In this document: piece by piece, positions 1 through 64,000 of the stretch
Layout of the letters: every line of letters begins with the position of its first letter
How positions within the stretch are numbered: the stretch's first letter is position 1
Source: Geothrix sp. 21YS21S-4
GTDB lineage: Bacteria; Acidobacteriota; Holophagae; Holophagales; Holophagaceae
Reading direction: 5' to 3'
Assembly (NCBI RefSeq): GCF_030845995.1
Contig: NZ_CP132719.1
Location: forward strand, 2,976,001 to 3,040,000
Length of the DNA stretch: 64,000 bases
Notes under the pieces: model-generated
The model's database searches: none
Seen by the model: the letters and a program-made list of their open reading frames with translations, nothing else
Told to the model about the DNA's origin: nothing
Translations under genes and position numbers: made by a program

Positions 1-2
1 GC

Positions 3-881
3 GGGAAGAAGTACGCCGAGGACGGCCACGTCTCCCACTTCAACGTCCAGCCCGGCGAGATCCAGGCCCGGGTCCACGGCCGCAAGACCTACAACGTGAC
101 CCTCGGCCTGCCCGCCCTGACCTCTGCCCAGTGGGAGAAGGCGCTGGCCCGCATCGCCCAGGAGAGCCGGTTCGTGGCCTCCCTCCTGACCGGCGAGATG
201 CCCCAGGGGTTGGACGAGACCTTCCGCGAAGCGGGCGCCAGCCTCTATCCGCGCGTTCCCAAGGAACTCCAGACCCACTGCGACTGCCCCGATTGGGCCA
301 ACCCCTGCAAGCACGTGGCCGCTGTGTGCTACGTGATGGCCGAGGCCCTCGACCGCGATCCCTGGCTGCTGTTCGACCTGCGGGGAAAGAGCCGGGACGA
401 GGTGATGAAGGCCCTCCAGGCCGCCCTCGACGCCGCCGCCGTGGCCGCCCCCAAGAAGCGGGGCCGTCCTCCCAAGAAGAAGCTGACCGTCGTGGATCTG
501 CTGCGGCGGGAGCACGATCAGCCGGAGCGCTGGCAGCGGCTGGACGACGACGCCTACGATGCCCTTCCGGCGGCCCTTCCCGAGGTGGGCATTCCGCGGA
601 TGATCCCGCCCGATCCCTCCGTGTTCACCCAGCTGGGACCCCTGCCCCACGCCCGCATCGAGACCAGCCTGTGCTTGGCCGCGCTCATGCACCGGACGGC
701 CCAGTGGGTGCTCCAGCAGATCGAGGAGGGGCCGCGCGGCCTGGACGGCGAAGGCGACGAGGCCGAAGCCGATTTCGAGCAGCCCGCCTCCCCCTTCGAC
801 GCGCCCATGACCCCCGCCCCGCGGCCCGGCCGCAACTGGCGCCACAAGAAGCGCCGCTGGGGGAAAAAGAGCGGCCAGTGA
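3..881 (+). CDS. SWIM zinc-finger protein (5' end outside window)
   Basis: The frame is open from the window edge, so the N-terminus is missing; the GTG at base 96 lies inside the conserved region and is not the real start. The visible part opens with GKKYAEDGHV and PGEIQARVHG, a pattern typical of the N-terminal part of bacterial SWIM proteins. The SWIM zinc site follows as CDCPDWANPCKH (CxCx6CxH). The rest is a helical region, a basic AT-hook-like stretch (KKRGRPPKKK) and a Lys/Arg-rich tail, all suggesting nucleic-acid binding. In many bacteria such genes sit beside an SNF2-family helicase, which would lie upstream of base 1 here. Family call is firm; the function is not established. Confidence 0.85.
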   Translation, partial: GKKYAEDGHVSHFNVQPGEIQARVHGRKTYNVTLGLPALTSAQWEKALARIAQESRFVASLLTGEMPQGLDETFREAGASLYPRVPKELQTHCDCPDWANPCKHVAAVCYVMAEALDRDPWLLFDLRGKSRDEVMKALQAALDAAAVAAPKKRGRPPKKKLTVVDLLRREHDQPERWQRLDDDAYDALPAALPEVGIPRMIPPDPSVFTQLGPLPHARIETSLCLAALMHRTAQWVLQQIEEGPRGLDGEGDEAEADFEQPASPFDAPMTPAPRPGRNWRHKKRRWGKKSGQ

Positions 882-1035
882 GCGCCTCCGGCAAAGCCCC
901 GCGCCGCCGCGATGCTTCGCCGGGCCCGGATCGCGGAGTCCCTGCTACGCTCACTTCGCCCCGCTTGCCTCGCTCGCCGGCCCTCTTCGTCCGGTGGTGG
1001 GGTTTTGTGAGGCACTCTAGGTTCCAGGAGCTTCC

Positions 1036-1410
1036 ATGCGCACCATCGCCACCCCGAACGCCCCCGCCGCCATCGGCCCCTACAGCCAGGCCCAGATCTC
1101 CGGCGGCCACCTGTTCACCGCCGGGCAGATCCCCCTGGTGCCCGAGACCATGGAGATGGTGACGGGCTCCATCGAGGCCCAGACCGAGCAGGTCATGAAG
1201 AACCTCGCCGCCGTCCTCGCCGCCGCCAACACCGGCTGGGACCGCGTCGTGAAGACCACCGTCTTCCTCACCGACATGGCCGATTTCGGCGCCTTCAACG
1301 CCGTCTACGAAAAGGCCCTCGGCACCGCCAAGCCCGCCCGCAGCACCGTCCAGGTGGCCGGCCTCCCCCGCGGTGCGAAGGTGGAAGTGGAGCTCATCGC
1401 CGAGGTGTGA
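1036..1410 (+). CDS. ridA: RidA family reactive enamine/imine deaminase
   Basis: This is a 124-residue protein of the RidA/YjgF/UK114 family, the usual family length. RidA trimers hydrolyse 2-aminoacrylate and related enamines/imines made by PLP enzymes, protecting the cytoplasm. The family landmarks are present: IGPYSQA near residue 13, FTAGQIP near 27, and the substrate-binding Arg102 in the KPARSTV block. The ATG is preceded by AGGAGCTTCC, a good ribosome-binding site. It is a single-gene unit closed by a strong hairpin at 1431-1476. Confidence in the family is high; the exact substrate is inferred. Confidence 0.95.
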   Translation: MRTIATPNAPAAIGPYSQAQISGGHLFTAGQIPLVPETMEMVTGSIEAQTEQVMKNLAAVLAAANTGWDRVVKTTVFLTDMADFGAFNAVYEKALGTAKPARSTVQVAGLPRGAKVEVELIAEV

Positions 1411-1430
1411 GCTCCGGAGCAAAATTTCAC

Positions 1431-1476
1431 AGAGAGCCGAGGACGGGGCAGATGGCGCCGTCCTCGGCTCTCTTGT
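1431..1476 (+). terminator. Rho-independent terminator-like hairpin after ridA
   Basis: AGAGAGCCGAGGACGG at 1431-1446 pairs perfectly over 16 bp with 1458-1473, around an 11-nt loop, 20 nt after the ridA stop. The T-rich tail is short (TCTTGTT). It also separates ridA from the RHS region that is transcribed towards it. Confidence 0.8.
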
Positions 1477-1599
1477 TCCCGAATTAGGAAAGATCAGCAC
1501 TGTGCGGATACCCGGGTTGAGTAGCTCCAACAAAGACCGACGGAAAGACGGTAATTGACGATCCTCTATGGGTCCACCAGCCCCACGCCGGTGAGTTCG

Positions 1600-2172
1600 T
1601 CATTGCGTTCCGTCCTCGTGATTCGTGAACCGGCGGAAGCTCTTCTCGTCACTTCCTCCCATCCGCTCCCCAAACGGCAGGCTCTTCTGTCGTCCGATCA
1701 CCGTTCCGGCCGCGTTCGTCAGCACGCTCGGCGTCCCGAGGTGGTCCCCCTGGAGGTAGACCCTCCCACTCGGACGGTCCTCGCAGATCAACTGCCCGAA
1801 CCCGTAGATCAGGTTCTTCCGCCAGACGAATGCTTCCGGGATTACCACCGTGACGGTGACCGACGCAGTCGCCGTTCCCGCGCTGTTCGTGGCTATCAAC
1901 AGGTACGTCGTCGTCTGGCTCGGGCTCACCAGCACGCTCGTGCCCGTCACCGGCATTCCCTTCAATGTCAGGCTCGTCGCGCCCTGAGTGGACCAATTCA
2001 GCGTCGCGTTGTTTCCCTGGTTGATCTGGCTCGGCGCCGACTGGAAGCTCACGATCACGGGCTTCTGCGTCACGCTCACCGAATAACGATTTATTGCAGT
2101 AATGTCAAGTTTCTGGGGCATCACAAGCTTTCGTAGGCCCCTATAATGTTTATTGACCAACTCTGAAAGCAC
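1600..2172 (-). pseudogene. Tipless RHS core fragment
   Basis: This fragment reads as the last Ig-like repeat of the large RHS protein (starting VTQKPVIVSFQS) followed by the RHS core start (GDHLGTPSVLTN, IGRQKSLPFGERM). It stops at EDGTQ, before the core is complete and before any C-terminal tip. Homology to the large gene covers 1604-2081 (matching 5373-5850) with many base differences, so it is an old copy. The first 30 or so codons (2172-2082) are unrelated and AT-rich. No convincing ribosome-binding site was seen. It is best read as a relic of an earlier RHS cassette or of recombination between cores. Confidence 0.75.
1604..2081 (-). repeat. RHS core repeat, copy 3 (partial)
   Basis: This 478-bp block matches 5373-5850 of the large RHS gene without net length change. 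It covers the last Ig-like repeat and the first part of the core. At its low-coordinate end an in-frame TGA follows the GGAACGCAA codons directly, exactly where the similarity stops. Confidence 0.85.
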
Positions 2173-2258
2173 GCATATTCGTGAGGTCAGGCATATCGTT
2201 GCTAGTTATCAAAGAACAAAATATTCTTAATTTTAGAGAATGTGCTTGTTTGGGCGCA

Positions 2259-2723
2259 TTACTTCAATGGCCTGAGGGTCACTGGCCCGTAGGAGCTTTC
2301 AGGTAGGCCCTTGATCGAATTCATCGTAATCCTGGCTGCTTCTGGACTCAGCACTAGGTTCCCCCAGAAGTAGAAGTCATTCAGGCGATCAAAGATGACT
2401 TCTTTCTCTGGATCCCGCTTAGAATCAAGGATTTCAACAGTCCAGGCCTGGGCATGGTAGAGCCCGAAATCTTTCTCCTTTGTGTCTTGAAATGCATTGA
2501 TGGTCCAGAAGTTATAGACGAACAAATCCAGATTTCGATGCTCCACCTGATAGAACCAAATTCGACCCTTGACTGGCATTTTTCCCTGGACATGAACGAA
2601 CTGGCCATCGATCTTCAGGGAGTTGCCACGTAGAGTGACCGTTGGAGCTTTCGATTCCTGCGCCCACATCATTGCAGGAGCCACAACGGAAACAACCAAA
2701 GTGATCAGTCTCAATCGGTTCAT
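2259..2723 (-). CDS. Small exported protein, candidate immunity partner of the orphan RHS tip
   Basis: This 154-residue protein matches no family I recognise. The chosen ATG gives a clear signal peptide (MNRLRLITLVVSVVAPAMMWAQ, cut probably after AQ); upstream in-frame Mets would bury it. The mature part is rich in aromatic residues (RIWFYQVEHRNLDLFVYNFW) and probably beta-rich. The start lies 4 nt after the stop of the orphan RHS gene, so the two are a translational pair. A small gene directly after an RHS tip is the normal place for an immunity gene. An exported immunity protein would fit a toxin acting in the periplasm. The role is inference. Confidence 0.6.
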   Translation of the reverse strand: MNRLRLITLVVSVVAPAMMWAQESKAPTVTLRGNSLKIDGQFVHVQGKMPVKGRIWFYQVEHRNLDLFVYNFWTINAFQDTKEKDFGLYHAQAWTVEILDSKRDPEKEVIFDRLNDFYFWGNLVLSPEAARITMNSIKGLPESSYGPVTLRPLK

Positions 2724-2727
2724 CGGG

Positions 2728-3921
2728 CTAGTCCTCATTAAAGAAATCCGTGTGGCCAATGATCAATGAGTTATCTCTGAGCTGATGCTTTGGCCCATTT
2801 GATCGCCATTGATCTCTCCCACCTATATCGTAGAGCATTGAGGCTCCATTCCATATCTGGCGGAATCTAGTGAGAGTCGTCTTTCTGTCGTTATAGCTCC
2901 CTAGCTTTTGCACAGCGTATGAATACTCAGGGCTATCGACCGTCCCCGCGAGGATCTTACCGATACGACCGGGATTGATAGCCAAGGCTGTGAACTGATT
3001 TGGGGCACTAATCAACTGAAGCATCAGATTGTTTTGCAATCCGGGCTGGGAGACTCCATCCTTCTGGCCCCAATTTGCTCCGTTTTGAGCTTCGATCATT
3101 CGATTAACAAACGCGATGGCTCCAGCTTGAACTGCCGCAGGACCTTCGCCTCGGAACTCCTGGGCCAACACGGCGGCTACCAGTTGGACAGCTGTAACTT
3201 CGAGAGAAGTTGGAAGGCCCAATTCCTTTAACGTAGCTTGCGAAAGATGCTGTGTGCCCTCTCCGCCGGTCATACCGAGCAGAGTACTCATCAGCATTCC
3301 GTAGCGTCCCCCACCTTCACCTGTTTGGGCGGGTTGGACGGCGGTCGATCCTGCGGCAGTATTTTCCGAAGTCCACAATCCAAAAGGGTTGCCCATGGTG
3401 AATGCTGAATTGCGATTGGTGCTTCCCCCCGACAAACTCATTGGATCTTCAAACCAGGTTATCCAGCCCTCCTGACCATACTGCGCATCCAGAACCAACG
3501 GGGTATGGGAGTTTCCGGTCCCCTCCCTCATCCCATCCGGATCGGTCTGAGTGATGGGCTGGTTCGACACGTAGCTGTAGAGGTTCAGTCCGTCGTCGCT
3601 GTGATCGTACGCCGGGTCCACCTGAGCGAAGCGTCCGTACGTCGGCAGGTACATCCGCGCCTGCATGTAGATCGGTAGTTGCGTTCCGTCCTCATGGTTC
3701 GTGAACCGGCGGAAGCTCTTTTCCCCTGACCCGAGCATCCGCTCCCCAAACGGCAGGCTCTTCTGTCGTCCAATCACCGTCCCGGCCGCGTTCGTCAGCA
3801 CGCTCGGCGTCCCCAGGTGATCCCCCTGGAGGTAGACCCTCCCAGTCGGACGGTCCTCGCAGATCAGCTGCCCGAACCCGTAGATCAGGTTCTTCCGCCA
3901 CACGAATGCCTCTGGAATCAC
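2728..3921 (-). CDS. Orphan RHS core with C-terminal effector tip (possible SleB-like cell-wall hydrolase)
   Basis: This is a 397-residue orphan module. Residues 1-170 copy the RHS core of the large gene (GDHLGTP, YMQARMYLPTYGRFAQVDP, NLYSYVSNQPITQTDPDG). After GGSTN the sequence diverges completely into a tip of about 227 residues. The tip contains AQEFRGEG, then AIAFVNRMI, then NQFTAL, an order resembling SleB-type cell-wall hydrolases (ExRGE, VNR, QF). That resemblance is weak. There is no signal peptide and no YD repeats. The GTG start lies 7 nt after the upstream stop, exactly where homology to the large gene begins. It could be a silent donor cassette activated by recombination rather than an expressed toxin. 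Confidence 0.65.
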   Translation of the reverse strand: MIPEAFVWRKNLIYGFGQLICEDRPTGRVYLQGDHLGTPSVLTNAAGTVIGRQKSLPFGERMLGSGEKSFRRFTNHEDGTQLPIYMQARMYLPTYGRFAQVDPAYDHSDDGLNLYSYVSNQPITQTDPDGMREGTGNSHTPLVLDAQYGQEGWITWFEDPMSLSGGSTNRNSAFTMGNPFGLWTSENTAAGSTAVQPAQTGEGGGRYGMLMSTLLGMTGGEGTQHLSQATLKELGLPTSLEVTAVQLVAAVLAQEFRGEGPAAVQAGAIAFVNRMIEAQNGANWGQKDGVSQPGLQNNLMLQLISAPNQFTALAINPGRIGKILAGTVDSPEYSYAVQKLGSYNDRKTTLTRFRQIWNGASMLYDIGGRDQWRSNGPKHQLRDNSLIIGHTDFFNED

Positions 3922-3922
3922 C
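3413..3922 (-). repeat. RHS core repeat, copy 2
   Basis: This block of about 510 bp matches 5107-5615 of the large RHS gene. Similarity runs from GTGATTCC, at the very start of the orphan gene, to the GGSTN codons before the tip. The two edges define the exchangeable module: core on one side, unique tip plus immunity gene on the other. Confidence 0.85.
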
Positions 3923-3928
3923 CTTTAT

Positions 3929-4414
3929 CTACTTTCGATCGACTCGCTGTAATATAAATCTATTTCTAACAGCAAGAGCTGAAAACAATGCTACTGGGAT
4001 AGCCAAAATCAAAATACACCAGACAACCATATCTAATCTCTTACGCTTAGAAGAAGGAAGTAGTTCGAAATCCAAAAAACGCCTTTTTATATCAGACAAT
4101 CCAGGGCTTAACCACAAAATCATTAAGGTAATGAAAATAAATCCAAATAAAAACATTAAAGCAACCACGGTAGGAAAATGAATGCCGATTATTAATTCCA
4201 AAACAAAATATAACGACATTAAATAACAAGCCAAAGGCAGGCCAGGAGCTGCCGCAGCTTGAATTAAAGAAATTTTTTCCATAGATTTGAAAGAAGATTT
4301 AAAATTTCTATATACAAACCATACAATATAAATATATATATTTATGTATATTATTAAAAACTTGGAGATTTTTTTAGATGAATGAATGTTATCTGCCTCT
4401 TCTATTTCCATCAC
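3929..4414 (-). CDS. AT-rich four-helix membrane protein, candidate immunity protein of the large RHS tip
   Basis: This protein of about 161 residues has four likely membrane segments: FLIIYINIYIYIVWF near residue 20, a stretch around PLACYLMSLYFVLEL near 60, VALMFLFGFIFITLMILW near 85, and CILILAIPVALFSALAV near 135. No family is recognised. Its base composition is far more AT-rich than the neighbours, as seen for horizontally acquired immunity genes. The start (GTG, with ATG as the next codon) follows the stop of the large RHS gene by 9 nt, and AGGAG overlaps that stop. Position and membrane nature suggest immunity to a membrane-acting tip; this is inference. Confidence 0.65.
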   Translation of the reverse strand: MMEIEEADNIHSSKKISKFLIIYINIYIYIVWFVYRNFKSSFKSMEKISLIQAAAAPGLPLACYLMSLYFVLELIIGIHFPTVVALMFLFGFIFITLMILWLSPGLSDIKRRFLDFELLPSSKRKRLDMVVWCILILAIPVALFSALAVRNRFILQRVDRK

Positions 4415-4423
4415 TTTTATCTC

Positions 4424-7400
4424 CTAATGGTAATTATTATAATAATTACCCGTGGCAGTTAGTGCATTTCCAAACCAATTATTTCCATAGAACCCGCCTG
4501 CATCTTTGAACATTTGGCCCCAACCACCATCATTTCTCCAATTAGATTCAATAAATGTTTTCGCCCCAGAAATAATTAGTCCGCCAGGGCCTGCAAAGGT
4601 TGCCAATCCTGTAGCGGTAAGATCGAAGGCTCCTTTTTCTGGAAGCACCTCCCCATCGGCGACCTGTACAAGGGACAATCCTGCCGAAAGAGCAGAAAAG
4701 CCATAGCCAGCGTTTTGAGCGATGGAAGATATCCTAGCAACTTTCACATATTGATTCCCAAAAAAACCTAAATACATTCGTCCCAGATTTGAACCTGAAT
4801 ATGCGATAGTCATGCCTGGAGTCCCATACAGAAGACCAGTCATTCCCCAACCAGCAACTCCTAAACCATTTTGCATTGTGGACAAATTTATTTGAGGGTT
4901 CCAGTCAGTAACCTCAATAGCCACTCCCACCACAGGAACATTAGATTTAAGCACATTGCCATTAGTTATATCAAAAAGTTCTGCCGTTGAGACCGACGAT
5001 ACTTCGACTCTCCCCGGACCTGTTTCAGCCCCTTGATTACCCGCTGATTGCGCTGCGGGAACGTCATAAGAAGATGCTCCTAATGACCCTCCCCATACGG
5101 AATAAGGATTGGTCGAACCCCCTGACATGCTCATGGGGTTCTCAAACCACGTTATCCAGCCTTCCTGGCCATATTGCGCATCCAGAACCAACGGGGTATG
5201 GGAGTTCCCGGTTCCCTCCCTCATCCCATCCGGATCGGTCCGGGTGATGGGTTGGTTCGACACGTAGCTGTAGAGGTTCAGCCCGTCGTCGCTGTGGTCG
5301 TAGGCCGGATCGACTTGAGCGAAGCGTCCATACGTCGGGAGGTACATCCGCGCCTGCATGTAGATCGGCAGCTGCGTTCCGTCTTCGTGGCTTGTGAATC
5401 GCCGGAAACCCTTTTCCCCCGACCCGAGCATCCGCTCCCCAAACGGCAGGCTCTTCTGCCGCCCGATCACGGTCCCCCCGGCGTTCGTCAGCACGCTCGG
5501 CGTCCCCAGGTGATCCCCCTGGAGGTAGACCCTCCCAGTCGGACGGTCCTCGCAGATCAGCTGCCCGAACCCGTAGATCAGGTTCTTCCGCCACACGAAT
5601 GCTTCCGGAATCACCACCGTGACGGTGACCGACGCAGTCGCCGTCCCCGCGCTGTTCGCCGCCACCAGCGTGTACGTCGTCGTCTGACTCGGGCTCACCA
5701 GCACGCTCGTGCCCGTCACCGGCATTCCGTTCAATGTCAGGCTCGTCGCTCCCTGCATGGACCAGCTCAACGTCGCGTTGTTCCCCTGGTTGATCTGGCT
5801 CGGCACCGACTGGAAGCTCACGATCACGGGCTTCTGCGTCACGCTCACCGTCACCGTAGCCGTCGCGGTTCCCCCCAGGTTGCTGGCCGTCAGGGTGTAC
5901 GTCGTCGTGGCTCCAGGCAAGACATTTACGGAACCTGCAGCTCCTGCATTTCCAACACCCTGGTCAATGAATACGGACGTAGGATCATTCCCCACCGTCC
6001 ACGCCAGCGTGCTGCCCGATCCCACGTTGATCGTGGTGGGGCTCGCTGTGAAGGTGATCACCGGCCGGTTCACCACCGTCACCGTCACGTCCCGCGTTAC
6101 GAACTTCGTGGGATCCAGCGTGTTCGTGGCCTTGAGCGTATAGGTCGCCGTGGCGGCCGGGGCGACGAACTGGCTGCCGTTCTGGGCCACCGCCCCTCCG
6201 GAGAGGGTCACGGAGACATCCCCCACGCCGTTGCTTACGCTCCAGCGCAGGGTGGTGCCCTGCCCCGCCCCGATGGCCGAGGCATCCGCCGTGAAGCTCA
6301 GGATGGTGGGCACGGTGGGACGGGGGTTGACGGTTACCGTGGCCGCGGCGGTCCGGGTGACGCTCACCCCATTCAGGGTGTTCACGGCGGTCAGCGTGTA
6401 GGTGGTCGTCCCACTGGGGCTGACGCTGCGGCTGCTGGACCCCAGGACGCTTCCGATGCCCTGGTCCAGGCTCAGGGCGGTCGCATTGCCTGCGCTCCAG
6501 TTCAGGGTGCTGGGATCCCCCTGGTAGACGGCGGTGGGGTTGGCCCAGAAGGACGAGATGATCGGCGGCTGGACCACCGTCACCGTGACGGTGGCCGTGG
6601 CGGTTCCTCCCGCATTGCTGGCGAACAGCGTGTAGCTGGCGGTGGAGGCGGGATAGACCGCCACGCCGCCACTGGCGCCCACGCCGCTTCCCGCCAGGGT
6701 GACGGTGCTGGCACCGGCGACGCTCCAGCTCAACGTCGAGCCGGAGCCCGAGGGGATGGTCGTCGGACTGGCCGTGAAGCTCTGGATGACCGGCGCATCC
6801 GGCAGCACCGTGATCGTCACGGTGGTGGATGAGTTGGTCCAATTGATCTGGTAGTTGTTGCATACCCGATTTCCGGCATCATCCCATCCCCAGGTGAGGC
6901 ATCGCCCCTGGCTCGGCAACCGCGTCGTCAAAGTGGCGGTGTAGGTGCCCGCCGCCCCGTAGGCGTGGCTCGTCGCCCAGCCGCTGGCAGTGGCGCCGTC
7001 GCCGAACGTCCACGAGCCGGCGTCCCCATCGGGGGAATTACCCGCAAACATCACCGTTTGATTGACCCGCACCGTGACCGGCCCCGAGGGGGAGGTGATG
7101 ACGGGATTGGTACCCAGCGACGCGGTCGTCATTTTGGAGGACGCCTTGGCCGCGGCCGCCAGGGCCTTGGCCTGGGCCGTGGTGACGACGGCGGGGGTCT
7201 TCTCGAAGACCGACAGGGGTTCCCGGTTGAAGCCGTACACCGTGTATTGAATCGAGCCGTCGGGCTTCATCCGCTTGAAGCGCAGCCCCTCGCCGCTCAG
7301 AAGGTAGGATTCAGCGTAGGCCACGGCCCCATCCTGGCTGATGACGCGCCCCAGGGCATCGTAGGCCCAGCTGGTGAGGGTGGAGGGATCCCCCGGCACC

Positions 7401-10400
7401 GCCCACACCTGCTTCATCCGGCCCTGGCCATCGTAGTGGACGCCGGTATTCACGCCGGCGAGGGTGGTGGACGGAAGCCGGTTGTCGGTTCCAAAAGTGA
7501 AGCCGCAGGTCACCGCTTCCGCGGGGAGAAGCCCCACGAGGGCGCTCGATTCGACGGACGCGCGGTTTCCGTAGAGATCGTACCCGTAGAGCTGCTGGAT
7601 GCGCTCGCCGTTCACGCCCTGGATCACCGCTTTGGAGAGGCGCCCCAAGCCGTCGTATTCGAAAGCATCCGCGCCCCGGCTCAACATGCGCCCGTCGTTG
7701 GACCAGGCCACAGCCGCGTCCTCGACGGTGGAGCCGCCCGCCCCCTGGATCACCCGGGACAGCTCCTGATCCCCGTTGCGCTGCCAAGTCGTCGTCGCGG
7801 CATTCGCATAGGTGAGGCGCTCTCCTTCCTCCCCATTGATGGTCTGGTCGTAGGCCATGGACGCGACGTTCGATTCCCCGTAGGTGGGGCCGTACCCCAC
7901 GCCACTGGGCCGGTGGAAGGCGTCGTATCCGCGCGTCACCGCGCCGCCGCCCTGTCCGTTGAAGGTGGGGTAGTATTCCCGCACCACGTTGCCGAACGCG
8001 TCGAAGTCGCGGCTCACCGTGAAACTGACCGTTCCGTCCGACGTGGTCTTTGAATTCAGGCGAGAGAGGTCGTCATAACCATAGGTTTCGGTGAGATTGC
8101 CATAGGCTTGGGTCTCGATGCGGCTGTGGAGACGACGCAAGCCGTCGTAGCCGAGGGTGGTGGTCGTCGCCGCTCCCAGGCCCGACGTGGTGATGATGTG
8201 CGCCAGCCCTTCGTTGGGGTCGCCCACGGGATAGAGGTCGGTGATGACGGTGGTGGCGTCGGTCCCCGAGCCCTTGGTCACCTTCAGGGCCTGGCCGCCC
8301 GCGGTGTGGCTCTCGAAAAGGGTGGTGCCTTCCTCCGGCTGGGTCTGGCTCAGCAACCAACCCATCTCGTTGTGGGTATAGGACCGGACCTGGCCTCCCC
8401 GCCGCACTTCCTTCAAGCGGCCATAGGGATCGTAGGCCAACTGGGTGAGTTGGGTCATCCCATCCAGCGACCGGATGACCTGGCCAAGGTCATCCTTCAG
8501 CGTCTTCTGGGTCACGTAGGTTTCGATCGTTCCCACTTTTCGAAGAAGGTTGGTCGTAGCCAGCCAGCCCGTCTGACCATCGAGGATTCCCGCCTGCGGA
8601 CGGTTGAAAATGGCCGTGACGACGCCGCGGGTGTTCTTCGTCTGGAGCACGAAACCATCGAGGTCGTAGCTCGTTTCGCTGTACTTCGGCGTGCTTCCGG
8701 CTTTCGTGGGCAGGGACTCCCGGATCTTCTGCCCGTACCCGTCGTATTCGGAATAGACCGTCCGCTCCGCCGCCGTGCCCTTGGCCGTCGTGACCGCCAC
8801 GGTTCGCCCGAAGGCATCCAGGCGGGTCTCCTTCACCAGATCGGAGCCATCCGCACCGGGCGCGTGTTCCCTCACCCAACGGCCCGCCGGATCCCATTCC
8901 TTCCAGGTCGCGGTGGCGGCCACGGCCCCTTTCGCTTCTCTCACGGTTTTCCAGGCGCGCCCATAGGCGTCGTACAGCACGGTCGTCCGGATCCCCTCGG
9001 GTGAGACGATGGCCTTCACCCTACCGAGGGTGTCGCGCTCCTCCGTCGCCCACCGGGAATCGGGCCGCTGGCGCACGCCGGTCCGCCACAGGCCGGTGTA
9101 CGCGAAATCCTCGCCGATCCGTCCCGAAAGCGAAGGCGAGGAACCGGATGGACCCGTGACGCGCCGAGTGGTGCTCTTCACCTCGGGCCGATCCGAATCC
9201 AGCGTCTGCTCCAGGGTGGCCGTATAGCCGCCCGTGACCCCCGTGATCGAGGTCGCGCGCCCGAGGGAATCGTTCTGGTAGGACTTCGATCCCAAATCCA
9301 CCGAAGCGACGCCGCGCAGCGCCGGATAGTTGGTTCCCCCGACATTGGAGCCCGCCGACTGCTTGAGCAGCAGGACCAGGTCCGAATTCCAGACGGCGGA
9401 AAAGGCGCCGGACCGGACGATCCCCCCCGAGGCCTGGTCGCCCTCGGGGAGGGCTCCTGCGCGCCATGCGGCGTTTGCCGGTTTGCCGGTCCCGTCGTAG
9501 GCCGTCAACCCATCGGGAGCGATGATCCGGCGCTGCGTGCCGAAGATCCGTCCCGTCCAGTTCAGTTGTTCGGATGTCTCGGTGGGGCCTTCCCCGGCGG
9601 GCCTCTCGACGATGGTGCGGGTGGCCACGGGAGAGAGGGCGACCTGGCCCACCACATCGCCATTCGCGTTCATGGGGCTCTTCAAAGTCCAGCCGTCATG
9701 GGTGATCTTCTTCCGGATCACCTCGGTGGTTCCGGACATGGTCCCCTGCAGCTCCTGGACGACCGTCGACAGCGCGAACAAGGCCATCTGCCGCTGGTCG
9801 CTTACGGCCTGGTCCGGGGCCCCAAAAACGCCCACGGGTTGGGCGTGGATCAACCGGGTGAAGCGGTACGAGGTTCCCGCAGCCGGCTGCGGGTGGATCC
9901 TGATTTCGGTCTGATACGCCGTGCTGGTCCAGGCGATGGTCTTGTTCGTGGTGTCGTAGGAAGCGGGCTTGGGATAGGTCCTCAGGAATTCGATGAAGGA
10001 TCCGCCCGTTTCTCCTGGAACCGTGGAACTGAATGTCGCCGTGCTCAACCCGGGATTTCCCTCCCCGATTTGAACGTTCCCGGTACTGGTGTAGGTGACC
10101 GGCTCGAATCCCTTCCAGTTCCCCTCGGGACCAAAACATTCGTACACCGGGACCGGCACTCCTGCCCCGGGAAATCCCGAGGTTGCCGTCCATTGGTATT
10201 CGATCTTGCTGCCGCCCCTCGATTCAAGGGTCGAGAGCCGGGTATTGCCGAGCATCCAGGTGAGGGTCCAATCGTTGCCGCTCAAATCCGCACGGGACAC
10301 GGACGTGAGCATCTGGCCCCGCCAAACCTCATCGACGCTCGTCATCTGGATCGTGGCCAATCCCATGTTGTTGGTGATCGACCACGAGGATCCCGAGCCG

Positions 10401-11200
10401 CCAAAGGTCAGGACATGTCCCAGGGAGGATGAAAGGGTCGCGCCGGTTAGGGTGCCTAGGGTCGCGTCGAACGTATTGTCGAGGCGGACCCAATCCCCCC
10501 ACCGATTTCGAATCTCCATGGAGGGACGGGCCTTCTGCTGGATGTTCTGGCCGGCATCATCCTCGAACGAGCTCCAGAGGGCGGTATCGCCCTGAATGAT
10601 CGCCATCCGGGGGCCGAACACCCGGTTGTCCGCGGGCGGAAAGTAGGTCTCGGGAGTCCACGGCTTGGGTGGAACCGGGGCCTTCACCCGCCACGCGGAC
10701 ACCACCAGATGGCTGGTCCCATCCTCACTCGTAAAGACCGTGGCGCCAAAATAGGGGGTGTAGCCTTCCTCCAGAGTGCCGATCCTCTCCGCCCCGGTGC
10801 TGAGACCGCGATCCGAATACCACTTCTGGACAGCTGCCGGCGTTGCCGTGGTATCTAGAGGGGCTCCGCGGAGAAAGGTCACCTTCTCGTGCCCGAGGGT
10901 CACGATGACTCGGTTTCCCGTCTGGGTGCTGTCCCAGGTGGGCCACTGATACGCATCGAAGGAAGCGGTTCCCAGTCCTTCCGTATGCCACACGAATCCG
11001 ATCGGAATCCGGCCCGGCAGCGTAGGACCGATCGGGAGGTTCAACTTCATCTCACCCGTGACCGCATCCACCTGGGCGGGGCCCACGGGAATCCAGCGAT
11101 GGGCCGGCTCGATCGAGGTATTCCCCTGACCGGGCTCGCCCGCAGTCAGGGCCCGAACCAACAGGAAGAGACACGCCGCCAATCCTTGCCGAACCCTCAT
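4424..11200 (-). CDS. Secreted RHS/YD-repeat polymorphic toxin-like protein
   Basis: This is a 2,258-residue protein. The ATG at 11200 is preferred over an upstream in-frame ATG at 11260: it has AGAGGGG upstream and gives a signal peptide (MRVRQGLAACLFLLVRALTA). A long N-terminal region is followed by YD/RHS repeats at about residues 600-1300 (YDAYGRAWKTV, YDPYGRLKEVRR, YDALGRVISQDG). Then come a PKD domain near 1370-1440 (FGDGATASGWATSHAYGAAG), five Ig-like repeats near 1455-1865 (PVIxSFxASPTTI, ending TATATVTVTV) and the RHS core (GDHLGTP to TDPDG). The unique tip of about 227 residues is Gly-rich and hydrophobic, possibly pore-forming. RHS proteins form shells that deliver the tip. Putting Ig-like repeats between the YD repeats and the core is unusual. 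Confidence 0.88.
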   Translation of the reverse strand: MRVRQGLAACLFLLVRALTAGEPGQGNTSIEPAHRWIPVGPAQVDAVTGEMKLNLPIGPTLPGRIPIGFVWHTEGLGTASFDAYQWPTWDSTQTGNRVIVTLGHEKVTFLRGAPLDTTATPAAVQKWYSDRGLSTGAERIGTLEEGYTPYFGATVFTSEDGTSHLVVSAWRVKAPVPPKPWTPETYFPPADNRVFGPRMAIIQGDTALWSSFEDDAGQNIQQKARPSMEIRNRWGDWVRLDNTFDATLGTLTGATLSSSLGHVLTFGGSGSSWSITNNMGLATIQMTSVDEVWRGQMLTSVSRADLSGNDWTLTWMLGNTRLSTLESRGGSKIEYQWTATSGFPGAGVPVPVYECFGPEGNWKGFEPVTYTSTGNVQIGEGNPGLSTATFSSTVPGETGGSFIEFLRTYPKPASYDTTNKTIAWTSTAYQTEIRIHPQPAAGTSYRFTRLIHAQPVGVFGAPDQAVSDQRQMALFALSTVVQELQGTMSGTTEVIRKKITHDGWTLKSPMNANGDVVGQVALSPVATRTIVERPAGEGPTETSEQLNWTGRIFGTQRRIIAPDGLTAYDGTGKPANAAWRAGALPEGDQASGGIVRSGAFSAVWNSDLVLLLKQSAGSNVGGTNYPALRGVASVDLGSKSYQNDSLGRATSITGVTGGYTATLEQTLDSDRPEVKSTTRRVTGPSGSSPSLSGRIGEDFAYTGLWRTGVRQRPDSRWATEERDTLGRVKAIVSPEGIRTTVLYDAYGRAWKTVREAKGAVAATATWKEWDPAGRWVREHAPGADGSDLVKETRLDAFGRTVAVTTAKGTAAERTVYSEYDGYGQKIRESLPTKAGSTPKYSETSYDLDGFVLQTKNTRGVVTAIFNRPQAGILDGQTGWLATTNLLRKVGTIETYVTQKTLKDDLGQVIRSLDGMTQLTQLAYDPYGRLKEVRRGGQVRSYTHNEMGWLLSQTQPEEGTTLFESHTAGGQALKVTKGSGTDATTVITDLYPVGDPNEGLAHIITTSGLGAATTTTLGYDGLRRLHSRIETQAYGNLTETYGYDDLSRLNSKTTSDGTVSFTVSRDFDAFGNVVREYYPTFNGQGGGAVTRGYDAFHRPSGVGYGPTYGESNVASMAYDQTINGEEGERLTYANAATTTWQRNGDQELSRVIQGAGGSTVEDAAVAWSNDGRMLSRGADAFEYDGLGRLSKAVIQGVNGERIQQLYGYDLYGNRASVESSALVGLLPAEAVTCGFTFGTDNRLPSTTLAGVNTGVHYDGQGRMKQVWAVPGDPSTLTSWAYDALGRVISQDGAVAYAESYLLSGEGLRFKRMKPDGSIQYTVYGFNREPLSVFEKTPAVVTTAQAKALAAAAKASSKMTTASLGTNPVITSPSGPVTVRVNQTVMFAGNSPDGDAGSWTFGDGATASGWATSHAYGAAGTYTATLTTRLPSQGRCLTWGWDDAGNRVCNNYQINWTNSSTTVTITVLPDAPVIQSFTASPTTIPSGSGSTLSWSVAGASTVTLAGSGVGASGGVAVYPASTASYTLFASNAGGTATATVTVTVVQPPIISSFWANPTAVYQGDPSTLNWSAGNATALSLDQGIGSVLGSSSRSVSPSGTTTYTLTAVNTLNGVSVTRTAAATVTVNPRPTVPTILSFTADASAIGAGQGTTLRWSVSNGVGDVSVTLSGGAVAQNGSQFVAPAATATYTLKATNTLDPTKFVTRDVTVTVVNRPVITFTASPTTINVGSGSTLAWTVGNDPTSVFIDQGVGNAGAAGSVNVLPGATTTYTLTASNLGGTATATVTVSVTQKPVIVSFQSVPSQINQGNNATLSWSMQGATSLTLNGMPVTGTSVLVSPSQTTTYTLVAANSAGTATASVTVTVVIPEAFVWRKNLIYGFGQLICEDRPTGRVYLQGDHLGTPSVLTNAGGTVIGRQKSLPFGERMLGSGEKGFRRFTSHEDGTQLPIYMQARMYLPTYGRFAQVDPAYDHSDDGLNLYSYVSNQPITRTDPDGMREGTGNSHTPLVLDAQYGQEGWITWFENPMSMSGGSTNPYSVWGGSLGASSYDVPAAQSAGNQGAETGPGRVEVSSVSTAELFDITNGNVLKSNVPVVGVAIEVTDWNPQINLSTMQNGLGVAGWGMTGLLYGTPGMTIAYSGSNLGRMYLGFFGNQYVKVARISSIAQNAGYGFSALSAGLSLVQVADGEVLPEKGAFDLTATGLATFAGPGGLIISGAKTFIESNWRNDGGWGQMFKDAGGFYGNNWFGNALTATGNYYNNYH
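5107..5850 (-). repeat. RHS core repeat, reference copy inside the large gene
   Basis: This segment of the large RHS gene carries the last Ig-like repeat and the complete core. Its 5107-5615 part is repeated at 3413-3922, and its 5373-5850 part at 1604-2081. The three copies differ at scattered bases, so they can still recombine but are not recent duplicates. Confidence 0.85.
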
Positions 11201-11503
11201 GGGCCCCTCTTTCGTCTGGGTGATCGATAGGAATTGATCATAGATTTTTTTCCCAATCAATGAAAAACAACCATGCCATCGACTTTCTTTACGCCCCCCG
11301 CACGCAGCTTGATCCAGTCCTGGCTAAAGCAAAGAAGACGCGTGCTCTCTACCTGGCGCTAAGGAAACCCAGCCGCAATCAATCCTTCCTTGAGCAGAGC
11401 CACCAGGACTCCTCTTTCCCCTGTTCAAGCATTCACTCATCCCCAGCTGGGGATCCAGTCAACCCTTGGAGTCCTCTCAGAGGCTCGCTCATGTCCAAAA
11501 AGA
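11201..11503. other. Intergenic stretch upstream of the RHS gene
   Basis: About 300 bases hold no convincing gene. Going towards the RHS start there is an A/T-rich patch (11240-11275) that could carry its promoter, but I cannot place -35 and -10 boxes with confidence. The frame open rightwards from 11260 has no coding look and crosses the hairpin at 11504. Confidence 0.5.
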
Positions 11504-11560
11504 GCTCAGCCAGCCTGAATCAAAACCCTCATGGGGGTTTCCAATTCAGACTGGCTGAGC
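11504..11560 (-). terminator. Long hairpin with U-tract, terminator of the Spy-like gene
   Basis: GCTCAGCCAGCCTGAAT at 11504-11520 pairs with 11544-11560 at 16 of 17 positions. An inner stem, AAACCC (11523-11528) with GGGTTT (11535-11540), extends it. Read on the minus strand the stem is followed by CTCTTTTT, a classical U-tract, so it ends transcription of the gene at 11602-12120. Confidence 0.85.
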
Positions 11561-11601
11561 AAACAGGACCAATCTTTACAAATCGTGGAAGTAATCCCGG
11601 A

Positions 11602-12120
11602 TCAGCGGGGTTCGCTGGGCTCCGGGCGGGGCACCGGACCATGGGGGCCACGCGGGCCGTGGCCGGGGCCCTTCTTGGACAGCTTGTCGAACTGCGCCTT
11701 CTGCTCGGGCGTGAGGACGGCCACGATCTCCTTTCGGATGGCACGGTGCTCCAGCAGCAGATCGAACTGGGCGGCGGCGGCCTGGTCGTGCAGGGATTTC
11801 AGGGCCTTGTCGTCGGCGGAATCGCCCGCCAGGGCCTCATGCAGGGCCTTGCCGGCCTTTTCCGCCGCGGCGCCCTTGGCCTTGAAGACCGACTTGTGGC
11901 TTTCGTGGATCGCCTTCACTTTGGCCTGCTGGGCGTCGGTGAGCCCCAGCTCGCGCAGGGCGCGGAAGTCGGGATGAAAGCCCATGTGGGGATCGACATG
12001 GGGACCGGACCGGCCGGGCTCGGGACGGGGACCCGGTTCGGGCGCCTGGGCGGAGAGGCCGAGACCGATGACCGACAGAATGACCGCCAGGGCGGCGGGC
12101 CGATGGGAGGGGGTTCGCAT
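11602..12120 (-). CDS. Spy/CpxP-like periplasmic protein (LTxxQ motifs)
   Basis: This 172-residue exported protein starts at the ATG behind AGGAGCGACTC. It has a signal peptide (SHRPAALAVILSVIGLGLSAQA) and a Pro/Gly/His-rich spacer. An all-helical part follows with two LTxxQ-type motifs, LGLTDAQQAKV near residue 58 and VLTPEQKAQFDKL near 138. That layout is typical of Spy/CpxP relatives, which act as periplasmic chaperones or stress sensors; in other bacteria similar proteins accompany metal-sensing systems. The C-terminal tail is His/Pro/Gly-rich (HGPRGPHGPVPRPEP). No two-component genes are adjacent. The fold call is good; the specific role is unknown. Confidence 0.75.
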   Translation of the reverse strand: MRTPSHRPAALAVILSVIGLGLSAQAPEPGPRPEPGRSGPHVDPHMGFHPDFRALRELGLTDAQQAKVKAIHESHKSVFKAKGAAAEKAGKALHEALAGDSADDKALKSLHDQAAAAQFDLLLEHRAIRKEIVAVLTPEQKAQFDKLSKKGPGHGPRGPHGPVPRPEPSEPR

Positions 12121-12137
12121 GAGTCGCTCCTGGAAGC

Positions 12138-12154
12138 GGACGGACCGTCCGTCC
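12138..12154. promoter_or_regulatory. Palindrome upstream of the Spy-like gene
   Basis: GGACGG-A-CCGTCC, followed by a repeated GTCC, lies 18 bases upstream of the Spy-like start. Its symmetry and position suggest an operator or a short mRNA hairpin in the leader. No regulator can be assigned. Confidence 0.3.
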
Positions 12155-12247
12155 TCTCCTAGATGCGATCCGGGCCGGAACGGTTGACGTTTCCCGCCGG
12201 ATGGCGAAAGCGCGCCTCCCAATGTCCGGGGGTCCGGGCCGCACGGC

Positions 12248-12721
12248 CTATTCCTCCTCCGTCTCCCCGATGTCCTCCTCCACGGCCTCCCAGCGGCGAT
12301 GGGCTTCGAAGGCGGGATCCTTGAGCCGGGTCAGGAAATCCGTCATGCGCGGCGCCCAAAGGGCTTCCGCCGCCTGCGGAGCCGGAACGTGGGACAGCAG
12401 ATCCGCGGGGGCTTCCTCCAGGCAGAGCTGGGTGAGGATCAGGCTCTGGCGGTAGCTCTCGCCCACAGGCGTGAGGTTGGCCGCCAGGGTCTCCAGGGTC
12501 TCGGCGAGGGGCGCATCCTCGGGCAGCGTCCCGGCCTCCGTCTCCAGGACCTCCACGGCTTTGAGGCGCGCCGCGATCAGCTTCAGGTGGAGCCGCTCCA
12601 ACTCCCGGCGGGCGGCCCCTCGATCCAGCGCGTGGGCGGCGTCTTCCAGATGCGGGTGGAGCTTCCGGAACAGAAGGGACAGGGCGGTTTCCGCGGGATT
12701 CAAAGGCTGGGCTTCCGTCAT
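12248..12721 (-). CDS. Hypothetical acidic helical protein
   Basis: This is a protein of about 157 residues that I do not recognise. It is predicted all-helical, rich in Ala, Leu and Glu, with no signal peptide or membrane segment, and ends in a very acidic tail (EAVEEDIGETEEE). The chosen start, MTEAQPLNP, keeps it clear of the divergent Hpt gene. Its ribosome-binding site (GGAGG directly before ATG) is poorly spaced, so a longer form cannot be excluded. Codon use resembles the neighbouring core genes, and its promoter would lie in the 83 bases shared with the Hpt gene. Confidence 0.6.
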   Translation of the reverse strand: MTEAQPLNPAETALSLLFRKLHPHLEDAAHALDRGAARRELERLHLKLIAARLKAVEVLETEAGTLPEDAPLAETLETLAANLTPVGESYRQSLILTQLCLEEAPADLLSHVPAPQAAEALWAPRMTDFLTRLKDPAFEAHRRWEAVEEDIGETEEE

Positions 12722-12804
12722 CCCTCCAGCGTAACCCGCCGCCTCCGCTCGGATCCCGTTGAACGGCCCCCGCCCGTGCCTCAGCATGGACCCAGGAGTT
12801 GTCC

Positions 12805-13179
12805 ATGGTCCCATCCGATCTCCTCGACCCGGTCACGCTCCAGAATCTGGTCGATCTCGACGATGGAGGTCCGGGACTGCTGTCGGAGATGCTGGCGATT
12901 TTCCGCGAGGACACGCCCCGCCGCATCCACGACATCCTCCAGGCCATCCAGCAGGGGGATTTCGACGGCCTCTCCCGGGCGGGGCACGCCCTCAAGGGCG
13001 GCGCGGGCGCCCTGGGCGCCAAGGCGCTCCGCGGGCTGGCCGCGGATCTGGAGCATCTGGGCCGGACCGGCTCCGTGGACGGGGGATCGGACCTGCCCCT
13101 CCATCTGGAGGCCACATTCCAGGCCAGCCTGGCGGCCCTGGAAGCCTACGTCGCCGGCATGGAGACGAACGCCGGCTGA
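12805..13179 (+). CDS. Stand-alone Hpt (histidine phosphotransfer) protein
   Basis: This 124-residue single-domain protein starts at the ATG behind AGGAGTTGTCC. The phosphorylatable histidine is His61 in RAGHALKGGAGALGA, the classical HxLKG signature of Hpt domains. Hpt proteins shuttle phosphate between hybrid histidine kinases and response regulators in the cytoplasm. No kinase is adjacent, so the partner is elsewhere. The receiver-only protein at 23528-24001 is one possible acceptor, but nothing in the sequence ties the two together. Length and motif are typical. Confidence 0.88.
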   Translation: MVPSDLLDPVTLQNLVDLDDGGPGLLSEMLAIFREDTPRRIHDILQAIQQGDFDGLSRAGHALKGGAGALGAKALRGLAADLEHLGRTGSVDGGSDLPLHLEATFQASLAALEAYVAGMETNAG

Positions 13180-13180
13180 A

Positions 13181-14035
13181 TCAGGGATCGGCGAAGGACT
13201 TCAGGTCCGCGGCGCCCTTGGGCGGGGGCTGGTCGCTGATCTGGAGGCGGCCGTTGGCGTCGGTCCACTGGTAGATGCGCGTGGCAGCCCGCTGGACGGG
13301 CACCTCCGCCGCGCCGTCGGCGGTCTTCTGGACATCCACCTTGAACCCGCCGCGGCCCTTCTGGAGCAGGGCCATGCTGCCCGCCAGCTTGGGGTCCGGC
13401 TGCACCGCCCGGCGGCGGTAGAGGTCGAGCACGCGGGGCACGTAGGCCTGGGTCTCGCGGTAGGGCGGAATCCCCTTGTGGCGGTTCACCGCCCCTTCGC
13501 CGGCGTTGTAGGCCGCCACCACGCGCGTCAGGTCGCCTTCGTAGTAGTCGTGCAGCCACTTGAGATACTTCACGCCGCCACTGATGTTCTGCCGGGGATC
13601 GAAGGGATCCAGGACCCCGAACCGCTCCGCGGTGGACGGCATCAACTGCATCAGCCCCAGCGCTCCCGCCCGGGAGCGTGCCCGGTAGTTGAAGGCGCTT
13701 TCGGCCTGGATGACGGCCCGCGCCAGGTGCGTATCCACGCCCTCCGCCTGGGCAATCTCATCCACCAGGGCGATCAGCTCGGGGCTCTTGAGGGCCCGGG
13801 CCATCTCCGTCGGCGTCACCGCCAGCCGCACCCGGCCCACCCCCACGTGCTTCAGGACCAGCCCCTGGCTCTTCACGTAGCTCGGGGGGAGGTTGTTGAT
13901 CACCAGCCGGCCCTGCCGGTCGTAATAGGTGTAGAGGTAGGTGACCCCCGGCTTCGCCACCTCCTTCGACCCCTTCGCCATCCCGGCGGTGAGCGCCAGG
14001 GTGGTCAGGAAGGATATGAAGAAGGGACGGAGCAT
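13181..14035 (-). CDS. Periplasmic lytic transglycosylase (SLT domain) flanked by DUF4124-like modules
   Basis: This 284-residue exported protein starts at the ATG behind GGAGATTC. A signal peptide (MLRPFFISFLTTLALTAGMA) is followed by a short DUF4124-like strand module (YYDRQGRLVINNLPP, residues 38-52). The SLT domain spans about 85-215, with catalytic Glu112 in IQAESAFN, then GALGLMQLMP (124-133) and AAYNAGEGAV. A second DUF4124-like module near the C-terminus reads YQWTDANGRLQISDQPP. SLT enzymes cleave the MurNAc-GlcNAc bond of peptidoglycan, forming 1,6-anhydro ends. The repeat of the small module on both sides of the catalytic domain is unusual; it may bind the wall. It converges on the Hpt gene with a 1-base gap. 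Confidence 0.88.
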   Translation of the reverse strand: MLRPFFISFLTTLALTAGMAKGSKEVAKPGVTYLYTYYDRQGRLVINNLPPSYVKSQGLVLKHVGVGRVRLAVTPTEMARALKSPELIALVDEIAQAEGVDTHLARAVIQAESAFNYRARSRAGALGLMQLMPSTAERFGVLDPFDPRQNISGGVKYLKWLHDYYEGDLTRVVAAYNAGEGAVNRHKGIPPYRETQAYVPRVLDLYRRRAVQPDPKLAGSMALLQKGRGGFKVDVQKTADGAAEVPVQRAATRIYQWTDANGRLQISDQPPPKGAADLKSFADP

Positions 14036-14138
14036 GAATCTCCATGATACGGCTCCGGGGGTCGGCCGACCGGAGCCCGGGGGATGGAACTTGAAATGAT
14101 ACGAAAAAACGACGAAAATAATCATCCCAGGAGACTTC

Positions 14139-15194
14139 ATGCCGGGTTCCGAGTTGCTGCTTTACCAGGCCGAGGATGGCCGAACTCGGGTCCAGGTGCG
14201 GCTGGAAGAGGACACGGTTTGGCTCACGCAACGGCAAATGGCCGAGTTGTTCCAGAAGGATGTGCGGACGATTTCGGAACATATCCGGAACATCTATGAA
14301 GAGGGCGAACTTGAGGAGGAGGCAGTAGTCCGGAAATTCCGGAATACTGCCTCCGATGGGAAAAGCTACGAAACGAGCTTTTACAATCTGGACGCCATCA
14401 TTTCCGTGGGCTACCGAGTCCGCTCCGCCCGGGGGACCCAGTTCCGGATCTGGGCCACGCAGCGGCTGCGGGAATACATCGTCAAGGGCTTCGTCCTGGA
14501 CGACGAGCGACTGAAGCATCCGCCCGCGGAAGATTCGGGACTTCCGGACCACTTCAGCGAACTGCTGGAGCGCATCCGCGACATCCGGGCCAGCGAGCGG
14601 CGCATGTACCTGCGCGTAAGGGAGATCTTCACGTTGGCGTCGGATTACGCCCCCTCCCAGGCCGAAACCACCAAGTTCTTCAGCATCATCCAGAACAAGC
14701 TGCACTTCGCGGCCACGGGCAGGACGGCCGCGGAGCTGATCCTGGAGCGCGCCGACAGCACTCGCCCCCACATGGGGCTGACCCACTGGACCTCCGGGCG
14801 CGTACAGAAGGCCGATGTGACGGTGGCCAAGAACTATCTACGCGAGCAAGAGATTGACGAACTGAATCGCATCGTGGTGATGTGGCTGGATTTCGCCGAA
14901 GACCAATCCCGCCGGCGAAAGGAGATCTTCCTGAAAGACTGGACCGAGAAGCTCGATGCCTTCCTGACCTTCAACGAACGCGAGGTCCTGCCCGGCCCCG
15001 GGGGCGTGTCGAAAGAGCAGGCCGACCTTCACGCGACACGCGAGTACGAGCGATTTGCCGACCAGCGCCGGACGCAGCTGGAGGAGGAAGGGGAGGCCTT
15101 CAACCTGAGGACGCTCGAAGCCGCCTCCAAGGCCCGGCTCTCGGGAAAGGCCCCCGGGGTGTCGACACCAGGGAAGCGGCAGAAGCGCAGGTAG
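14139..15194 (+). CDS. RhuM family protein (virulence-associated, unknown biochemistry)
   Basis: This 351-residue protein has the full RhuM layout. An N-terminal winged-helix-like region reads VWLTQRQMAELF, VRTISEHIRNIY and AVVRKFRNTASDGK. The central block is NLDAIISVGYRVRS, RGTQFRIWATQRLREYI and KGFVLDDERLK. A long helical C-terminal half contains LHFAATGRTAAELI, and the tail is basic (GKRQKRR). The start follows AGGAGACTTC. RhuM genes are scattered across bacteria, often in islands near toxin-antitoxin or restriction genes, and are thought to bind DNA; no activity is established. Here it stands alone, followed by the tandem hairpin repeats at 15241-15390. Confidence 0.85.
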   Translation: MPGSELLLYQAEDGRTRVQVRLEEDTVWLTQRQMAELFQKDVRTISEHIRNIYEEGELEEEAVVRKFRNTASDGKSYETSFYNLDAIISVGYRVRSARGTQFRIWATQRLREYIVKGFVLDDERLKHPPAEDSGLPDHFSELLERIRDIRASERRMYLRVREIFTLASDYAPSQAETTKFFSIIQNKLHFAATGRTAAELILERADSTRPHMGLTHWTSGRVQKADVTVAKNYLREQEIDELNRIVVMWLDFAEDQSRRRKEIFLKDWTEKLDAFLTFNEREVLPGPGGVSKEQADLHATREYERFADQRRTQLEEEGEAFNLRTLEAASKARLSGKAPGVSTPGKRQKRR

Positions 15195-15240
15195 TGAGAG
15201 GAATTTCGGAAGGAAATTGCGGCGGACGCGCGTCAGCCGG

Positions 15241-15390
15241 CGGTCTCGTGGCATAGCCCCCTCGTGGGGTCCCGACTCCGCGGAGGACATTCAGTCCTCC
15301 GCTCCGTCACCCCACGGTCTCGTGGCATAAGCTCCTCGCCGGGGCCCGGCTGCGTGGGCGACATCAAGTCGCCCACTTCGCCACCCGGCG
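15241..15390. repeat. Tandem 74-bp element, two covarying double-stem hairpins
   Basis: Two units spaced 74 bp apart each begin CGGTCTCGTGGCATA (15241 and 15315). Each then folds the same way: an 8-nt outer stem, CCC bulge, 3-bp stem, 3x3 internal loop, 9-bp inner stem and 5-nt loop. The inner stems are GCGGAGGAC/GTCCTCCGC (15280-15302) and GTGGGCGAC/GTCGCCCAC (15354-15376). The outer stems are CGTGGGGT/ACCCCACG (15263-15270 with 15309-15316) and CGCCGGG/CCCGGCG (15337-15343 with 15384-15390). Paired bases change together, so the structure is what is conserved. The second unit ends 5 bases before the icmF stop and may also terminate it. Confidence 0.85.
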
Positions 15391-15395
15391 GTCGC

Positions 15396-18300
15396 TTACA
15401 TGTTCCTCCGGTACTGCCCCCCCACTTCGTAGAGGGCCTGGCTGATCTGGCCGAGGCTGCAGACTTTGGCGGCGTCGAGGAGGGCGTCGAAGAGGTTGCC
15501 TCCGGCTCGGGCGACGTCCTTGAGGCGGGCCAGGGCGGCGGGGGCTCGGTCGGCGTTGCGGGCGTGGAAGGCGGCCAGGTTGTCGATCTGCTGGCGCTTC
15601 TCGGCCTCGGTGCTGCGGATCAGCTCGGGAGCGCCCAGTTCGGCGGGATGGAGGTTGAGGAAGGTGTTCACGCCGACGATGGGCAGCTCCCCGCTGTGCT
15701 TGAGGTGCTCGTAGTGCATGGACTCTTCCTGGATCTTGCCCCGCTGGTACATGGTCTCCATGGCGCCCAGGACGCCGCCGCGATCCGCCAGGCGGCGGAA
15801 CTCCAGCAGGACGGCCTCCTCCACGAGCTCCGTGAGCTGCTCGACGATGAAGGCGCCCTGGAGCGGGTTCTCGTTCCGGGCGAGGCCCAGCTCGCGGTTG
15901 ATGATCAGCTGGACGGCGATGGCGCGGCGGACGCTCTCCTCCGTGGGCGTGGTGATGGCCTCGTCGTAGGCGTTGGTGTGCAGGCTGTTGCAGTTGTCGT
16001 AGATGGCGTAGAGGGCCTGGAGCGTGGTGCGGATGTCGTTGAAGTCGATCTCCTGGGCGTGGAGGGACCGGCCCGAGGTCTGGATGTGGTACTTCAGCTT
16101 CTGGGAGCGGTCGTTGGCGCCGTACTTCTCCTTCATCGCCACGGCCCAGATCCGCCGGGCCACGCGGCCGATGACGCTGTACTCGGGGTCGAGGCCGTTG
16201 CTGAAGAAGAAGCTGAGGTTTGGCGCGAAGTCGTCGATGTGCATCCCGCGCGACAGGTAGTACTCGACGAAGGTGAACCCGTTGGCGAGCGTGAAGGCCA
16301 GCTGGCTGATGGGATTCGCGCCTGCTTCGGCGATGTGGTATCCGCTGATGCTGACGGAGTAGAAGTTGCGGACCTTCTCCTCGATGAAGGTCTGCTGGAT
16401 GTCGCCCATCACCTTGAGGCTGAACTCCGTGCTGAAGATGCAGGTGTTCTGCGCCTGGTCCTCCTTCAGGATGTCGGCCTGGACCGTGCCGCGAACGGTC
16501 TGGAGGGCCTCGGTCCTCAGCTTCGCGTAGACCTCGGGCGGCAGGAACTCATCCGACGTCACGCCCAGGAGGGCCAGCCCCAGGCCGTCGTTCCCCGCGG
16601 GCAGGGCGCCTTCGTAGCGGGGCCGGACCAGGCCCTTCGCCGCGTACATCGCGTCGATCTTCGCCTGGGCGGCCTCGAACTGGCTGTGCTCCTTCAGCCA
16701 CTGCTCGGCCCGCTGGTCGATGGCGGCGTTGAGGAAGAAGGCCAGCATGGTGGGCGCCGGGCCGTTGATGGTCATGCTGACGCTGGTGGTGGGGCACAGC
16801 AGGTCGAAGCCCGAGTACAGCTTCTTCGCATCGTCCACAGTGCAGACGGAGACGCCGCTGTTGCCCACCTTCCCGTAGATGTCGGGGCGGACGTGGGGAT
16901 CCTCGCCGTAGAGCGTGACGCTGTCGAAGGCCGTGCTCAGCCGCACCGCGGGCTGGCCCTGGCTCACGTAGTGGAAGCGCTTGTTGGTGCGCTCCGGCGT
17001 GCCCTCGCCCGCGAACATGCGGGTGGGATCCTCGCCCACCCGCTTGTACTCGAAGACGCCGCCCGTGAACGGGAAGCGCCCCGGGAGGTTCTCCAGAAGC
17101 TGCCAGCGCAGCAGCTCGCCCCAGCCCGATTGGGGCGGCAGCGCCACCTTGGGAATGGGGGAGCCACTGAGGGACACGGTGTAGTTGGCGGTGCGGATCT
17201 CCCGGCCGCGCACCACGTAGACGTTCTCGGGCTCCGCGTAGCTCCGCTTCAACTCCGCCCAGTCGTGGACGAGGCGGCGGCACTCGCCGTGGAGCTCGCC
17301 CAGGTGTTCCTGGTAGCGCTGGCGCAGCACCCGAATGGCCGGTCCCTGCTCGCCTTCGACGGATTCCGTGAGGTGGGCCGCGTCGTAGAAGGCGCCCGCC
17401 GCGGGGACCTTGTCGCCCAGGGTCCGGAGGCTTGTCCACAGGGCGTGGGCCAGTTCGGCGGTCTCCGCCTGGCGGCGGGCCCAGGCCTTGTAGCCCTGGA
17501 CGGTGTCCGCGATCTCCGCCAGGTAGCGCCCGCGCTCCGGCGGGATGATGGCCGCGCGGCGGGGGTTTCCGGGCCCCGCTTCCAGCTTCGGCGCCCAGTC
17601 CACGCCAGCCTTGGCGGCCAGGACCTTCACCAGGTTCACGAACAGCCAGTTGGTGGCCGGATCGTTGAACTGGCTGGCGCAGGTGGCGAAGACGGGCATG
17701 TCGTCCAGCGCCTCGTCGAACCGCCGGTGGGCGCGCTGGTACTGCTTCCGCACGTCGCGCAGGGCGTCCTCGGCGCCCCGCTTGTCGGCCTTGTTCAGCA
17801 CCACCACGTCGGCGAAGTCCAGCATGTCGATCTTCTCGAGCTGGCTGGCGGCGCCGTATTCGGGGGTCATCACGTACATGGACAGGTCCACCAGGTCCGC
17901 GATCTCGCTGTCGCTCTGCCCGATGCCCGCCGTCTCGACGATCACCAGGTCGTAGCCGGCGCCCTGGGCGGCGGCGATGCTCGCCACCAAGGCCCCGCTG
18001 GTGGCCCGGTGGGCCGCGCCGCGGGTGGCCAGGCTCCGCATGAAGACGCGGTCGCGCAGCTCCGGATGGTAGAGCGAGTTCATGCGGATGCGGTCCCCCA
18101 GCAGGGCGCCGCCGGTCTTGCGCTTGGTGGGGTCCACGCTGAGGACGGCCACCCGCTTGTCCGGGAAGTCCACCAGGAAGCGCCGCAGCAGTTCGTCGAT
18201 GAGGGAGGACTTCCCCGCGCCGCCGGTGCCCGTGATGCCGAGGACGGGCACCTTGGCGACGGGCTTCGCGAGTCCGTCCGTCTCGCCCAGCTCGATGCGG

Positions 18301-18824
18301 GTGATGCGGCGGGCGAGGGGATGGAACTCGGGGGTGGTGCGGGGGTCGAGGTCGCACTGCCGCACCATGTCGTCGATCATCCCCTGGAGACCCATCCGGC
18401 GGCCATCCTCGGGGCTGTAGATGCGGGCGACGCCGTAGGCCTCCAGCTCGCGGATCTCCTCGGGCGCGATCACCCCGCCCCCGCCGCCGAAGACCCGGAT
18501 GTGGCCCGCGCCCCGCTCCTTCAGGAGGTCCACCATGTACTTGAAGTACTCCACGTGGCCGCCCTGGTAGCTGGAGACGGCGATGCCCTGGGCGTCCTCC
18601 TGGACGGCGGTCTCCACCACGTCCAGCACCGAGCGGTTGTGGCCCAGGTGGATCACCTCGCAGCCCGCGGCCTGGAGGATCCGCCGCATGATGTTGATGC
18701 TGGCGTCGTGGCCGTCGAACAGGCTGGCGGCGGTGACGAACCGGATCTTGTGGCGCGGGACGTAGCCCTCCGGCGGAAGGCCGGAGCCGGCGGCGGGCTG
18801 AGTGGGCGCGGTGGCTGTGGACAT
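15396..18824 (-). CDS. icmF: Fused isobutyryl-CoA mutase IcmF (B12-dependent, with built-in GTPase chaperone)
   Basis: This 1,142-residue protein has the IcmF order. The B12-binding domain spans about residues 25-155, with DGHD at 37-40 providing the axial-ligand His39. A MeaB-like P-loop GTPase domain covers about 190-430 (GTGGAGKS 199-206; NKAD later). A linker leads to the methylmalonyl-CoA-mutase-type TIM barrel, about 560-1142 ([19 protein letters not shown]). IcmF interconverts isobutyryl-CoA and n-butyryl-CoA with adenosylcobalamin; the GTPase part guards cofactor loading. Length is normal. Related fused mutases act on pivalyl-CoA or isovaleryl-CoA, so the substrate is not certain. GGGGGTCCC precedes the ATG. 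It stands as a single gene. Confidence 0.93.
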
Positions 18825-18892
18825 GGGACCCCCGTTCGGGCGAAAGCCCAGTCTAGCGGCCCCGCCCGCCGCATAATCGGAAGGGAGCTCCC

Positions 18893-20059
18893 ATGATCCG
18901 CGCCGCCCTGATCCTCCTCGCCGCCCTGGCCCTCCCCGCCCAGGGGCCGACCACCCAAGCGCCCCGCCCCGCGGCTCCCACCGAGGAGAGCATCATCGAG
19001 CGGTTCCGCGCGCACGCGGCTCCCCGCCCGGTGGCCCCCGCCGCCCCCCTCAGCGCCGAGGAGCGGAACACCATCCGCCGGTTCAAGGAGATCAAGCCGA
19101 GCGTGGTGTTCGTGTCCGCCTACGTCCAGCTCTCGAACGACTCCGACAAGATTCCGGCGGGCTCGGGCACGGGCTTCGTGTGGGATGAGTGGGGGCACAT
19201 CGTCACCAACCACCACGTCATCAGCAAGGAAGTGAACGGAAAGCTGCTCGCTGACGCCAAGGAGGTGGAAATCACCCTGGCCGGGGGCAAGACCTACAAG
19301 GGCCGCGTGATCGGCGCCAGCTTCGCCTACGACATCGCCGTGATCCAGGCCTTCGCGCCCCTGGATGCGCTGCGCCCCATTCCCATCGGCGCCAGCGGCG
19401 GCCTCCAGGTGGGCCAATCGGTCCTGGCCGTGGGCAACCCCTTCGGCCTGGACCACTCCCTCAGCCGGGGCGTCATCTCCGCCCTCGGACGGGAGATCGC
19501 CACCGGGTACAGCACCTGGATCCTCAATTCCATCCAGACGGACGCCGCCATCAACCCCGGCAACTCCGGCGGCCCCTTGCTCGACAGCGGCGGGCGCCTC
19601 ATCGGGATGAACACCGCCATCGCGGCCACCCGGGGAGAAGGGTCCGTGGGCGTCGGATTCGCGATCCCCGTGGACACCCTGAACGGGGTGGTGCCGCGGC
19701 TGATCGCCCGGGGCTTCCTCCACCCCCCGAGCATGGGCTTCGATTCCTGGCCCTCGGCCATCACCCAACAGACGTTCGGGCTCCGCGGCATCCTCATCGG
19801 AAAGGTGACGCCCGGGACGCCCGCCGCCCGGGCCGGCCTCCGCGCCATGGAGCTGGACGATTCGGGCCGCGTGCGCGTGATGGGCGACGTCCTGCTGGGC
19901 TACCAGGGGCGGGCGATCGAAAGCGAAGGCCAGTTCATGGCCATGCTCGAACTGGAGCCGCCCGCCGACGAGATCGTCTTCGACGTCCTGCGGGACGGCA
20001 AGATGATCAAGGTGACCCTCCGCTTCACCGAAGAGGACGCCCGGCCCGCCAGCATCTGA
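18893..20059 (+). CDS. HtrA/DegP-like exported serine protease with one PDZ domain
   Basis: This 388-residue protein has a signal peptide ([18 protein letters not shown]), then a Pro-rich spacer. The trypsin-like domain, about residues 65-260, has the complete triad: His108 in TNHHVI, Asp147 in YDIAVI and Ser225 in NPGNSGGP. A single C-terminal PDZ domain ([15 protein letters not shown], then [11 protein letters not shown]-like ending) follows. Such proteases remove misfolded periplasmic proteins or act in envelope stress signalling. GGGAGCTCCC precedes the ATG. It is divergent from icmF with 68 bases between and converges with the DUF1573-like gene, only 6 bases apart. Confidence 0.92.
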
Positions 20060-20065
20060 GTCGCT

Positions 20066-21103
20066 TCAGTGCGTGTGCGGATGGGCGTGTTCGTGCGCCT
20101 CGGGCGGCGGAGGCAGGGGCCTGGGCTTTTCCGCCGGGGCCTTGGGATCCAGGAACCGCAGGGGCACGTTCAGGGGCGCCTCCAGGTTCGAGCAGCGGAG
20201 GACCAGCACCGCGTCGGCACTCGCGCCGGTCCGGCGGATCCGCAGGACCTGCCGCGCGGCCGAAGGATGCAACTCGTCCACCACCGTGAATCCCGCCCCC
20301 TCGATGGCCATCTCCCGGAGCTCGAAGGGCCGGCCATCCCGGGCCGTCAGTTCCAGTTCCAGCTCCGTGGTGCGGAGGTCCGCGAAGACCAGGCGGGAGG
20401 GCGTCGCGATCACCGGCAGGGTCAGGCGCCAGTCCGCGTAGAGCGTGAACACCGGCTGCCGGGGCGCATTGGTCGCCACCTTCACGATCTCCAACCCCGC
20501 GGTGACGCCGGGCTTCAGGGCACTGGGCCGCAGCTTCAAGCGCAGGTCGCCGCTGTCCCCGGCGGGACCCAGCTCCGCCTCCAAATAGGAGGGCAATTCC
20601 GAGGCGAGCACCAGCTTGAGGGGATCGCCCCCCTCCCGCCGGAAGCGGAAGGTCACCTCGGGCCGCTCGTGGGGCAGGACGTCCCCGAAGCTGCGGCGCT
20701 CGGCGTCCACGGCCACTTCGGGCCGCACCAGCATGTCGTAGCGCAGGATGTAATTGGGCTGGGCGGGATCATCCGTGCCCAGGCGCACGGCGCCCTTGAT
20801 GGGGCCTTCCAGGCCCGTGGGATCCACCTTCACCCGGACGGTGCGGACCTCGCCCGGCTGCAGCGGCGCCGCCAGCTGGGCCTCGTCCAGGCTCAATCCC
20901 AGCGACAGGTCCAGGACGCGCAGGCGGAACGGGCGGTCGTGGAGGCTGCGGATGCCGTAGGCGGCCTCGCGCGTCTCCCGCGGCCCCACGCTGCCCAGAT
21001 GCACCGGAAAGGGCGTGGTCATCTCGATGCGGGCCGGAGGCACGGGATCCGGCGCGGGAGCGGGGGCCTGAAGCAGGGAAAGGAGGAGCGCGAAGGCGAG
21101 CAT
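20066..21103 (-). CDS. Exported DUF1573-like Ig-fold protein with His-rich tail
   Basis: This 345-residue protein has a signal peptide (MLAFALLLSLLQAPAPA). Its repeating beta-sandwich segments use a motif typical of DUF1573/ASH-type Ig folds: the phrase on the ground state (VHLGSVGPRETREAAYGI; FGDVLPHERPEVTFRF; FADLRTTELELEL), each followed by LxPGxxxxVxVxxD-type strands. About three domains fit between residues 25 and 320. The C-terminus is Pro-rich and ends HEHAHPHTH, a possible metal-binding tail. Such proteins are envelope adhesive or scaffold modules with no known reaction. It is transcribed away from the PKD protein gene, so the 149-base gap should hold both promoters. Confidence 0.7.
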   Translation of the reverse strand: MLAFALLLSLLQAPAPAPDPVPPARIEMTTPFPVHLGSVGPRETREAAYGIRSLHDRPFRLRVLDLSLGLSLDEAQLAAPLQPGEVRTVRVKVDPTGLEGPIKGAVRLGTDDPAQPNYILRYDMLVRPEVAVDAERRSFGDVLPHERPEVTFRFRREGGDPLKLVLASELPSYLEAELGPAGDSGDLRLKLRPSALKPGVTAGLEIVKVATNAPRQPVFTLYADWRLTLPVIATPSRLVFADLRTTELELELTARDGRPFELREMAIEGAGFTVVDELHPSAARQVLRIRRTGASADAVLVLRCSNLEAPLNVPLRFLDPKAPAEKPRPLPPPPEAHEHAHPHTH

Positions 21104-21252
21104 GGCGATTCCTGGGGAATCCCTCCAGTGTGCCGCGCGAAACGGCCCGAAGAAGGATGTTAATTCTTGTGAAGAACAGGAAATTCACGTTCACGACACG
21201 CCCGATGCCGGTGGAATGGAGAGGATCCTTCCTTCCCCTTTTCGAGGTGTCC

Positions 21253-22890
21253 ATGCGCTCCTTCCGCGTTCCGCTGATCTTCGCCCTGGCGTCGGCCCTG
21301 GCGATCTCCGCCCAGGCTCCCAAACGGATCCTGTTCGACCACACCCGCCACGAGGAGGCGGGCACTTCCGCCGAGTGGGTGATCTGCTCCGCCAGCGAGC
21401 CCGATCCCAGCCCGGCGGCCCCCGCGTCCGAAGCCGACTGGAACGGCGGCATCAGCGCCTGGGCCTTCGACCTCTACCAGGCGGGCTACAAGGTCCAGTC
21501 CCTCCCGCCGTCGGGCCGCCTCACCTACGGCGACGCCACCAACGCCCAGGATCTCTCCAACTACGCGGTCTACATCCTTCCGGAGCCGTACCTGAAGTTC
21601 ACCGCGGCGGAAAAGCAGGCGATCCTCGCCTTCGTCCAGAACGGCGGCGGACTGTTCCTGGTGGGCAACCACCCCGGCTCCGCCCGCTACAGCGGCACGG
21701 GCGGAACCGACGCCTACACGGCCTTCAACGACCTGGTGGCGGTGAACGGGACCAATCCCTACGGGTTCACCTTCGTGCCCGGCCACGGCCCCGGCGACTC
21801 CCTGGCCGACACCACCAGCACCGCCTTCTCCACCGGCACGAGCCCCGCCGAGCAGGCCATCCTCCACGGCGCCTACGGGTCCCTGGGGCTGATGGACTTC
21901 CACTCCTATTCCTACCTGACCGTGAACACGGCCCAGAACCCCAGCGTGCGCGAGATCCTCCGCACCCAGGTGAGCGGCGACACGGGGTCGTTCATCGTGA
22001 CCTGCACCCTCGGGAACGGCCGCGTGGTGGCCATCAGCGACAGCGCTCCCACCGACGACGGGACCACCACCACCTCGGGCAAGGCGCTGCACAACAGCTA
22101 CACGATCAACAGCAACCGCGCCTTCTTCCTGAACGCCACCGCCTACCTCGCCGGGGACAGCGGCCCCGCGGCGCCGACGCCGGTGGTGGGGATCGCGACG
22201 CCGGCCTCGAACGTCTCCCTCGCCGCGGGCGGCTCCGTCAGCTTCCAGGGGACCGCCAGCATCTCCGACGGCAGCGCCCTCAGCTACGGCTGGGCCTTCG
22301 GCGACGGCGCCACCGCTGCGGTCCTGGGTCCGATCAGCCACGCGTACGGAACGGCGGGCACCTACACCGCCACCTTCACGGCCACCAGCAACCAGGGCAA
22401 GTCCGCGTCCGCCACCCGGACCATCACCGTCACCTCCGCGACCGGCAGCAGCCTGAAGGAGACCTTCGACACCGGCGACAAGGCCGCCTACGCCACGGGG
22501 ACCGTCGCCCTCCCCACCGGCACGTGGACGCTGAACGACGCCCTGCTGGGCGACACCGCCAGCGACCGGAAGGTGGGCGCCCAGAGCGTCCGCGCCCGCA
22601 ACAGCGCCAAGGTCACCATGAACTTCAACTTCGCCGGCGGCGCCAAGACCGTCACCGTCAAGCACGCCAAGTACGGGACGGACGACCCCTCCACCTGGGG
22701 GCTGTGGTACTCCACCAACGGCGGCGGCGCCTGGACGCAGGCGGGAACGGCGGTCAGCACCACCTCCACCACCCTGGCCACCGCCACCTTCACGGTGAAC
22801 GTCGCCGCGCCCATCCGCTTCGAGCTCCGCAAGACCGACGGCAGCTCCAACCGCGTGAACTTCGACGACGTCACCATCACGGGCTACTGA
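21253..22890 (+). CDS. Secreted protein: ThuA/GATase-like domain, PKD domain and C-terminal beta-sandwich
   Basis: This 545-residue protein starts at the ATG behind GAGGTGTCC, giving a signal peptide (MRSFRVPLIFALASALAISAQA). Residues about 25-300 resemble GATase/ThuA-type domains (YAVYILPEPYLKFTAAEKQ; FVQNGGGLFLVGNH). A PKD domain spans about 310-395 (FGDGATAAVLGPISHAYG; TYTATFTATS). The C-terminal 140 residues form a beta-sandwich found at the ends of many secreted proteins (ETFDTGDKAAYATG at its start; NFDDVTITGY at its end). It is probably an extracellular or surface protein that binds polysaccharide or other proteins. No catalytic residues can be assigned. Confidence 0.72.
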   Translation: MRSFRVPLIFALASALAISAQAPKRILFDHTRHEEAGTSAEWVICSASEPDPSPAAPASEADWNGGISAWAFDLYQAGYKVQSLPPSGRLTYGDATNAQDLSNYAVYILPEPYLKFTAAEKQAILAFVQNGGGLFLVGNHPGSARYSGTGGTDAYTAFNDLVAVNGTNPYGFTFVPGHGPGDSLADTTSTAFSTGTSPAEQAILHGAYGSLGLMDFHSYSYLTVNTAQNPSVREILRTQVSGDTGSFIVTCTLGNGRVVAISDSAPTDDGTTTTSGKALHNSYTINSNRAFFLNATAYLAGDSGPAAPTPVVGIATPASNVSLAAGGSVSFQGTASISDGSALSYGWAFGDGATAAVLGPISHAYGTAGTYTATFTATSNQGKSASATRTITVTSATGSSLKETFDTGDKAAYATGTVALPTGTWTLNDALLGDTASDRKVGAQSVRARNSAKVTMNFNFAGGAKTVTVKHAKYGTDDPSTWGLWYSTNGGGAWTQAGTAVSTTSTTLATATFTVNVAAPIRFELRKTDGSSNRVNFDDVTITGY

Positions 22891-22917
22891 TACCTGTTTG
22901 CATTCAATTCAAAAGAT

Positions 22918-23010
22918 AAGGATCACCACCAAGGCACCAAGGACACCAAGAACCACATCCGCAGTGGACAGAGCTTTTCTTGGTGCCTTGGTGTCTTGGT
23001 GGTGAAAAGA
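22918..23010. repeat. CACCAAGG-type palindromic repeat, copy 1
   Basis: The left arm at 22924-22952 is built of CACCAAGG-like words and pairs with 22977-23004 almost perfectly, around a 24-nt unrelated centre. The same arms occur at 24611-24703 with a different centre. It is non-coding, and is one of the intergenic CACCAAGG/CACGAAGG palindromes scattered through many environmental genomes. Confidence 0.85.
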
Positions 23011-23065
23011 AAACCCTGCGTCTTGATCCCACATGGATAGGAGCGCCCCTCCGCCCCGCTACGCG

Positions 23066-23092
23066 AACCCCGGGTCCCCACCCGGGGTTTTC
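23066..23092 (+). terminator. Terminator-like hairpin before yjbQ
   Basis: AACCCCGGGT (23066-23075) pairs perfectly with ACCCGGGGTT (23080-23089), 4-nt loop, followed by TTTTC. It lies between the PKD gene and yjbQ on their shared strand and should insulate one from the other. Confidence 0.7.
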
Positions 23093-23106
23093 GCTATCCT
23101 GCCCCC

Positions 23107-23541
23107 ATGAAGAGCCACCGCAAGGTCCTCACGCTCCACGTCCCCGGCCGCACGGGCTTCGTGAACCTCACGGAAGAGGTGGCCGCCGCCGTCCGCGCCA
23201 GCGGCGTGAAGGAGGGCCTGTGCCTGGTGAACCCCATGCACATCACCGCCAGCGTGTTCATCAATGACGAGGAGTCCGGCCTGAAGCAGGACTACCTCCG
23301 CTGGCTGGAGAAGCTGGCGCCCTTCAATCCCGGCAGCGATCCCGCCGCCGGCGGCTACCTCCACAACCGAACGGGAGAGGACAACGGCGACGCCCACCAC
23401 AAGCGCCAGGTCATGGGCCGCGAGGTGGTGGTGGCCATCACTGGCGGGAAGCTGGACTTCGGGACCTGGGAGCAGATCTTCTACGGCGAATTCGACGGCG
23501 GGCGCGACAAGCGCGTGCTCATCAAGATCATCGGCGAGTGA
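23107..23541 (+). CDS. yjbQ: YjbQ/UPF0047 family protein (secondary thiamine-phosphate synthase-like)
   Basis: This 144-residue protein is typical in length and motif for the family. [15 protein letters not shown] holds the first conserved His, then come [21 protein letters not shown] and [19 protein letters not shown]. coli YjbQ can complement a thiamine-phosphate synthase mutant weakly, but its true reaction is unknown. The gene is cytoplasmic and starts 15 bases after a terminator hairpin, so its promoter must overlap that hairpin. Its last 14 bases overlap the end of the convergent receiver gene, which may create antisense interference. Confidence 0.9.
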
Positions 23542-24001
23542 GGAAAGGCTCGGGAACCAGGGCGGTCGCGCCTTCCAGGGCCAGGCACTCGGCGAGCTTC
23601 TCGCCCAGTTCGCCCACGGTGTAGGGCTTGGGAAGGAAGCGGGTCCGGGGATCCTCCGACAGGATGTGGCCCACGTCCTCATGGGGGAAAGCCGACGACA
23701 GCAGGATGGGGACCCGCGCGCCCGCGCCGCCCCGGCTCCGCAATTCCCCCCGCAGCTCGGCTCCCCCCATCGCGGGCATGGTCATGTCCAGGAGCACCAG
23801 GTCGATCTCCGCCCTCCGGCGGTCGAATATCCGCAGGCCCTCGGGCGCCGTGGCCGCCTCGATCACCTGGAAGCCGAGGAAGAGGAGCACCTCCCGCACC
23901 ACCTCGCGGACCATGTCCTCGTCCTCCACCACGAGGACGACGGGCGGCGCCTTCTTCACGGGATCTGCTTCCGGAATCACTGGGCCTTTCCCCTTAGACA
24001 A
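23528..24001 (-). CDS. Receiver-only (CheY-like) response regulator
   Basis: This protein of about 157 residues has one receiver domain: acidic pair in [10 protein letters not shown], phospho-acceptor Asp in [13 protein letters not shown], the Ser of LLSSAF and the Lys of FLPKPYTV. There is no output domain, so it acts by phosphate relay or protein binding. Two starts are possible: TTG at 24001, inside a 13-bp palindrome (23998-24010), or GTG at 23980, preceded by AAGGGGAAAGG. The GTG would free the palindrome as an operator. It is divergent from an XRE regulator that has the same palindrome upstream. No histidine kinase is adjacent. Confidence 0.85.
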
Positions 24002-24010
24002 CTGAGTTGT
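23998..24010. promoter_or_regulatory. ACAAC-N3-GTTGT palindrome at the receiver gene start
   Basis: ACAAC-TGA-GTTGT overlaps the TTG start of the receiver gene. Its arms are identical to those at 24147-24159, upstream of the XRE gene. ACAA-N-TTGT sites are typical operators of 434/P22-type HTH repressors, so XRE binding is a reasonable inference. Confidence 0.5.
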
Positions 24011-24146
24011 ATCACATTCGATGACCGCCGTGGTTTTCCAACCTCGACTTCCCTCCGCCCTCGCACTTAACTAGCCTGGAGGTCATGCGGCTACGGATTT
24101 TCGGCCACTCCTTCTCCCGGGGTGGCAGGTGCGGCCGTTCCGTTTT

Positions 24147-24159
24147 ACAACAGCGTTGT
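24147..24159. promoter_or_regulatory. ACAAC-N3-GTTGT palindrome upstream of the XRE gene
   Basis: ACAAC-AGC-GTTGT lies 17 bases before the XRE start, in the right place for autorepression. It shares both 5-base arms and the 3-base spacer with the site at 23998-24010. Confidence 0.5.
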
Positions 24160-24176
24160 CCACCGGGACACACCCC

Positions 24177-24590
24177 ATGAACTCGCCCGGGACCGGATTT
24201 CCCCGTCGGCTGCGCGAGGTGCGCGAGTCCCTGGGCTTCGGCCAGCAGGCCTTCGCCGACCTGCTGGAAGTCAGCCAGCAGACGGTCTCGCTGTGGGAGC
24301 GGGGCCGGCGCGTCCCGGGGCGGCGGATGTGGTCCCTGATCGAGCGGAAGCTGGGCTATTCCCGCGAGTCGCTGGAGACGGGCACGGGCTTCACGCTTCC
24401 GGATCCCGGCGTGGCCGAACGCCCCCTGGCGGGCCTCACCGTGCCCCTGCCCGTCCCCCGCGAGGGCGTGGCCGTCACCCGCGTGGGTCTGACCGGCCTC
24501 GCCGCCGAGGCCCTGGACCTGGGCCCCGCCCAGCGCGCCCTGCGCGAAGCCGTGCGGAAGGGCCGGCCAGTGTGGCTGGTGGTGGGCTGA
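24177..24590 (+). CDS. XRE-family helix-turn-helix regulator
   Basis: This 137-residue protein starts at the ATG MNSPGTG, chosen because the HTH begins soon after; its ribosome-binding site is weak. The HTH covers about residues 8-62: RLREVRESLGFGQQAFADLL, then VSQQTVSLWERGRRVPG as recognition helix region. The last 70 residues (pro-rich, then AEALDLGPAQRALREAV and PVWLVVG) match no domain I know and may sense a ligand or dimerise. The palindrome at 24147-24159 is a likely own operator, and the matching one at 23998-24010 would let it control the divergent receiver gene. Confidence 0.82.
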   Translation: MNSPGTGFPRRLREVRESLGFGQQAFADLLEVSQQTVSLWERGRRVPGRRMWSLIERKLGYSRESLETGTGFTLPDPGVAERPLAGLTVPLPVPREGVAVTRVGLTGLAAEALDLGPAQRALREAVRKGRPVWLVVG

Positions 24591-24610
24591 TACGGGTTTG
24601 CGCCTGAAAG

Positions 24611-24703
24611 AAGGATCACCACCAAGGCACGAAGACACCAAGCAAAGCAGGGGCCGGTTCCCGGGCCGTTCTTGGTGCCCTTGGTGTCTTGGTGGTGAAA
24701 GAG
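24611..24703. repeat. CACCAAGG-type palindromic repeat, copy 2
   Basis: The left arm at 24617-24642 pairs with 24671-24697; the GC-rich centre (24643-24670) differs from copy 1. The flanks AAGGATCACCACCAAGG and GGTGGTGAAA are shared with copy 1. It sits between the ends of XRE and the CDF transporter, where it may act as a terminator for both. Confidence 0.85.
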
Positions 24704-24731
24704 TCTTTTCAATGCGTGACGGGCCTGGGCC

Positions 24732-25634
24732 TCAGGCTTCGTCGGGCTCCACGAACAGGTGCTGGATCTGGGGGAAGCGGGCGCGGAGGCTCCGCTCCAG
24801 GGCGTTGATGGCGTCCACGAGGGCCCCGCCGCTGGGCTGCTCGTGGAACTTCACCTTGAGGGCCACCATCAACCGGTCGCTGCCCACGATCACCGCCACC
24901 AGGTTCAGGACGCGCTCCACGCCGGGATCCGCATCCGCGGCGGCGCGGATGGCGCCCCGCAGCGCCAGGGGCGGGGCCTCGTTCAGCAGGAGGCTGGCGA
25001 CCTCGGCGCCCACGAAGGCCGCCACGGCGATGAGCAGCAGCCCGATGGCGACGCTCCCGATTCCATCCCACACGGGATTGCCCGTAGCCAGCGTCAGGAG
25101 AACCGCCGCCAGGGCGATCACCAGCCCCAGCAGGGCCGCCATGTCCTCCGCCAAAACCACCACCAGCTCGGTGCTACTGGACTGGCGCAGGTAGCGCAGC
25201 AGGGACCGGCCCCGGCGCTCGGCCTCGGCGGCGTGGAGCGCCCCGCGCAGGGACCAGCCCTCCAGGGCGATGGCGAACAGCAGCAGGGCCACCGCCCACC
25301 CCAGCTGATGGGGGTGCTCCGGGTGGCGGATCTTGTGGATCCCCTCCACCAGCGAGTAGAGCCCGCCCACCGTGAACAGCAGCAGGGCCACCAGGAAGCT
25401 GGCGACGAAGGCCGCCTGGCCGTGGCCCAGCGGGTGCCTCGCGTTGGGGGGCCGGCTGCTCCCGCGGAGGCCCAGGAACAGCAGCACCTGGTTGGCGCAG
25501 TCCGCGGTGGAATGGATGGCCTCGGTGAGCAGGCTGGAACTGCGCGTGACGAAGAAGACACCGAACTTCGCCACGGCGATCCCGCCGTTGGCGATCAGGG
25601 CGAGGGCGACGGCGCGGGTGGAGGCGGCGGACAT
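24732..25634 (-). CDS. Cation diffusion facilitator (CDF) transporter, SLC30A9-like subgroup
   Basis: This 300-residue protein has six membrane segments and a C-terminal cytoplasmic domain. The HSTAD motif near residue 41 supplies the first half of the transport site. The second-site helix reads LAEDMAALLGLVIAL, where classical members have HxxxD; the EDxAAL form is characteristic of the ZnT9/SLC30A9-like subgroup. CDF proteins exchange divalent metal ions for protons; with the altered site, zinc export should not be assumed. The ATG lies 17 bases after the stop of the preceding exported-protein gene, so the two may be co-transcribed. Confidence 0.88.
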   Translation of the reverse strand: MSAASTRAVALALIANGGIAVAKFGVFFVTRSSSLLTEAIHSTADCANQVLLFLGLRGSSRPPNARHPLGHGQAAFVASFLVALLLFTVGGLYSLVEGIHKIRHPEHPHQLGWAVALLLFAIALEGWSLRGALHAAEAERRGRSLLRYLRQSSSTELVVVLAEDMAALLGLVIALAAVLLTLATGNPVWDGIGSVAIGLLLIAVAAFVGAEVASLLLNEAPPLALRGAIRAAADADPGVERVLNLVAVIVGSDRLMVALKVKFHEQPSGGALVDAINALERSLRARFPQIQHLFVEPDEA

Positions 25635-25651
25635 GGGTCCAGGTTAGCGGG

Positions 25652-26335
25652 TCAATCCCAGTGGCGGATCCAGGCCGGATCGTACTTGCCCTCGGCGGCG
25701 CGGGCCTCGGTCTCCACTTCGGCGTGGGCGACGCCCAGGGCCTGGAGCGCCGCCTGGAGAGCCTCGGCCCGCTGCTTCTGGAGGGCCGGCTTGAGGGCGC
25801 GGGTAACGGGCACCTGGACCGCCCACCGCCCGTCGGCGCCCCACCCTTCCACCCAGGTCCGCAGCTTCTCCTGCCCCGCGGGACTGAGCTCCGCCCGCTG
25901 GGGCAGGAAGAACAGGAGCCCCTCCCGCGGCGGCGCCTGGGAAACGGCCTTCGGAGACGAAGGCGGGGCGCCCGCCTCTTCCGCGACCGGGGGCAGTTCC
26001 GGCAGGGCCGCCAGATCCGTCCGCCAGGCGAGGTCGCCCTTCAACGGCGCGCCCATGGAACCCGGCGCCGGCTCGAACCGGCTCTCGGCCACGGCGTCGC
26101 GCACCTCCACCACGGCCAGATGGCCCAGGGTCGCGGAGGATCCCGGCCGCCGCACGGTCAGCCGCTGGCCCACTCGCAGCCCGCGGTCCCGGCCGCCCTC
26201 CAGCAGGTAGACCCGATCCGCGGACTCGTAGGGCGGCAGGCCCTTGCGCTCCACCGCCACGATCCGGCAGGGAGCTTCCGCCGGGACCGAGGCGGCCAGG
26301 AGGCCCGGGAGGCAGAGCAGGAGAAGACGTCGCAC
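25652..26335 (-). CDS. Exported protein with OmpA-like C-terminal region
   Basis: This 227-residue protein starts at a GTG behind GAGGCACCC. A signal peptide (RRLLLLCLPGLLAASVPA) leads to an N-terminal beta-rich region near residues 22-90 with RVYLLEGGRDRGLRVGQRLTV, a form seen in small FlgT/SH3-like modules. After a Pro-rich linker the C-terminal part resembles a degenerate OmpA-type domain: LLFFLPQRAELSPAGQEKLR and a QRAEALQAAL helix. The usual peptidoglycan-binding NxxLSxxRA signature is not intact. It may anchor to the cell wall, but this is a weak inference. It follows folC by 45 bases on the same strand. Confidence 0.6.
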   Translation of the reverse strand: MRRLLLLCLPGLLAASVPAEAPCRIVAVERKGLPPYESADRVYLLEGGRDRGLRVGQRLTVRRPGSSATLGHLAVVEVRDAVAESRFEPAPGSMGAPLKGDLAWRTDLAALPELPPVAEEAGAPPSSPKAVSQAPPREGLLFFLPQRAELSPAGQEKLRTWVEGWGADGRWAVQVPVTRALKPALQKQRAEALQAALQALGVAHAEVETEARAAEGKYDPAWIRHWD

Positions 26336-26380
26336 GGGTGCCTCATCGACCGGAGGAACGCAGGACTTGGGGGACGGCGT

Positions 26381-27607
26381 TCAGAAGGGCCGGACACCCA
26401 GTTCCCGCAGCAGGTCGCCCGCGAGGTACAGCGATCCCGTGACGAGGCGGGGGGCGTCCGCGGGTTCCCGCAGCCGGGCCGCGGCTTCGGGAACGCTCAG
26501 CAGGGGCGCCTCTGCGCCCCAGGCGGCGGCCAGGGCCTCGGCCGTGGCGTAGCGCGCGCCCTCGCCTCGGACGAAGGTGAGGGACAGGGGCTGCATCCGC
26601 TTCAGCTCCGCGGCCACGCCCGCCAGATCCTTGTCGCCCATGGCGCCGAACCACAGGTGGGGGCGCGTCCCGCAGGCCACGGCGTGATCCGCCAGGGCCC
26701 GGGCGCCATCGGGGTTGTGGGCGCCGTCCAGCCACACGTCCTCCAGCCCCGGAACCGCCCACAGCCGCCCCGGCCAGCGGGTGGCCGCCACGCCGGCCCA
26801 CAGCCGGTCATCGGGCAGGGAGAAGCCCTGCGCCCGCACCTGCCGCGCCGCCTCGAAGGCCGTGGCCAGGTTGTCCAACTGGTGGAGGCCCGCCAGCCCG
26901 ACGCGGTTCCCCGCCACCTCCGAGTGGTCCCACCGCAGCTTCGCCGGACCCAGCCGGGGCGCGGGGCACAGGATGGGCTGGCAGGGAAGGAGCGGCCGGA
27001 TCCACGCCGGATCCAGGGAGGGGCCCAGAACGAGGGGACGGCCGTCGCGGGCCGTGCACAGCTTCTCGCGGGCGATGGCCTCCCGCGTGTCGCCCAGGTA
27101 CTGCTGGTGATCCAATCCCACGGTGGTGAGCACCGTGACGATCGGCTCGGTGGCGTTGGTGGCGTCCCAGCGGCCGCCGAGGCCCACTTCCACCACGGCG
27201 ATGTCCACGCGCTTCGCTCGGAAGGCGGAGAGGGCCGCGGTGATCATCAGCTCGAAGTAGGTGGCCCGGAGATCCGCGCAGACTTCGGCCTCGAAGGCCT
27301 CGCCCAGGAGGCGGTCCAGGGTGTCTTCGTCGATGGGCGCGCCGTCCAGCCAGATGCGCTCGGTGGGATCCACCAGGTGGGGCGAGGTGGTCCAGCCCAC
27401 GCTGAGGCCCGCGGCCTTCAGCATGTGCGCCAGGAAGGCGCCGGTGCTCCCCTTCCCGTTGGTGCCCGCGACGAGAACCACGGGATAGCCCGCGTCCGGC
27501 CGGCCCACCGCTTCAAGAAGGGCGCGGATGTTCTCCAGGCCGCACTTGATGCCGAGGTGGCCCCGCGCCTCGAGCCGCGGAAGATGGACCCGACCCGCGC
27601 TGCCCAT
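26381..27607 (-). CDS. folC: Folylpolyglutamate / dihydrofolate synthase
   Basis: This 408-residue Mur-ligase-family enzyme has P-loop AGTNGKGST (residues 47-55), TSPHLVDPTERI, VGLGGRWDATN and DGAHNPDGA, all FolC signatures. It adds glutamate to (dihydro)pteroate and folates with ATP. The ATG overlaps the accD stop by one base (TGATG), so translation is coupled; a longer in-frame start upstream would lie inside accD. The accD-folC pairing is conserved in many bacteria and links fatty-acid and folate synthesis genes without a known mechanistic reason. Confidence 0.95.
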   Translation of the reverse strand: MGSAGRVHLPRLEARGHLGIKCGLENIRALLEAVGRPDAGYPVVLVAGTNGKGSTGAFLAHMLKAAGLSVGWTTSPHLVDPTERIWLDGAPIDEDTLDRLLGEAFEAEVCADLRATYFELMITAALSAFRAKRVDIAVVEVGLGGRWDATNATEPIVTVLTTVGLDHQQYLGDTREAIAREKLCTARDGRPLVLGPSLDPAWIRPLLPCQPILCPAPRLGPAKLRWDHSEVAGNRVGLAGLHQLDNLATAFEAARQVRAQGFSLPDDRLWAGVAATRWPGRLWAVPGLEDVWLDGAHNPDGARALADHAVACGTRPHLWFGAMGDKDLAGVAAELKRMQPLSLTFVRGEGARYATAEALAAAWGAEAPLLSVPEAAARLREPADAPRLVTGSLYLAGDLLRELGVRPF

Positions 27608-28461
27608 CAGTCGCGGGGGGCGGGGCCCATCCACGCGAGGCAGGCGGCGATGAAATCCTTCAGGTGATCGCGGGTGACCACCTTGTCCACCATCCCGTGG
27701 GCCTGGAGGAACTCGGAGCGCTGGAAACCCTCGGGCAGGCTCTGCTTGATGGTCTGCTCGATGACGCGCGGCCCCGCGAACCCGATGAGCGCCTTAGGCT
27801 CGGCGATGTTCAGGTCGCCCAGCATGGCGTAGCTGGCGCTGACGCCGCCGGTGGTGGGATCGGTGAGGATGCTGAGGTAGGGCAGGCCCGCCTTGTCGAG
27901 CTTGGCCAGGGCGGCGCTCACCTTGGCCATCTGCATCAGGGACAGGGTGCCCTCCTGCATTCGCGCCCCGCCGCTGCAGCTCACGATCAGGTAGGCGCAA
28001 CCCTTCTCGAGGGCCCGCTCCGCGCCGAGGCGCAGCTTCTCGCCCACCACGCTGCCCATGCTGGCGGCGAGGAAGTCGAAGTTCATGATCGCGGCCACCA
28101 CCACGTGGCCGGCCAGGGTGCCCTCCACGACCACCACCGCGTCCTCGGTCTCGCCGGCCTGCTCCAGCCGATCGAGCTGTTCGCGGTAGCTCTTGGTGGC
28201 GGCGAAGCCGAGGGGATCCGTACTGCGGAGGTCGCCGAACAGGCCGGTCCAGCCCGCGTCCATCAAGTTCTCCAACCGCTCCTCGACGCCGATGCGGAAG
28301 TGGTAGCCGCACTTGGGGCAGACGTTGTGGGTGTTGACCAGCTCCTTGCGGTAGATCAGCTCCTTGCAGGCGTCGCACTTGATCCACAGGCCTTCGGGAA
28401 CGCGGACGGTCTTTTCTTCGACGGCGATCTTCTGTTGGCGCTTCTTCACGAACCAGGACAT
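27607..28461 (-). CDS. accD: Acetyl-CoA carboxylase carboxyltransferase subunit beta
   Basis: This 284-residue protein has the N-terminal zinc ribbon of AccD (Cys29, Cys32, Cys48 and Cys51, in KCDACK and VCPKCG). A crotonase-fold domain follows (FDFLAASMGSVVGEK; SCSGGARMQEG; LTDPTTGGVSASYAMLGD). With AccA it moves carboxyl from biotin to acetyl-CoA to make malonyl-CoA. TAGGAG precedes the ATG, which lies 8 bases after parB. It is inside the parA-parB-accD-folC operon. Confidence 0.97.
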   Translation of the reverse strand: MSWFVKKRQQKIAVEEKTVRVPEGLWIKCDACKELIYRKELVNTHNVCPKCGYHFRIGVEERLENLMDAGWTGLFGDLRSTDPLGFAATKSYREQLDRLEQAGETEDAVVVVEGTLAGHVVVAAIMNFDFLAASMGSVVGEKLRLGAERALEKGCAYLIVSCSGGARMQEGTLSLMQMAKVSAALAKLDKAGLPYLSILTDPTTGGVSASYAMLGDLNIAEPKALIGFAGPRVIEQTIKQSLPEGFQRSEFLQAHGMVDKVVTRDHLKDFIAACLAWMGPAPRD

Positions 28462-28469
28462 GGGAACTC

Positions 28470-29339
28470 CTACCGGCGCTTCGCGGGACCGTGCTTCAGG
28501 GCCTCGAAGAGGCGATCCAGCTCCCCTTCGCTGCCGTAGTGCATCACCAGGGCGCCGACCTTGCCCTTGGCCTTGATCTCCACGCGGGTGCCCCAGGACT
28601 GGGTCAGCTCCTCGGCGGCGGCCTTGATGAACAGCTCCTGGGGATGCTTCTTCCGGCCCTTGGCCTTCACCTGCTTCTGGAGCTGCTGGATGCGGGCTTC
28701 CAGCGCGCGCACGCTGAGCTGCTGGGCCACCACCTCGTGGGCGAGCTGCTCCTGGAGGCGCGGATCGGGAACGCCGAGGAGCACCTTGGCGTGCCCCGTG
28801 CTGAGCCGCCCGGCGGCCACGTCGGTCTTCAGTTCCGCCGGCAGGCGCAGCAGGCGCAGGGTGTTCGCCACCTGCGGCCGCGACTTGCCCACGCGGTCCG
28901 CCACCTGCTCCTGGGTGAGGCGCAGGTGCTCGCCCAGCTGCCAGTACGCGGTGGCTTCCTCGATGGGATTCAGCTCCTGGCGCTGGATGTTCTCCACCAG
29001 GGCGATCTCGAGCAGGCGGTCGTCGGGGACCTCCTTCACCACCACCGGAACCATGGCAAGCCCCGCCTTGCGCGCGGCCCGCCAGCGGCGCTCGCCGGCG
29101 ATGATCTCGAACTGCTCGCCCACCTTGCGGACGACGATGGGCTGCACCATCCCGTGCTGCTTGAGGCTCTCCGCCAACTCGGCGAGGGCCGTCTCGTCGA
29201 AGTGGGTGCGCGGCTGGGCGCGGTTGGGCACCAGGCTTCCCAGCGGCAGCTCCCGCTGGGGGGCGTCCTCGGGCGCCATCTGGCTCATGAGCGAGGTCAG
29301 GCCCCGGCCGAGGGCCGGGCGCTTCACGGGCGTCGTCAT
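28470..29339 (-). CDS. parB: Chromosome partitioning protein ParB
   Basis: This 289-residue ParB/Spo0J protein has a basic N-terminus (KRPALGRGLTSLM). The CTP-binding region carries ENIQRQELNPIEEA, GERRWRAARKAG and VQPIVVRK. The HTH is TQEQVADRVGKSRPQVANTL, and a C-terminal dimerisation part ends the protein. ParB clamps load at parS and spread to organise the origin region. The ATG overlaps the parA stop by one base (TGATG). I did not find a canonical parS (TGTTTCACGTGAAACA) in the window, which does not exclude divergent sites. Confidence 0.96.
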   Translation of the reverse strand: MTTPVKRPALGRGLTSLMSQMAPEDAPQRELPLGSLVPNRAQPRTHFDETALAELAESLKQHGMVQPIVVRKVGEQFEIIAGERRWRAARKAGLAMVPVVVKEVPDDRLLEIALVENIQRQELNPIEEATAYWQLGEHLRLTQEQVADRVGKSRPQVANTLRLLRLPAELKTDVAAGRLSTGHAKVLLGVPDPRLQEQLAHEVVAQQLSVRALEARIQQLQKQVKAKGRKKHPQELFIKAAAEELTQSWGTRVEIKAKGKVGALVMHYGSEGELDRLFEALKHGPAKRR

Positions 29340-30118
29340 CAGGCTTCCCTCCTCGCGGGAACCTCCAGGCCCATCCACTCCTTCGCGAGGTTGAGGTAGG
29401 CCTGGGCGCCCTTGGAGCGCAGGTCGTAGAAGGCCACCGGCTTGCCGTGGCTGGGCGCCTCGGCGAGCCGGATGTTCCGGGGGATCATGGTCTGGAACAC
29501 CTTGCCGGGGAAGGCGTGCCGCACTTCCGCGGCGACGGCGGCGCCGAGGTTGGTGCGCTCCTCCGCCATCGTGAGCAGGATGCCGCCCAGCTTGAGCCGG
29601 GGATTGGGACCCGCCTGGATGCGCCGCAGCGTCTCCGTGAGTTCCGCCAGGCCGTCCAGCGCGAAGAACTCGCAGGGCATGGGAACAATGACCTCGTCCG
29701 CCGCGGACAGGGCGTTGAGGGTGATCATCCCGAGGCTCGGCGGCGGGTCGATCAGGATGTAGTCGAAGCGATCCATCAGCGGCGCGAGCGCGCGGCGGAG
29801 CACCTGGAGCTGGGGCAGCTCGAACAGCTCGAACTCCAGCTGGGCGAGGTCCTTGCCGGCGGGGATGACCTGCATCATGGGCACTTCGGTGCTGAGCACC
29901 AGCGCCTCGGCCGGCGCGCCCTTCATCAGGGCGTAGGCGCCCGCGCGGTGGTCCGGCTTGGGAAAGCCGAGGCCCGTGGTGCTGTGTCCCTGGGGATCGA
30001 AGTCCACCAGCAGGACCAGCTTCTCCATCATCGCGAGCGACGCGGCGAGGTTGATGGCCGACGTGGTCTTGCCGACGCCGCCCTTCTGGTTCGCGAGAGC
30101 CACCACCCGGGCGCGCAT
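29339..30118 (-). CDS. parA: Chromosome partitioning ATPase ParA/Soj
   Basis: This 259-residue deviant-Walker ATPase has NQKGGVGKTTSAINLAASL at the start (signature lysine plus P-loop, residues 10-19). VDFDPQGHSTTGLG and DYILIDPPPSLGMITLNAL are also present. It drives ParB-parS partitioning along the nucleoid. It is the first gene of a run parA-parB-accD-folC; the 115 bases upstream, after the dapF end, should contain the promoter. Confidence 0.96.
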   Translation of the reverse strand: MRARVVALANQKGGVGKTTSAINLAASLAMMEKLVLLVDFDPQGHSTTGLGFPKPDHRAGAYALMKGAPAEALVLSTEVPMMQVIPAGKDLAQLEFELFELPQLQVLRRALAPLMDRFDYILIDPPPSLGMITLNALSAADEVIVPMPCEFFALDGLAELTETLRRIQAGPNPRLKLGGILLTMAEERTNLGAAVAAEVRHAFPGKVFQTMIPRNIRLAEAPSHGKPVAFYDLRSKGAQAYLNLAKEWMGLEVPARREA

Positions 30119-30233
30119 CAGACGGCCCTTCTCGTCGCGCAGGCGCTGGTGAAACCTCGCATCGGAACATCCCCTCGGGTGTGGAACACACCAGTCTAGC
30201 AGGTCGGGGTTCCACGGCGGAGCGCTGGTGTGG

Positions 30234-31037
30234 TCAGGGATGCGGCCCCGTCAGGAGCGCGGGATCCACGCGCACGACGCCCAGGTGGCGGGCGGGTCCG
30301 GAGAGCCACAGGTCGCGCCAGGCGCCGTCGTCGCCGAGCTGAAGTTCCACCGACAGCGTCTCGCCCGCGGCGTTGTGCAGGCGCCAGCGGGAGACGCCCT
30401 CGGTGCGGGCCAGCCACGCGACGGCGACGGCGCTGCCCGTGCCGCAGCTGAGCGTCTCGCCCTCCACGCCGCGCTCCCAGGAGCGGATGCGAGCCTCGCC
30501 GGGAGCGAGCACCTCCACCACGCTCACGTTGGTTCCGCCCTCGAGCGCCGGATGGTGGCGGAAGGGCGGCGCGAACACGGCCAGGTCGACGTCGGCCACG
30601 GAAGGCACGCGCATCACGAGCTGCGGATTCCCGATCCAGCCGAAGCCCGCCGGGTGCGGCGTCGGCATGGGCACCGCGCGCAATCCGAAGCCGTCGCCCT
30701 CGGGCATCCGGATGGCGACGTCCGCGCCGTCCCTACGAAGCCGAATGCGCTCGCCGGTGGAGAGGACCTCCACGACCTCGCCTTCGGGCGCCTCGGGGAC
30801 CGCCAGGGCGGCCCTGCTACCATTGGAACAAAAGGTCTTAGCCCCATCCGTATCCCAGTGCTCGAGCCTCCACGGGCCGTCTTGAGGCCTTTGCATCAAA
30901 AAAAGGCCATCTAAACCGAATCCATGGCTCCGGGGGCACAGGATTCGTGTGTAATGCTCGCCAAAACTATCTTTAGCCTCATCGACCCACAGGTAGCCGA
31001 ACAGGTTGCCGGAGGCCGACGCGAGGTGGAGATCCAT
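30234..31037 (-). CDS. dapF: Diaminopimelate epimerase (variant active-site loop)
   Basis: This 267-residue protein makes meso-diaminopimelate from the LL form for lysine and peptidoglycan. Both catalytic cysteines are present: Cys70 in DTDGAKTFCSNGSRA and Cys198 in TLSCGTGSA. The first loop reads CSNG where DapF normally has CGNG, and NxDGS is changed to DTDGA; still, the flanking folds align. GNPQLVM and GxTNVSVVE also match the family. The ATG lies 1 base after the ftsB stop. The changes are modest and an epimerase role remains likely. Confidence 0.88.
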   Translation of the reverse strand: MDLHLASASGNLFGYLWVDEAKDSFGEHYTRILCPRSHGFGLDGLFLMQRPQDGPWRLEHWDTDGAKTFCSNGSRAALAVPEAPEGEVVEVLSTGERIRLRRDGADVAIRMPEGDGFGLRAVPMPTPHPAGFGWIGNPQLVMRVPSVADVDLAVFAPPFRHHPALEGGTNVSVVEVLAPGEARIRSWERGVEGETLSCGTGSAVAVAWLARTEGVSRWRLHNAAGETLSVELQLGDDGAWRDLWLSGPARHLGVVRVDPALLTGPHP

Positions 31038-31038
31038 G

Positions 31039-31341
31039 TCAGCGCTCGCGGTTGCGGAAGGTGTAGACGGTCTCGCCGGGGCGGGCGTAGCCCTGGCGGC
31101 GGGCCAGGGCTTCCATCAGTTCGGGATCCTTCGCGGCGAGCCGCTGGACCTCCTCGAGGAGTTCGCGGTTGTGCCGATTGAGCTCCACCAGCCGTCCGCG
31201 GGCGGTCGCCAGTTCCGCCTCCCGCTTGCGCAGTTCCGGCAGCCCGCCCTGGGAGAAGAGGAGCGCCACCAGGGACAACAGCCCCGAGGCTCCCAGCGCG
31301 CCCCATACGGTGGACGACTTCAGGAGCCAGTTGGCGTTCAT
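31039..31341 (-). CDS. ftsB: FtsB/DivIC-type septum formation protein
   Basis: This 100-residue protein has a short N-terminus, one membrane helix (VWGALGASGLLSLVALLF) and a Leu-zipper-like coiled coil (residues 38-68: RKREAELATARGRLVELN). The C-terminal patch, AARRQGYARPGETVY-like (ARRQGYARPGETVYTF), is the conserved FtsB/DivIC ending. FtsB bridges FtsL and FtsQ in the divisome. It follows eno by 9 bases, an arrangement (eno-ftsB) shared by many bacteria. Confidence 0.9.
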   Translation of the reverse strand: MNANWLLKSSTVWGALGASGLLSLVALLFSQGGLPELRKREAELATARGRLVELNRHNRELLEEVQRLAAKDPELMEALARRQGYARPGETVYTFRNRER

Positions 31342-31350
31342 CGGGACCTC

Positions 31351-32643
<1,293 letters not shown>

Positions 32644-32644
32644 T

Positions 32645-32672
32645 CAGAGAGGCGCGCTCGCGCGCCTCTCTG
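32645..32672. terminator. GC-rich hairpin between the TrpC-like gene and eno
   Basis: CAGAGAGGCGCG (32645-32656) pairs perfectly with 32661-32672 around a 4-nt loop. No U-tract follows on either strand, so termination may be partial or the hairpin may stabilise an mRNA end. Confidence 0.55.
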
Positions 32673-32702
32673 ATCTTAGCCAGGTGTGCGCGACGACCAG
32701 CG

Positions 32703-33182
32703 CTACTTCTTGGCGGCCTTCTTCGGCGCAGCCTTCTTCACGGCCGGCTTCTTCGCGGCGGTGGCCTTCTTCGGCGCGGCCTTCTTCACGGCCTTCTTCA
32801 CAGCGGTCTTCTTGGCGGCCGGCTTCTTCGCGACGGCCTTCTTCGGCGCCACGGCCTTCTTCACGGCGGTCTTCTTGGCGACCGGCTTCTTGGCGGCGGC
32901 CTTCTTCGGCGTAGCCTTCTTCACGGCCGGCTTCTTCGCGGCGGCCTTCTTCGGAGCGGCCTTCTTCACGACGGCCTTCTTGGCAGCCGGCTTCTTCGCG
33001 GCGGCCTTCTTGGGGGCGGCGGCCTTCTTGGCGGCCGGCTTCTTCGCGGCAGCCTTCTTGGGGGCGGCGGCCTTCTTCACGGCCGGCTTCTTCGCCGCGG
33101 GCTTTTTCGGCGCGGCCTTCTTCGCCGGCTTCTTCGCGGCGACGGGTTCGGTCGGGACGACCATGTTGGTCAGTTCAGCCAT
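32703..33182 (-). CDS. Possible separate histone-H1-like protein from an in-frame internal start
   Basis: An ATG at 33182, in frame with the longer gene, is preceded by AAAGGAG with ideal 6-nt spacing, better than most starts in this window. It would give a 159-residue protein, MAELTNMVVPTEPVAAKKPA followed by Lys/Ala/Pro repeats. That resembles stand-alone bacterial H1-like nucleoid proteins, which bind DNA through the basic tail. It may be the ancestral gene, with loss of a stop codon joining it to the TrpC-like frame, or a second product of one gene. Confidence 0.5.
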   Translation of the reverse strand: MAELTNMVVPTEPVAAKKPAKKAAPKKPAAKKPAVKKAAAPKKAAAKKPAAKKAAAPKKAAAKKPAAKKAVVKKAAPKKAAAKKPAVKKATPKKAAAKKPVAKKTAVKKAVAPKKAVAKKPAAKKTAVKKAVKKAAPKKATAAKKPAVKKAAPKKAAKK

Positions 33183-34151
33183 GGGTGGCTCCTTTACGCC
33201 CTTTTGGGCGGGGTTGGAAGGGGTCGGGCGGGAAGACGGCTTAGCCTTGGCAAGCTGGATGCCAACTCCAGGCGCATCCTTCCGCGGGGTGGATGGGCTT
33301 TCCTTGGCTGCCGGAACAGCCTGGGGGGCTTGCGCCGCGTCGGCGGCAGAGCCGGTCTTGCCTTTGGGCTTCACGGCTTTCTTCGGGGGCTCGACGCCGG
33401 CCAGGATCTGGGCGAGGCGCTTGCCGGGATAGTAGTCGTCGAGGAGCGCGTCGCCGACGATCAGCCCATGGACGCCCAGGGCCTCCATCTGCTTGATCTG
33501 CTCCAGGCGGTGGATGCCGCCTTCCACGATCTTCAGGCAGCTCTTGGGCACCTTCTTGACGAGGGCCACGGCCTGCTCCCAGGCGGCCTCCCAGGTGTCC
33601 AGGTTCCGGCCCACGGCGCACACGATGTCCGCCCCGGCTTCCACGGCCCGCTCCAATTCGGACTCGGAGGTGACTTCCACCACCACGTCCAGGCCCTTGC
33701 TCATGGCGAACTTCAGGAGGGCCTGGAGCCGCTCTTGGCCGAGCAGCGCGGGCATCAGGAAGATGGCGTCCGCGCCGAGGATCTTGCTCTCCTCGACCTG
33801 GTACTCCTCGAAGATGAACTCCCGCCGCAGCAGGGGCACCTTCACCTGGCTCCGCACTTCGGACAGGTGCTTGTCCTCGCCGTAGTACAGGAACTTGTCC
33901 GTGGCCACGGAAAGGGCCTTGGCCCCGTTCTCGACCAGGCTCTTGGCATGGGTCGAGGCCTTGTAGGATTCCCGCACCTGGCCGCGGCCGGGGTCGCCCC
34001 CGGCCACTTCACCCAAGATGGTGATTCCAGGCTGACTTAGCTCTTCCTTCAACGAATGGTGGCCCTTGTAGGCATCCTTGACCGCCACGGGTCCTCGCTG
34101 CTTCTTGATTTCCACATCCAGGGCCTTGAAGATGGCCACTTTCTTTAGCAT
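32703..34151 (-). CDS. TrpC-like barrel lacking catalytic lysines, fused to histone-H1-like tail
   Basis: This 482-residue protein starts as an indole-3-glycerol-phosphate-synthase (TrpC) barrel, residues 1-250. It aligns along its length with E. coli TrpC. At the positions of the two essential lysines it has Ala50 (GEVAGGDPGRG, where TrpC has ExKxASPSxG) and Arg110 (LLRREFIFEEYQ, where TrpC has LxKDFI). The NNR motif is also lost (CAVGRNL); Glu48, Glu159 and Glu210 remain. A Pro/Lys linker (251-325) leads to about 140 residues of AAKKPA/AAPKKA repeats resembling histone H1 or bacterial Hc1/AlgP tails. True IGPS activity is therefore unlikely. A strong internal ribosome-binding site allows the tail to be made alone. 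Confidence 0.85.
   Translation of the reverse strand: MLKKVAIFKALDVEIKKQRGPVAVKDAYKGHHSLKEELSQPGITILGEVAGGDPGRGQVRESYKASTHAKSLVENGAKALSVATDKFLYYGEDKHLSEVRSQVKVPLLRREFIFEEYQVEESKILGADAIFLMPALLGQERLQALLKFAMSKGLDVVVEVTSESELERAVEAGADIVCAVGRNLDTWEAAWEQAVALVKKVPKSCLKIVEGGIHRLEQIKQMEALGVHGLIVGDALLDDYYPGKRLAQILAGVEPPKKAVKPKGKTGSAADAAQAPQAVPAAKESPSTPRKDAPGVGIQLAKAKPSSRPTPSNPAQKGVKEPPMAELTNMVVPTEPVAAKKPAKKAAPKKPAAKKPAVKKAAAPKKAAAKKPAAKKAAAPKKAAAKKPAAKKAVVKKAAPKKAAAKKPAVKKATPKKAAAKKPVAKKTAVKKAVAPKKAVAKKPAAKKTAVKKAVKKAAPKKATAAKKPAVKKAAPKKAAKK
32706..33150. repeat. Low-complexity Lys/Ala/Pro codon repeats
   Basis: CTTCTT-GGC/GGC-type units (plus-strand view) repeat in near-tandem with 15-30 bp periods and encode the AAKKPA/APKKAA tail. 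Copy number in such tracts tends to vary between strains through slippage. Confidence 0.85.
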
Positions 34152-34447
34152 TTCCCACGCTCCAAATCTCAGATACCTCGCTGCTGGCCCTATGGGGAAG
34201 ATGATCGGTCGTTTTTCCTCTGATTCAACATCAAACCAGCGATCCGGATGAGGTCAACAGAGAAATCTCCCGAATCTTCATTTTTTTGGACGCTACCTCC
34301 CCTTCCCGACCCATTCGTTTCCGCCCTTCGGATGCCCGTACGGACGCGAGCGGAGTCGACGGAAGCGGCGCGACGCGGACCGCGGGAACGCCGCCCCCTG
34401 TTACGCTTCAACTCGCGCGTCCGCAGCGGAGCGGCCCCGAGGCACCC

Positions 34448-35074
34448 ATGACGATCCACGTAATCGATCACCCGCTGGTCCACCACAAGCTGTCGCTCAT
34501 CCGCGACCGCAAGACGCCCGGAAGCCTGTTCCGCGCGCTCATCGAGGAGGTCGGCCTGATCCTCGCGGTGGAGGCGACGCGCGACCTGCCGGTGGAATCC
34601 GTGGTGGTGGAGACGCCGCTGGAGCGCACGGGAACGCTTCGCCTGAAGTCGCTGGATCCCGTGCTGGTGCCGGTTCTCCGCGCGGGCCTCGGCCTGCTGC
34701 CCTCCTTCCTCCAGCTCCTGCCCACCGCGAAGGTCGGCCACCTCGGGCTCTACCGCGACCACGATTCGCTGGTGCCCGTGCCCTACTACCGCAACTTCCC
34801 GCCCCTCCTGGAGGCGCGGCCCGTCTTCGTCCTCGACCCCATGCTCGCGACCGGCGGCAGCGCGTCCGAAGCCATCCGGCAGTTGAAGGCCGCGGGCGCG
34901 ATCAACCTCACCCTCGTCGCCCTGCTCGCCTCGCCCGAAGGCATCGAGCGCTTGCGCGCGGACCATCCCGACCTCCGCCTCGTGGTGGGCGCGGTGGATC
35001 GCCAGCTCAACGACAAGGGCTACATCCTGCCCGGCCTCGGTGACGCGGGCGACCGCTTGTTCGGAACGGCCTGA
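34448..35074 (+). CDS. upp: Uracil phosphoribosyltransferase
   Basis: This 208-residue enzyme converts uracil and PRPP to UMP in pyrimidine salvage. The ATG (MTIHVIDHPLVHHKLSLIRD) is the conserved family start. The PRPP loop is VLDPMLATGGSA (129-140), and ILPGLGDAGDRLFGT closes the uracil site as usual. The frame is open far upstream but that part is not conserved. The 296 bases between this start and the divergent TrpC-like gene hold no gene; they should carry both promoters, and I could not place them. Confidence 0.96.
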   Translation: MTIHVIDHPLVHHKLSLIRDRKTPGSLFRALIEEVGLILAVEATRDLPVESVVVETPLERTGTLRLKSLDPVLVPVLRAGLGLLPSFLQLLPTAKVGHLGLYRDHDSLVPVPYYRNFPPLLEARPVFVLDPMLATGGSASEAIRQLKAAGAINLTLVALLASPEGIERLRADHPDLRLVVGAVDRQLNDKGYILPGLGDAGDRLFGTA

Positions 35075-35230
35075 CGGAATCATTTCGCGCGGCATCGTCC
35101 AACCCGCGTGATGACGGGCGGAACTTTGGCTTCGCCCCCTGGGTAGAATGCTGGACCTTTCGTCCCATCGCTTCGGGGCGGGACTCATCCGGCCGGGATC
35201 CCCGGCCGATGAACGGTAGCGAGGTCAGAC

Positions 35231-35665
35231 ATGAAGGGATACACGGCGGGGAAGGCTACGGATCACTACCTTCTTCAGCGCATCCAGGGGGCAAGTCCCG
35301 AACAGATGACGGCCCTTCTCCTCGAAGGCGGGCAGCGATTCATCAAGCAGGCCCAGGAAGCCATGCGCCAGAGAAACCTCGCGGACCAAGCGCGGCACAC
35401 CAACCGCATCGCCGACATCATCCTCGAGCTGAAGGAGCGGCTGAACCACGAGGACGGCGGCGAGGTGGTCCAGAACCTCATCCGCATCTACGAGTGGTGG
35501 ACGAACGAGGTCTTCGACGGCGCCCAGCGCGACCAGCCCGAACGCCTCCAGCGGGTCTCCATCCAGATGGGCGAGATGCGCGAGACCTGGGAAGAGCTGC
35601 ACCGCCGGAAGACCGTGGCGAACACCCCTCCGCCGGACGCGTCGCCCCGGGAGTTCACCGTTTGA
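35231..35665 (+). CDS. fliS: Flagellar export chaperone FliS
   Basis: This 144-residue protein starts at MKGYTAGKATDHYLLQRI, with GAGG upstream. The FliS pattern is clear: ASPEQMTALLLEGGQRFIKQA, LADQARHTNRIADIILELK, LIRIYEWWTNEVFDGA and IQMGEMRETWEELH. FliS binds the C-terminus of flagellin and prevents premature polymerisation before export. It overlaps the next gene by 4 bases. Confidence 0.92.
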   Translation: MKGYTAGKATDHYLLQRIQGASPEQMTALLLEGGQRFIKQAQEAMRQRNLADQARHTNRIADIILELKERLNHEDGGEVVQNLIRIYEWWTNEVFDGAQRDQPERLQRVSIQMGEMRETWEELHRRKTVANTPPPDASPREFTV

Positions 35666-35952
35666 GCGACCGCGCCCTGCAGTCCCTCCTGGATGAACTG
35701 GAGCAGCTGCTCCAGGCGCCGGACGCGTTGGAAGGCGACGTCATCGCCGCCTGGCAAGCGCGCTTCGACGCGGCCGTCGCCGGAGCCGAGCGCGGTGCCG
35801 AATGGCCGCAGCTCGTGGCCCGCGCCCATGCGCTGGGAACCCGCCTCGACGCTGCGGCGGAGCGACTGTCCCAGCAGCGCGAAGGGATCCGCCGCGAGAT
35901 GCAGTTGCAGGGCCAGGGCGCGCGGGCGCTCAAGGGCTACAAGCCGGCCTGA
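35662..35952 (+). CDS. Small helical protein after fliS, FliT-like by position
   Basis: This 96-residue protein starts at a TTG that overlaps the fliS stop (TTGA); GGGAG lies upstream in a good position. It is all-helical (LQSLLDELEQLLQAPDALEG, then LGTRLDAAAERLSQQREGI) and ends in a basic tail GQGARALKGYKPA. Length, fold and position after fliS match FliT-type chaperones for FliD, but sequence similarity is too low to prove it. Its last 16 bases overlap the end of the convergent glycosyltransferase-like gene. Confidence 0.6.
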   Translation: MSDRALQSLLDELEQLLQAPDALEGDVIAAWQARFDAAVAGAERGAEWPQLVARAHALGTRLDAAAERLSQQREGIRREMQLQGQGARALKGYKPA

Positions 35953-37388
35953 AGCTCCGCCGCCACCTGCTGCAGCACCGGTTCCCATTCGCCGGGAAAC
36001 GCCTGGCGGTAGAGCCGCAGGCTGGGGTACCAGGGGCTGTCGTCGCGGTCCAACAGCCACCGCCAGTCCGGGCAGAAGGGCAGCAGCAGGAAGGTCGGAA
36101 CGCCCAGAGCGCCCGCGAGGTGGGCCGCGGCGGTGTCCACGGTGATCAGCAGGTCGAGCTCGCCCAGGGCGAACGCCGTGTCCGCGAGCGTGCCCAGAAG
36201 AGGCGCCAGGGACGCGATGCCGGGCAGCGAGGGAAGCTCCTCGCGCCCCGTCTGGAGGCTGAACCACGCCACGCCCGGCAGGGCCGCGAGCGGCGCCAGG
36301 ACCTCCACCGGGAGGGAGCGCTCCGCATCCTTGGTATGCAGGGGGTTGCCCGCCCACACGAGGCCGACGCGCAGTTTTCCTTCCGCCGCCGTCAGCCGCT
36401 CCGCCAGCGCAATGCGATTCGGAACGGTTTCCGGAACGCGGAGGTACGGCACCGAAGCGGGGATGGTCGCCTCGTCCGCGCCGAGTAGGTGCGGCAGCGA
36501 CATCAGGAAGACGTGCAAGTCGGGATCGGGATGCGGCGCGCCGTAGGGGCGAAGGAGATCGACGCCCTCGCAGGTGGCCGCGAGATCCAGGAGCTGGGGC
36601 TGCACCACCAGCAGAACGATTCCTCCCCGCGCCTTCACCAGGGGCAGGTAGCGGAGGAACATCAGCGAATCGCCCAGGCCCTGCTCCCAATGCACGAGCA
36701 GCGTCTTGCCGGCGAAGGATTCGCCCTTCCAGGCGGCGCCTCCCAGCGCCTCTCCCTGAACGATCCTGCCGAGGCGGAGGCGGAGCTCGTAACCCGCCCA
36801 CCCTTCGGCGAACCGGCCCCGCCGCAGGTCCCAGTGGGCCCGGGCGTAGGCGATCTCGTCGTCGGAGGCATCCGGAGGAGAAAGGGCCTGGAGCGCGTCC
36901 CAGTCCCGCTGGAGGAAGTAGAGATCCGCCAGCCGCTCGTCCACGCGACCGTAGGTGGGATCCAGCGCCCGCAGCCGCTCCAGGGCCGCCCGCGCCCGCG
37001 CCAGATCCCGGCGGCTCCGGTAGATCTCGGCCAGCGCGATCCACGCGTCCCGGTCGGCCGGATTGCCCGCGAGGACGCCCCGGCAGAAGAACTCCGCTTC
37101 CTCGCCGCGGCCCAGGCGAAGGAGCGCGTGGGCCAGGTTCACCTTCGCCGGAACGTAGTCAGCGGCCCGCTCCAGCGCTTGGCGGCAGGCGCCCTCCGCC
37201 TCCGCAGGGCGGCCCGTCATCAGCAGCAGCCCGCCGAGGTCCGCCCAGGCGCTGGCATTTCCCGGATCGGCCGCAAGGTAGGCGCGGTAGCCCGCTTCGG
37301 CCGCCTCCGTGCGGCCGGCGCGATCGTCCTCCACGGCCTGGGTCAGCAGGGCGTGAAGGCTTCCGCGATCCTCAGCGGGCTTCCCCAC
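35937..37388 (-). CDS. TPR protein with GT-B-like glycosyltransferase domain (array member 1)
   Basis: This 483-residue protein has TPR repeats over about residues 15-200 (YRAYLAADPGNASAWADLGG, AHALLRLGRGEEAEFFCRGV). A C-terminal domain follows at 215-480 with HWEQGLGDSLMFLRYLP, VGLVWAGNP, DLLITVDTAAAHLAGALG and DRDDSPWYPSLRLYRQ. The same TPR plus C-terminal domain is known in many bacteria and is placed near GT9/GT41-type transferases; acceptor and sugar are unknown. The GTG start directly follows the stop of the upstream paralogue (TGAGTG). It is the last of four tandem paralogues in one transcription unit. Confidence 0.8.
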   Translation of the reverse strand: MGKPAEDRGSLHALLTQAVEDDRAGRTEAAEAGYRAYLAADPGNASAWADLGGLLLMTGRPAEAEGACRQALERAADYVPAKVNLAHALLRLGRGEEAEFFCRGVLAGNPADRDAWIALAEIYRSRRDLARARAALERLRALDPTYGRVDERLADLYFLQRDWDALQALSPPDASDDEIAYARAHWDLRRGRFAEGWAGYELRLRLGRIVQGEALGGAAWKGESFAGKTLLVHWEQGLGDSLMFLRYLPLVKARGGIVLLVVQPQLLDLAATCEGVDLLRPYGAPHPDPDLHVFLMSLPHLLGADEATIPASVPYLRVPETVPNRIALAERLTAAEGKLRVGLVWAGNPLHTKDAERSLPVEVLAPLAALPGVAWFSLQTGREELPSLPGIASLAPLLGTLADTAFALGELDLLITVDTAAAHLAGALGVPTFLLLPFCPDWRWLLDRDDSPWYPSLRLYRQAFPGEWEPVLQQVAAELQAGL

Positions 37389-38708
37389 TCACCCCTCCGC
37401 CGACAGGTCCGCGAGCATCTCATCGATGGGCGTGTCCCAATCGCCCGGCGCGGGCTGACGGTAGATCCGCATGGTGGGATACCACGGGCTGTCCGGCCGG
37501 TCCCACTGCCAGCGCCACTCCGATCCGAAAGGCAGCACCAGGAAGGTCGGCAGACCCAGCGCTCCCGCCACGTGGGCGAGGGCGGTGTCCACGGTGATCA
37601 CCAGGTCCATGAAGCTCAGCGCGTAGGCCGTGTCCGAGAAGGTGCTGAGCAGCGGCCCCAGGGGCACCGACGGCAGCGGCAGGGCCTCGGGCGGCGGCAT
37701 CTGGAAGCAGTGCCACGCGACGCCGGACAGGGCCTCCAGGCGCGCCACCTTGTCGAACGGCATGGAGCGGATCGCGTTGTTCAGGTGGCGCGGGCTGCCG
37801 GTCCAGGCGTAGCCGATCCGCACGCGTTGCGTGGGAACGGACAGGACGCCGTGGAGCGCATCGCGATTGGGCGCGTGCGGGGGGATTCCCAGGTAGGGGA
37901 TCTCCGCCGGGATGGTGGCCTCTTCGGTGCCGAACACGCGGGGGAGCGACATCAGCGGAAGGTGGAGGTCGAAGGGCGGCAGCGGCGCCTCGTCCGCCAC
38001 CACGTCGTCGATCCCTTCGCAGGTGGCGACGAGATCCACCAGCATGGGCTGGACGACGGCGACGACGCGGCCCCCGAGCGCCTTCACACGGCTGGCGTAG
38101 CGCACGAACATGATCGTGTCGCCCAGGCCCTGCTCCCAATGGAGCAGGAGCGTCTTTCCCGGGAACGGCTCGCCGTTCCACCGCGGCTGGGAGAAAGGAC
38201 CCATGAACGACACCACCTGATCGGGGATCTCGAAGCGGGCCTCGATGTCCTCCCACCCCTCGCGCAGGCGCCCTTCCATCAGGCGCATGGTCCCGCGCTC
38301 CCACCGCAGCTCGGGACTGCCGGGATCCACGGCGATCCAGCGGTCGAGGACATCCAGTAGGGCCGTCCGGTCCCGGCAGGCGGTGTAGGTGTCCACCAGC
38401 CGCCGGAAGGCGGCGGTGTTCGCCGGCTCGGCGCGCAGGACGCGCTCCAGCTGATGGATGGCCTGGGAGAGGTCGCCCCGCCGCAGGAGGCACTCCGCCA
38501 GCGCCTGCCGCGCGGGCGTGTTCAGCGCCAGGTTCACCAGCCCGCGCCGCAGGGGCGCTTCCGCCTCGGCGTACGCCCCTTGGCCCGCGAGGGCGAGACC
38601 CAACTGGATCCACGCCTCGGCATCCTCGGGATGCGTCTCCAGGCGCCGGCGGGAGGCGGCGGCCCGCTCCTCCAGGATCTCCAGCTCCGCCCCTCCGCCG
38701 TCAGCCAT
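37389..38708 (-). CDS. TPR protein with GT-B-like glycosyltransferase domain (array member 2)
   Basis: This 439-residue paralogue has TPRs over about residues 15-150 (RLETHPEDAEAWIQLGLALA; RRGDLSQAIHQLERVL). Its catalytic-type domain starts at HWEQGLGDTIMFVRYASRV and contains IGYAWTGSPRHLNNAIRSMP, DLVITVDTALAHVAGALG and DRPDSPWYPTMRIYRQ. It is clearly closest to member 3, so these two are the younger duplicates. The ATG lies 3 bases after the member-3 stop, with GGAG upstream. Confidence 0.8.
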   Translation of the reverse strand: MADGGGAELEILEERAAASRRRLETHPEDAEAWIQLGLALAGQGAYAEAEAPLRRGLVNLALNTPARQALAECLLRRGDLSQAIHQLERVLRAEPANTAAFRRLVDTYTACRDRTALLDVLDRWIAVDPGSPELRWERGTMRLMEGRLREGWEDIEARFEIPDQVVSFMGPFSQPRWNGEPFPGKTLLLHWEQGLGDTIMFVRYASRVKALGGRVVAVVQPMLVDLVATCEGIDDVVADEAPLPPFDLHLPLMSLPRVFGTEEATIPAEIPYLGIPPHAPNRDALHGVLSVPTQRVRIGYAWTGSPRHLNNAIRSMPFDKVARLEALSGVAWHCFQMPPPEALPLPSVPLGPLLSTFSDTAYALSFMDLVITVDTALAHVAGALGLPTFLVLPFGSEWRWQWDRPDSPWYPTMRIYRQPAPGDWDTPIDEMLADLSAEG

Positions 38709-38711
38709 GGG

Positions 38712-40178
38712 TCAGTCTCCCGAAAGGTCGGCCACGAGGTGCCGGATGGCGGAATCCCAGTCGCCCGGCGCGTCCTGGCGGTAGATGCGCAGGGTCGGGT
38801 ACCAGGGGCTGTCGGGCCGGTCCCACTGCCAGCGCCACTCGGACCCGTAGCGCAGCAGCAGGAAGGTAGGGATGCCCAGCGCGCCCGCCAGGTGGGCCAG
38901 GGCCGTGTCCACGGTAATGACGAGGTCCATGAAGCTGAGGGCGAAGGCGGTGTCCCCGAACGTGGCGAGCAGCGGGCTGAGCGGCACCGACGGCAGGGGC
39001 GGCATCTCCGGCGCGGGCAGCTGGAAGCAGTGCCACGCCACCCCGGGCAACTCCGCCAGCGGCGCCAGGGCTTCGAGGGGTAGGGAGCGCGAGCGGTCGT
39101 TGAGGTTGCCCGGATTGCCGGCCCAGGCGTACCCGATCCGCACCCGCTCCGTGGGAATCGACAGGATGCGATGAAGCGCCTCGCGGTTGGGCGTTTTCGC
39201 GGGGACGCCGAGGTACGGCACCTCGCCGGGAAGCGAGGTCTCGTCGATGTCGAACAGCCAGGGAAGCGACATCAGGGGAAGGTAGAGGTCGAAGGGCGGA
39301 AGCGGAGCGCCGTGGGCCACCACCTCGTCGATGCCGTCGCAGGTGGCGATGAGCTCCGCGAGCGGAGGCTGGACCAGCGCCACCACGCGGCCGCCGCGGG
39401 CCTTCGCCTCCTTGGCGAAGCGCACGAACATGATCGTGTCGCCGAATCCCTGCTCCCAGTGGAGGAGGAGCGTCTTTCCCGGGAAGGGCTCGCCGTTCCA
39501 CCGCGGCTGGTCCATGGGCACCATCGGCGAGCGGGGCTGCTCCCGCATGCCGAACCGCGCCTCGAAATCGGCCCAGCCTTCGCGGAAACGCCCGTTCAGC
39601 ATGTGCAGCGAACCGCGCTCCCAGATCCGATCCGAGCTGCCGGGATCCACGGCGATCCAGCGGTTCAGCACCTCGAACAGCCCGGCCCCGTCGCCGCGGA
39701 GGTGGTGGATCTGGAGCAGCCGCTTGAAGGCCCGGGCGTTGGCGGGCTCCCGCAGCAGGACCTCCTCCAGCTCGCGGATGGCGTCGTCCCCCCGCTCCGT
39801 CTGGATCAGGCATTCCGCCAGCCCCAGGCGCGCGAAGAGATCGTCGGGGCGCTCCTCCAGCGCCTGGCGGAAGAAGCCGGCGCCCTCTTCGTAGCGCTCC
39901 TGGCGGGCGAAGGCGAGGCCCAGGTTGACCAGCGCCGTCTCCAGCCGGGGCGCGAGGGTCAGGGCCCGGTGGCACGCTTCCACGGCCTCCGGCAGCCGGT
40001 CCAGGTTCCCCAGTTCCCCGCCCAGGTGGGCCCAGGCGGCGGCGTCCGCGGGGCGCTTCTCCAGGTGGCGACGGTAGGCCTCGGCCGCTTCGCCGTGGCG
40101 GCCCGCCGCCTGGTGCGCCAGGGCCTCGTCGAGAGGCGATCGGGGCTGCGGAGATGAATGGGACACGCCTTCCTCCAT
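38712..40178 (-). CDS. TPR protein with GT-B-like glycosyltransferase domain (array member 3)
   Basis: This 488-residue paralogue has four or more TPRs over residues 15-205 (YRRHLEKRPADAAAWAHLGG, ALVNLGLAFARQERYEEGAG, AFKRLLQIHHLRGDGAGLFE). The C-terminal domain has HWEQGFGDTIMFVRFAKEA, IGYAWAGNPGNLNDRSRSLP, DLVITVDTALAHLAGALG and DRPDSPWYPTLRIYRQ. The spacing to member 4 is 9 bases. It is probably soluble and cytoplasmic; there is no signal peptide or membrane segment. Neighbouring flagellar genes suggest a flagellar or surface protein as acceptor (inference). Confidence 0.8.
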   Translation of the reverse strand: MEEGVSHSSPQPRSPLDEALAHQAAGRHGEAAEAYRRHLEKRPADAAAWAHLGGELGNLDRLPEAVEACHRALTLAPRLETALVNLGLAFARQERYEEGAGFFRQALEERPDDLFARLGLAECLIQTERGDDAIRELEEVLLREPANARAFKRLLQIHHLRGDGAGLFEVLNRWIAVDPGSSDRIWERGSLHMLNGRFREGWADFEARFGMREQPRSPMVPMDQPRWNGEPFPGKTLLLHWEQGFGDTIMFVRFAKEAKARGGRVVALVQPPLAELIATCDGIDEVVAHGAPLPPFDLYLPLMSLPWLFDIDETSLPGEVPYLGVPAKTPNREALHRILSIPTERVRIGYAWAGNPGNLNDRSRSLPLEALAPLAELPGVAWHCFQLPAPEMPPLPSVPLSPLLATFGDTAFALSFMDLVITVDTALAHLAGALGIPTFLLLRYGSEWRWQWDRPDSPWYPTLRIYRQDAPGDWDSAIRHLVADLSGD

Positions 40179-40187
40179 GGCTCCGGA

Positions 40188-41270
40188 TCAGGCCGTCAGG
40201 TCCGCCGCCAGCTGCCGGACCACCGGCGTCCATGCGCCGGGCTCGGGCTGGCGGTAGATCCGCATGGTGGGATACCAGGGGCTGTCGTCGCGCTCCAGCA
40301 TCCACCGGAAATCCGGCGCCCACGTCACCAGCAGCAGCACCGGGATGCCCAACGCGCCCGCAAGGTGGGCCAGGGCGGTATCGACGGTGATCACCAGATC
40401 CATTCCGCTGAGGGCGTAGGCGGTATCCGAGAACGTCTTCAGCAACGGCGCCAGGGACACGAGTTCCGGCAGCGGAGGCCGCTCCTCCCGACCCAACTGG
40501 AAGCTGTGCCATGCGACGCCGGGCAGCGCCGCCAGGGGCTCCAGCAGATCCGGCGGAAGGGAACGCTGGGCATCGCGGGGATGGGCGGGATTCCCGCCCC
40601 ACGCCACGCCCACCCGCACCCGGCCGTGGGAGGGCGCCAGGGCCTGCGCCAGTTCCTGGCGGCCGGGAACGGCGCGGGGAATGCCGAGGTAGGGCACGTC
40701 GGCGGGAACGGAATCGAGGTCCGTCCCGAAGATCGCCGGAAGCGAGAACAGCGACGCGTGCAGGTCGAAGGACGGGATGGGGTGGCCGAAGGGCACGATC
40801 TCATCCACCCCCTCCAGGGTGGTCATCAGGTAGGCGAACTGGGGCTGGACGAGGAGCAGCACCCGCCCGCCCAGGGCCTTCACGCGCGGGAGGTAGCGCA
40901 CCAGCATCAGCGTGTCGCCGAAGCCCTGCTCGAACACGACGAAGAGGGTCTTCCCCTCGAAGGATCCGCCGGTCCACCGGGGCTGCGGGAACTGTTTCTC
41001 GCGGGGAACGAAGCCGGGCGCGCGCAGCCGCGCCTCCCACTGGCGCCAGCCGACGTCCATCCGGCCCCGCAGCAGGTTGAGGTAGCCCCGCTCGTACTCG
41101 GCGAAGGGCGACCCGGGATTCGCCGCGTCGAAGCGGTCGACCTCGGCCTCGTAGTCGTCCCACCGCCCCTGTTCGTAGAGCGACTGGATCAGCGCCTGGT
41201 GGGCCTCCAGGCCCTTCTCCCGCGGACCCTGGTCCACGCGGGGCCCCCGGCCTTCTGGCGCTTCTCCCAT
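40188..41270 (-). CDS. GT-B-like glycosyltransferase domain protein, short N-terminus (array member 4)
   Basis: This 360-residue paralogue has almost no TPR region: about 90 residues precede the transferase-like domain (VFEQGFGDTLMLVRYLPRVK, GVAWGGNPAHPRDAQRSLPP, DLVITVDTALAHLAGALG and ERDDSPWYPTMRIYRQ). HWEQG of the others is VFEQG here. It is the first gene of the array, starting 82 bases after the fliD end, on the same strand as fliC-flaG-fliD. Losing the TPR part may change or remove acceptor recognition. Confidence 0.78.
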   Translation of the reverse strand: MGEAPEGRGPRVDQGPREKGLEAHQALIQSLYEQGRWDDYEAEVDRFDAANPGSPFAEYERGYLNLLRGRMDVGWRQWEARLRAPGFVPREKQFPQPRWTGGSFEGKTLFVVFEQGFGDTLMLVRYLPRVKALGGRVLLLVQPQFAYLMTTLEGVDEIVPFGHPIPSFDLHASLFSLPAIFGTDLDSVPADVPYLGIPRAVPGRQELAQALAPSHGRVRVGVAWGGNPAHPRDAQRSLPPDLLEPLAALPGVAWHSFQLGREERPPLPELVSLAPLLKTFSDTAYALSGMDLVITVDTALAHLAGALGIPVLLLVTWAPDFRWMLERDDSPWYPTMRIYRQPEPGAWTPVVRQLAADLTA

Positions 41271-41352
41271 GCTTCCCCGACGTGCGAACGTAGCGTCTTC
41301 TTGTTTATCTCACGAAAGCGCGTCCGCTACGCCGGGACTTCCCAAGGGGAAA

Positions 41353-43032
41353 TCAGGAGAGGCCGGTCAGCCCGCTGCTGGCGGTCCGAAGCTGGGCGAG
41401 GGTGCTCTCCATGGCGTCGAACTGGGCCTTGAGGGTGGTCTTGCGCTTGTCGAGGAGGGCCTGCTGCTGGTCGATGCGCGAGGTCAGGGCCTTGTTCTGG
41501 GAATCGATGCTGGCCTGGGTCTGCTGCAGGACGCCGGAGTAGGACGTCAGGCTGGAGATGGCGTCCTGGAGCTGCTGCCCGATTCCGCGGGACACGGTGA
41601 GGGTTCCGCTGCCGGAGGCGGTCACGCCCAGGACCAGCCCTTCCAGGGGCGTCCCGGCGAGGCCCTGGAGGGTGCCGTTGGTGCCCGTCAGTCCGGAGTA
41701 GGTGGTGCCCTGGTAGGTGAGGGAGCCCGAAACCGCTCCGCCGGCGCCGTAGGTGAGGTTGAATCCGATATCCCCGGTGGCGGTGGCGGAAGTCCCCGAG
41801 GAGAACTGCACGCCCCCGGCGGTGGAGGTTCCGGACATGCCGAACACCCGCGCCACGGCCTTGGGATCGTTCTCCAGGGCGTTCTTGAACGTGGTCGCGT
41901 CCAGGGACAGCGTCCCGTCGGCGTTGGTCTTGATGCCCACGTTCGCGCCGGACTTGTAGGTCGCCGAGCTGGGCAGGCCGCTCGCCCCGCCGGTGAGGGC
42001 CGAGCGGAGCTGGCTCATCATGTTGCGGGCGACGGAATCCCCTTCCAGGGGCTGGTGGGTGATGGTGCCGCTGCCGTCGTTGACCGGGGTGGACGCGTCC
42101 TTGTAGGTCTTGAGCAGGGAGTTGTACTGCGAGATCAGGCTTTGCAGGGCGGTGGTGGCCGCGCCCGTGTCCTGGGCGATGGTAAGGGTGGTGTCGTTGG
42201 TGGTGTCGCCCTTTTTCAGGGTGAACGTGACGCCGTCGACCGCGTCCTTCACGACGTTGGTCTTCCGCGTCATCTGGACGCCGTTCACGGAGAACACCGC
42301 GTCCTGCGCCACGCCGGCGCCCGAGGACTGGAGCCCGCCCGACAGGCCCGTCGGCGCGGCGAAGGTGCCCGTCAAGGCGCCGCCGTCCAGGCCCGCGATG
42401 GAGGAATCCACCGTGGTGGGGGTGCCGTCGGCGTTGTCGATGGCCGCCAGGCGGACGGTGCCGCCGGTGGTGCCCGTGCCGGTGTCGTTGGCGGTGACGA
42501 TCAACTGGTAGGGCGTCGCGCCGGAGCCCGTATTGACAATGGTCGCCGTCACGCCCGCGCCGGAGGCGTTGATCGCGTCCCGGAGGCCGTTGAGGTTGTT
42601 GTTGGTGAGCGTGAACGCCTTCACCGTGCCGTCCGTTCCCTGGACGGCGAAGCTGCCCGAGGAGGAACTGAGGATGGCGGCGTTGGGATCCGCGACGCCG
42701 ATGGACACCTGGCCCTTGGTGGCGATGGAGGCCACCTTTACCTGGTAGGTTCCGTTGGTGGCGCCGGTGGCCGTGGCCGACACGAAGCTCTGGTTCGCGT
42801 CCGTGCTGCTGACGGTCTTGGCCGCCAGCGCGTCGGACAGGCTGGCCACCCCGACGGAAAGGCTCAGCATGCTCGTCCGCATCGACTTCAATGCGGCGGC
42901 TCGATTGGTGTTCAGGGTCTGGCGATCCTTCAGACGCTGCAAAGGCTGCCCATCCTGCTGGATGATGGCGTCGATCAGCGAATCGGTCTGAAGACCGGAG
43001 GTGATTCCCTGGAAACTCAGTGTGGATGCCAT
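41353..43032 (-). CDS. fliD: Flagellar hook-associated protein 2 (filament cap)
   Basis: This 559-residue FliD has the conserved N-terminal region (SFQGITSGLQTDSLIDAIIQ, LNTNRAAALKSMRTSMLSLS) and C-terminal coiled coil (SQNKALTSRIDQQQALLDKR, FDAMESTLAQLRTA). The middle is Ser/Thr/Gly-rich and beta-type, as in other FliD variable domains. It caps the filament and helps flagellin fold as it emerges. GGGAGGCAGTAAC precedes the ATG. It follows flaG by 39 bases and is likely in the fliC-flaG-fliD unit. Confidence 0.95.
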   Translation of the reverse strand: MASTLSFQGITSGLQTDSLIDAIIQQDGQPLQRLKDRQTLNTNRAAALKSMRTSMLSLSVGVASLSDALAAKTVSSTDANQSFVSATATGATNGTYQVKVASIATKGQVSIGVADPNAAILSSSSGSFAVQGTDGTVKAFTLTNNNLNGLRDAINASGAGVTATIVNTGSGATPYQLIVTANDTGTGTTGGTVRLAAIDNADGTPTTVDSSIAGLDGGALTGTFAAPTGLSGGLQSSGAGVAQDAVFSVNGVQMTRKTNVVKDAVDGVTFTLKKGDTTNDTTLTIAQDTGAATTALQSLISQYNSLLKTYKDASTPVNDGSGTITHQPLEGDSVARNMMSQLRSALTGGASGLPSSATYKSGANVGIKTNADGTLSLDATTFKNALENDPKAVARVFGMSGTSTAGGVQFSSGTSATATGDIGFNLTYGAGGAVSGSLTYQGTTYSGLTGTNGTLQGLAGTPLEGLVLGVTASGSGTLTVSRGIGQQLQDAISSLTSYSGVLQQTQASIDSQNKALTSRIDQQQALLDKRKTTLKAQFDAMESTLAQLRTASSGLTGLS

Positions 43033-43071
43033 GTTACTGCCTCCCTCGCGACGGGGCCGGGCAGGGTCGCC

Positions 43072-43479
43072 CTAGCCTTGGGCGTCCACGATGACGCCTG
43101 TCGCCCCCTTGGGGTCGTTGAGCTGTTGCAAGCGCCGGGCCATGGCCAAAATCTCTTCGGAGGGCACTTGTCGAATCGTCTCCTGGGTATTGGGATCCAC
43201 GATCTTGAAGTAGTACTGCCCCGTGCCCTCGTCCACCATGAACTTGAGGTCGGAGGGCGCCTGCTTGACGAAGTCCTCCACGCTCCGGGCGGCAGCCTTC
43301 AGGCTTTCCTTGGAGACCGCTTGCGCGGAAGAGGGGGCGTCCTTGGCGGCGCCGGAAGCGGCCGCGGAAGAGGCGGGAATGGGGGCTGGGGCCGGGCGCG
43401 GACTCGAAACCGGGGCAGAAGAAATTGCCTGGGTCGCAACGGCCGCCACACTGCCCACGGATGTGACTTGATCAGCCAT
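43072..43479 (-). CDS. flaG: FlaG family flagellar protein
   Basis: This 135-residue protein starts at the ATG behind GGAGGTTTCCC. The first 60 residues are Ala/Ser/Pro-rich and variable; the C-terminal part is the FlaG domain (LKFMVDEGTGQYYFKIVDPN and TIRQVPSEEILAMARRLQ). FlaG influences filament length in several bacteria. It lies between fliC and fliD, its usual place. Confidence 0.9.
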   Translation of the reverse strand: MADQVTSVGSVAAVATQAISSAPVSSPRPAPAPIPASSAAASGAAKDAPSSAQAVSKESLKAAARSVEDFVKQAPSDLKFMVDEGTGQYYFKIVDPNTQETIRQVPSEEILAMARRLQQLNDPKGATGVIVDAQG

Positions 43480-43498
43480 GGGAAACCTCCCTACGACG

Positions 43499-43535
43499 CA
43501 TGGTTGGGGACGGGCACCGCCCATCCCCAACCATG
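43499..43535. terminator. Long hairpin between fliC and flaG
   Basis: CATGGTTGGGGACGGGC (43499-43515) pairs with 43519-43535 over 17 positions with one G-U-type mismatch and a 3-nt loop. No U-tract follows on the minus strand. It probably attenuates or stabilises the abundant fliC message rather than ending it fully. Confidence 0.7.
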
Positions 43536-43551
43536 ATCAAGGAAATTCCGA

Positions 43552-44214
43552 TTAACGGAGGAGGGACAGGACGTACTGGCTGGCCTGGTTGGCCTGGCCG
43601 AGGGCGCTGGTGCCCGCCTGGCTGAGGATCTGCCACTTGGTCAGGTTCACCACTTCGGAACCGATGTCGGCGTCCATGATGTTGCTCTTCTGGGCCGTGT
43701 AGTTCTCCACCTTGATGCCGTTCAGGTTGGCGTCGGACTGGGCCTGAGCCATCGTGGCGGCGATGTTGGAGCGGGCCGAGGAGATGTCGCTCAGCGCGGT
43801 CTTGGCGGTGGCGGCGTCGGAGATGGTGGAGATCGTCTGCCCGCCGGTGTAGGCGCTGGCATTGCTGAACGCGGCGGCGGCCAAGCTGGCGACCTGCGTG
43901 AACTCAGCGCTGCTGCCGTTGCCGCCCGCGGCCAGTTCCACCGCGCGCTGCACGAGGTTGGTGGCCTCTTCCATGTAGCCGTCCTCGGCGGAGGCCGCAT
44001 AGTAGGTGTTGTTGTTGGTCTTGCGGGTCTCGGAAGCGATGCGGGAATCCGCGTCCAGGGTGGTGGCGGTGGCGAGGCCGGCCGCGTCGTCCGAAGCGTG
44101 GTTGATCCGCTTGCCGGTGGTGAGGCGCTCGATGGTCGCCTTCATGCCGGAAGCCGTGATACCCAGCTGACGGGTAGACTGAAGGGCCGCAACGTTATTA
44201 AGAATGGAAGGCAT
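43552..44214 (-). CDS. fliC: Flagellin (short form, D0/D1 domains only)
   Basis: This 220-residue flagellin has the conserved N-terminal part (ILNNVAALQSTRQL, RLTTGKRINHASDDAAGLAT) and C-terminal part (SDISSARSNIAATMAQAQSD, KWQILSQAGTSALGQANQAS, VLSLLR). The outer D2/D3 domains are missing, and even the core is shorter than the usual 260-280 residue minimal flagellins. Filaments should be thin and smooth. AAGGAGG precedes the ATG. A sigma-28-type promoter lies about 75 bases upstream. Ser/Thr residues in the short central part are possible glycosylation sites for the neighbouring transferases. Confidence 0.93.
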   Translation of the reverse strand: MPSILNNVAALQSTRQLGITASGMKATIERLTTGKRINHASDDAAGLATATTLDADSRIASETRKTNNNTYYAASAEDGYMEEATNLVQRAVELAAGGNGSSAEFTQVASLAAAAFSNASAYTGGQTISTISDAATAKTALSDISSARSNIAATMAQAQSDANLNGIKVENYTAQKSNIMDADIGSEVVNLTKWQILSQAGTSALGQANQASQYVLSLLR

Positions 44215-44289
44215 ACATCCTCCTTGATGTGCCAGGACAGCATCCGTGCTGTCAGTTTGAAAAGTGGCGGGGAACCCCCGACTTGGAGT

Positions 44290-44316
44290 TCATCGGCGGG
44301 GATTCCGGAAGCTTGA
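44290..44316 (-). promoter_or_regulatory. Sigma-28 (FliA) type promoter of fliC
   Basis: On the minus strand TCAAGCTT, an exact 11-nt spacer, then GCCGATGA match the sigma-28 consensus TAAAGTTT-N11-GCCGATAA at 6/8 and 7/8 positions. A run of A residues directly upstream (44317-44337) resembles an UP element. This fits a late-class, highly expressed flagellin gene. Confidence 0.75.
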
Positions 44317-44433
44317 GAATTTTTTTTATTTTTTTATAAACTGCTGTTTTCAAAAGACTAAAGATGGTGTCGAATGGCTTCCGAGCCATCGTCGCCCCTT
44401 TTTCTTTCTCCTCCCCAGCCCGGAGATCCAGCC

Positions 44434-45612
44434 ATGTTCGTGATGATCCTGAACTGGAAGGTCGGCGAGAACGATCCTTTCAGCGCCTTCAACGAGGCCC
44501 TGGCCAGCTATCTGGAGGCCTCGGGAAAGCGCAGCCAGACCGTGGAATTGAGCGATCCGGGCTGGTGGAACCGACTCCTCAACGCGAAGCTGGACGGCAT
44601 CGATTTCGTCTTCACGTGGCAGGGCCTGGCGACCAATTTCAAGATCGGCGAGAAGGAGCAGAGCTTCTGGGAGGTCCTCCAGGTGCCGCTGATCAGCATG
44701 CATGGCGACCATCCCTGCCACATGCCCGTCAACCACGCATTCGACAGCCCCTACTGCGCCCACCTCTACGCGTATCCCGAGTACAGCCTGTACGCGCAGC
44801 GCCACTTCCGGAAGCGCAGCCGCACCATCTCCGTGGAGAATCCGGTCTTCTGCCTGGACGAGCGCCTCGACGTGAAGGGCGGCGACCACTTCGTCCTGCC
44901 CAAGAACGTGACGCCTCCTTCTGTGATGGAGGAGGAATGGAAGCGCCAGCTCAGCCCCGAGGCCTTCCGCTTCCACATGGCGCTGGCGGAAACGCTGAAG
45001 GCGATGCTTCCCACCGAGGACCACCTCGATTTTCACGCGGTCATCGACGAGCTGATCGAGCTCCACCCCTCGGAGGAATACGACTTCCGCACCCAGGCGG
45101 ACGCCTACCACCACCTCCACAGCCGCCTCGACTTCTACGTCCGCAACGTCAAGGCGGTGAGCATCCTCGACCACCTGAAGGACGTCCCCCTCCAGATCAT
45201 CGGCCGGGGCTGGGAGCCCTACGCCCGCGTCGCCAGCCCCCACCACGAGTTCCGCCGCGCGGGAAACATGGCCGACAACCAGCGGCAGTACTACTCCGCC
45301 TACGGGATCATCGACGTGACGCCGTCGGTGACCGGGCTCCACGACCGCACCTACCGCGCCATGCGCAACCAGACGCCCTTCCTCAGCAGCGGGTACCTGC
45401 CGGAATTCCTGCCCGACATGGCCCCCTACGACCCGCTGTTCTACCGCTTCAACGGCGACGACCTGCGCGAAAAGTGCGAAGCGGTGATGGCGAATCCCGC
45501 CGCGCACGCCGAGCTGGCGCGCGAATTCAGCTACCTCCACCAGATGCGGATCCAGCCCTCCCATCTGATGTGGCAGTTGGACAGCCTGGCGCGATCCATG
45601 GACCGCTCCTGA
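44434..45612 (+). CDS. Putative glycosyltransferase beside flagellin
   Basis: This 392-residue cytoplasmic protein starts at the ATG behind GGAGATCCAGCC. The N-terminal half (FVMILNWKVGENDPFSAFNE, DGIDFVFTWQGLATNFKIGE, QVPLISMHGDHPCHM) resembles a Rossmann-type domain. The C-terminal half has IIGRGWEPYARV, MADNQRQYYSAYGIIDVTPS, GLHDRTYRAMRNQTPFLSSG and HAELAREFSYLHQ. That pattern resembles CgeB/GT1-like glycosyltransferases of the GT-B fold (inferred). Being divergent from fliC, it is a candidate flagellin-modifying enzyme. It is not a close relative of the four-gene array. Donor and acceptor are unknown. Confidence 0.6.
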   Translation: MFVMILNWKVGENDPFSAFNEALASYLEASGKRSQTVELSDPGWWNRLLNAKLDGIDFVFTWQGLATNFKIGEKEQSFWEVLQVPLISMHGDHPCHMPVNHAFDSPYCAHLYAYPEYSLYAQRHFRKRSRTISVENPVFCLDERLDVKGGDHFVLPKNVTPPSVMEEEWKRQLSPEAFRFHMALAETLKAMLPTEDHLDFHAVIDELIELHPSEEYDFRTQADAYHHLHSRLDFYVRNVKAVSILDHLKDVPLQIIGRGWEPYARVASPHHEFRRAGNMADNQRQYYSAYGIIDVTPSVTGLHDRTYRAMRNQTPFLSSGYLPEFLPDMAPYDPLFYRFNGDDLREKCEAVMANPAAHAELAREFSYLHQMRIQPSHLMWQLDSLARSMDRS

Positions 45613-45613
45613 A

Positions 45614-46963
45614 TCAGCCCTTATCGCGCCCGAACATTCCCCGCAGCTTTCCCATGAGCCCTCCCGGGGCTTCCCGCGGGTCGGGGAGTAGTTCGGCGCT
45701 GTCCCAATCCGCGGGCACGGCCACGGAAGGATCCAGCTCCAACGCGCGGCGGAAGCAGCCCTGGGCGTTGGCCTGGAAGCCCTTGCGGCGGTACAGTTCG
45801 CCCATGAGGGCCCAGGGCTCCGCGGCCCGCGATCGGATGCGCGACGCGATCTGGAGCGCCTCCACCGCGCGGGTGGACCAGGCGGGATTCCCCATCCGCA
45901 GCTTGCCCAGCAGCAACCACGCGTCGTAGGCCAAGGGCGAGTCGCCGTCGAGCTTGATCGACTGCTCCAGCGCGCGGATCGCTTCGCTGGTGCGGGCCTG
46001 CATCATGTAGGACTTGGCCTTCACCATCAGCCGCCGGGCACGCTCCGTCGCCGACAGGGTTTCTTCCTCCGGAGAAGGCGGGGCCTCGACGGGCGGGGGC
46101 GGCATGTCCGCGGCGGCGGGCTCCACCCGGGGAAGGAGAGGCGGCGGCAAGGGCATCGGCGCAGGCGGAGGGTTCGGCGCGGGCGCCTCCATCACCGGCG
46201 GAGGAGGTTCGGGTTCCACCGCGGGCTCCTCTTCGCGGAAAAGGCGGGGCAGCTCCCCCTGGACCAGCGTGAGGCCGCCCATGGCCCACAGCATGGCGAC
46301 CAGCCGCGAGGCCTCTTCCTGGGGCAGCCCCGACAGGCTGCCGATCATCTCGTAGCCCAGGACCTCGGTCCCGAGCAGGGACAGGGCGTACGCCAGGGTG
46401 GGCGTGAGGGGGAAATCACTCAGCGAATCCAGGAGGTCGCGCCGCGCCTCCCACCGCCAGGCCGGCTCGCTGTGGAACATCTCCACCAGTTCGCGGTCCA
46501 GCTGGGCGCTCTGGAACGCGTCCCACACCAGCCTCCGATGGTTCACGCGGAACGGCAGGTCCCCCCTCAGGTTGTCGTCCAGCGGACCGGGCGTCCACGT
46601 GGCCTTCAGGATGGGGTGCTCCATGGCGTGGACCAAGATGGAACCCAGCAGTTCGTTGAGCCGCGCGTCCCGGTCGGCCACGCTGAGCAGCCCGCTCTGG
46701 ACGATGCGTTCGCCCATGGGGGCGCTCTCCCCGTCGGCCAGCAGGCCGTTGAGGGCGGCCATGTCCAGGACGCCGCGGCGGACGAGGAAGTTGCCGAACT
46801 GCTCGCCCCCCGCGTCGCTGCGGAGGTAGACGAGCTCGCCGCCAGACCAGGACAACCGGCGGGTTCCGTCGTTCTGTTCGAGCACCAGTTCCCCGTCGGT
46901 CCTCTGCTGGCGCAGCGAACCCATCAGGGCGGGCAGGAAATGGCGGAGGCGGACTTCAGGCAC
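45614..46963 (-). CDS. DUF4388/PatA-like N-terminal domain with TPR C-terminus
   Basis: This 449-residue protein starts at a GTG behind ACGGAGTCCCG. Residues 1-110 are DUF4388/PatA-like (LRHFLPALMGSLRQQRTDGE, GELVYLRSDAGGEQFGNFLV, MGERIVQSGLLSVADRDARL). A helical middle region and a Pro-rich linker (about 255-320) lead to TPRs near 335-440 (KSYMMQARTSEAIRALEQSI, ELYRRKGFQANAQGCFRRAL). DUF4388 domains are common in Acidobacteria and Deltaproteobacteria signalling proteins. It is divergent from a Ser/Thr kinase gene with 159 bases between, so a regulatory link is plausible but unproven. Confidence 0.75.
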   Translation of the reverse strand: MPEVRLRHFLPALMGSLRQQRTDGELVLEQNDGTRRLSWSGGELVYLRSDAGGEQFGNFLVRRGVLDMAALNGLLADGESAPMGERIVQSGLLSVADRDARLNELLGSILVHAMEHPILKATWTPGPLDDNLRGDLPFRVNHRRLVWDAFQSAQLDRELVEMFHSEPAWRWEARRDLLDSLSDFPLTPTLAYALSLLGTEVLGYEMIGSLSGLPQEEASRLVAMLWAMGGLTLVQGELPRLFREEEPAVEPEPPPPVMEAPAPNPPPAPMPLPPPLLPRVEPAAADMPPPPVEAPPSPEEETLSATERARRLMVKAKSYMMQARTSEAIRALEQSIKLDGDSPLAYDAWLLLGKLRMGNPAWSTRAVEALQIASRIRSRAAEPWALMGELYRRKGFQANAQGCFRRALELDPSVAVPADWDSAELLPDPREAPGGLMGKLRGMFGRDKG

Positions 46964-47122
46964 CGGGACTCCGTGGGGATTGGGATGCTCCAGTTTGCAC
47001 GTTTCGAGCCAGGACGCCAGCCGGAACGCTCGCCGCCGTGCCGCATTTATCCAATCACCTTGGCCCGCTCCCCGACTGGACCTATCCTGTCCCTCCATCC
47101 GCCCCGTCCACGGAACTCCTCC

Positions 47123-48679
47123 ATGTTCGAGAAGCTCGGAAAATTCGAGATCCAGCGCGTGCTGGGAAACGGCGCCATGGGCGAGGTCTACCTCGGCGTG
47201 GATCCCTCCATCGGCCGCGAGGTGGCGATCAAGACCATCCTTCCCTCCGCCGCCCAGGGCGCCGAGGCCAAGGAGCGCTTCTCCCGGGAGGCCCGCGCCG
47301 CCGGCGTCCTGAACCATCCAAACCTCGTGACCATCTACGAGTTCGGCGAGGACCAGGGCGTGCTCTACATCGCCATGGAGTTCGTGAAGGGCCACGACCT
47401 CGACGAGCTCCTCCATCAGCAGGCCCTGGGCCGGGGGGAGGCTCTGGAAGTCCTGGCGCAGGTCTGCGACGGCCTCGCCTTCGCCCACCGCCAGCAGATC
47501 GTCCACCGCGACATCAAGCCCGCCAACGTCCGCGTCCAGCGGGACGGCCGCCGGCTGCACGCCAAGGTCATGGATTTCGGCGTGGCCAAGATCAGCAACT
47601 CGGACATGACCGCCACGGGCATGGTGATGGGCACCGTGAGCTACATGGCGCCGGAGTACATCCGCACCGGCAAGCCGGATCCGCGCAGCGACCTGTTCGC
47701 CGTGGGCGTGATGCTCTACGAGTGCCTCAGCGGCCGGAAGCCCTTCGCGGGCGACACCACGCCCACCGTCCTCTACAAGATCGTCAACGAGCCGCCCGAT
47801 CCCATCGACACCGAGCTGCTCCAGGGCATCAGCCCCGCCATCCGGTCGGTCCTGGACCGCGCCCTGGCCAAGGATCCCGACGAGCGCTTCCAGACGGCGG
47901 AAGACCTCGCCAAGGCGCTCCGGGCCGCGCGGGATCCTTCTTGGGCGGGCCAGGTGGAGGACGCCACGGCCCTGATCCGCGCGTCCGCGCCCACGGCCCC
48001 CACCGCGCCCGGCGCCCTGCCGCCGCTGGCGTCTTCGCCCCGACCCCCCGCGCCAGCGCCCCGCCGTACGAGCCTGTGGCTGGGCAGCGCCGCCCTCGCG
48101 ATGGTGGCGCTGGGCGGAAGCTGGTGGGCCTGGGGACGAAAGACAACCCCTTCCGCGCCCGCACCAGCGCCCTTGCCCCAGGCATCGCCTGCGTCCGAAC
48201 CGCCCGTCCCCGCGGCCGCCGCCCTTCCGGTGCCGTCGCCCCGCACGGACCCCCCCAAAGCCGAATCCCCGGCGCCGGCGCCCAAGAAATCCGCGCCCGT
48301 CCGCGCCGAGGAGCCGCGGACCATCGACCAGCCCAAGCGCTACGAGGACGAACAGCTGGACAAGCTCCAGGTCCACGAGCGGCTGAACCTGGCGAACGTG
48401 TCGCTCAGCGAGGCCATCCAACTGGCGGACAGCCAACCCGAGCGGGCCATTCAGGGATTCCGCCAGGCGCTCCGCGCCGATCCGGGCAACGTGAATGCCC
48501 GGGCCTGGCTCGCCGTGGTCCTCTACGACCAGGGGCGGACGGCCGAGTTCACGCAGGAGCTGCGGGAGGCGCGGCGGCTGGGGGTGCTCGGCTCCATGGC
48601 CGCCCGCAACCTCCGGTTCCGGTCCGTCCTCACCCAGGCGCGCTTCAACCGGAAGCTCCCTTCCGATCTGGCGGAGTGA
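47123..48679 (+). CDS. Membrane-anchored Ser/Thr protein kinase (PknB type)
   Basis: This 518-residue protein begins directly with a Hanks-type kinase domain, residues 7-270. The motifs are GNGAMGEVY, Lys37 in VAIK, HRDIKPANV with Asp130, DFG at 151-153 and MAPEYI. A Pro-rich juxtamembrane linker leads to one membrane helix (317-338, LWLGSAALAMVALGGSWW). The outer part is a second Pro-rich stretch and a TPR-like C-terminal region (IQLADSQPERAIQGFRQALR). All catalytic residues are present. It is divergent from the DUF4388 gene and begins a long same-strand run with rnc 2 bases downstream. Confidence 0.93.
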   Translation: MFEKLGKFEIQRVLGNGAMGEVYLGVDPSIGREVAIKTILPSAAQGAEAKERFSREARAAGVLNHPNLVTIYEFGEDQGVLYIAMEFVKGHDLDELLHQQALGRGEALEVLAQVCDGLAFAHRQQIVHRDIKPANVRVQRDGRRLHAKVMDFGVAKISNSDMTATGMVMGTVSYMAPEYIRTGKPDPRSDLFAVGVMLYECLSGRKPFAGDTTPTVLYKIVNEPPDPIDTELLQGISPAIRSVLDRALAKDPDERFQTAEDLAKALRAARDPSWAGQVEDATALIRASAPTAPTAPGALPPLASSPRPPAPAPRRTSLWLGSAALAMVALGGSWWAWGRKTTPSAPAPAPLPQASPASEPPVPAAAALPVPSPRTDPPKAESPAPAPKKSAPVRAEEPRTIDQPKRYEDEQLDKLQVHERLNLANVSLSEAIQLADSQPERAIQGFRQALRADPGNVNARAWLAVVLYDQGRTAEFTQELREARRLGVLGSMAARNLRFRSVLTQARFNRKLPSDLAE

Positions 48680-48681
48680 CC

Positions 48682-49383
48682 ATGGCGCGGCGCGACGACG
48701 ATCTGGGCCGGTTGGAGGCCCGGCTGGGGCACCGGTTTTCGGACCGGACCCTTCTCCAGGAGGCCCTGACGCACGTCTCGGCGTCCACCGGGCGGGACAA
48801 CCAGCGGCTGGAGTTCCTGGGGGACTCCCTCCTCAACTTCGCCGTGGCCTTCCTCCTCCACCGGGAGCGCCCCGATTGGCAGGAAGGGCCCATGAGCAAG
48901 TTCCGCGGCGTGCTGGTGCGCACGGACTCCCTGCACGAATGGGCCCTGGACCTCGGCCTGGACCGCGCCCTCACCGCCGCCCACCCCCGGAAGGCCCCCC
49001 CCATGGGGCCCAAGCCCCTGGCGGATGCCCTGGAAGCCCTGCTCGCGGCGATCTTTCTGGATGCCCAGGCCTCGGGCCGCGACGGGACGGCGGCGGTGCT
49101 CGCCTCCGTCGAGGCCCGCTTCCTGGCGCCGATCCGGGCCGCCCAGCCCGATGCCTGGGCCCGGCTGGACCCCAAGACCACCCTCCAGGAGGCCGCCGCC
49201 CGCCTGGGCCGCCCGGCCCCGGCCTACACCCTGGTGGCCCAGTCGGGCCCGGCCCACGCCCCCCGCTTCACGGTGCGGGCGGCGGTGGGGGACCTCCACG
49301 CGGAGGCCACCGGCCCGTCCCGCAAGCGGGCCGAAAGCGACGCCGCCCGCCAGCTCCTGGATCTCATGCCGGAATCCACATAG
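48682..49383 (+). CDS. rnc: Ribonuclease III
   Basis: This 233-residue enzyme cleaves double-stranded RNA (rRNA and mRNA processing). The RNase III domain has the signature QRLEFLGDSLL (Glu44, Asp48) and DALEALLAAIFLD (Asp115, Glu118), all four metal ligands intact. The C-terminal dsRNA-binding domain, residues 160-230, ends with GPSRKRAESDAARQLLDLM. GGAGTGACC precedes the ATG, 2 bases after the kinase stop. Confidence 0.96.
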   Translation: MARRDDDLGRLEARLGHRFSDRTLLQEALTHVSASTGRDNQRLEFLGDSLLNFAVAFLLHRERPDWQEGPMSKFRGVLVRTDSLHEWALDLGLDRALTAAHPRKAPPMGPKPLADALEALLAAIFLDAQASGRDGTAAVLASVEARFLAPIRAAQPDAWARLDPKTTLQEAAARLGRPAPAYTLVAQSGPAHAPRFTVRAAVGDLHAEATGPSRKRAESDAARQLLDLMPEST

Positions 49384-49432
49384 GCCCGACCCTTGCGTTA
49401 CACTCCATCTGCCGGTCTACCGGGGTGTCCGC

Positions 49433-50149
49433 TTGAAGATCTACCCGACTTTGAACCTTCAGCACGGCCGCGTCATTCCCACTACGGGGGACGGAGGTCC
49501 TTCCGTCCAGGCTCCCCTCGACTTGGCGATCCGCCTGCTGGATGAGGGCGCCACCCGCATGGCGCTGGTGGACGTGGACGCCGCCATGGGCAAGGGGAAC
49601 AACCGCGAGCTGATCGCCCAGATCCTCCAGCGCTGCCAGGCCCGGGACCGGAAGGTCTGCATCCAGGTCGCCGGCGGCATCCGCAGTTCCGACCAGGCCC
49701 AGTTCTTCATCGACCAGGGCGCCGCGTGGCTGGTGGCCGGGACCATCCTCCACAAGTCCCCCATGGTCGCCGAGCAGCTCATGGCGCGGTTCCAGCCCTT
49801 CCTCACCGCGGCCATCGACGCCCGCAGCGGCACCGTCCATCGCTCGGGCTGGGTGGACACCTCCACCCTCAGCGCCCGGGACCTGGCCCTGAGGGCCAAG
49901 GGCTACGGCTTCAAGCGCCTCCTGTTCGTGGACATTCCGGAGGAGCCCGGAACCGCCCCGGATTTCGAGACCGCCCAGGAACTGGCCGCGACCACGGCGC
50001 TGCCGGTGGTCATGGGCGGGAGCCTCACCTCCCCCCACCATCTGGCGGCCTGCCACGCCCATCCCGGACTGAAGGGCGCCCTGGTGGACGCCCTGCTCTT
50101 CCAGGAGGATCAGGGGCTGTTGGCCCTCCTTCACGCCGCCTGCGCCTGA
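49433..50149 (+). CDS. HisA-like TIM-barrel protein with altered catalytic residues
   Basis: This 238-residue protein has the HisA/HisF barrel: VDVDAAMGKGNNRE, VAGGIRSSDQAQFFIDQGAA, AAIDARSGTVHRSGW and VVMGGSLTSPHHL. HisA isomerises ProFAR in histidine synthesis using Asp8, Asp127 and Thr164 (T. maritima numbering). Here position 8 is Asn (LNLQHGRVI), the Asp127 equivalent is kept as Asp129, and the Thr164 position reads Val (LLFVDI). The phosphate-binding GG loops remain. It is thus a HisA relative of uncertain activity, away from other his genes. The start is a TTG; GGGGTG precedes it. Confidence 0.75.
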   Translation: MKIYPTLNLQHGRVIPTTGDGGPSVQAPLDLAIRLLDEGATRMALVDVDAAMGKGNNRELIAQILQRCQARDRKVCIQVAGGIRSSDQAQFFIDQGAAWLVAGTILHKSPMVAEQLMARFQPFLTAAIDARSGTVHRSGWVDTSTLSARDLALRAKGYGFKRLLFVDIPEEPGTAPDFETAQELAATTALPVVMGGSLTSPHHLAACHAHPGLKGALVDALLFQEDQGLLALLHAACA

Positions 50150-50160
50150 GCGGGGGGCCC

Positions 50161-51948
50161 GTGTCGGAAGCGGACGGCGCGTTTCTGGCCTCCCTCGCGG
50201 AGCCCGAGCGCATCCACTTCCGCCACCTGGCCCTGGTGCGCCCGCACCTGCCCACCGAAAGCCAGATCCGGATGCTGGAGGGCCTCGCCCGCTCCCTGGC
50301 CTCGCCCCGCCTGCTGACCCTGATGGCGCGGACCCCCCACTGGCTGGCCCATTGGCCCATCCTGCTCGGCCTGGCGGAAAACGAGGCGACGCCGGAATCC
50401 ATCCGCCGCGACCTGGAACTGGTGGTCTCCCTCTTCGACCAGATGCGGGAGCTGGACCACGCGGGTCCCGCCGAACGGAACGAGCGGGCGGAAGGCGTGA
50501 AGGCCCTCTATTCCCAGCTGGACCCGGCCCTCAAGCCCGTCGCCAAGCTCCTCGCCAAGCAGTTGGCCCGGACCGTCTCGGCCACCGGCACCACCCAGGA
50601 GCTGCCCCCCCTCCCCTCCGTGGACGCCGACTGGGAGACGCTCACCACCCCGCCCCCGCCGCTGCCTTCCCCGCTGGCCGCTCTAATTCCCGCGCCCCGG
50701 GAAGATCGCCTGGAACGGGCCCGCTCCGCCGCCCAGCCCGACGAACTCCTGGCCTTCCTGGGAGATGCCGACTCGGACCTGAGGAGGGCGGCCCTCCAGA
50801 ATCCGCTGGTCTCCGAGGATCTCGTGTGCCGCGCCCTGGCCGCCAGCGGCGACCCGGCCCTCTGCGAGGAGGTCTACGCGGAGGCCCGGTGGTACTTCCG
50901 GGAGCCCGTCCGCGAGTGCCTCCAGGAAGCGCCGGTCTGCCCCCCGGGCCTGTCCCGCCGCCTGGCCCTGTCCCGCCACCTCGTGGCCGCCCTCGAACGG
51001 AGCCCGGCGAACCGCGCGGGCCTGCGGAGGATCGCCAGCCTCTTCACGCAGTTGGAGGAGGAGGAATACCAGTTCGTCACCTACTGGGCCAAGCGGCAGG
51101 CGCCCCATCTCCTGCGGGTGGTGAAGTACTTCTGGGACCGCCTCCAGCGGCGGCCGGCGGGCCTCGGCTCGACCCAGCCCGAGCGCGGGGAGGACGGCCG
51201 GTGGGCGACCCTGGAGGAGCGGATCTTCCTCGCCACCCAGGCCACCCAGGAGGAGCAGCTCAGCCAAGTGCTGCGGGATCCCGATCCCCAGGTGTTCCGC
51301 CTGGCGCTGGAGAATCCCGCCCTCACCCCGCGGCTGCTGGCGACGGCCCTGCCGGCCCTCGACCGCGAGCGGGCGGAACGGCTGGCCGCCCACGCCGCCT
51401 GGTCCGCCGATCCGATCGTGGCGGGCGCCCTGATCCACCACCCCGAGCTTTCCGAACCCACCCTTCTCCGGCTGATGGCGCGCCTCCCGGGGCTGAAGCC
51501 CCTTCTCGGGATCCTCGGCGACGCGCGGATCCTCCACCTGGAGGTCAAGCGGCGGGCCCAGGAATCCCTGCGCGGCCTCTACCTGGCTCTGGGCCCCGCC
51601 GAACGGGTGGCCGCGCTCCGCGCCTTCGGCGGCGACCTGCTGCGTCACATTCCCCAGGAGGTGCTCCAGGACGAAGAGGGGCTCCAGCGGCTGGTGTCCG
51701 ACCGCCAGCTCGATCCGGGCCTCCTGCTCCGCCTGGCCCGCAACAAGCTGACGCCCCGGACGGTCCTGGGGCAGATCGCCGGGCACCCCGTGCTCATGGC
51801 CCACGCGGCGATCATGTCGGAGCTGCTGCTCAACCCCAAGACCCCGCGGGAGGCCTCCATCCGGATCTGGGGCCTGCTGTCCGAGGCGGAGCAGCACCAG
51901 CTCCTCCGCAGCCCCCACCTGCCCGCCGCCCTGCGGTCCCTCATCTGA
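50161..51948 (+). CDS. Large helical-repeat protein of unknown function
   Basis: This 595-residue protein starts at a GTG behind a G-rich site, 11 bases after the HisA-like stop. No family is recognised with confidence. It is almost all helical, with repeated units of about 35-40 residues that end in RxAxxNPxL-type turns (LRRAALQNPLVSEDLVCRAL, VFRLALENPALTPRLLATAL, LLLRLARNKLTPRTVLGQIA). These resemble HEAT or leucine-rich-variant repeats. A Pro-rich insert (about 160-180) splits the N-terminal part. There is no signal peptide. It is probably a cytoplasmic scaffold protein. Confidence 0.6.
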   Translation: MSEADGAFLASLAEPERIHFRHLALVRPHLPTESQIRMLEGLARSLASPRLLTLMARTPHWLAHWPILLGLAENEATPESIRRDLELVVSLFDQMRELDHAGPAERNERAEGVKALYSQLDPALKPVAKLLAKQLARTVSATGTTQELPPLPSVDADWETLTTPPPPLPSPLAALIPAPREDRLERARSAAQPDELLAFLGDADSDLRRAALQNPLVSEDLVCRALAASGDPALCEEVYAEARWYFREPVRECLQEAPVCPPGLSRRLALSRHLVAALERSPANRAGLRRIASLFTQLEEEEYQFVTYWAKRQAPHLLRVVKYFWDRLQRRPAGLGSTQPERGEDGRWATLEERIFLATQATQEEQLSQVLRDPDPQVFRLALENPALTPRLLATALPALDRERAERLAAHAAWSADPIVAGALIHHPELSEPTLLRLMARLPGLKPLLGILGDARILHLEVKRRAQESLRGLYLALGPAERVAALRAFGGDLLRHIPQEVLQDEEGLQRLVSDRQLDPGLLLRLARNKLTPRTVLGQIAGHPVLMAHAAIMSELLLNPKTPREASIRIWGLLSEAEQHQLLRSPHLPAALRSLI

Positions 51949-52013
51949 ACCCAGGATGAACATCCGGGGGTAAACGCCCACCCCGCGGTCCCGTAGTCCT
52001 TTCAGGAGCCTTC

Positions 52014-53024
52014 ATGCGTCGCCCCGCCGCCCCAGTGATTCCCGCCGCGGTGGCCGTGCTTTGCCTGACGTTCGCGGCCTCGTGCCGTCCGCGGCCCAAG
52101 GTGCCGGGGTGGGTCCAGTCGGCGCCGGCGGAGAGCCTCGCGGCCTTTTCGGGCGAAGCCGGCTGGATGCTGGGCCACAAGGCCTTCCAGTCCTTCGTGT
52201 CCCGGGATCCCATCATGGAGCGGGCCCTGGACCTGTTCCTCCAGAAGGCCCGGATCAATCCGCGCCGGGAGACGGGTCGGGTGACCTTCCATGTCATGGG
52301 GGTGCCGCAGCAGGGCGAGGGCGACATCCAGAAGGGGCTGGAGCACGTGCTCATCCAGCTCAACCAGTTCCAGGATCCCGCCGCCCTCATGTCGGCCCTG
52401 GCCGAATCCTTCCCCCAGGAGGGCACGCTGCGCCTCCAGGGCCGCGACTGGCCCCTCTACGTGATCCTCGACCTGGAAGTCCAGGGGACCAAGGCCCACA
52501 TCCGCGCCGCCAGCGATGAGCAGGGCCAGATCTGGATCGGCTCGCTGGAGGCGCTCAACCGGATGGCCACCCGCGGCAGCCTGGGTGCCGAGCCCGACGC
52601 CGCCCTCGCCGCCGAGTGGATCGGCGCCAAGGCTCCCTTCCAGGGCTACCTCCAGCCCGACGTCCTGTTGGGGGGGCTGCGCCAGAACCTGAAGGGCAAC
52701 AACTTCATCAAGGACCTGCCCCAGGGCGTCCAGGCGCTTTTCTGGAGCATCACCCCGGGGTCCGAGAAGGATCCGGCCATCCGGTTCGAACTGGCCCTGG
52801 CGGGGACGCCCGAGGGCATCGGGCAGGTCACTCCCTGGATCCAGCGGCTGGTGGCGGCGGCGGAGGCGGTCCAGGCCGCTCCGGGCGCGGCGCCCCAGCT
52901 CATGCAGGAGAAGCGGCGGGTGGGCCTCCGCTGCAACCTGACGCCCGAACAGCTCAAGCTCGTGATGGAGAAGCTGGGCCAGCCGGATTTCTCCTTCACC
53001 CTTCCCGGCGGACCCAAGGCGTGA
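52014..53024 (+). CDS. Putative lipoprotein, first gene of the sigma-factor operon
   Basis: This 336-residue protein has a signal peptide ending in a lipobox-like FAASC (VAVLCLTFAASC), so it is probably lipid-anchored. AGGAGCCTTC precedes the ATG. The rest alternates strands and helices without a known domain (FHVMGVPQQGEGDIQKGLEH, WPLYVILDLEVQGTKAHIRA, GVQALFWSITPGSEKDPAIR). Its stop overlaps the GTG start of the sigma-factor gene by 4 bases. As the only envelope-facing protein before the sigma gene, it may belong to the signal path, but this is inference. Confidence 0.65.
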   Translation: MRRPAAPVIPAAVAVLCLTFAASCRPRPKVPGWVQSAPAESLAAFSGEAGWMLGHKAFQSFVSRDPIMERALDLFLQKARINPRRETGRVTFHVMGVPQQGEGDIQKGLEHVLIQLNQFQDPAALMSALAESFPQEGTLRLQGRDWPLYVILDLEVQGTKAHIRAASDEQGQIWIGSLEALNRMATRGSLGAEPDAALAAEWIGAKAPFQGYLQPDVLLGGLRQNLKGNNFIKDLPQGVQALFWSITPGSEKDPAIRFELALAGTPEGIGQVTPWIQRLVAAAEAVQAAPGAAPQLMQEKRRVGLRCNLTPEQLKLVMEKLGQPDFSFTLPGGPKA

Positions 53025-53617
53025 ACGCGGCCCTTCCCCTGCCCGCCGGCGCAGGTGCCGGTTTCGCCGCCCCGGCGGCGGAGTCGCCCGAGTACTGGAT
53101 GTCCCAGCTCAAGGCGGGACGGGAGGAGGCCCTGGCCCACCTGATGGCCCGCTTCGAGCGGCCCCTGTGCGCCTTCCTCCACCGCCGGCTCCAGGGCGAG
53201 GCGGGGGTCGTCCAGGAGCTGGCCCAGGAGGTCTTCCTCAAGTGCCTCCAGCACTGCCAGCGGTTCGAGGAGGGCCGGCCCGTGGCGGCCTGGCTTTTTA
53301 CACTCGCGGCTAATGCGGCGACCGACCACCTCCGTAGACGGGGGCGAGAGGTATCCCCTCCCGAGACCTTTGACGCACCGGATCCCCATGTTTCTTCCCC
53401 CTGGGAATCCGTGGACCAAAGCCGGCGCATCCAGACCCTTCGAGGGGCCCTGGAAGGGCTGACCCCCCGCCAGCGGGCCATGGTCCTCGCCTACTACGTC
53501 CACGAGCACCCCGTGAAACGGATCGCCCAGGACCTCGGCTGCGCTGAAGGAACCGTCAAGGCCACCCTCTTTCAAAGCCTCCAGAAGCTCCGCAAGACCC
53601 TCGGACCCCAGCCATGA
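53021..53617 (+). CDS. ECF-type RNA polymerase sigma factor
   Basis: This 198-residue protein starts at a GTG overlapping the lipoprotein stop (GTGA). Region 2 spans about residues 30-110 (LVQELAQEVFLKCLQH-like: VQELAQEVFLKCLQHCQRF, PVAAWLFTLAANAATDHLRR). Region 4 is near 145-195 (LTPRQRAMVLAYYVHEHPVK, RIAQDLGCAEGTVKATLFQS). Both DNA-binding regions are intact. ECF sigmas are normally held by a membrane anti-sigma, which is encoded by the next gene with a 4-base overlap. The target promoter is unknown. Confidence 0.92.
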   Translation: MNAALPLPAGAGAGFAAPAAESPEYWMSQLKAGREEALAHLMARFERPLCAFLHRRLQGEAGVVQELAQEVFLKCLQHCQRFEEGRPVAAWLFTLAANAATDHLRRRGREVSPPETFDAPDPHVSSPWESVDQSRRIQTLRGALEGLTPRQRAMVLAYYVHEHPVKRIAQDLGCAEGTVKATLFQSLQKLRKTLGPQP

Positions 53618-54303
53618 CCTCCCCCGACCTCCAGCCCTCCGATCCCCGTCTCCAGGACGAGGCCCGGGCGTTCGACTTCCTCGAACAGCCCGAGTCCTGG
53701 CCGGAGGATCCGGCCGTCCAGGCCGAGCTGGCCGCCCTGCTGGAGCTCCACCTGGCCCTGGGCGCCCACGGTCCCGCCCTGGCGGCGGAACTGGCCCCTA
53801 CCCCCCGCGCCCGCTGGACCAGCTCCTGGTCCCTGGCCGCCGCCGCGGTCCTCCTGGTGGCCCTGGTTCCCGCGGGCATCACCTGGCAGCGCACGCGCAG
53901 CCTCCAGGCGCAGGCCCGCGATACCGCCCGCCTCGAGCTGGTGGCGCAGAAACGCAGCCAGACGCGGGCCTGGGGAGCCTTCTTCCAGCAGAGCAGCACC
54001 CTGCTGCAGGACTTCGAACAGAACCCCACCCTCTGCCGGAAGGGCGAAGAGGACCGCCGCCAGGAGCGCGAGATGGCCGTCACCCTCCTGGAGGCCAGCC
54101 ACCAACTCGCCGCCCAGGGCGCTCCCATCAAGGAGGCCGAGGCCATCCGGGCGTCCCTCCACACGTGGCTTTCCGAAGTGGCCCTGGAGGACAGCTGCCT
54201 GCCCGTCGAGCGCGCCCGCGAACTGCGCCAGTGGGCCGCCGCCAACAACCTGGAGACCCAGGCCGAGCGCATGGGCCGCCGGCTGAAGGGGGCGGACGCA
54301 TGA
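53614..54303 (+). CDS. Membrane protein, probable anti-sigma factor
   Basis: This 229-residue protein has an acidic soluble N-terminus (QPSDPRLQDEARAFDFLEQP) with no zinc-type HxxxCxxC motif. One membrane helix (SSWSLAAAAVLLVALVPAGI, residues 70-90) leads to a helical external part. The ATG overlaps the sigma stop (ATGA), and its own stop overlaps the next start (ATGA). Place and topology are those of anti-sigma factors, although no classical anti-sigma motif is seen. Confidence 0.65.
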   Translation: MTSPDLQPSDPRLQDEARAFDFLEQPESWPEDPAVQAELAALLELHLALGAHGPALAAELAPTPRARWTSSWSLAAAAVLLVALVPAGITWQRTRSLQAQARDTARLELVAQKRSQTRAWGAFFQQSSTLLQDFEQNPTLCRKGEEDRRQEREMAVTLLEASHQLAAQGAPIKEAEAIRASLHTWLSEVALEDSCLPVERARELRQWAAANNLETQAERMGRRLKGADA

Positions 54304-55109
54304 CGCTGTTTCTCCTGATGGCGGTTCCGGCGCTGATCGCCCCCGCCTCGCCCGACCTCCTCTCCGCCCCCGCGGAAAGCCCTTCCGAAGCGCTGTTCCG
54401 GGCCGGCCGCGACCTGCGGTACGCCCAGCGGTGGTTCGAGGCGTCCCAGGTCTACCGCAGCCTGATCCAGAGCTACCCGACCTCCTCCCGCATCCCCGAC
54501 GCCCGCTACTGGCTGGCCTCCTGCCTGGAGCAGGACCAGCGCTGGGACGACGCCGTCCGGGCCTACACCGAGTTCCTGGAGAAGCACCCCGACCAGCGCC
54601 TCCTCGGCAAGGAAGCCCGGCTGAACCGCGTCCGCTGCTGGGGCGTGCGCCAGTGGGACAGTCCCGCCGCCACCAACGGCCTGGTGGGCGCCCTTGCCGA
54701 CGACCGCGAGGACGTGCGGATCGCCGCCGCGCTCCAATTGGCCAAGCGCCGCGACGGCCGCGCGATCCCGGTTCTCCAAATGGGCCTCCGGGCGGACGCC
54801 TTCAGCGAGGCCTGCCGCCTATCCCTGCTGTCCATGGGCGTCCAGCCCCAGGCCGCGGGTCCCACACAGGGGCGCTTCCTGGTGCTGCGCGTGAAAGAGC
54901 GCGCCAAGAGCGAAGCCCTCACCATCCGTCTCGCCCTGGGCTTGGCCCGCGCGGTGGGCGGCTACCTGTCGGATGAGCAGCTGCAGCAGGCGAAGCGGAA
55001 GGGCGTGGACCTGGAACGGCTGATGGACCAGGCCCTGAACTCGCCCAAGGGCACCGAGCTCTTCAGCCTCGAGGACGGCAAGAGCACCGTGACGGTGACC
55101 GTGGAATAG
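54300..55109 (+). CDS. Exported TPR/HEAT-repeat protein of the sigma operon
   Basis: This 269-residue protein has a signal peptide (MTLFLLMAVPALIAPASP). It then has TPR units (LRYAQRWFEASQVYRSLIQS, YTEFLEKHPDQRLLGKEARL) near residues 30-110. HEAT-like helices follow near 120-180 (LVGALADDREDVRIAAALQL, KRRDGRAIPVLQMGLRADAF). It is translationally coupled to the anti-sigma-like gene by ATGA. An exported TPR protein of this kind (BamD/CpoB-like at its start) may bind envelope partners and give the sensing input; the link is inferred from the operon only. Confidence 0.68.
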   Translation: MTLFLLMAVPALIAPASPDLLSAPAESPSEALFRAGRDLRYAQRWFEASQVYRSLIQSYPTSSRIPDARYWLASCLEQDQRWDDAVRAYTEFLEKHPDQRLLGKEARLNRVRCWGVRQWDSPAATNGLVGALADDREDVRIAAALQLAKRRDGRAIPVLQMGLRADAFSEACRLSLLSMGVQPQAAGPTQGRFLVLRVKERAKSEALTIRLALGLARAVGGYLSDEQLQQAKRKGVDLERLMDQALNSPKGTELFSLEDGKSTVTVTVE

Positions 55110-55130
55110 CCGGATAAGCTGGATCTGACC

Positions 55131-56935
<1,805 letters not shown>

Positions 56936-56936
<1 letters not shown>

Positions 56937-58000
56937 TGCTGCGGTCGGACTTCCACTTCGATCTCCCCCCGGATCTCATCGCGCAGCACCCCGCGAAGGA
57001 CCGCGACGGCGCGCGGCTGCTGGTGGTGGACGCCCCGTCCGGCACCTGGTCGCACCGCGGGATCCGCGACCTTCCAGAGCTCGTGCCCACGGGCAGCCTG
57101 TGCATCCCCAACGACGTGCGGGTGCGCCACGCCCGGCTGTTCCTGCGGCGGTCGGGCGGAGGCGCGGGAGAGGCCCTCCTGTTGCGCAGCCTGGGCGAAG
57201 GCCGCTTCGAGGCCCTGATCCGCCCCGGCGCTCGGCTGAAACCCGGCGCATCGGCCACGGTGGTGGATCCCGCTTCCGGCGCGGAACTGGCCCGGCTCGA
57301 CGTCCTGGAGACGCTCCCCGAAGGCCTGCGGAGGGTGCGGGTCCACGCGGATCACGGCCTCGACTGGGACGAGATCGACCGGATCGGCCGGCTGCCCCTG
57401 CCGCCCTACATCGAGCACGCGGCGGAAGCCGAGGACGAGACCCGCTACCAGACCGTGTTCGCCGCGGCGGAAGGCGAAGCGGTGGCGGCCCCCACGGCGG
57501 GGCTCCACTTCACGCCCGCGCTGATCTCCGCCCTCGAATCGCGCGGTTGCGGCTGGCATCCGGTGCGGCTCCACGTGGGGCTCGGCACCTTCCGGCCCAT
57601 GACCGCCGACCGCCTCGAAGACCACGCCATGCACGAGGAGCGCTTCGAGATCCCCGCGGCCACGGCCGTCGCCCTGGAGCCCGTCCTGCGGGACCGCTCC
57701 CGGCCCGTGCTGTGCGTGGGCACAACCTCCCTGCGCACCCTCGAAGGCGCCTGGGACGGCGCGAGCCTGGCGCGGGAGGGCGCCACGCGGCTGTTCATCA
57801 CGCCCGGCTACTGCCTCCGCACCGCCGACCACCTGCTGACGAACTTCCACCTGCCGGAGAGCACCCTGTTCGTCCTGGTGTCGGCGCTCCTGGGCCTCGA
57901 CCTCGCCCAGGCGGCCTACGCCGAAGCGGTGAAGGCGCGGTACCGGTTCTTCAGCTACGGCGACGCCATGCTGATCTTGAACGCGCGGTCGTCCGGCTAG
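56936..58000 (+). CDS. queA: S-adenosylmethionine:tRNA ribosyltransferase-isomerase
   Basis: This 354-residue enzyme makes epoxyqueuosine from 7-aminomethyl-7-deazaguanine in tRNA. Landmarks are FDLPPDLIAQHPAKDRDGAR, LPPYIEHAAEAEDETRYQTV, APTAGLHFTPAL, HVGLGTFRPM, GTTSLRTLE and DHLLTNFHLPESTL. Length is usual. The ATG overlaps the ABC exporter stop (TGATG). The last 4 bases overlap the end of the convergent small membrane protein gene. Confidence 0.97.
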
Positions 58001-58344
58001 AGGTATTCCACGAACTGGTGGATTACCGGGATGCGATGGCGCTTGCCCTTGGTGGCCTGGAGGATGCTCGTCACCGACATGCCCAGGCACCACAGGAGCC
58101 ACAGCGGCAGGAAGAACCGGACGGAGATGGGCCCGAAGATCGGGAACAGGCCCAGGATCAGCATCGCCAGGGTGACGGAGCACTCCGTGAAGGCCAGGAT
58201 CACGCCCTGGCGCGCGTGCCACAGGAGCTCGGGATCCTCGCGGTTGCGCATGTAGGGCAGGAAGGCCCAGGGACCCGCGTAGCACAGGATCAGGTCTCGC
58301 AGGCGCTCCCCGACGTAGAGGGGAGTCTGGACATCCACGGGCAC
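57997..58344 (-). CDS. Small membrane protein, DUF4870-like
   Basis: This 115-residue protein starts at a GTG behind CGGAGGTTGCC. It has two or three membrane segments (LILCYAGPWAFLPYM, ECSVTLAMLILGLFPIFGPI, FFLPLWLLWCLGMSVTSIL) and the HARQGVILAF-type phrase seen in DUF4870-family proteins (WHARQGVILAFTE). It ends in a basic tail (ATKGKRHRIPVIHQFVEYL). The function is unknown; members are usually single small inner-membrane proteins. It converges on queA with a 4-base overlap. Confidence 0.7.
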   Translation of the reverse strand: MPVDVQTPLYVGERLRDLILCYAGPWAFLPYMRNREDPELLWHARQGVILAFTECSVTLAMLILGLFPIFGPISVRFFLPLWLLWCLGMSVTSILQATKGKRHRIPVIHQFVEYL

Positions 58345-58370
58345 GGCAACCTCCGGCTCGAGGATAGCGC

Positions 58371-59159
58371 CTAGCGTCCCCGCAGGGCCACCAGCAGAGC
58401 CATCAGGAGCAACACCACCGCGTAGCTCTGCTTCAGCCTGGCGCCCCGGATCCGGGTGGCCGCGCGGGCGCCGGCGAGGGCCCCGACCGCGAATCCCCCT
58501 GCCACGCCCGCGATCACCACCCACGGCAGCCCGCCCTGGGCCTTGGCGTACACGTAGACCCCCGGCAGGCCGATGGGCGGAAGCAGCATCATCAGGCTGG
58601 TGAGCTGCGCTTCGTGCTGGGTCATCCGGAACCGCGCCGCCAGCAGGGGAATCACCACCACCGCGCCGCCCAAGCCCGTCAGGCCCGACACCACCCCCGC
58701 CAGCAGACCGATGGGAAGGCCCCAGGACCACAGGCCCGTGGACAGGTCCAGGGGCTCGATGCTGCGGTCCACCGCCGGCGGTTCCGCCCGGGAGAAGGTC
58801 TTGAGGGCGAGGAACACCAGGAAGGCGGCGTACCCCCAGCGGAGGGTCTCGGAGGGAATGAGGTTGGCGACCTGCGCCCCGCCGTAGATCCCGAACAGGA
58901 AAGCCAGGACCAGAACGCCCACCAGCCGCACGCTGCTGTGGATCCCCCGGCTGCGGTACTGGAGCACGGCGGGCAGTCCCGTGGGCAGCAGCATGGCCGC
59001 GAGGGTGGCCCCCTGCGCGCGGTGCTGGTCGAGGTGCAGGACCGCGGCCAGGAGCGGGACCATCACGCTTCCGCCTCCCACGCCGAACAGCCCCGAGAGA
59101 AGCCCCCCGCACAGCCCCGTTCCCAGGCCGGCCAGAAAGGGGTGCGAATCCGCGAGCAC
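58371..59159 (-). CDS. TauE/SafE family (TSUP) permease
   Basis: This 262-residue protein starts at a GTG behind GGGAGGTCCC. It has seven to eight membrane helices in two halves, each opening with the family motif: LLSGLFGVGGGSVMVPLL near residue 20 and VVSGLTGLGGAVVVIPLL near 150. TSUP proteins export sulfite, sulfoacetate or other organic anions; the substrate is not evident. It lies 26 bases upstream of the small membrane protein on the same strand, so the two may be co-transcribed. Confidence 0.88.
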   Translation of the reverse strand: MLADSHPFLAGLGTGLCGGLLSGLFGVGGGSVMVPLLAAVLHLDQHRAQGATLAAMLLPTGLPAVLQYRSRGIHSSVRLVGVLVLAFLFGIYGGAQVANLIPSETLRWGYAAFLVFLALKTFSRAEPPAVDRSIEPLDLSTGLWSWGLPIGLLAGVVSGLTGLGGAVVVIPLLAARFRMTQHEAQLTSLMMLLPPIGLPGVYVYAKAQGGLPWVVIAGVAGGFAVGALAGARAATRIRGARLKQSYAVVLLLMALLVALRGR

Positions 59160-59251
59160 GGGACCTCCCAGGGAGGGAACCCGCCGCGGGCCGGCGCCCC
59201 TTTCCTGATTCTCGCGTCCGCTGTGGTCCAATGGAAGTCCGGAGGCCCAGG

Positions 59252-60031
59252 GTGCAGCTCCAGTTCAACGACGACGTGGTGCTCGACAGCCGGCGGGCGG
59301 TGTGGCTGCCGCGCCAGCGGACCCTCGTCCTGTCGGACCTCTTCTTCGGGCTGGGAGCCGCGCGCCGCCGCCGGCCGGATCCCCTGCCCGCCGCCCCCCA
59401 GCTCGAGATCTGGGAGCGCCTGTTCAGCCTCATCGACGACCACGATCCGGCCCAGATCGCCCTGCTCGGCGACCTCAAGCCCAACCAGGGCTCCCTGGAG
59501 GGCGACGAGGCGGACGAGCTGCGCACCATCTTCCGCAAGCTCCAGGGCGGAGGACGCCAGGTGGTGCAGGTGGTGGGCCACCCCGAGCGCAGCGGCGGAC
59601 CCGCCCTCCAGGGGACGGGCATCCAGCCGGTGGAGCAGCACCGCGTGGGTCCCTTCACCCTGATGCACCGCCGCCGGATCTTCGTCTATCCCCGCCACGA
59701 CTCGTCCCAGGGCTTCTGGATCAACGGCGGCGTGCACCCCCTCTTCGCGGTCCCCGGCCCCGGCCCCACCGGGGAGCCCGATTGGATGCGCCTTCCGGCC
59801 TTCCTCTACACCGGCTTCGCCCTGGTCATGCCGCCCTTCGTCAGCTACGCCCAGGGCTTCGAGGTCATCCAGGGCGAGCGCCTGCCGCGCCAGGCCCGCG
59901 CCTGGAAGCTGCTGGCGGACCGGCTCAGCCCCCTGGACCTGACGCAACTCCCGCCGGCCCCGGAGCACCTCCGCACCCTCACGCGGCCGGTCCGGAAATC
60001 CCGGGAACCCGGCGCCAAGCCCGCGGAATAG
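59252..60031 (+). CDS. PdeM-like phosphoesterase fold lacking most metal ligands
   Basis: This 259-residue protein starts at a GTG preceded by GGAGG with 6-nt spacing; an in-frame ATG at 59231 has no such site. The order of blocks matches ligase-associated PdeM/YvnB-type metallophosphoesterases: TLVLSDLFFGLGA, IALLGDLKPN, VVGHPERSGG, INGGVHPLF and LPAFLYTGFALVMPPF. However the DxH ligand pair reads DLF, GNHD/E reads GHPER, and GHxHP reads GGVHP. The two-metal centre is therefore probably broken. It may be a structural or regulatory relic, or use one metal only. Confidence 0.6.
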   Translation: MQLQFNDDVVLDSRRAVWLPRQRTLVLSDLFFGLGAARRRRPDPLPAAPQLEIWERLFSLIDDHDPAQIALLGDLKPNQGSLEGDEADELRTIFRKLQGGGRQVVQVVGHPERSGGPALQGTGIQPVEQHRVGPFTLMHRRRIFVYPRHDSSQGFWINGGVHPLFAVPGPGPTGEPDWMRLPAFLYTGFALVMPPFVSYAQGFEVIQGERLPRQARAWKLLADRLSPLDLTQLPPAPEHLRTLTRPVRKSREPGAKPAE

Positions 60032-60033
60032 GC

Positions 60034-60516
60034 CTACTTCTTCTTGGCCTTCGGCAGGCCCGCCCCGCCGCGGAACGCCCGGCCGTCGTCCAGCTGGAGG
60101 TCCCAACCCAGCCGGTCGCCCTTTTTCAGGCCCACCCGCTTGAAGGTGCCGGCGGGAAATTCGATGAAGTGGCGGGCGGGCACCATGCCGCCGTAGGTGG
60201 GGCAGTCGTCGCCGCGCATGGGGCTGCAGGGCGGGACCTGCTCGGCGGTCTCCACCACGCGCCCTTCGGCGTCCACCCACGCCACGTCCAGGGCGATCAG
60301 GCAGTTCTTCATCCAGATGGCGTGGCTGCCGTCCTCGCCGTAGACGAAGAACATGCAGCGGTCCTTCGCCAGGCTCTGGCGGTACATCAGGCCCTTGGCC
60401 TTCTCGGGTTCCGTGGAGGCCACCTCGGCCATGAACGCCGTCTGCTTGAAGGCGACGGTACCCCCGCCTCCCGCCAGCAGCGGCAGGGACAGCAGGGCGG
60501 CGAAGAATGGGCGCAT
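60034..60516 (-). CDS. Exported DUF192 family protein
   Basis: This 160-residue protein starts at the ATG behind AGGAGTCCGC, with a signal peptide (MRPFFAALLSLPLLAGGGGT). The DUF192 domain is clear: ASTEPEKAKGLMYRQSLAKD, MFFVYGEDGSHAIWMKNCLI, ALDVAWVDAEGRVVETAEQV and FIEFPAGTFKRVGLKKGDRL. It ends in a Lys-rich tail. DUF192 proteins are small periplasmic beta-proteins of unknown role. The C-terminal end nearly touches the PdeM-like gene (2 bases between, convergent). Confidence 0.85.
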   Translation of the reverse strand: MRPFFAALLSLPLLAGGGGTVAFKQTAFMAEVASTEPEKAKGLMYRQSLAKDRCMFFVYGEDGSHAIWMKNCLIALDVAWVDAEGRVVETAEQVPPCSPMRGDDCPTYGGMVPARHFIEFPAGTFKRVGLKKGDRLGWDLQLDDGRAFRGGAGLPKAKKK

Positions 60517-60601
60517 GCGGACTCCTGGGGGCTCCATTATCCGCGAAGTGCCGCGAACCCGGATCATTATACCTCGCAAGATGTGGCACCCTGGAGGGGC
60601 C

Positions 60602-63043
60602 ATGCGTTCCTTCGCTTTGCCGCCCTTGGTCCTTCCCCTGCTCTGCGCGCATCTCATCGCGGTGGGCCCGGACGCGGGCCTTCGCGCCCTGCGCACCCGA
60701 GAGGCCATCCGCCTCGACGGCCGCCTGGACGAGGCCGTCTGGCGGGAAGCGGCCTGCGCCTCGGACTTCACGCAGGAGTGGCCCCAGCGCGGCCGGCCCG
60801 CCCGGCAGCGCACCGAGGTGCGCTGCCTCTACGACGACCGCTTCCTCTACGTGGGCGCGCGGATGCACCACGACCGCGCCCTCGACGGCGGCCGCGCCAC
60901 GGTGGTGCGCCGGCTCCACCGCCGAGACCAGGACAGTCAGGGGGACTGGTTCGGCGTGGCCCTGGACACCACCTGCGACCGCCGCACCGCCCTCGTCTTC
61001 GAGGTGAACGCCGCCGGCGTGCAGAAGGACCAAGTCATCTACGGCGACACCACCTTCGACGCGAGCTGGGACGGCGTATGGGAAAGCGCCGTCTCCACGG
61101 ACGAGGAGGGCTGGACGGCGGAGTTGAAGATCCCGCTGTCCCTGCTCCGCTTCCGGGCCGGCGGCGGCCCGCTCGCCTGGGGCGTGAACTTCAGCCGCGT
61201 GGATCAGGGCGCGCTGCGGGAATCGACCCGCTGGAAGGTGGTGCCCCGCGGCGAGAACGGATTCGTCAGCCGCTTCCCGGACCTCACGGGCCTGGAGGGC
61301 CTGGCGCCCCAGCCGCGGCGGGAGTTCATCCCCTACCTGGGCGCCTCCCGGAAATTCGAAACCGCCCGCGCCTTCGACGACCGCCGGTTCGAAGGGCGCG
61401 CCGGCTTGGACGCCCGCTGGAGCCCCGATTCCCACAGCCAAGTGGACCTCTCCGTCCGCCCCGACTTCGGGCAGGTGGAGGTGGACCAGACGGTGCTCAA
61501 CCTCGGCACCGTGGAGACCTTCTTCCCCGAGAAGCGGCCGTTCTTCCTCGAAGGCATGGACGTGTTCCGGGTGGCGGGGCCCGATCTCCTCTACAGCCGT
61601 CGAATTGGACATGGATTGTCCGATCCGGATCTGAATCCTGGCGAGACCTTGCAGGACCGGCCCGGCGCCACCGACATCACCGCCGCCGCGAAGTACACCG
61701 CCAAGTACGCGTCGGGCACCAACCTCGGGATCCTGGGCGCCAGCGTGGAACCGGCGCGCGCCACGCTCCAGGACGCGGAAGGCAGGTCCTTCCCGCGCGA
61801 GATCTCCCCCCTTTCCAACTTCGGCGTGGTCCGCGTCCAGCAGTTGATGGACGGGCGCGGGAGCTACCTCGGCGGGTTCGTGTCGGAGATGCGGCAGGCC
61901 GGCCCCGAAGGGCGCGCCGCCCAGGTCCAGGCGGTGGACGGGGCCTACACGACGCAGGACCGCGGGGGCCTGCTGGAGGCCACCCTCGTCCGCAGCCAGG
62001 CGGGGCCCAAGGACGACCAGGCCCAGGGCTGGCGCGGCCGGCTGCGGGCCCACGGGGAATGGCGCAGCGGCTGGAGCGCGGAGTTCCAGGCCATCAACGC
62101 CAGCCGCGACTACGATCCCAACGACGTGGGCTACCTCAACCGCGCGGACGAGCGGAAGACCTACGCCGAACTCGCGCGCCGCTGGGATCGCACCTGGGGC
62201 GTCCTGCGCAACTGGGAGTGGGGCGTGGCCCACACCGCCGCCCAGGACCAGGCGGGGCGCACGTTCCAGCGCAGCCTCAACACCTGGGCCCGCACCGACT
62301 TCACCAACTTCGTCTCCCTGTGGGGCGGCGGCGGCGTGGACCTGGCCGCCGACGACGATCGGGAGCTGCGCACCTACACGGAGCCCTGCAAGAAGTACCT
62401 GGCCCGGCCCAGCCTGCCCTGGGCGAACCTCGGCATCGACACGCCGGGCAACCGGCCGTGGTACCTCAAGCTCACCACCAGCCGCTCCTGGTCGGAGGGC
62501 GGGCCGTCCACGGATGCCACCCTGTTCCAGATCGTGAAGCCCGCGGACCGGATGGAGCTCCAGTTCTCGACCTCCATCAGCCGGGAGGAAGGCGAGCTGA
62601 AGTGGCTGGAGACGCCCGCCACCACACCCATCGTGGGCCTCCGCCGCCTCAGCCAGTTCAACCAGACCCTGCGCGTGGCCTACGCGTTTCATCCCAACCT
62701 GACCGTCCAGCTGTTCAGCCAGTGGCTGGCCGCCAACTGGAACTACCGCGACCTGAAGCACTACGTGGACGACCAGACCCTGGCCTCGGGCCTGCCCGAC
62801 GACCAGCCGCTGGGCACCAGTCCCGAGACCGCCTTCAGCTACCGCACCTGGAACGTGAACCTGATCACGCGCTGGGAATTCCGGCCGGGCTCCGCCTTCT
62901 TCCTGGTCTACACCCACGGGGCGAGCACGGACGCCCTCATCAACGACCGGGCCAGCCTGTCGCCCCGCCCGGACCTCGCCATCCTCCGCCGCCTCCCGTC
63001 GGACGACATCGTCCAGGCCAAGATCAGCTGGCTGTTTCGCTGA
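60602..63043 (+). CDS. Outer-membrane protein with CBM9-like domain and DUF5916-type beta-barrel
   Basis: This 813-residue exported protein starts at the ATG behind GGAGGGGCC. A signal peptide leads to a CBM9-like domain, about residues 30-210 (IRLDGRLDEAVWREAACASD, LYDDRFLYVGARMHH, WTAELKIPLSLLRF). It then has a long strand-rich barrel region (about 235-813). The DUF5916 landmarks are DFGQVEVDQTVLNLGTVETF, FFPEKRPFFLEGMDVF, YDPNDVGYLNRAD and an ending with aromatic Phe-Arg (ISWLFR), typical of barrel proteins folded by Bam. The substrate is unknown; such proteins are common in Acidobacteria and Bacteroidetes. It overlaps the next convergent gene by 20 bases. Confidence 0.85.
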   Translation: MRSFALPPLVLPLLCAHLIAVGPDAGLRALRTREAIRLDGRLDEAVWREAACASDFTQEWPQRGRPARQRTEVRCLYDDRFLYVGARMHHDRALDGGRATVVRRLHRRDQDSQGDWFGVALDTTCDRRTALVFEVNAAGVQKDQVIYGDTTFDASWDGVWESAVSTDEEGWTAELKIPLSLLRFRAGGGPLAWGVNFSRVDQGALRESTRWKVVPRGENGFVSRFPDLTGLEGLAPQPRREFIPYLGASRKFETARAFDDRRFEGRAGLDARWSPDSHSQVDLSVRPDFGQVEVDQTVLNLGTVETFFPEKRPFFLEGMDVFRVAGPDLLYSRRIGHGLSDPDLNPGETLQDRPGATDITAAAKYTAKYASGTNLGILGASVEPARATLQDAEGRSFPREISPLSNFGVVRVQQLMDGRGSYLGGFVSEMRQAGPEGRAAQVQAVDGAYTTQDRGGLLEATLVRSQAGPKDDQAQGWRGRLRAHGEWRSGWSAEFQAINASRDYDPNDVGYLNRADERKTYAELARRWDRTWGVLRNWEWGVAHTAAQDQAGRTFQRSLNTWARTDFTNFVSLWGGGGVDLAADDDRELRTYTEPCKKYLARPSLPWANLGIDTPGNRPWYLKLTTSRSWSEGGPSTDATLFQIVKPADRMELQFSTSISREEGELKWLETPATTPIVGLRRLSQFNQTLRVAYAFHPNLTVQLFSQWLAANWNYRDLKHYVDDQTLASGLPDDQPLGTSPETAFSYRTWNVNLITRWEFRPGSAFFLVYTHGASTDALINDRASLSPRPDLAILRRLPSDDIVQAKISWLFR

Positions 63044-64000
63044 GCCACGCCGCGACGCGATCCGCGTCGGCCTCCGTGTGGAACCCGTGGAAGGCGATGC
63101 GGAGGTAGCCCTCGCGCACCGACGCGAAGACGCCGTGGCGGTAGCCGCTGTGAAGGAGCGCCTGCATGCGGTCCGCGCCGCGGCCTTCGTGATGGAAGCC
63201 GAGGATGGAGCCCAGGCGTCCGGCCCCCAGAAGCGCTTCCAGGCGCTCGGCGTCGGCGGCCCACGAGGACCCGCGCAGTCCCGCCAGGAGCCGCCGCTGG
63301 AGTTCGCCCACATGAGCGGAGATGGCGGGCACGCCCGCGCCGTTGATCAGGCGGAGGGATTCTCCGAGGGCGGAGGTCAGCAGCAGATTGGGACCGCCCG
63401 GCTCCAGCGATCGGCCATCCGGCAACCAGGCGCGGTTGAAGTCCGTGGACGGCCGCGAGAAGTCCGTGGCCTCCTCCACCGACAGCCATGTGCCCGAAGG
63501 CGACAAGGACTGTCGAAACGCCTCTTCCGTCCACAGGAGGCCCAGCCCCTGGGGCGCCAGCAGGCCCTTGTGGACGCCGGTGGCGAACGCGGCCAGCCCC
63601 TCCAGGTTTCCGGGCACGGTTCCTGCGGCCTGGATCCCGTCCACCACCAGGTGGACGCCCCGCTCCCGGCAGCCCGCCGCGAGCCGCCCCAGGTCGAGCT
63701 TGAGCCCGTCCTGGAAGCGCACCCAGGAGACGGCAAGGATCCGCGTGCGGGGTCCCAGGGCCTCCAGCAGCCGGGCCTCGGGGTTCACCCCCAGCGTGGG
63801 CGGCGCGCTGGCCCAGGCTTCAGCCCCGGCGGAGTGGCCCTCCCACAGCGGCACCTCGCGGAACGCCACGCCTCGGTTGCGAAGGGCCAGCCAGGGCCAC
63901 GCGTTGGAGGGGAACTCGCCCAGCGGCGCCACCACCTCGTCTCCCGCGTGCCACGGAAAGCCCTGGGCCACCGCCAGAAGGCCGGTGGAGGTGCTGGCGC
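63024..64000 (-). CDS. Class V aminotransferase family protein (5' end outside window)
   Basis: The frame continues past the right edge, with STSTGLLAVAQGFPW at the edge side, so the start is not visible. Fold-type I PLP motifs are present: APLGEFPSNAWPW, ILAVSWVRFQDGLKLDL, HLVVDGIQAAGTVP (PLP aspartate) and the Schiff-base lysine in GVHKGLLAPQGLGLLW. The C-terminus has RIAFHGFHTEADADRVAAWL. The relatives are cysteine-desulfurase-like or isopenicillin-epimerase-like enzymes, so the substrate stays open. It overlaps the end of the outer-membrane protein gene by 20 bases. Confidence 0.88.
   Translation of the reverse strand, partial: ASTSTGLLAVAQGFPWHAGDEVVAPLGEFPSNAWPWLALRNRGVAFREVPLWEGHSAGAEAWASAPPTLGVNPEARLLEALGPRTRILAVSWVRFQDGLKLDLGRLAAGCRERGVHLVVDGIQAAGTVPGNLEGLAAFATGVHKGLLAPQGLGLLWTEEAFRQSLSPSGTWLSVEEATDFSRPSTDFNRAWLPDGRSLEPGGPNLLLTSALGESLRLINGAGVPAISAHVGELQRRLLAGLRGSSWAADAERLEALLGAGRLGSILGFHHEGRGADRMQALLHSGYRHGVFASVREGYLRIAFHGFHTEADADRVAAWLSETAS

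Follow-up and report, generated by a model that had tools for sequence, protein, structure and literature searches.

What does a gene make in which an indole-3-glycerol phosphate synthase (IGPS, TrpC) barrel runs on, in the same frame, into a histone-H1-like tail? The gene in question lies at 32703-34151 of the window, i.e., the whole analysed stretch of 64,000 nucleotides, which comprises positions 2976001-3040000 of a 3.08 Mb genome assembled in one contig. The closest named records to the barrel are from Geothrix (Holophagaceae, Acidobacteriota), with identities up to 93%. A preliminary description had noticed barrel and tail in a single open reading frame, leaving its strand (minus) unstated, and both parts were recovered here as Pfam matches in one frame. 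We consider it likely that the Holophagaceae possess here a two-product gene, coding for the barrel-tail fusion and for a free H1-like protein of 159 residues, most likely nucleoid proteins. The features are the following.

32703..34151, minus strand: long ORF, IGPS-like barrel (almost certainly dead) plus H1-like tail in one frame (ORF and translation, Pfam)
33396..34151, minus strand: IGPS/TrpC-like (beta/alpha)8 barrel, residues 1-252 (PF00218, AF2, Foldseek, residue comparison)
33183..33395, minus strand: linker, residues 253-323, variable, lysine/proline-rich, in frame
33198..33209, minus strand: predicted hairpin GCCC-AAAA-GGGC, directly 5' of the internal Shine-Dalgarno
33189..33195, minus strand: putative internal Shine-Dalgarno AAAGGAG (AAGGAG in 54/54 aligned sites)
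33180..33182, minus strand: putative internal start codon ATG, in frame, codon 324 (conservation across loci)
32703..33182, minus strand: nested ORF, H1-like, 159 aa, product predicted (HC2 match, composition)
34252..34257, minus strand: putative, weak -35-like TTGACC 5' of the long ORF (stretch conserved in Geothrix-like loci)

The barrel and its replaced active-site residues

The long ORF comprises 482 codons from ATG (34151-34149) to TAG. The preliminary description had named a stop between the two parts as one finding that would speak against its reading. There are zero stops between barrel and tail, and the fusion recurs in other genomes: the parts share a frame in 40 of 42 public-record loci (the remaining two are truncated) and in all 20 loci representing ten further genera; among the latter loci, L116 is frameshifted within the barrel. 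With the in-frame fusion present in all eleven genera sampled, an assembly join of two genes was ruled out. An antisense ORF at 32686-33432 (plus strand) was dismissed by eye as an artefact, being the complement of the Lys/Ala repeats.

The barrel matched the IGPS family PF00218 at residues 10-239 with 171.1 bits (cut-off 27), and stayed below the cut-off of every NCBIfam TrpC model listed, the best being 182.1 against 260. The AF2 model of the barrel was of moderate confidence (mean pLDDT 71.7, pTM 0.74) and weak at residues 1-31 and 50-65; its top natural match in Foldseek was the IGPS 6y88, with a TM score of 0.76. The top PDB matches were designed Kemp eliminases built on IGPS scaffolds. 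Kinship with these was set aside, the active-site residues presumably being replaced in both.

For the residue comparison, 21 family rows were set against 39 canonical TrpC rows, i.e., the genome's own, 17 from the same genus, nine from other genera of the family and 12 from outside the family. Positions follow the Sulfolobus IGPS numbering, in which we take Glu48 of the window's protein to be Glu51 and Ala50 to be Lys53, the other positions being equal. All 39 canonical rows carry Lys53, Lys110, Asn180 and Ser211. In the family rows Lys53 is replaced by Ala (17) or Ser (4), Lys110 by Arg (17), His (2) or Gln (2), Asn180 by Val (16) or Leu (5), and Ser211 by Ala (14), Gly (6) or Cys (1), which leaves the catalytic Lys53, Lys110 and Asn180 in 0/21. 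The earlier placement of Ala50 and Arg110 at the two essential lysines, and of Val180-Gly181 where Asn-Asn is expected, was thus correct, as was the statement that Glu48, Glu159 and Glu210 are kept in the window's protein. Across the family Glu159 is kept in 19 of the 21 rows and is Gln in two, while Glu51, Arg182, Glu210 and Gly233 are present in all family and canonical rows compared; these four, Pro57 and Phe112 are invariant in the family and occur in at least 38 of the 39 canonical rows. Canonical IGPS/TrpC (PF00218) and the barrel have in common the fold, the family score, Glu51, Glu210, Arg182 and the glycine of the phosphate loop; they differ in that Lys53, Lys110, Asn180 and Ser211 are missing here in 21/21, and in that the fusion gene stands outside the trp operon and carries a basic tail. 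Lys53, Lys110, Glu159 and Asn180 are described as essential in IGPS (PMC7681013). The Lys-to-Arg change at the Lys110 position, which is the change present here, is reported to lower the kcat of the M. tuberculosis enzyme more than 2700-fold (PMC10591298).

There were also 54 barrel positions fixed in at least 20 of the 21 family rows, yet found in at most 10% of the canonical rows. They are scattered over the N-terminus, the middle and the C-terminus of the barrel, and their fixation suggests that the barrel has a role. One possible role, which we regard as doubtful, is that of an enzyme repurposed for other chemistry or of a ligand sensor setting the DNA binding of the tail, with use made of the kept Glu51, Glu210, Arg182, Gly233 and, mostly, Glu159. 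The six invariant residues common with the canonical rows and the 54 newly fixed positions speak for such a role, but Glu159 is Gln in two loci, and positions so scattered fit a binding surface no less than a pocket. This reading is compatible with two products.

The probable internal start codon

The preliminary description had overlooked a conserved ribosome-binding site and start codon within the gene. At codon 324, inside the variable linker, an ATG is preceded by AAAGGAG at a spacing of six bases. The site was followed through 56 loci, comprising the window, 35 public-record loci and 20 loci from other genera, and was located via the protein motif KExxM, which is present in 54 of the 56 and forces part of the letters. 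AAGGAG-N6-ATGG, with AAGGAG at -12 to -7 and ATGG at +1 to +4, was found in 54/54 of these sites, the loci being related and not independent. The third positions and the G after ATG, which KExxM does not force, were likewise invariant in 54/54, and the residue pair between Lys-Glu and Met took ten different forms. AAGGAG-N6-ATG is unchanged in ten of the eleven genera. In the eleventh, one genome (G073) has AAGGAG-N6-GTGG in place of the ATG site and the other (G074) has lost the internal start site, so that a free form would not be indispensable in the latter.

Synonymous variation around the site was low. In a hand-picked set of 17 of 41 rows, codons 310-323 gave a pS of 0.022 and a pN of 0.081, against a pS of 0.447 in the barrel and 0.306 in the remaining linker, i.e., roughly one twentieth of the synonymous change seen in the barrel. 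Over all 41 rows, synonymous diversity reached its minimum for the stretch in these codons, at 0.01, the lowest barrel block having 0.64, and none of 100000 within-amino-acid permutations reached so low a value, a count that is no strict probability since the 41 rows are related. The Lys-Glu codons were AAG GAG in 41/41 rows at residue 320, in 1/40 at residue 35 and in 0/32 at residue 283. The 16S end, GGATCACCTCCTTT, which matches the internal Shine-Dalgarno, occurs twice in the genome. In the window AAGGAG-N5-8-ATG occurs three times, at codon 324, at the start of a flagellin gene and antisense to an ORF, and in shuffled windows about one such site is expected by chance; it is therefore the conservation and not the match itself that we count as evidence. 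In the predicted fold the Shine-Dalgarno and the ATG are partly paired, with mean unpaired values of 0.33 and 0.44 against 0.45 for the region. They would be no more open than their surroundings, which counts mildly against an internal start.

The sequences show that selection has acted on the nucleotides of the internal start, which ribosomes very probably use. Since this start and its ribosome-binding site are conserved, the tail is probably produced on its own as well. Of the earlier view of a barrel with a DNA-binding tail, the repurposed barrel and the H1-like tail stand, but the gene probably has two products.

It is unlikely, in our judgement, that the conserved block is primarily another nucleic-acid signal (a hairpin for RNA processing or stability, a site on DNA or RNA to which a protein binds, or a piece of an internal promoter) that resembles a start site only incidentally. 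Some 40 bases upstream of the ATG the quiet block sets in, which is further than a Shine-Dalgarno requires, and it includes a hairpin of four to five pairs. Its stem, GCCC-N4-GGGC, is kept in 53 of the 54 sites around a variable loop, AAAA or often GNRA-like. No covariation was seen in seven folded sequences out of the 54 sites; the stem being invariant in those seven, covariation neither supports nor refutes the hairpin. A second and weaker quiet block, without obvious signal, was observed at codons 258-273 (33333-33380 of the window, minus strand), at 0.29-0.36 of the barrel's mean. From the second block and the extent of the first, other nucleic-acid signals may be present. However, the strictest positions are AAGGAG, the six-base spacing and ATGG, GTG substitutes for ATG in one locus, and, besides the missing covariation, there was no Rfam family at gathering scores and no sigma-70-type promoter in a consensus scan of 32550-34400. 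Programmed frameshifting was dropped by eye: the Shine-Dalgarno lies downstream of an A-AAG-GGC run, and the run is not conserved.

Quite unlikely is also a fusion-only gene, in which the tail would be a mere extension of the barrel and the internal Shine-Dalgarno and ATG the fossil of a separate H1-like gene that lost the stop preceding it. In its favour, barrel, linker and tail share one frame, the merger of two adjacent genes would leave such a site, and one genome dropped the site but kept the gene. A fossil would nevertheless decay, yet the site has stayed unchanged in ten of eleven genera while the synonymous sites of the barrel came to differ and the residues beside the site changed.

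Two predicted products and related systems

The tail had been described as about 140 residues of Lys/Ala/Pro repeats, and about 143 were found. Residues 338-480 match HC2 (PF07382, histone-H1-like) with 46.3 bits against a cut-off of 40, a low-complexity match that is weak as homology, and it is the sole HC2 match in the window's genome. Among nine other Holophagaceae genomes, six had an HC2 match at E <= 0.01 and three reached the cut-off. The product of the nested ORF would consist of 36% Lys, 35% Ala and 12% Pro, with a net charge of +56, and from this composition we infer that the tail binds DNA. Comparable tails in AlgP/PhaF and HupB bind DNA or are believed to do so. We lean towards the free tail being a nucleoid protein. 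The eleventh genus (g17: G074/L109 and G073/L108) was the sole examined genus with a less basic tail, linker and tail of G074 having 154 residues with a net charge of +13, where those of the window have 230 residues and +64; neither G074 nor G073 had an HC2 match. This genus is a natural experiment on the free form.

In the two-product model, the full ORF would give a catalytically dead TrpC barrel with a long basic H1-like tail, and the in-frame internal ATG behind its strong Shine-Dalgarno would give a typical bacterial H1-like protein consisting of just the tail. The lysine repeats would bind DNA or other polyanions. The free form could then act as a general compacting protein, while in the fusion the barrel would be anchored to the nucleoid, serving as globular head or adaptor. 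The fusion gene sits beside eno and a parA-like gene. That the head of dead enzyme senses a phosphorylated metabolite, and so sets how the long and the free form compact or tether the chromosome, is an idea we hold improbable.

Both elements of the model are already known from other systems, i.e., tails as in AlgP and HupB, and genes within genes. AlgP of Pseudomonas joins an N-terminal domain to a 154-residue H1-like tail of KPAA repeats, and the H1-like tail of PhaF is believed to tether granules to the nucleoid (PMC9239181). The fusion here resembles both in having an N-terminal domain before an H1-like tail. The N-terminal part of AlgP is described as a putative alpha-helical domain instead of a barrel, and a nested start is not mentioned for either protein in the accessible part of that paper. 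In mycobacterial HupB a PAKK/KAAK tail is needed for nucleoid binding; its head is an HU domain, and the accessible part of the source again does not mention a nested start (PMC5676037). Taken alone, the nested ORF is like Chlamydia Hc2 (PF07382, PMC2848022), for which lysine-rich repeats of variable number are reported, except that here the H1-like ORF is nested in frame within a barrel gene. In-frame internal starts giving two proteins from one frame are reported for CcmM, CheA and infB (PMC11005335), and one for Cas11b within cas8b (PMC11899642). In these cases a short form without the N-terminal part has a role of its own, the layout predicted here being the same, and by analogy the long and short forms of one frame can have separate roles. 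In none of them, however, does a dead metabolic enzyme harbour a nested histone-like protein. The literature searched, most subscription papers lying outside its scope, contained no description of the fusion gene.

On this model a metabolic enzyme has given up catalysis and become the conserved partner of a histone-like tail. The gene has been retained across the Holophagaceae, streamlined genomes without the TrpA and TrpC of the pathway included, and the strict internal start predicts two chromatin-type proteins from one gene. Such a protein may well be labelled indole-3-glycerol phosphate synthase by automatic annotation, with the nested product overlooked.

Distribution, tryptophan pathway and neighbourhood

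By barrel profile search the gene was found in 62 of 77 Holophagaceae genomes, the window's own included, and in all eleven genera; this count takes in a fragment (G098) and a frameshifted copy (G083), and leaves out G085, whose sole match scores like canonical TrpC. In a 396-genome sample of the phylum, with the best candidates (up to six) scored per genome, no comparable match occurred outside the Holophagaceae, the best reaching 158.6 bits against at least 455 for full-length members. The phylogeny of barrels with the same changes, which the preliminary description had named as a check, united the 21 family rows of a 48-row tree in a single clade (100/100), with a stem of 1.79 changes per site leading to short branches; the canonical TrpC of the window's genome fell outside it. 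Several long branches come together in this tree, and the sister group is unsettled. The barrel had a pN/pS of 0.12. Judged from these sequences, the gene is family-specific, old and under purifying selection.

A canonical trpC, also sought as the preliminary description had advised, was found elsewhere in the genome between trpD-like and trpF-like genes (named by Pfam), and trpA is present as well. In 13/13 genomes of the same genus for which both genes were available, the barrel was closer in identity to that of the window (mean 90.3%) than the canonical TrpC was to the one of the window's genome (mean 76.4%). TrpA was searched for in seven genomes and was missing in five (G060, G061, G062, G086 and G096), with estimated completeness of 84-97%, three of them being small (0.9-1.2 Mb). 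In these five the sole IGPS match is the barrel of the fusion gene, so the gene is not kept there for tryptophan synthesis. The three small genomes, G060-G062 (L105-L107), belong to the streamlined Holophagaceae genus g16; they have no TrpA and no canonical TrpC, yet keep the gene. A free product would be a mere 29-33 residues long there, which speaks against the two-product reading. With a separate canonical trpC, one clade on a long stem and retention without TrpA or another IGPS, the earlier proposal of a repurposed barrel holds, and the barrel is almost certainly dead and repurposed. A functional TrpC with unusual residues, serving as a second IGPS isoenzyme, is hardly credible despite the clear fold and family score, and was ruled out by the loss of both lysines, Asn180 and Ser211 in 21/21 rows, by the more than 2700-fold slower equivalent Lys-to-Arg mutant (as reported in PMC10591298) and by retention in the five genomes where pathway genes are missing.

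Eight of the 15 family genomes without the gene were checked around eno. In four (G013, G031, G069 and G084) the contig carrying eno breaks off within the Lys/Ala tail that precedes it, and the gene is missing there because the tail repeat broke the assembly. No eno was obtained for G070 and G034, G012 has eno without a tail before it, and in G021 the start of eno was not located; true losses among the 15 are possible. Such Lys/Ala repeats break short-read assemblies, and the gene can appear split or missing in drafts, as in these four of the eight checked. The barrel gene is present twice per assembly in G016 and G028. A second copy in the public bin Umea2p3_bin-1388 (L050, L059) is close to L058 of another bin and looks like mixed binning.

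The gene is followed on the same strand by eno in 45 of 62 loci, five loci being counted twice, and the other 17 end before eno. A divergent upp precedes it, and DivIC/ftsB, dapF and the parA-like gene lie downstream in most sufficiently long loci (names by Pfam). The 5' leader of the long ORF (34152-34260 of the window, minus strand) is well conserved among Geothrix-like loci and reads TTGACC ... GAGGTATCTGAGATTTGGAG. Between the tail stop and the start of eno there is a strong GC-rich hairpin at 32645-32672 (minus strand), CAGAGAGGCGC...GCGCCTCTCTG, which has no T-run. Eight tail-eno spacers were extracted; a long stem forms in those of the window, L052 and L115 but not in those of L109, L116 and L119, and the spacers of L159, L160 and L162 are similar by eye.
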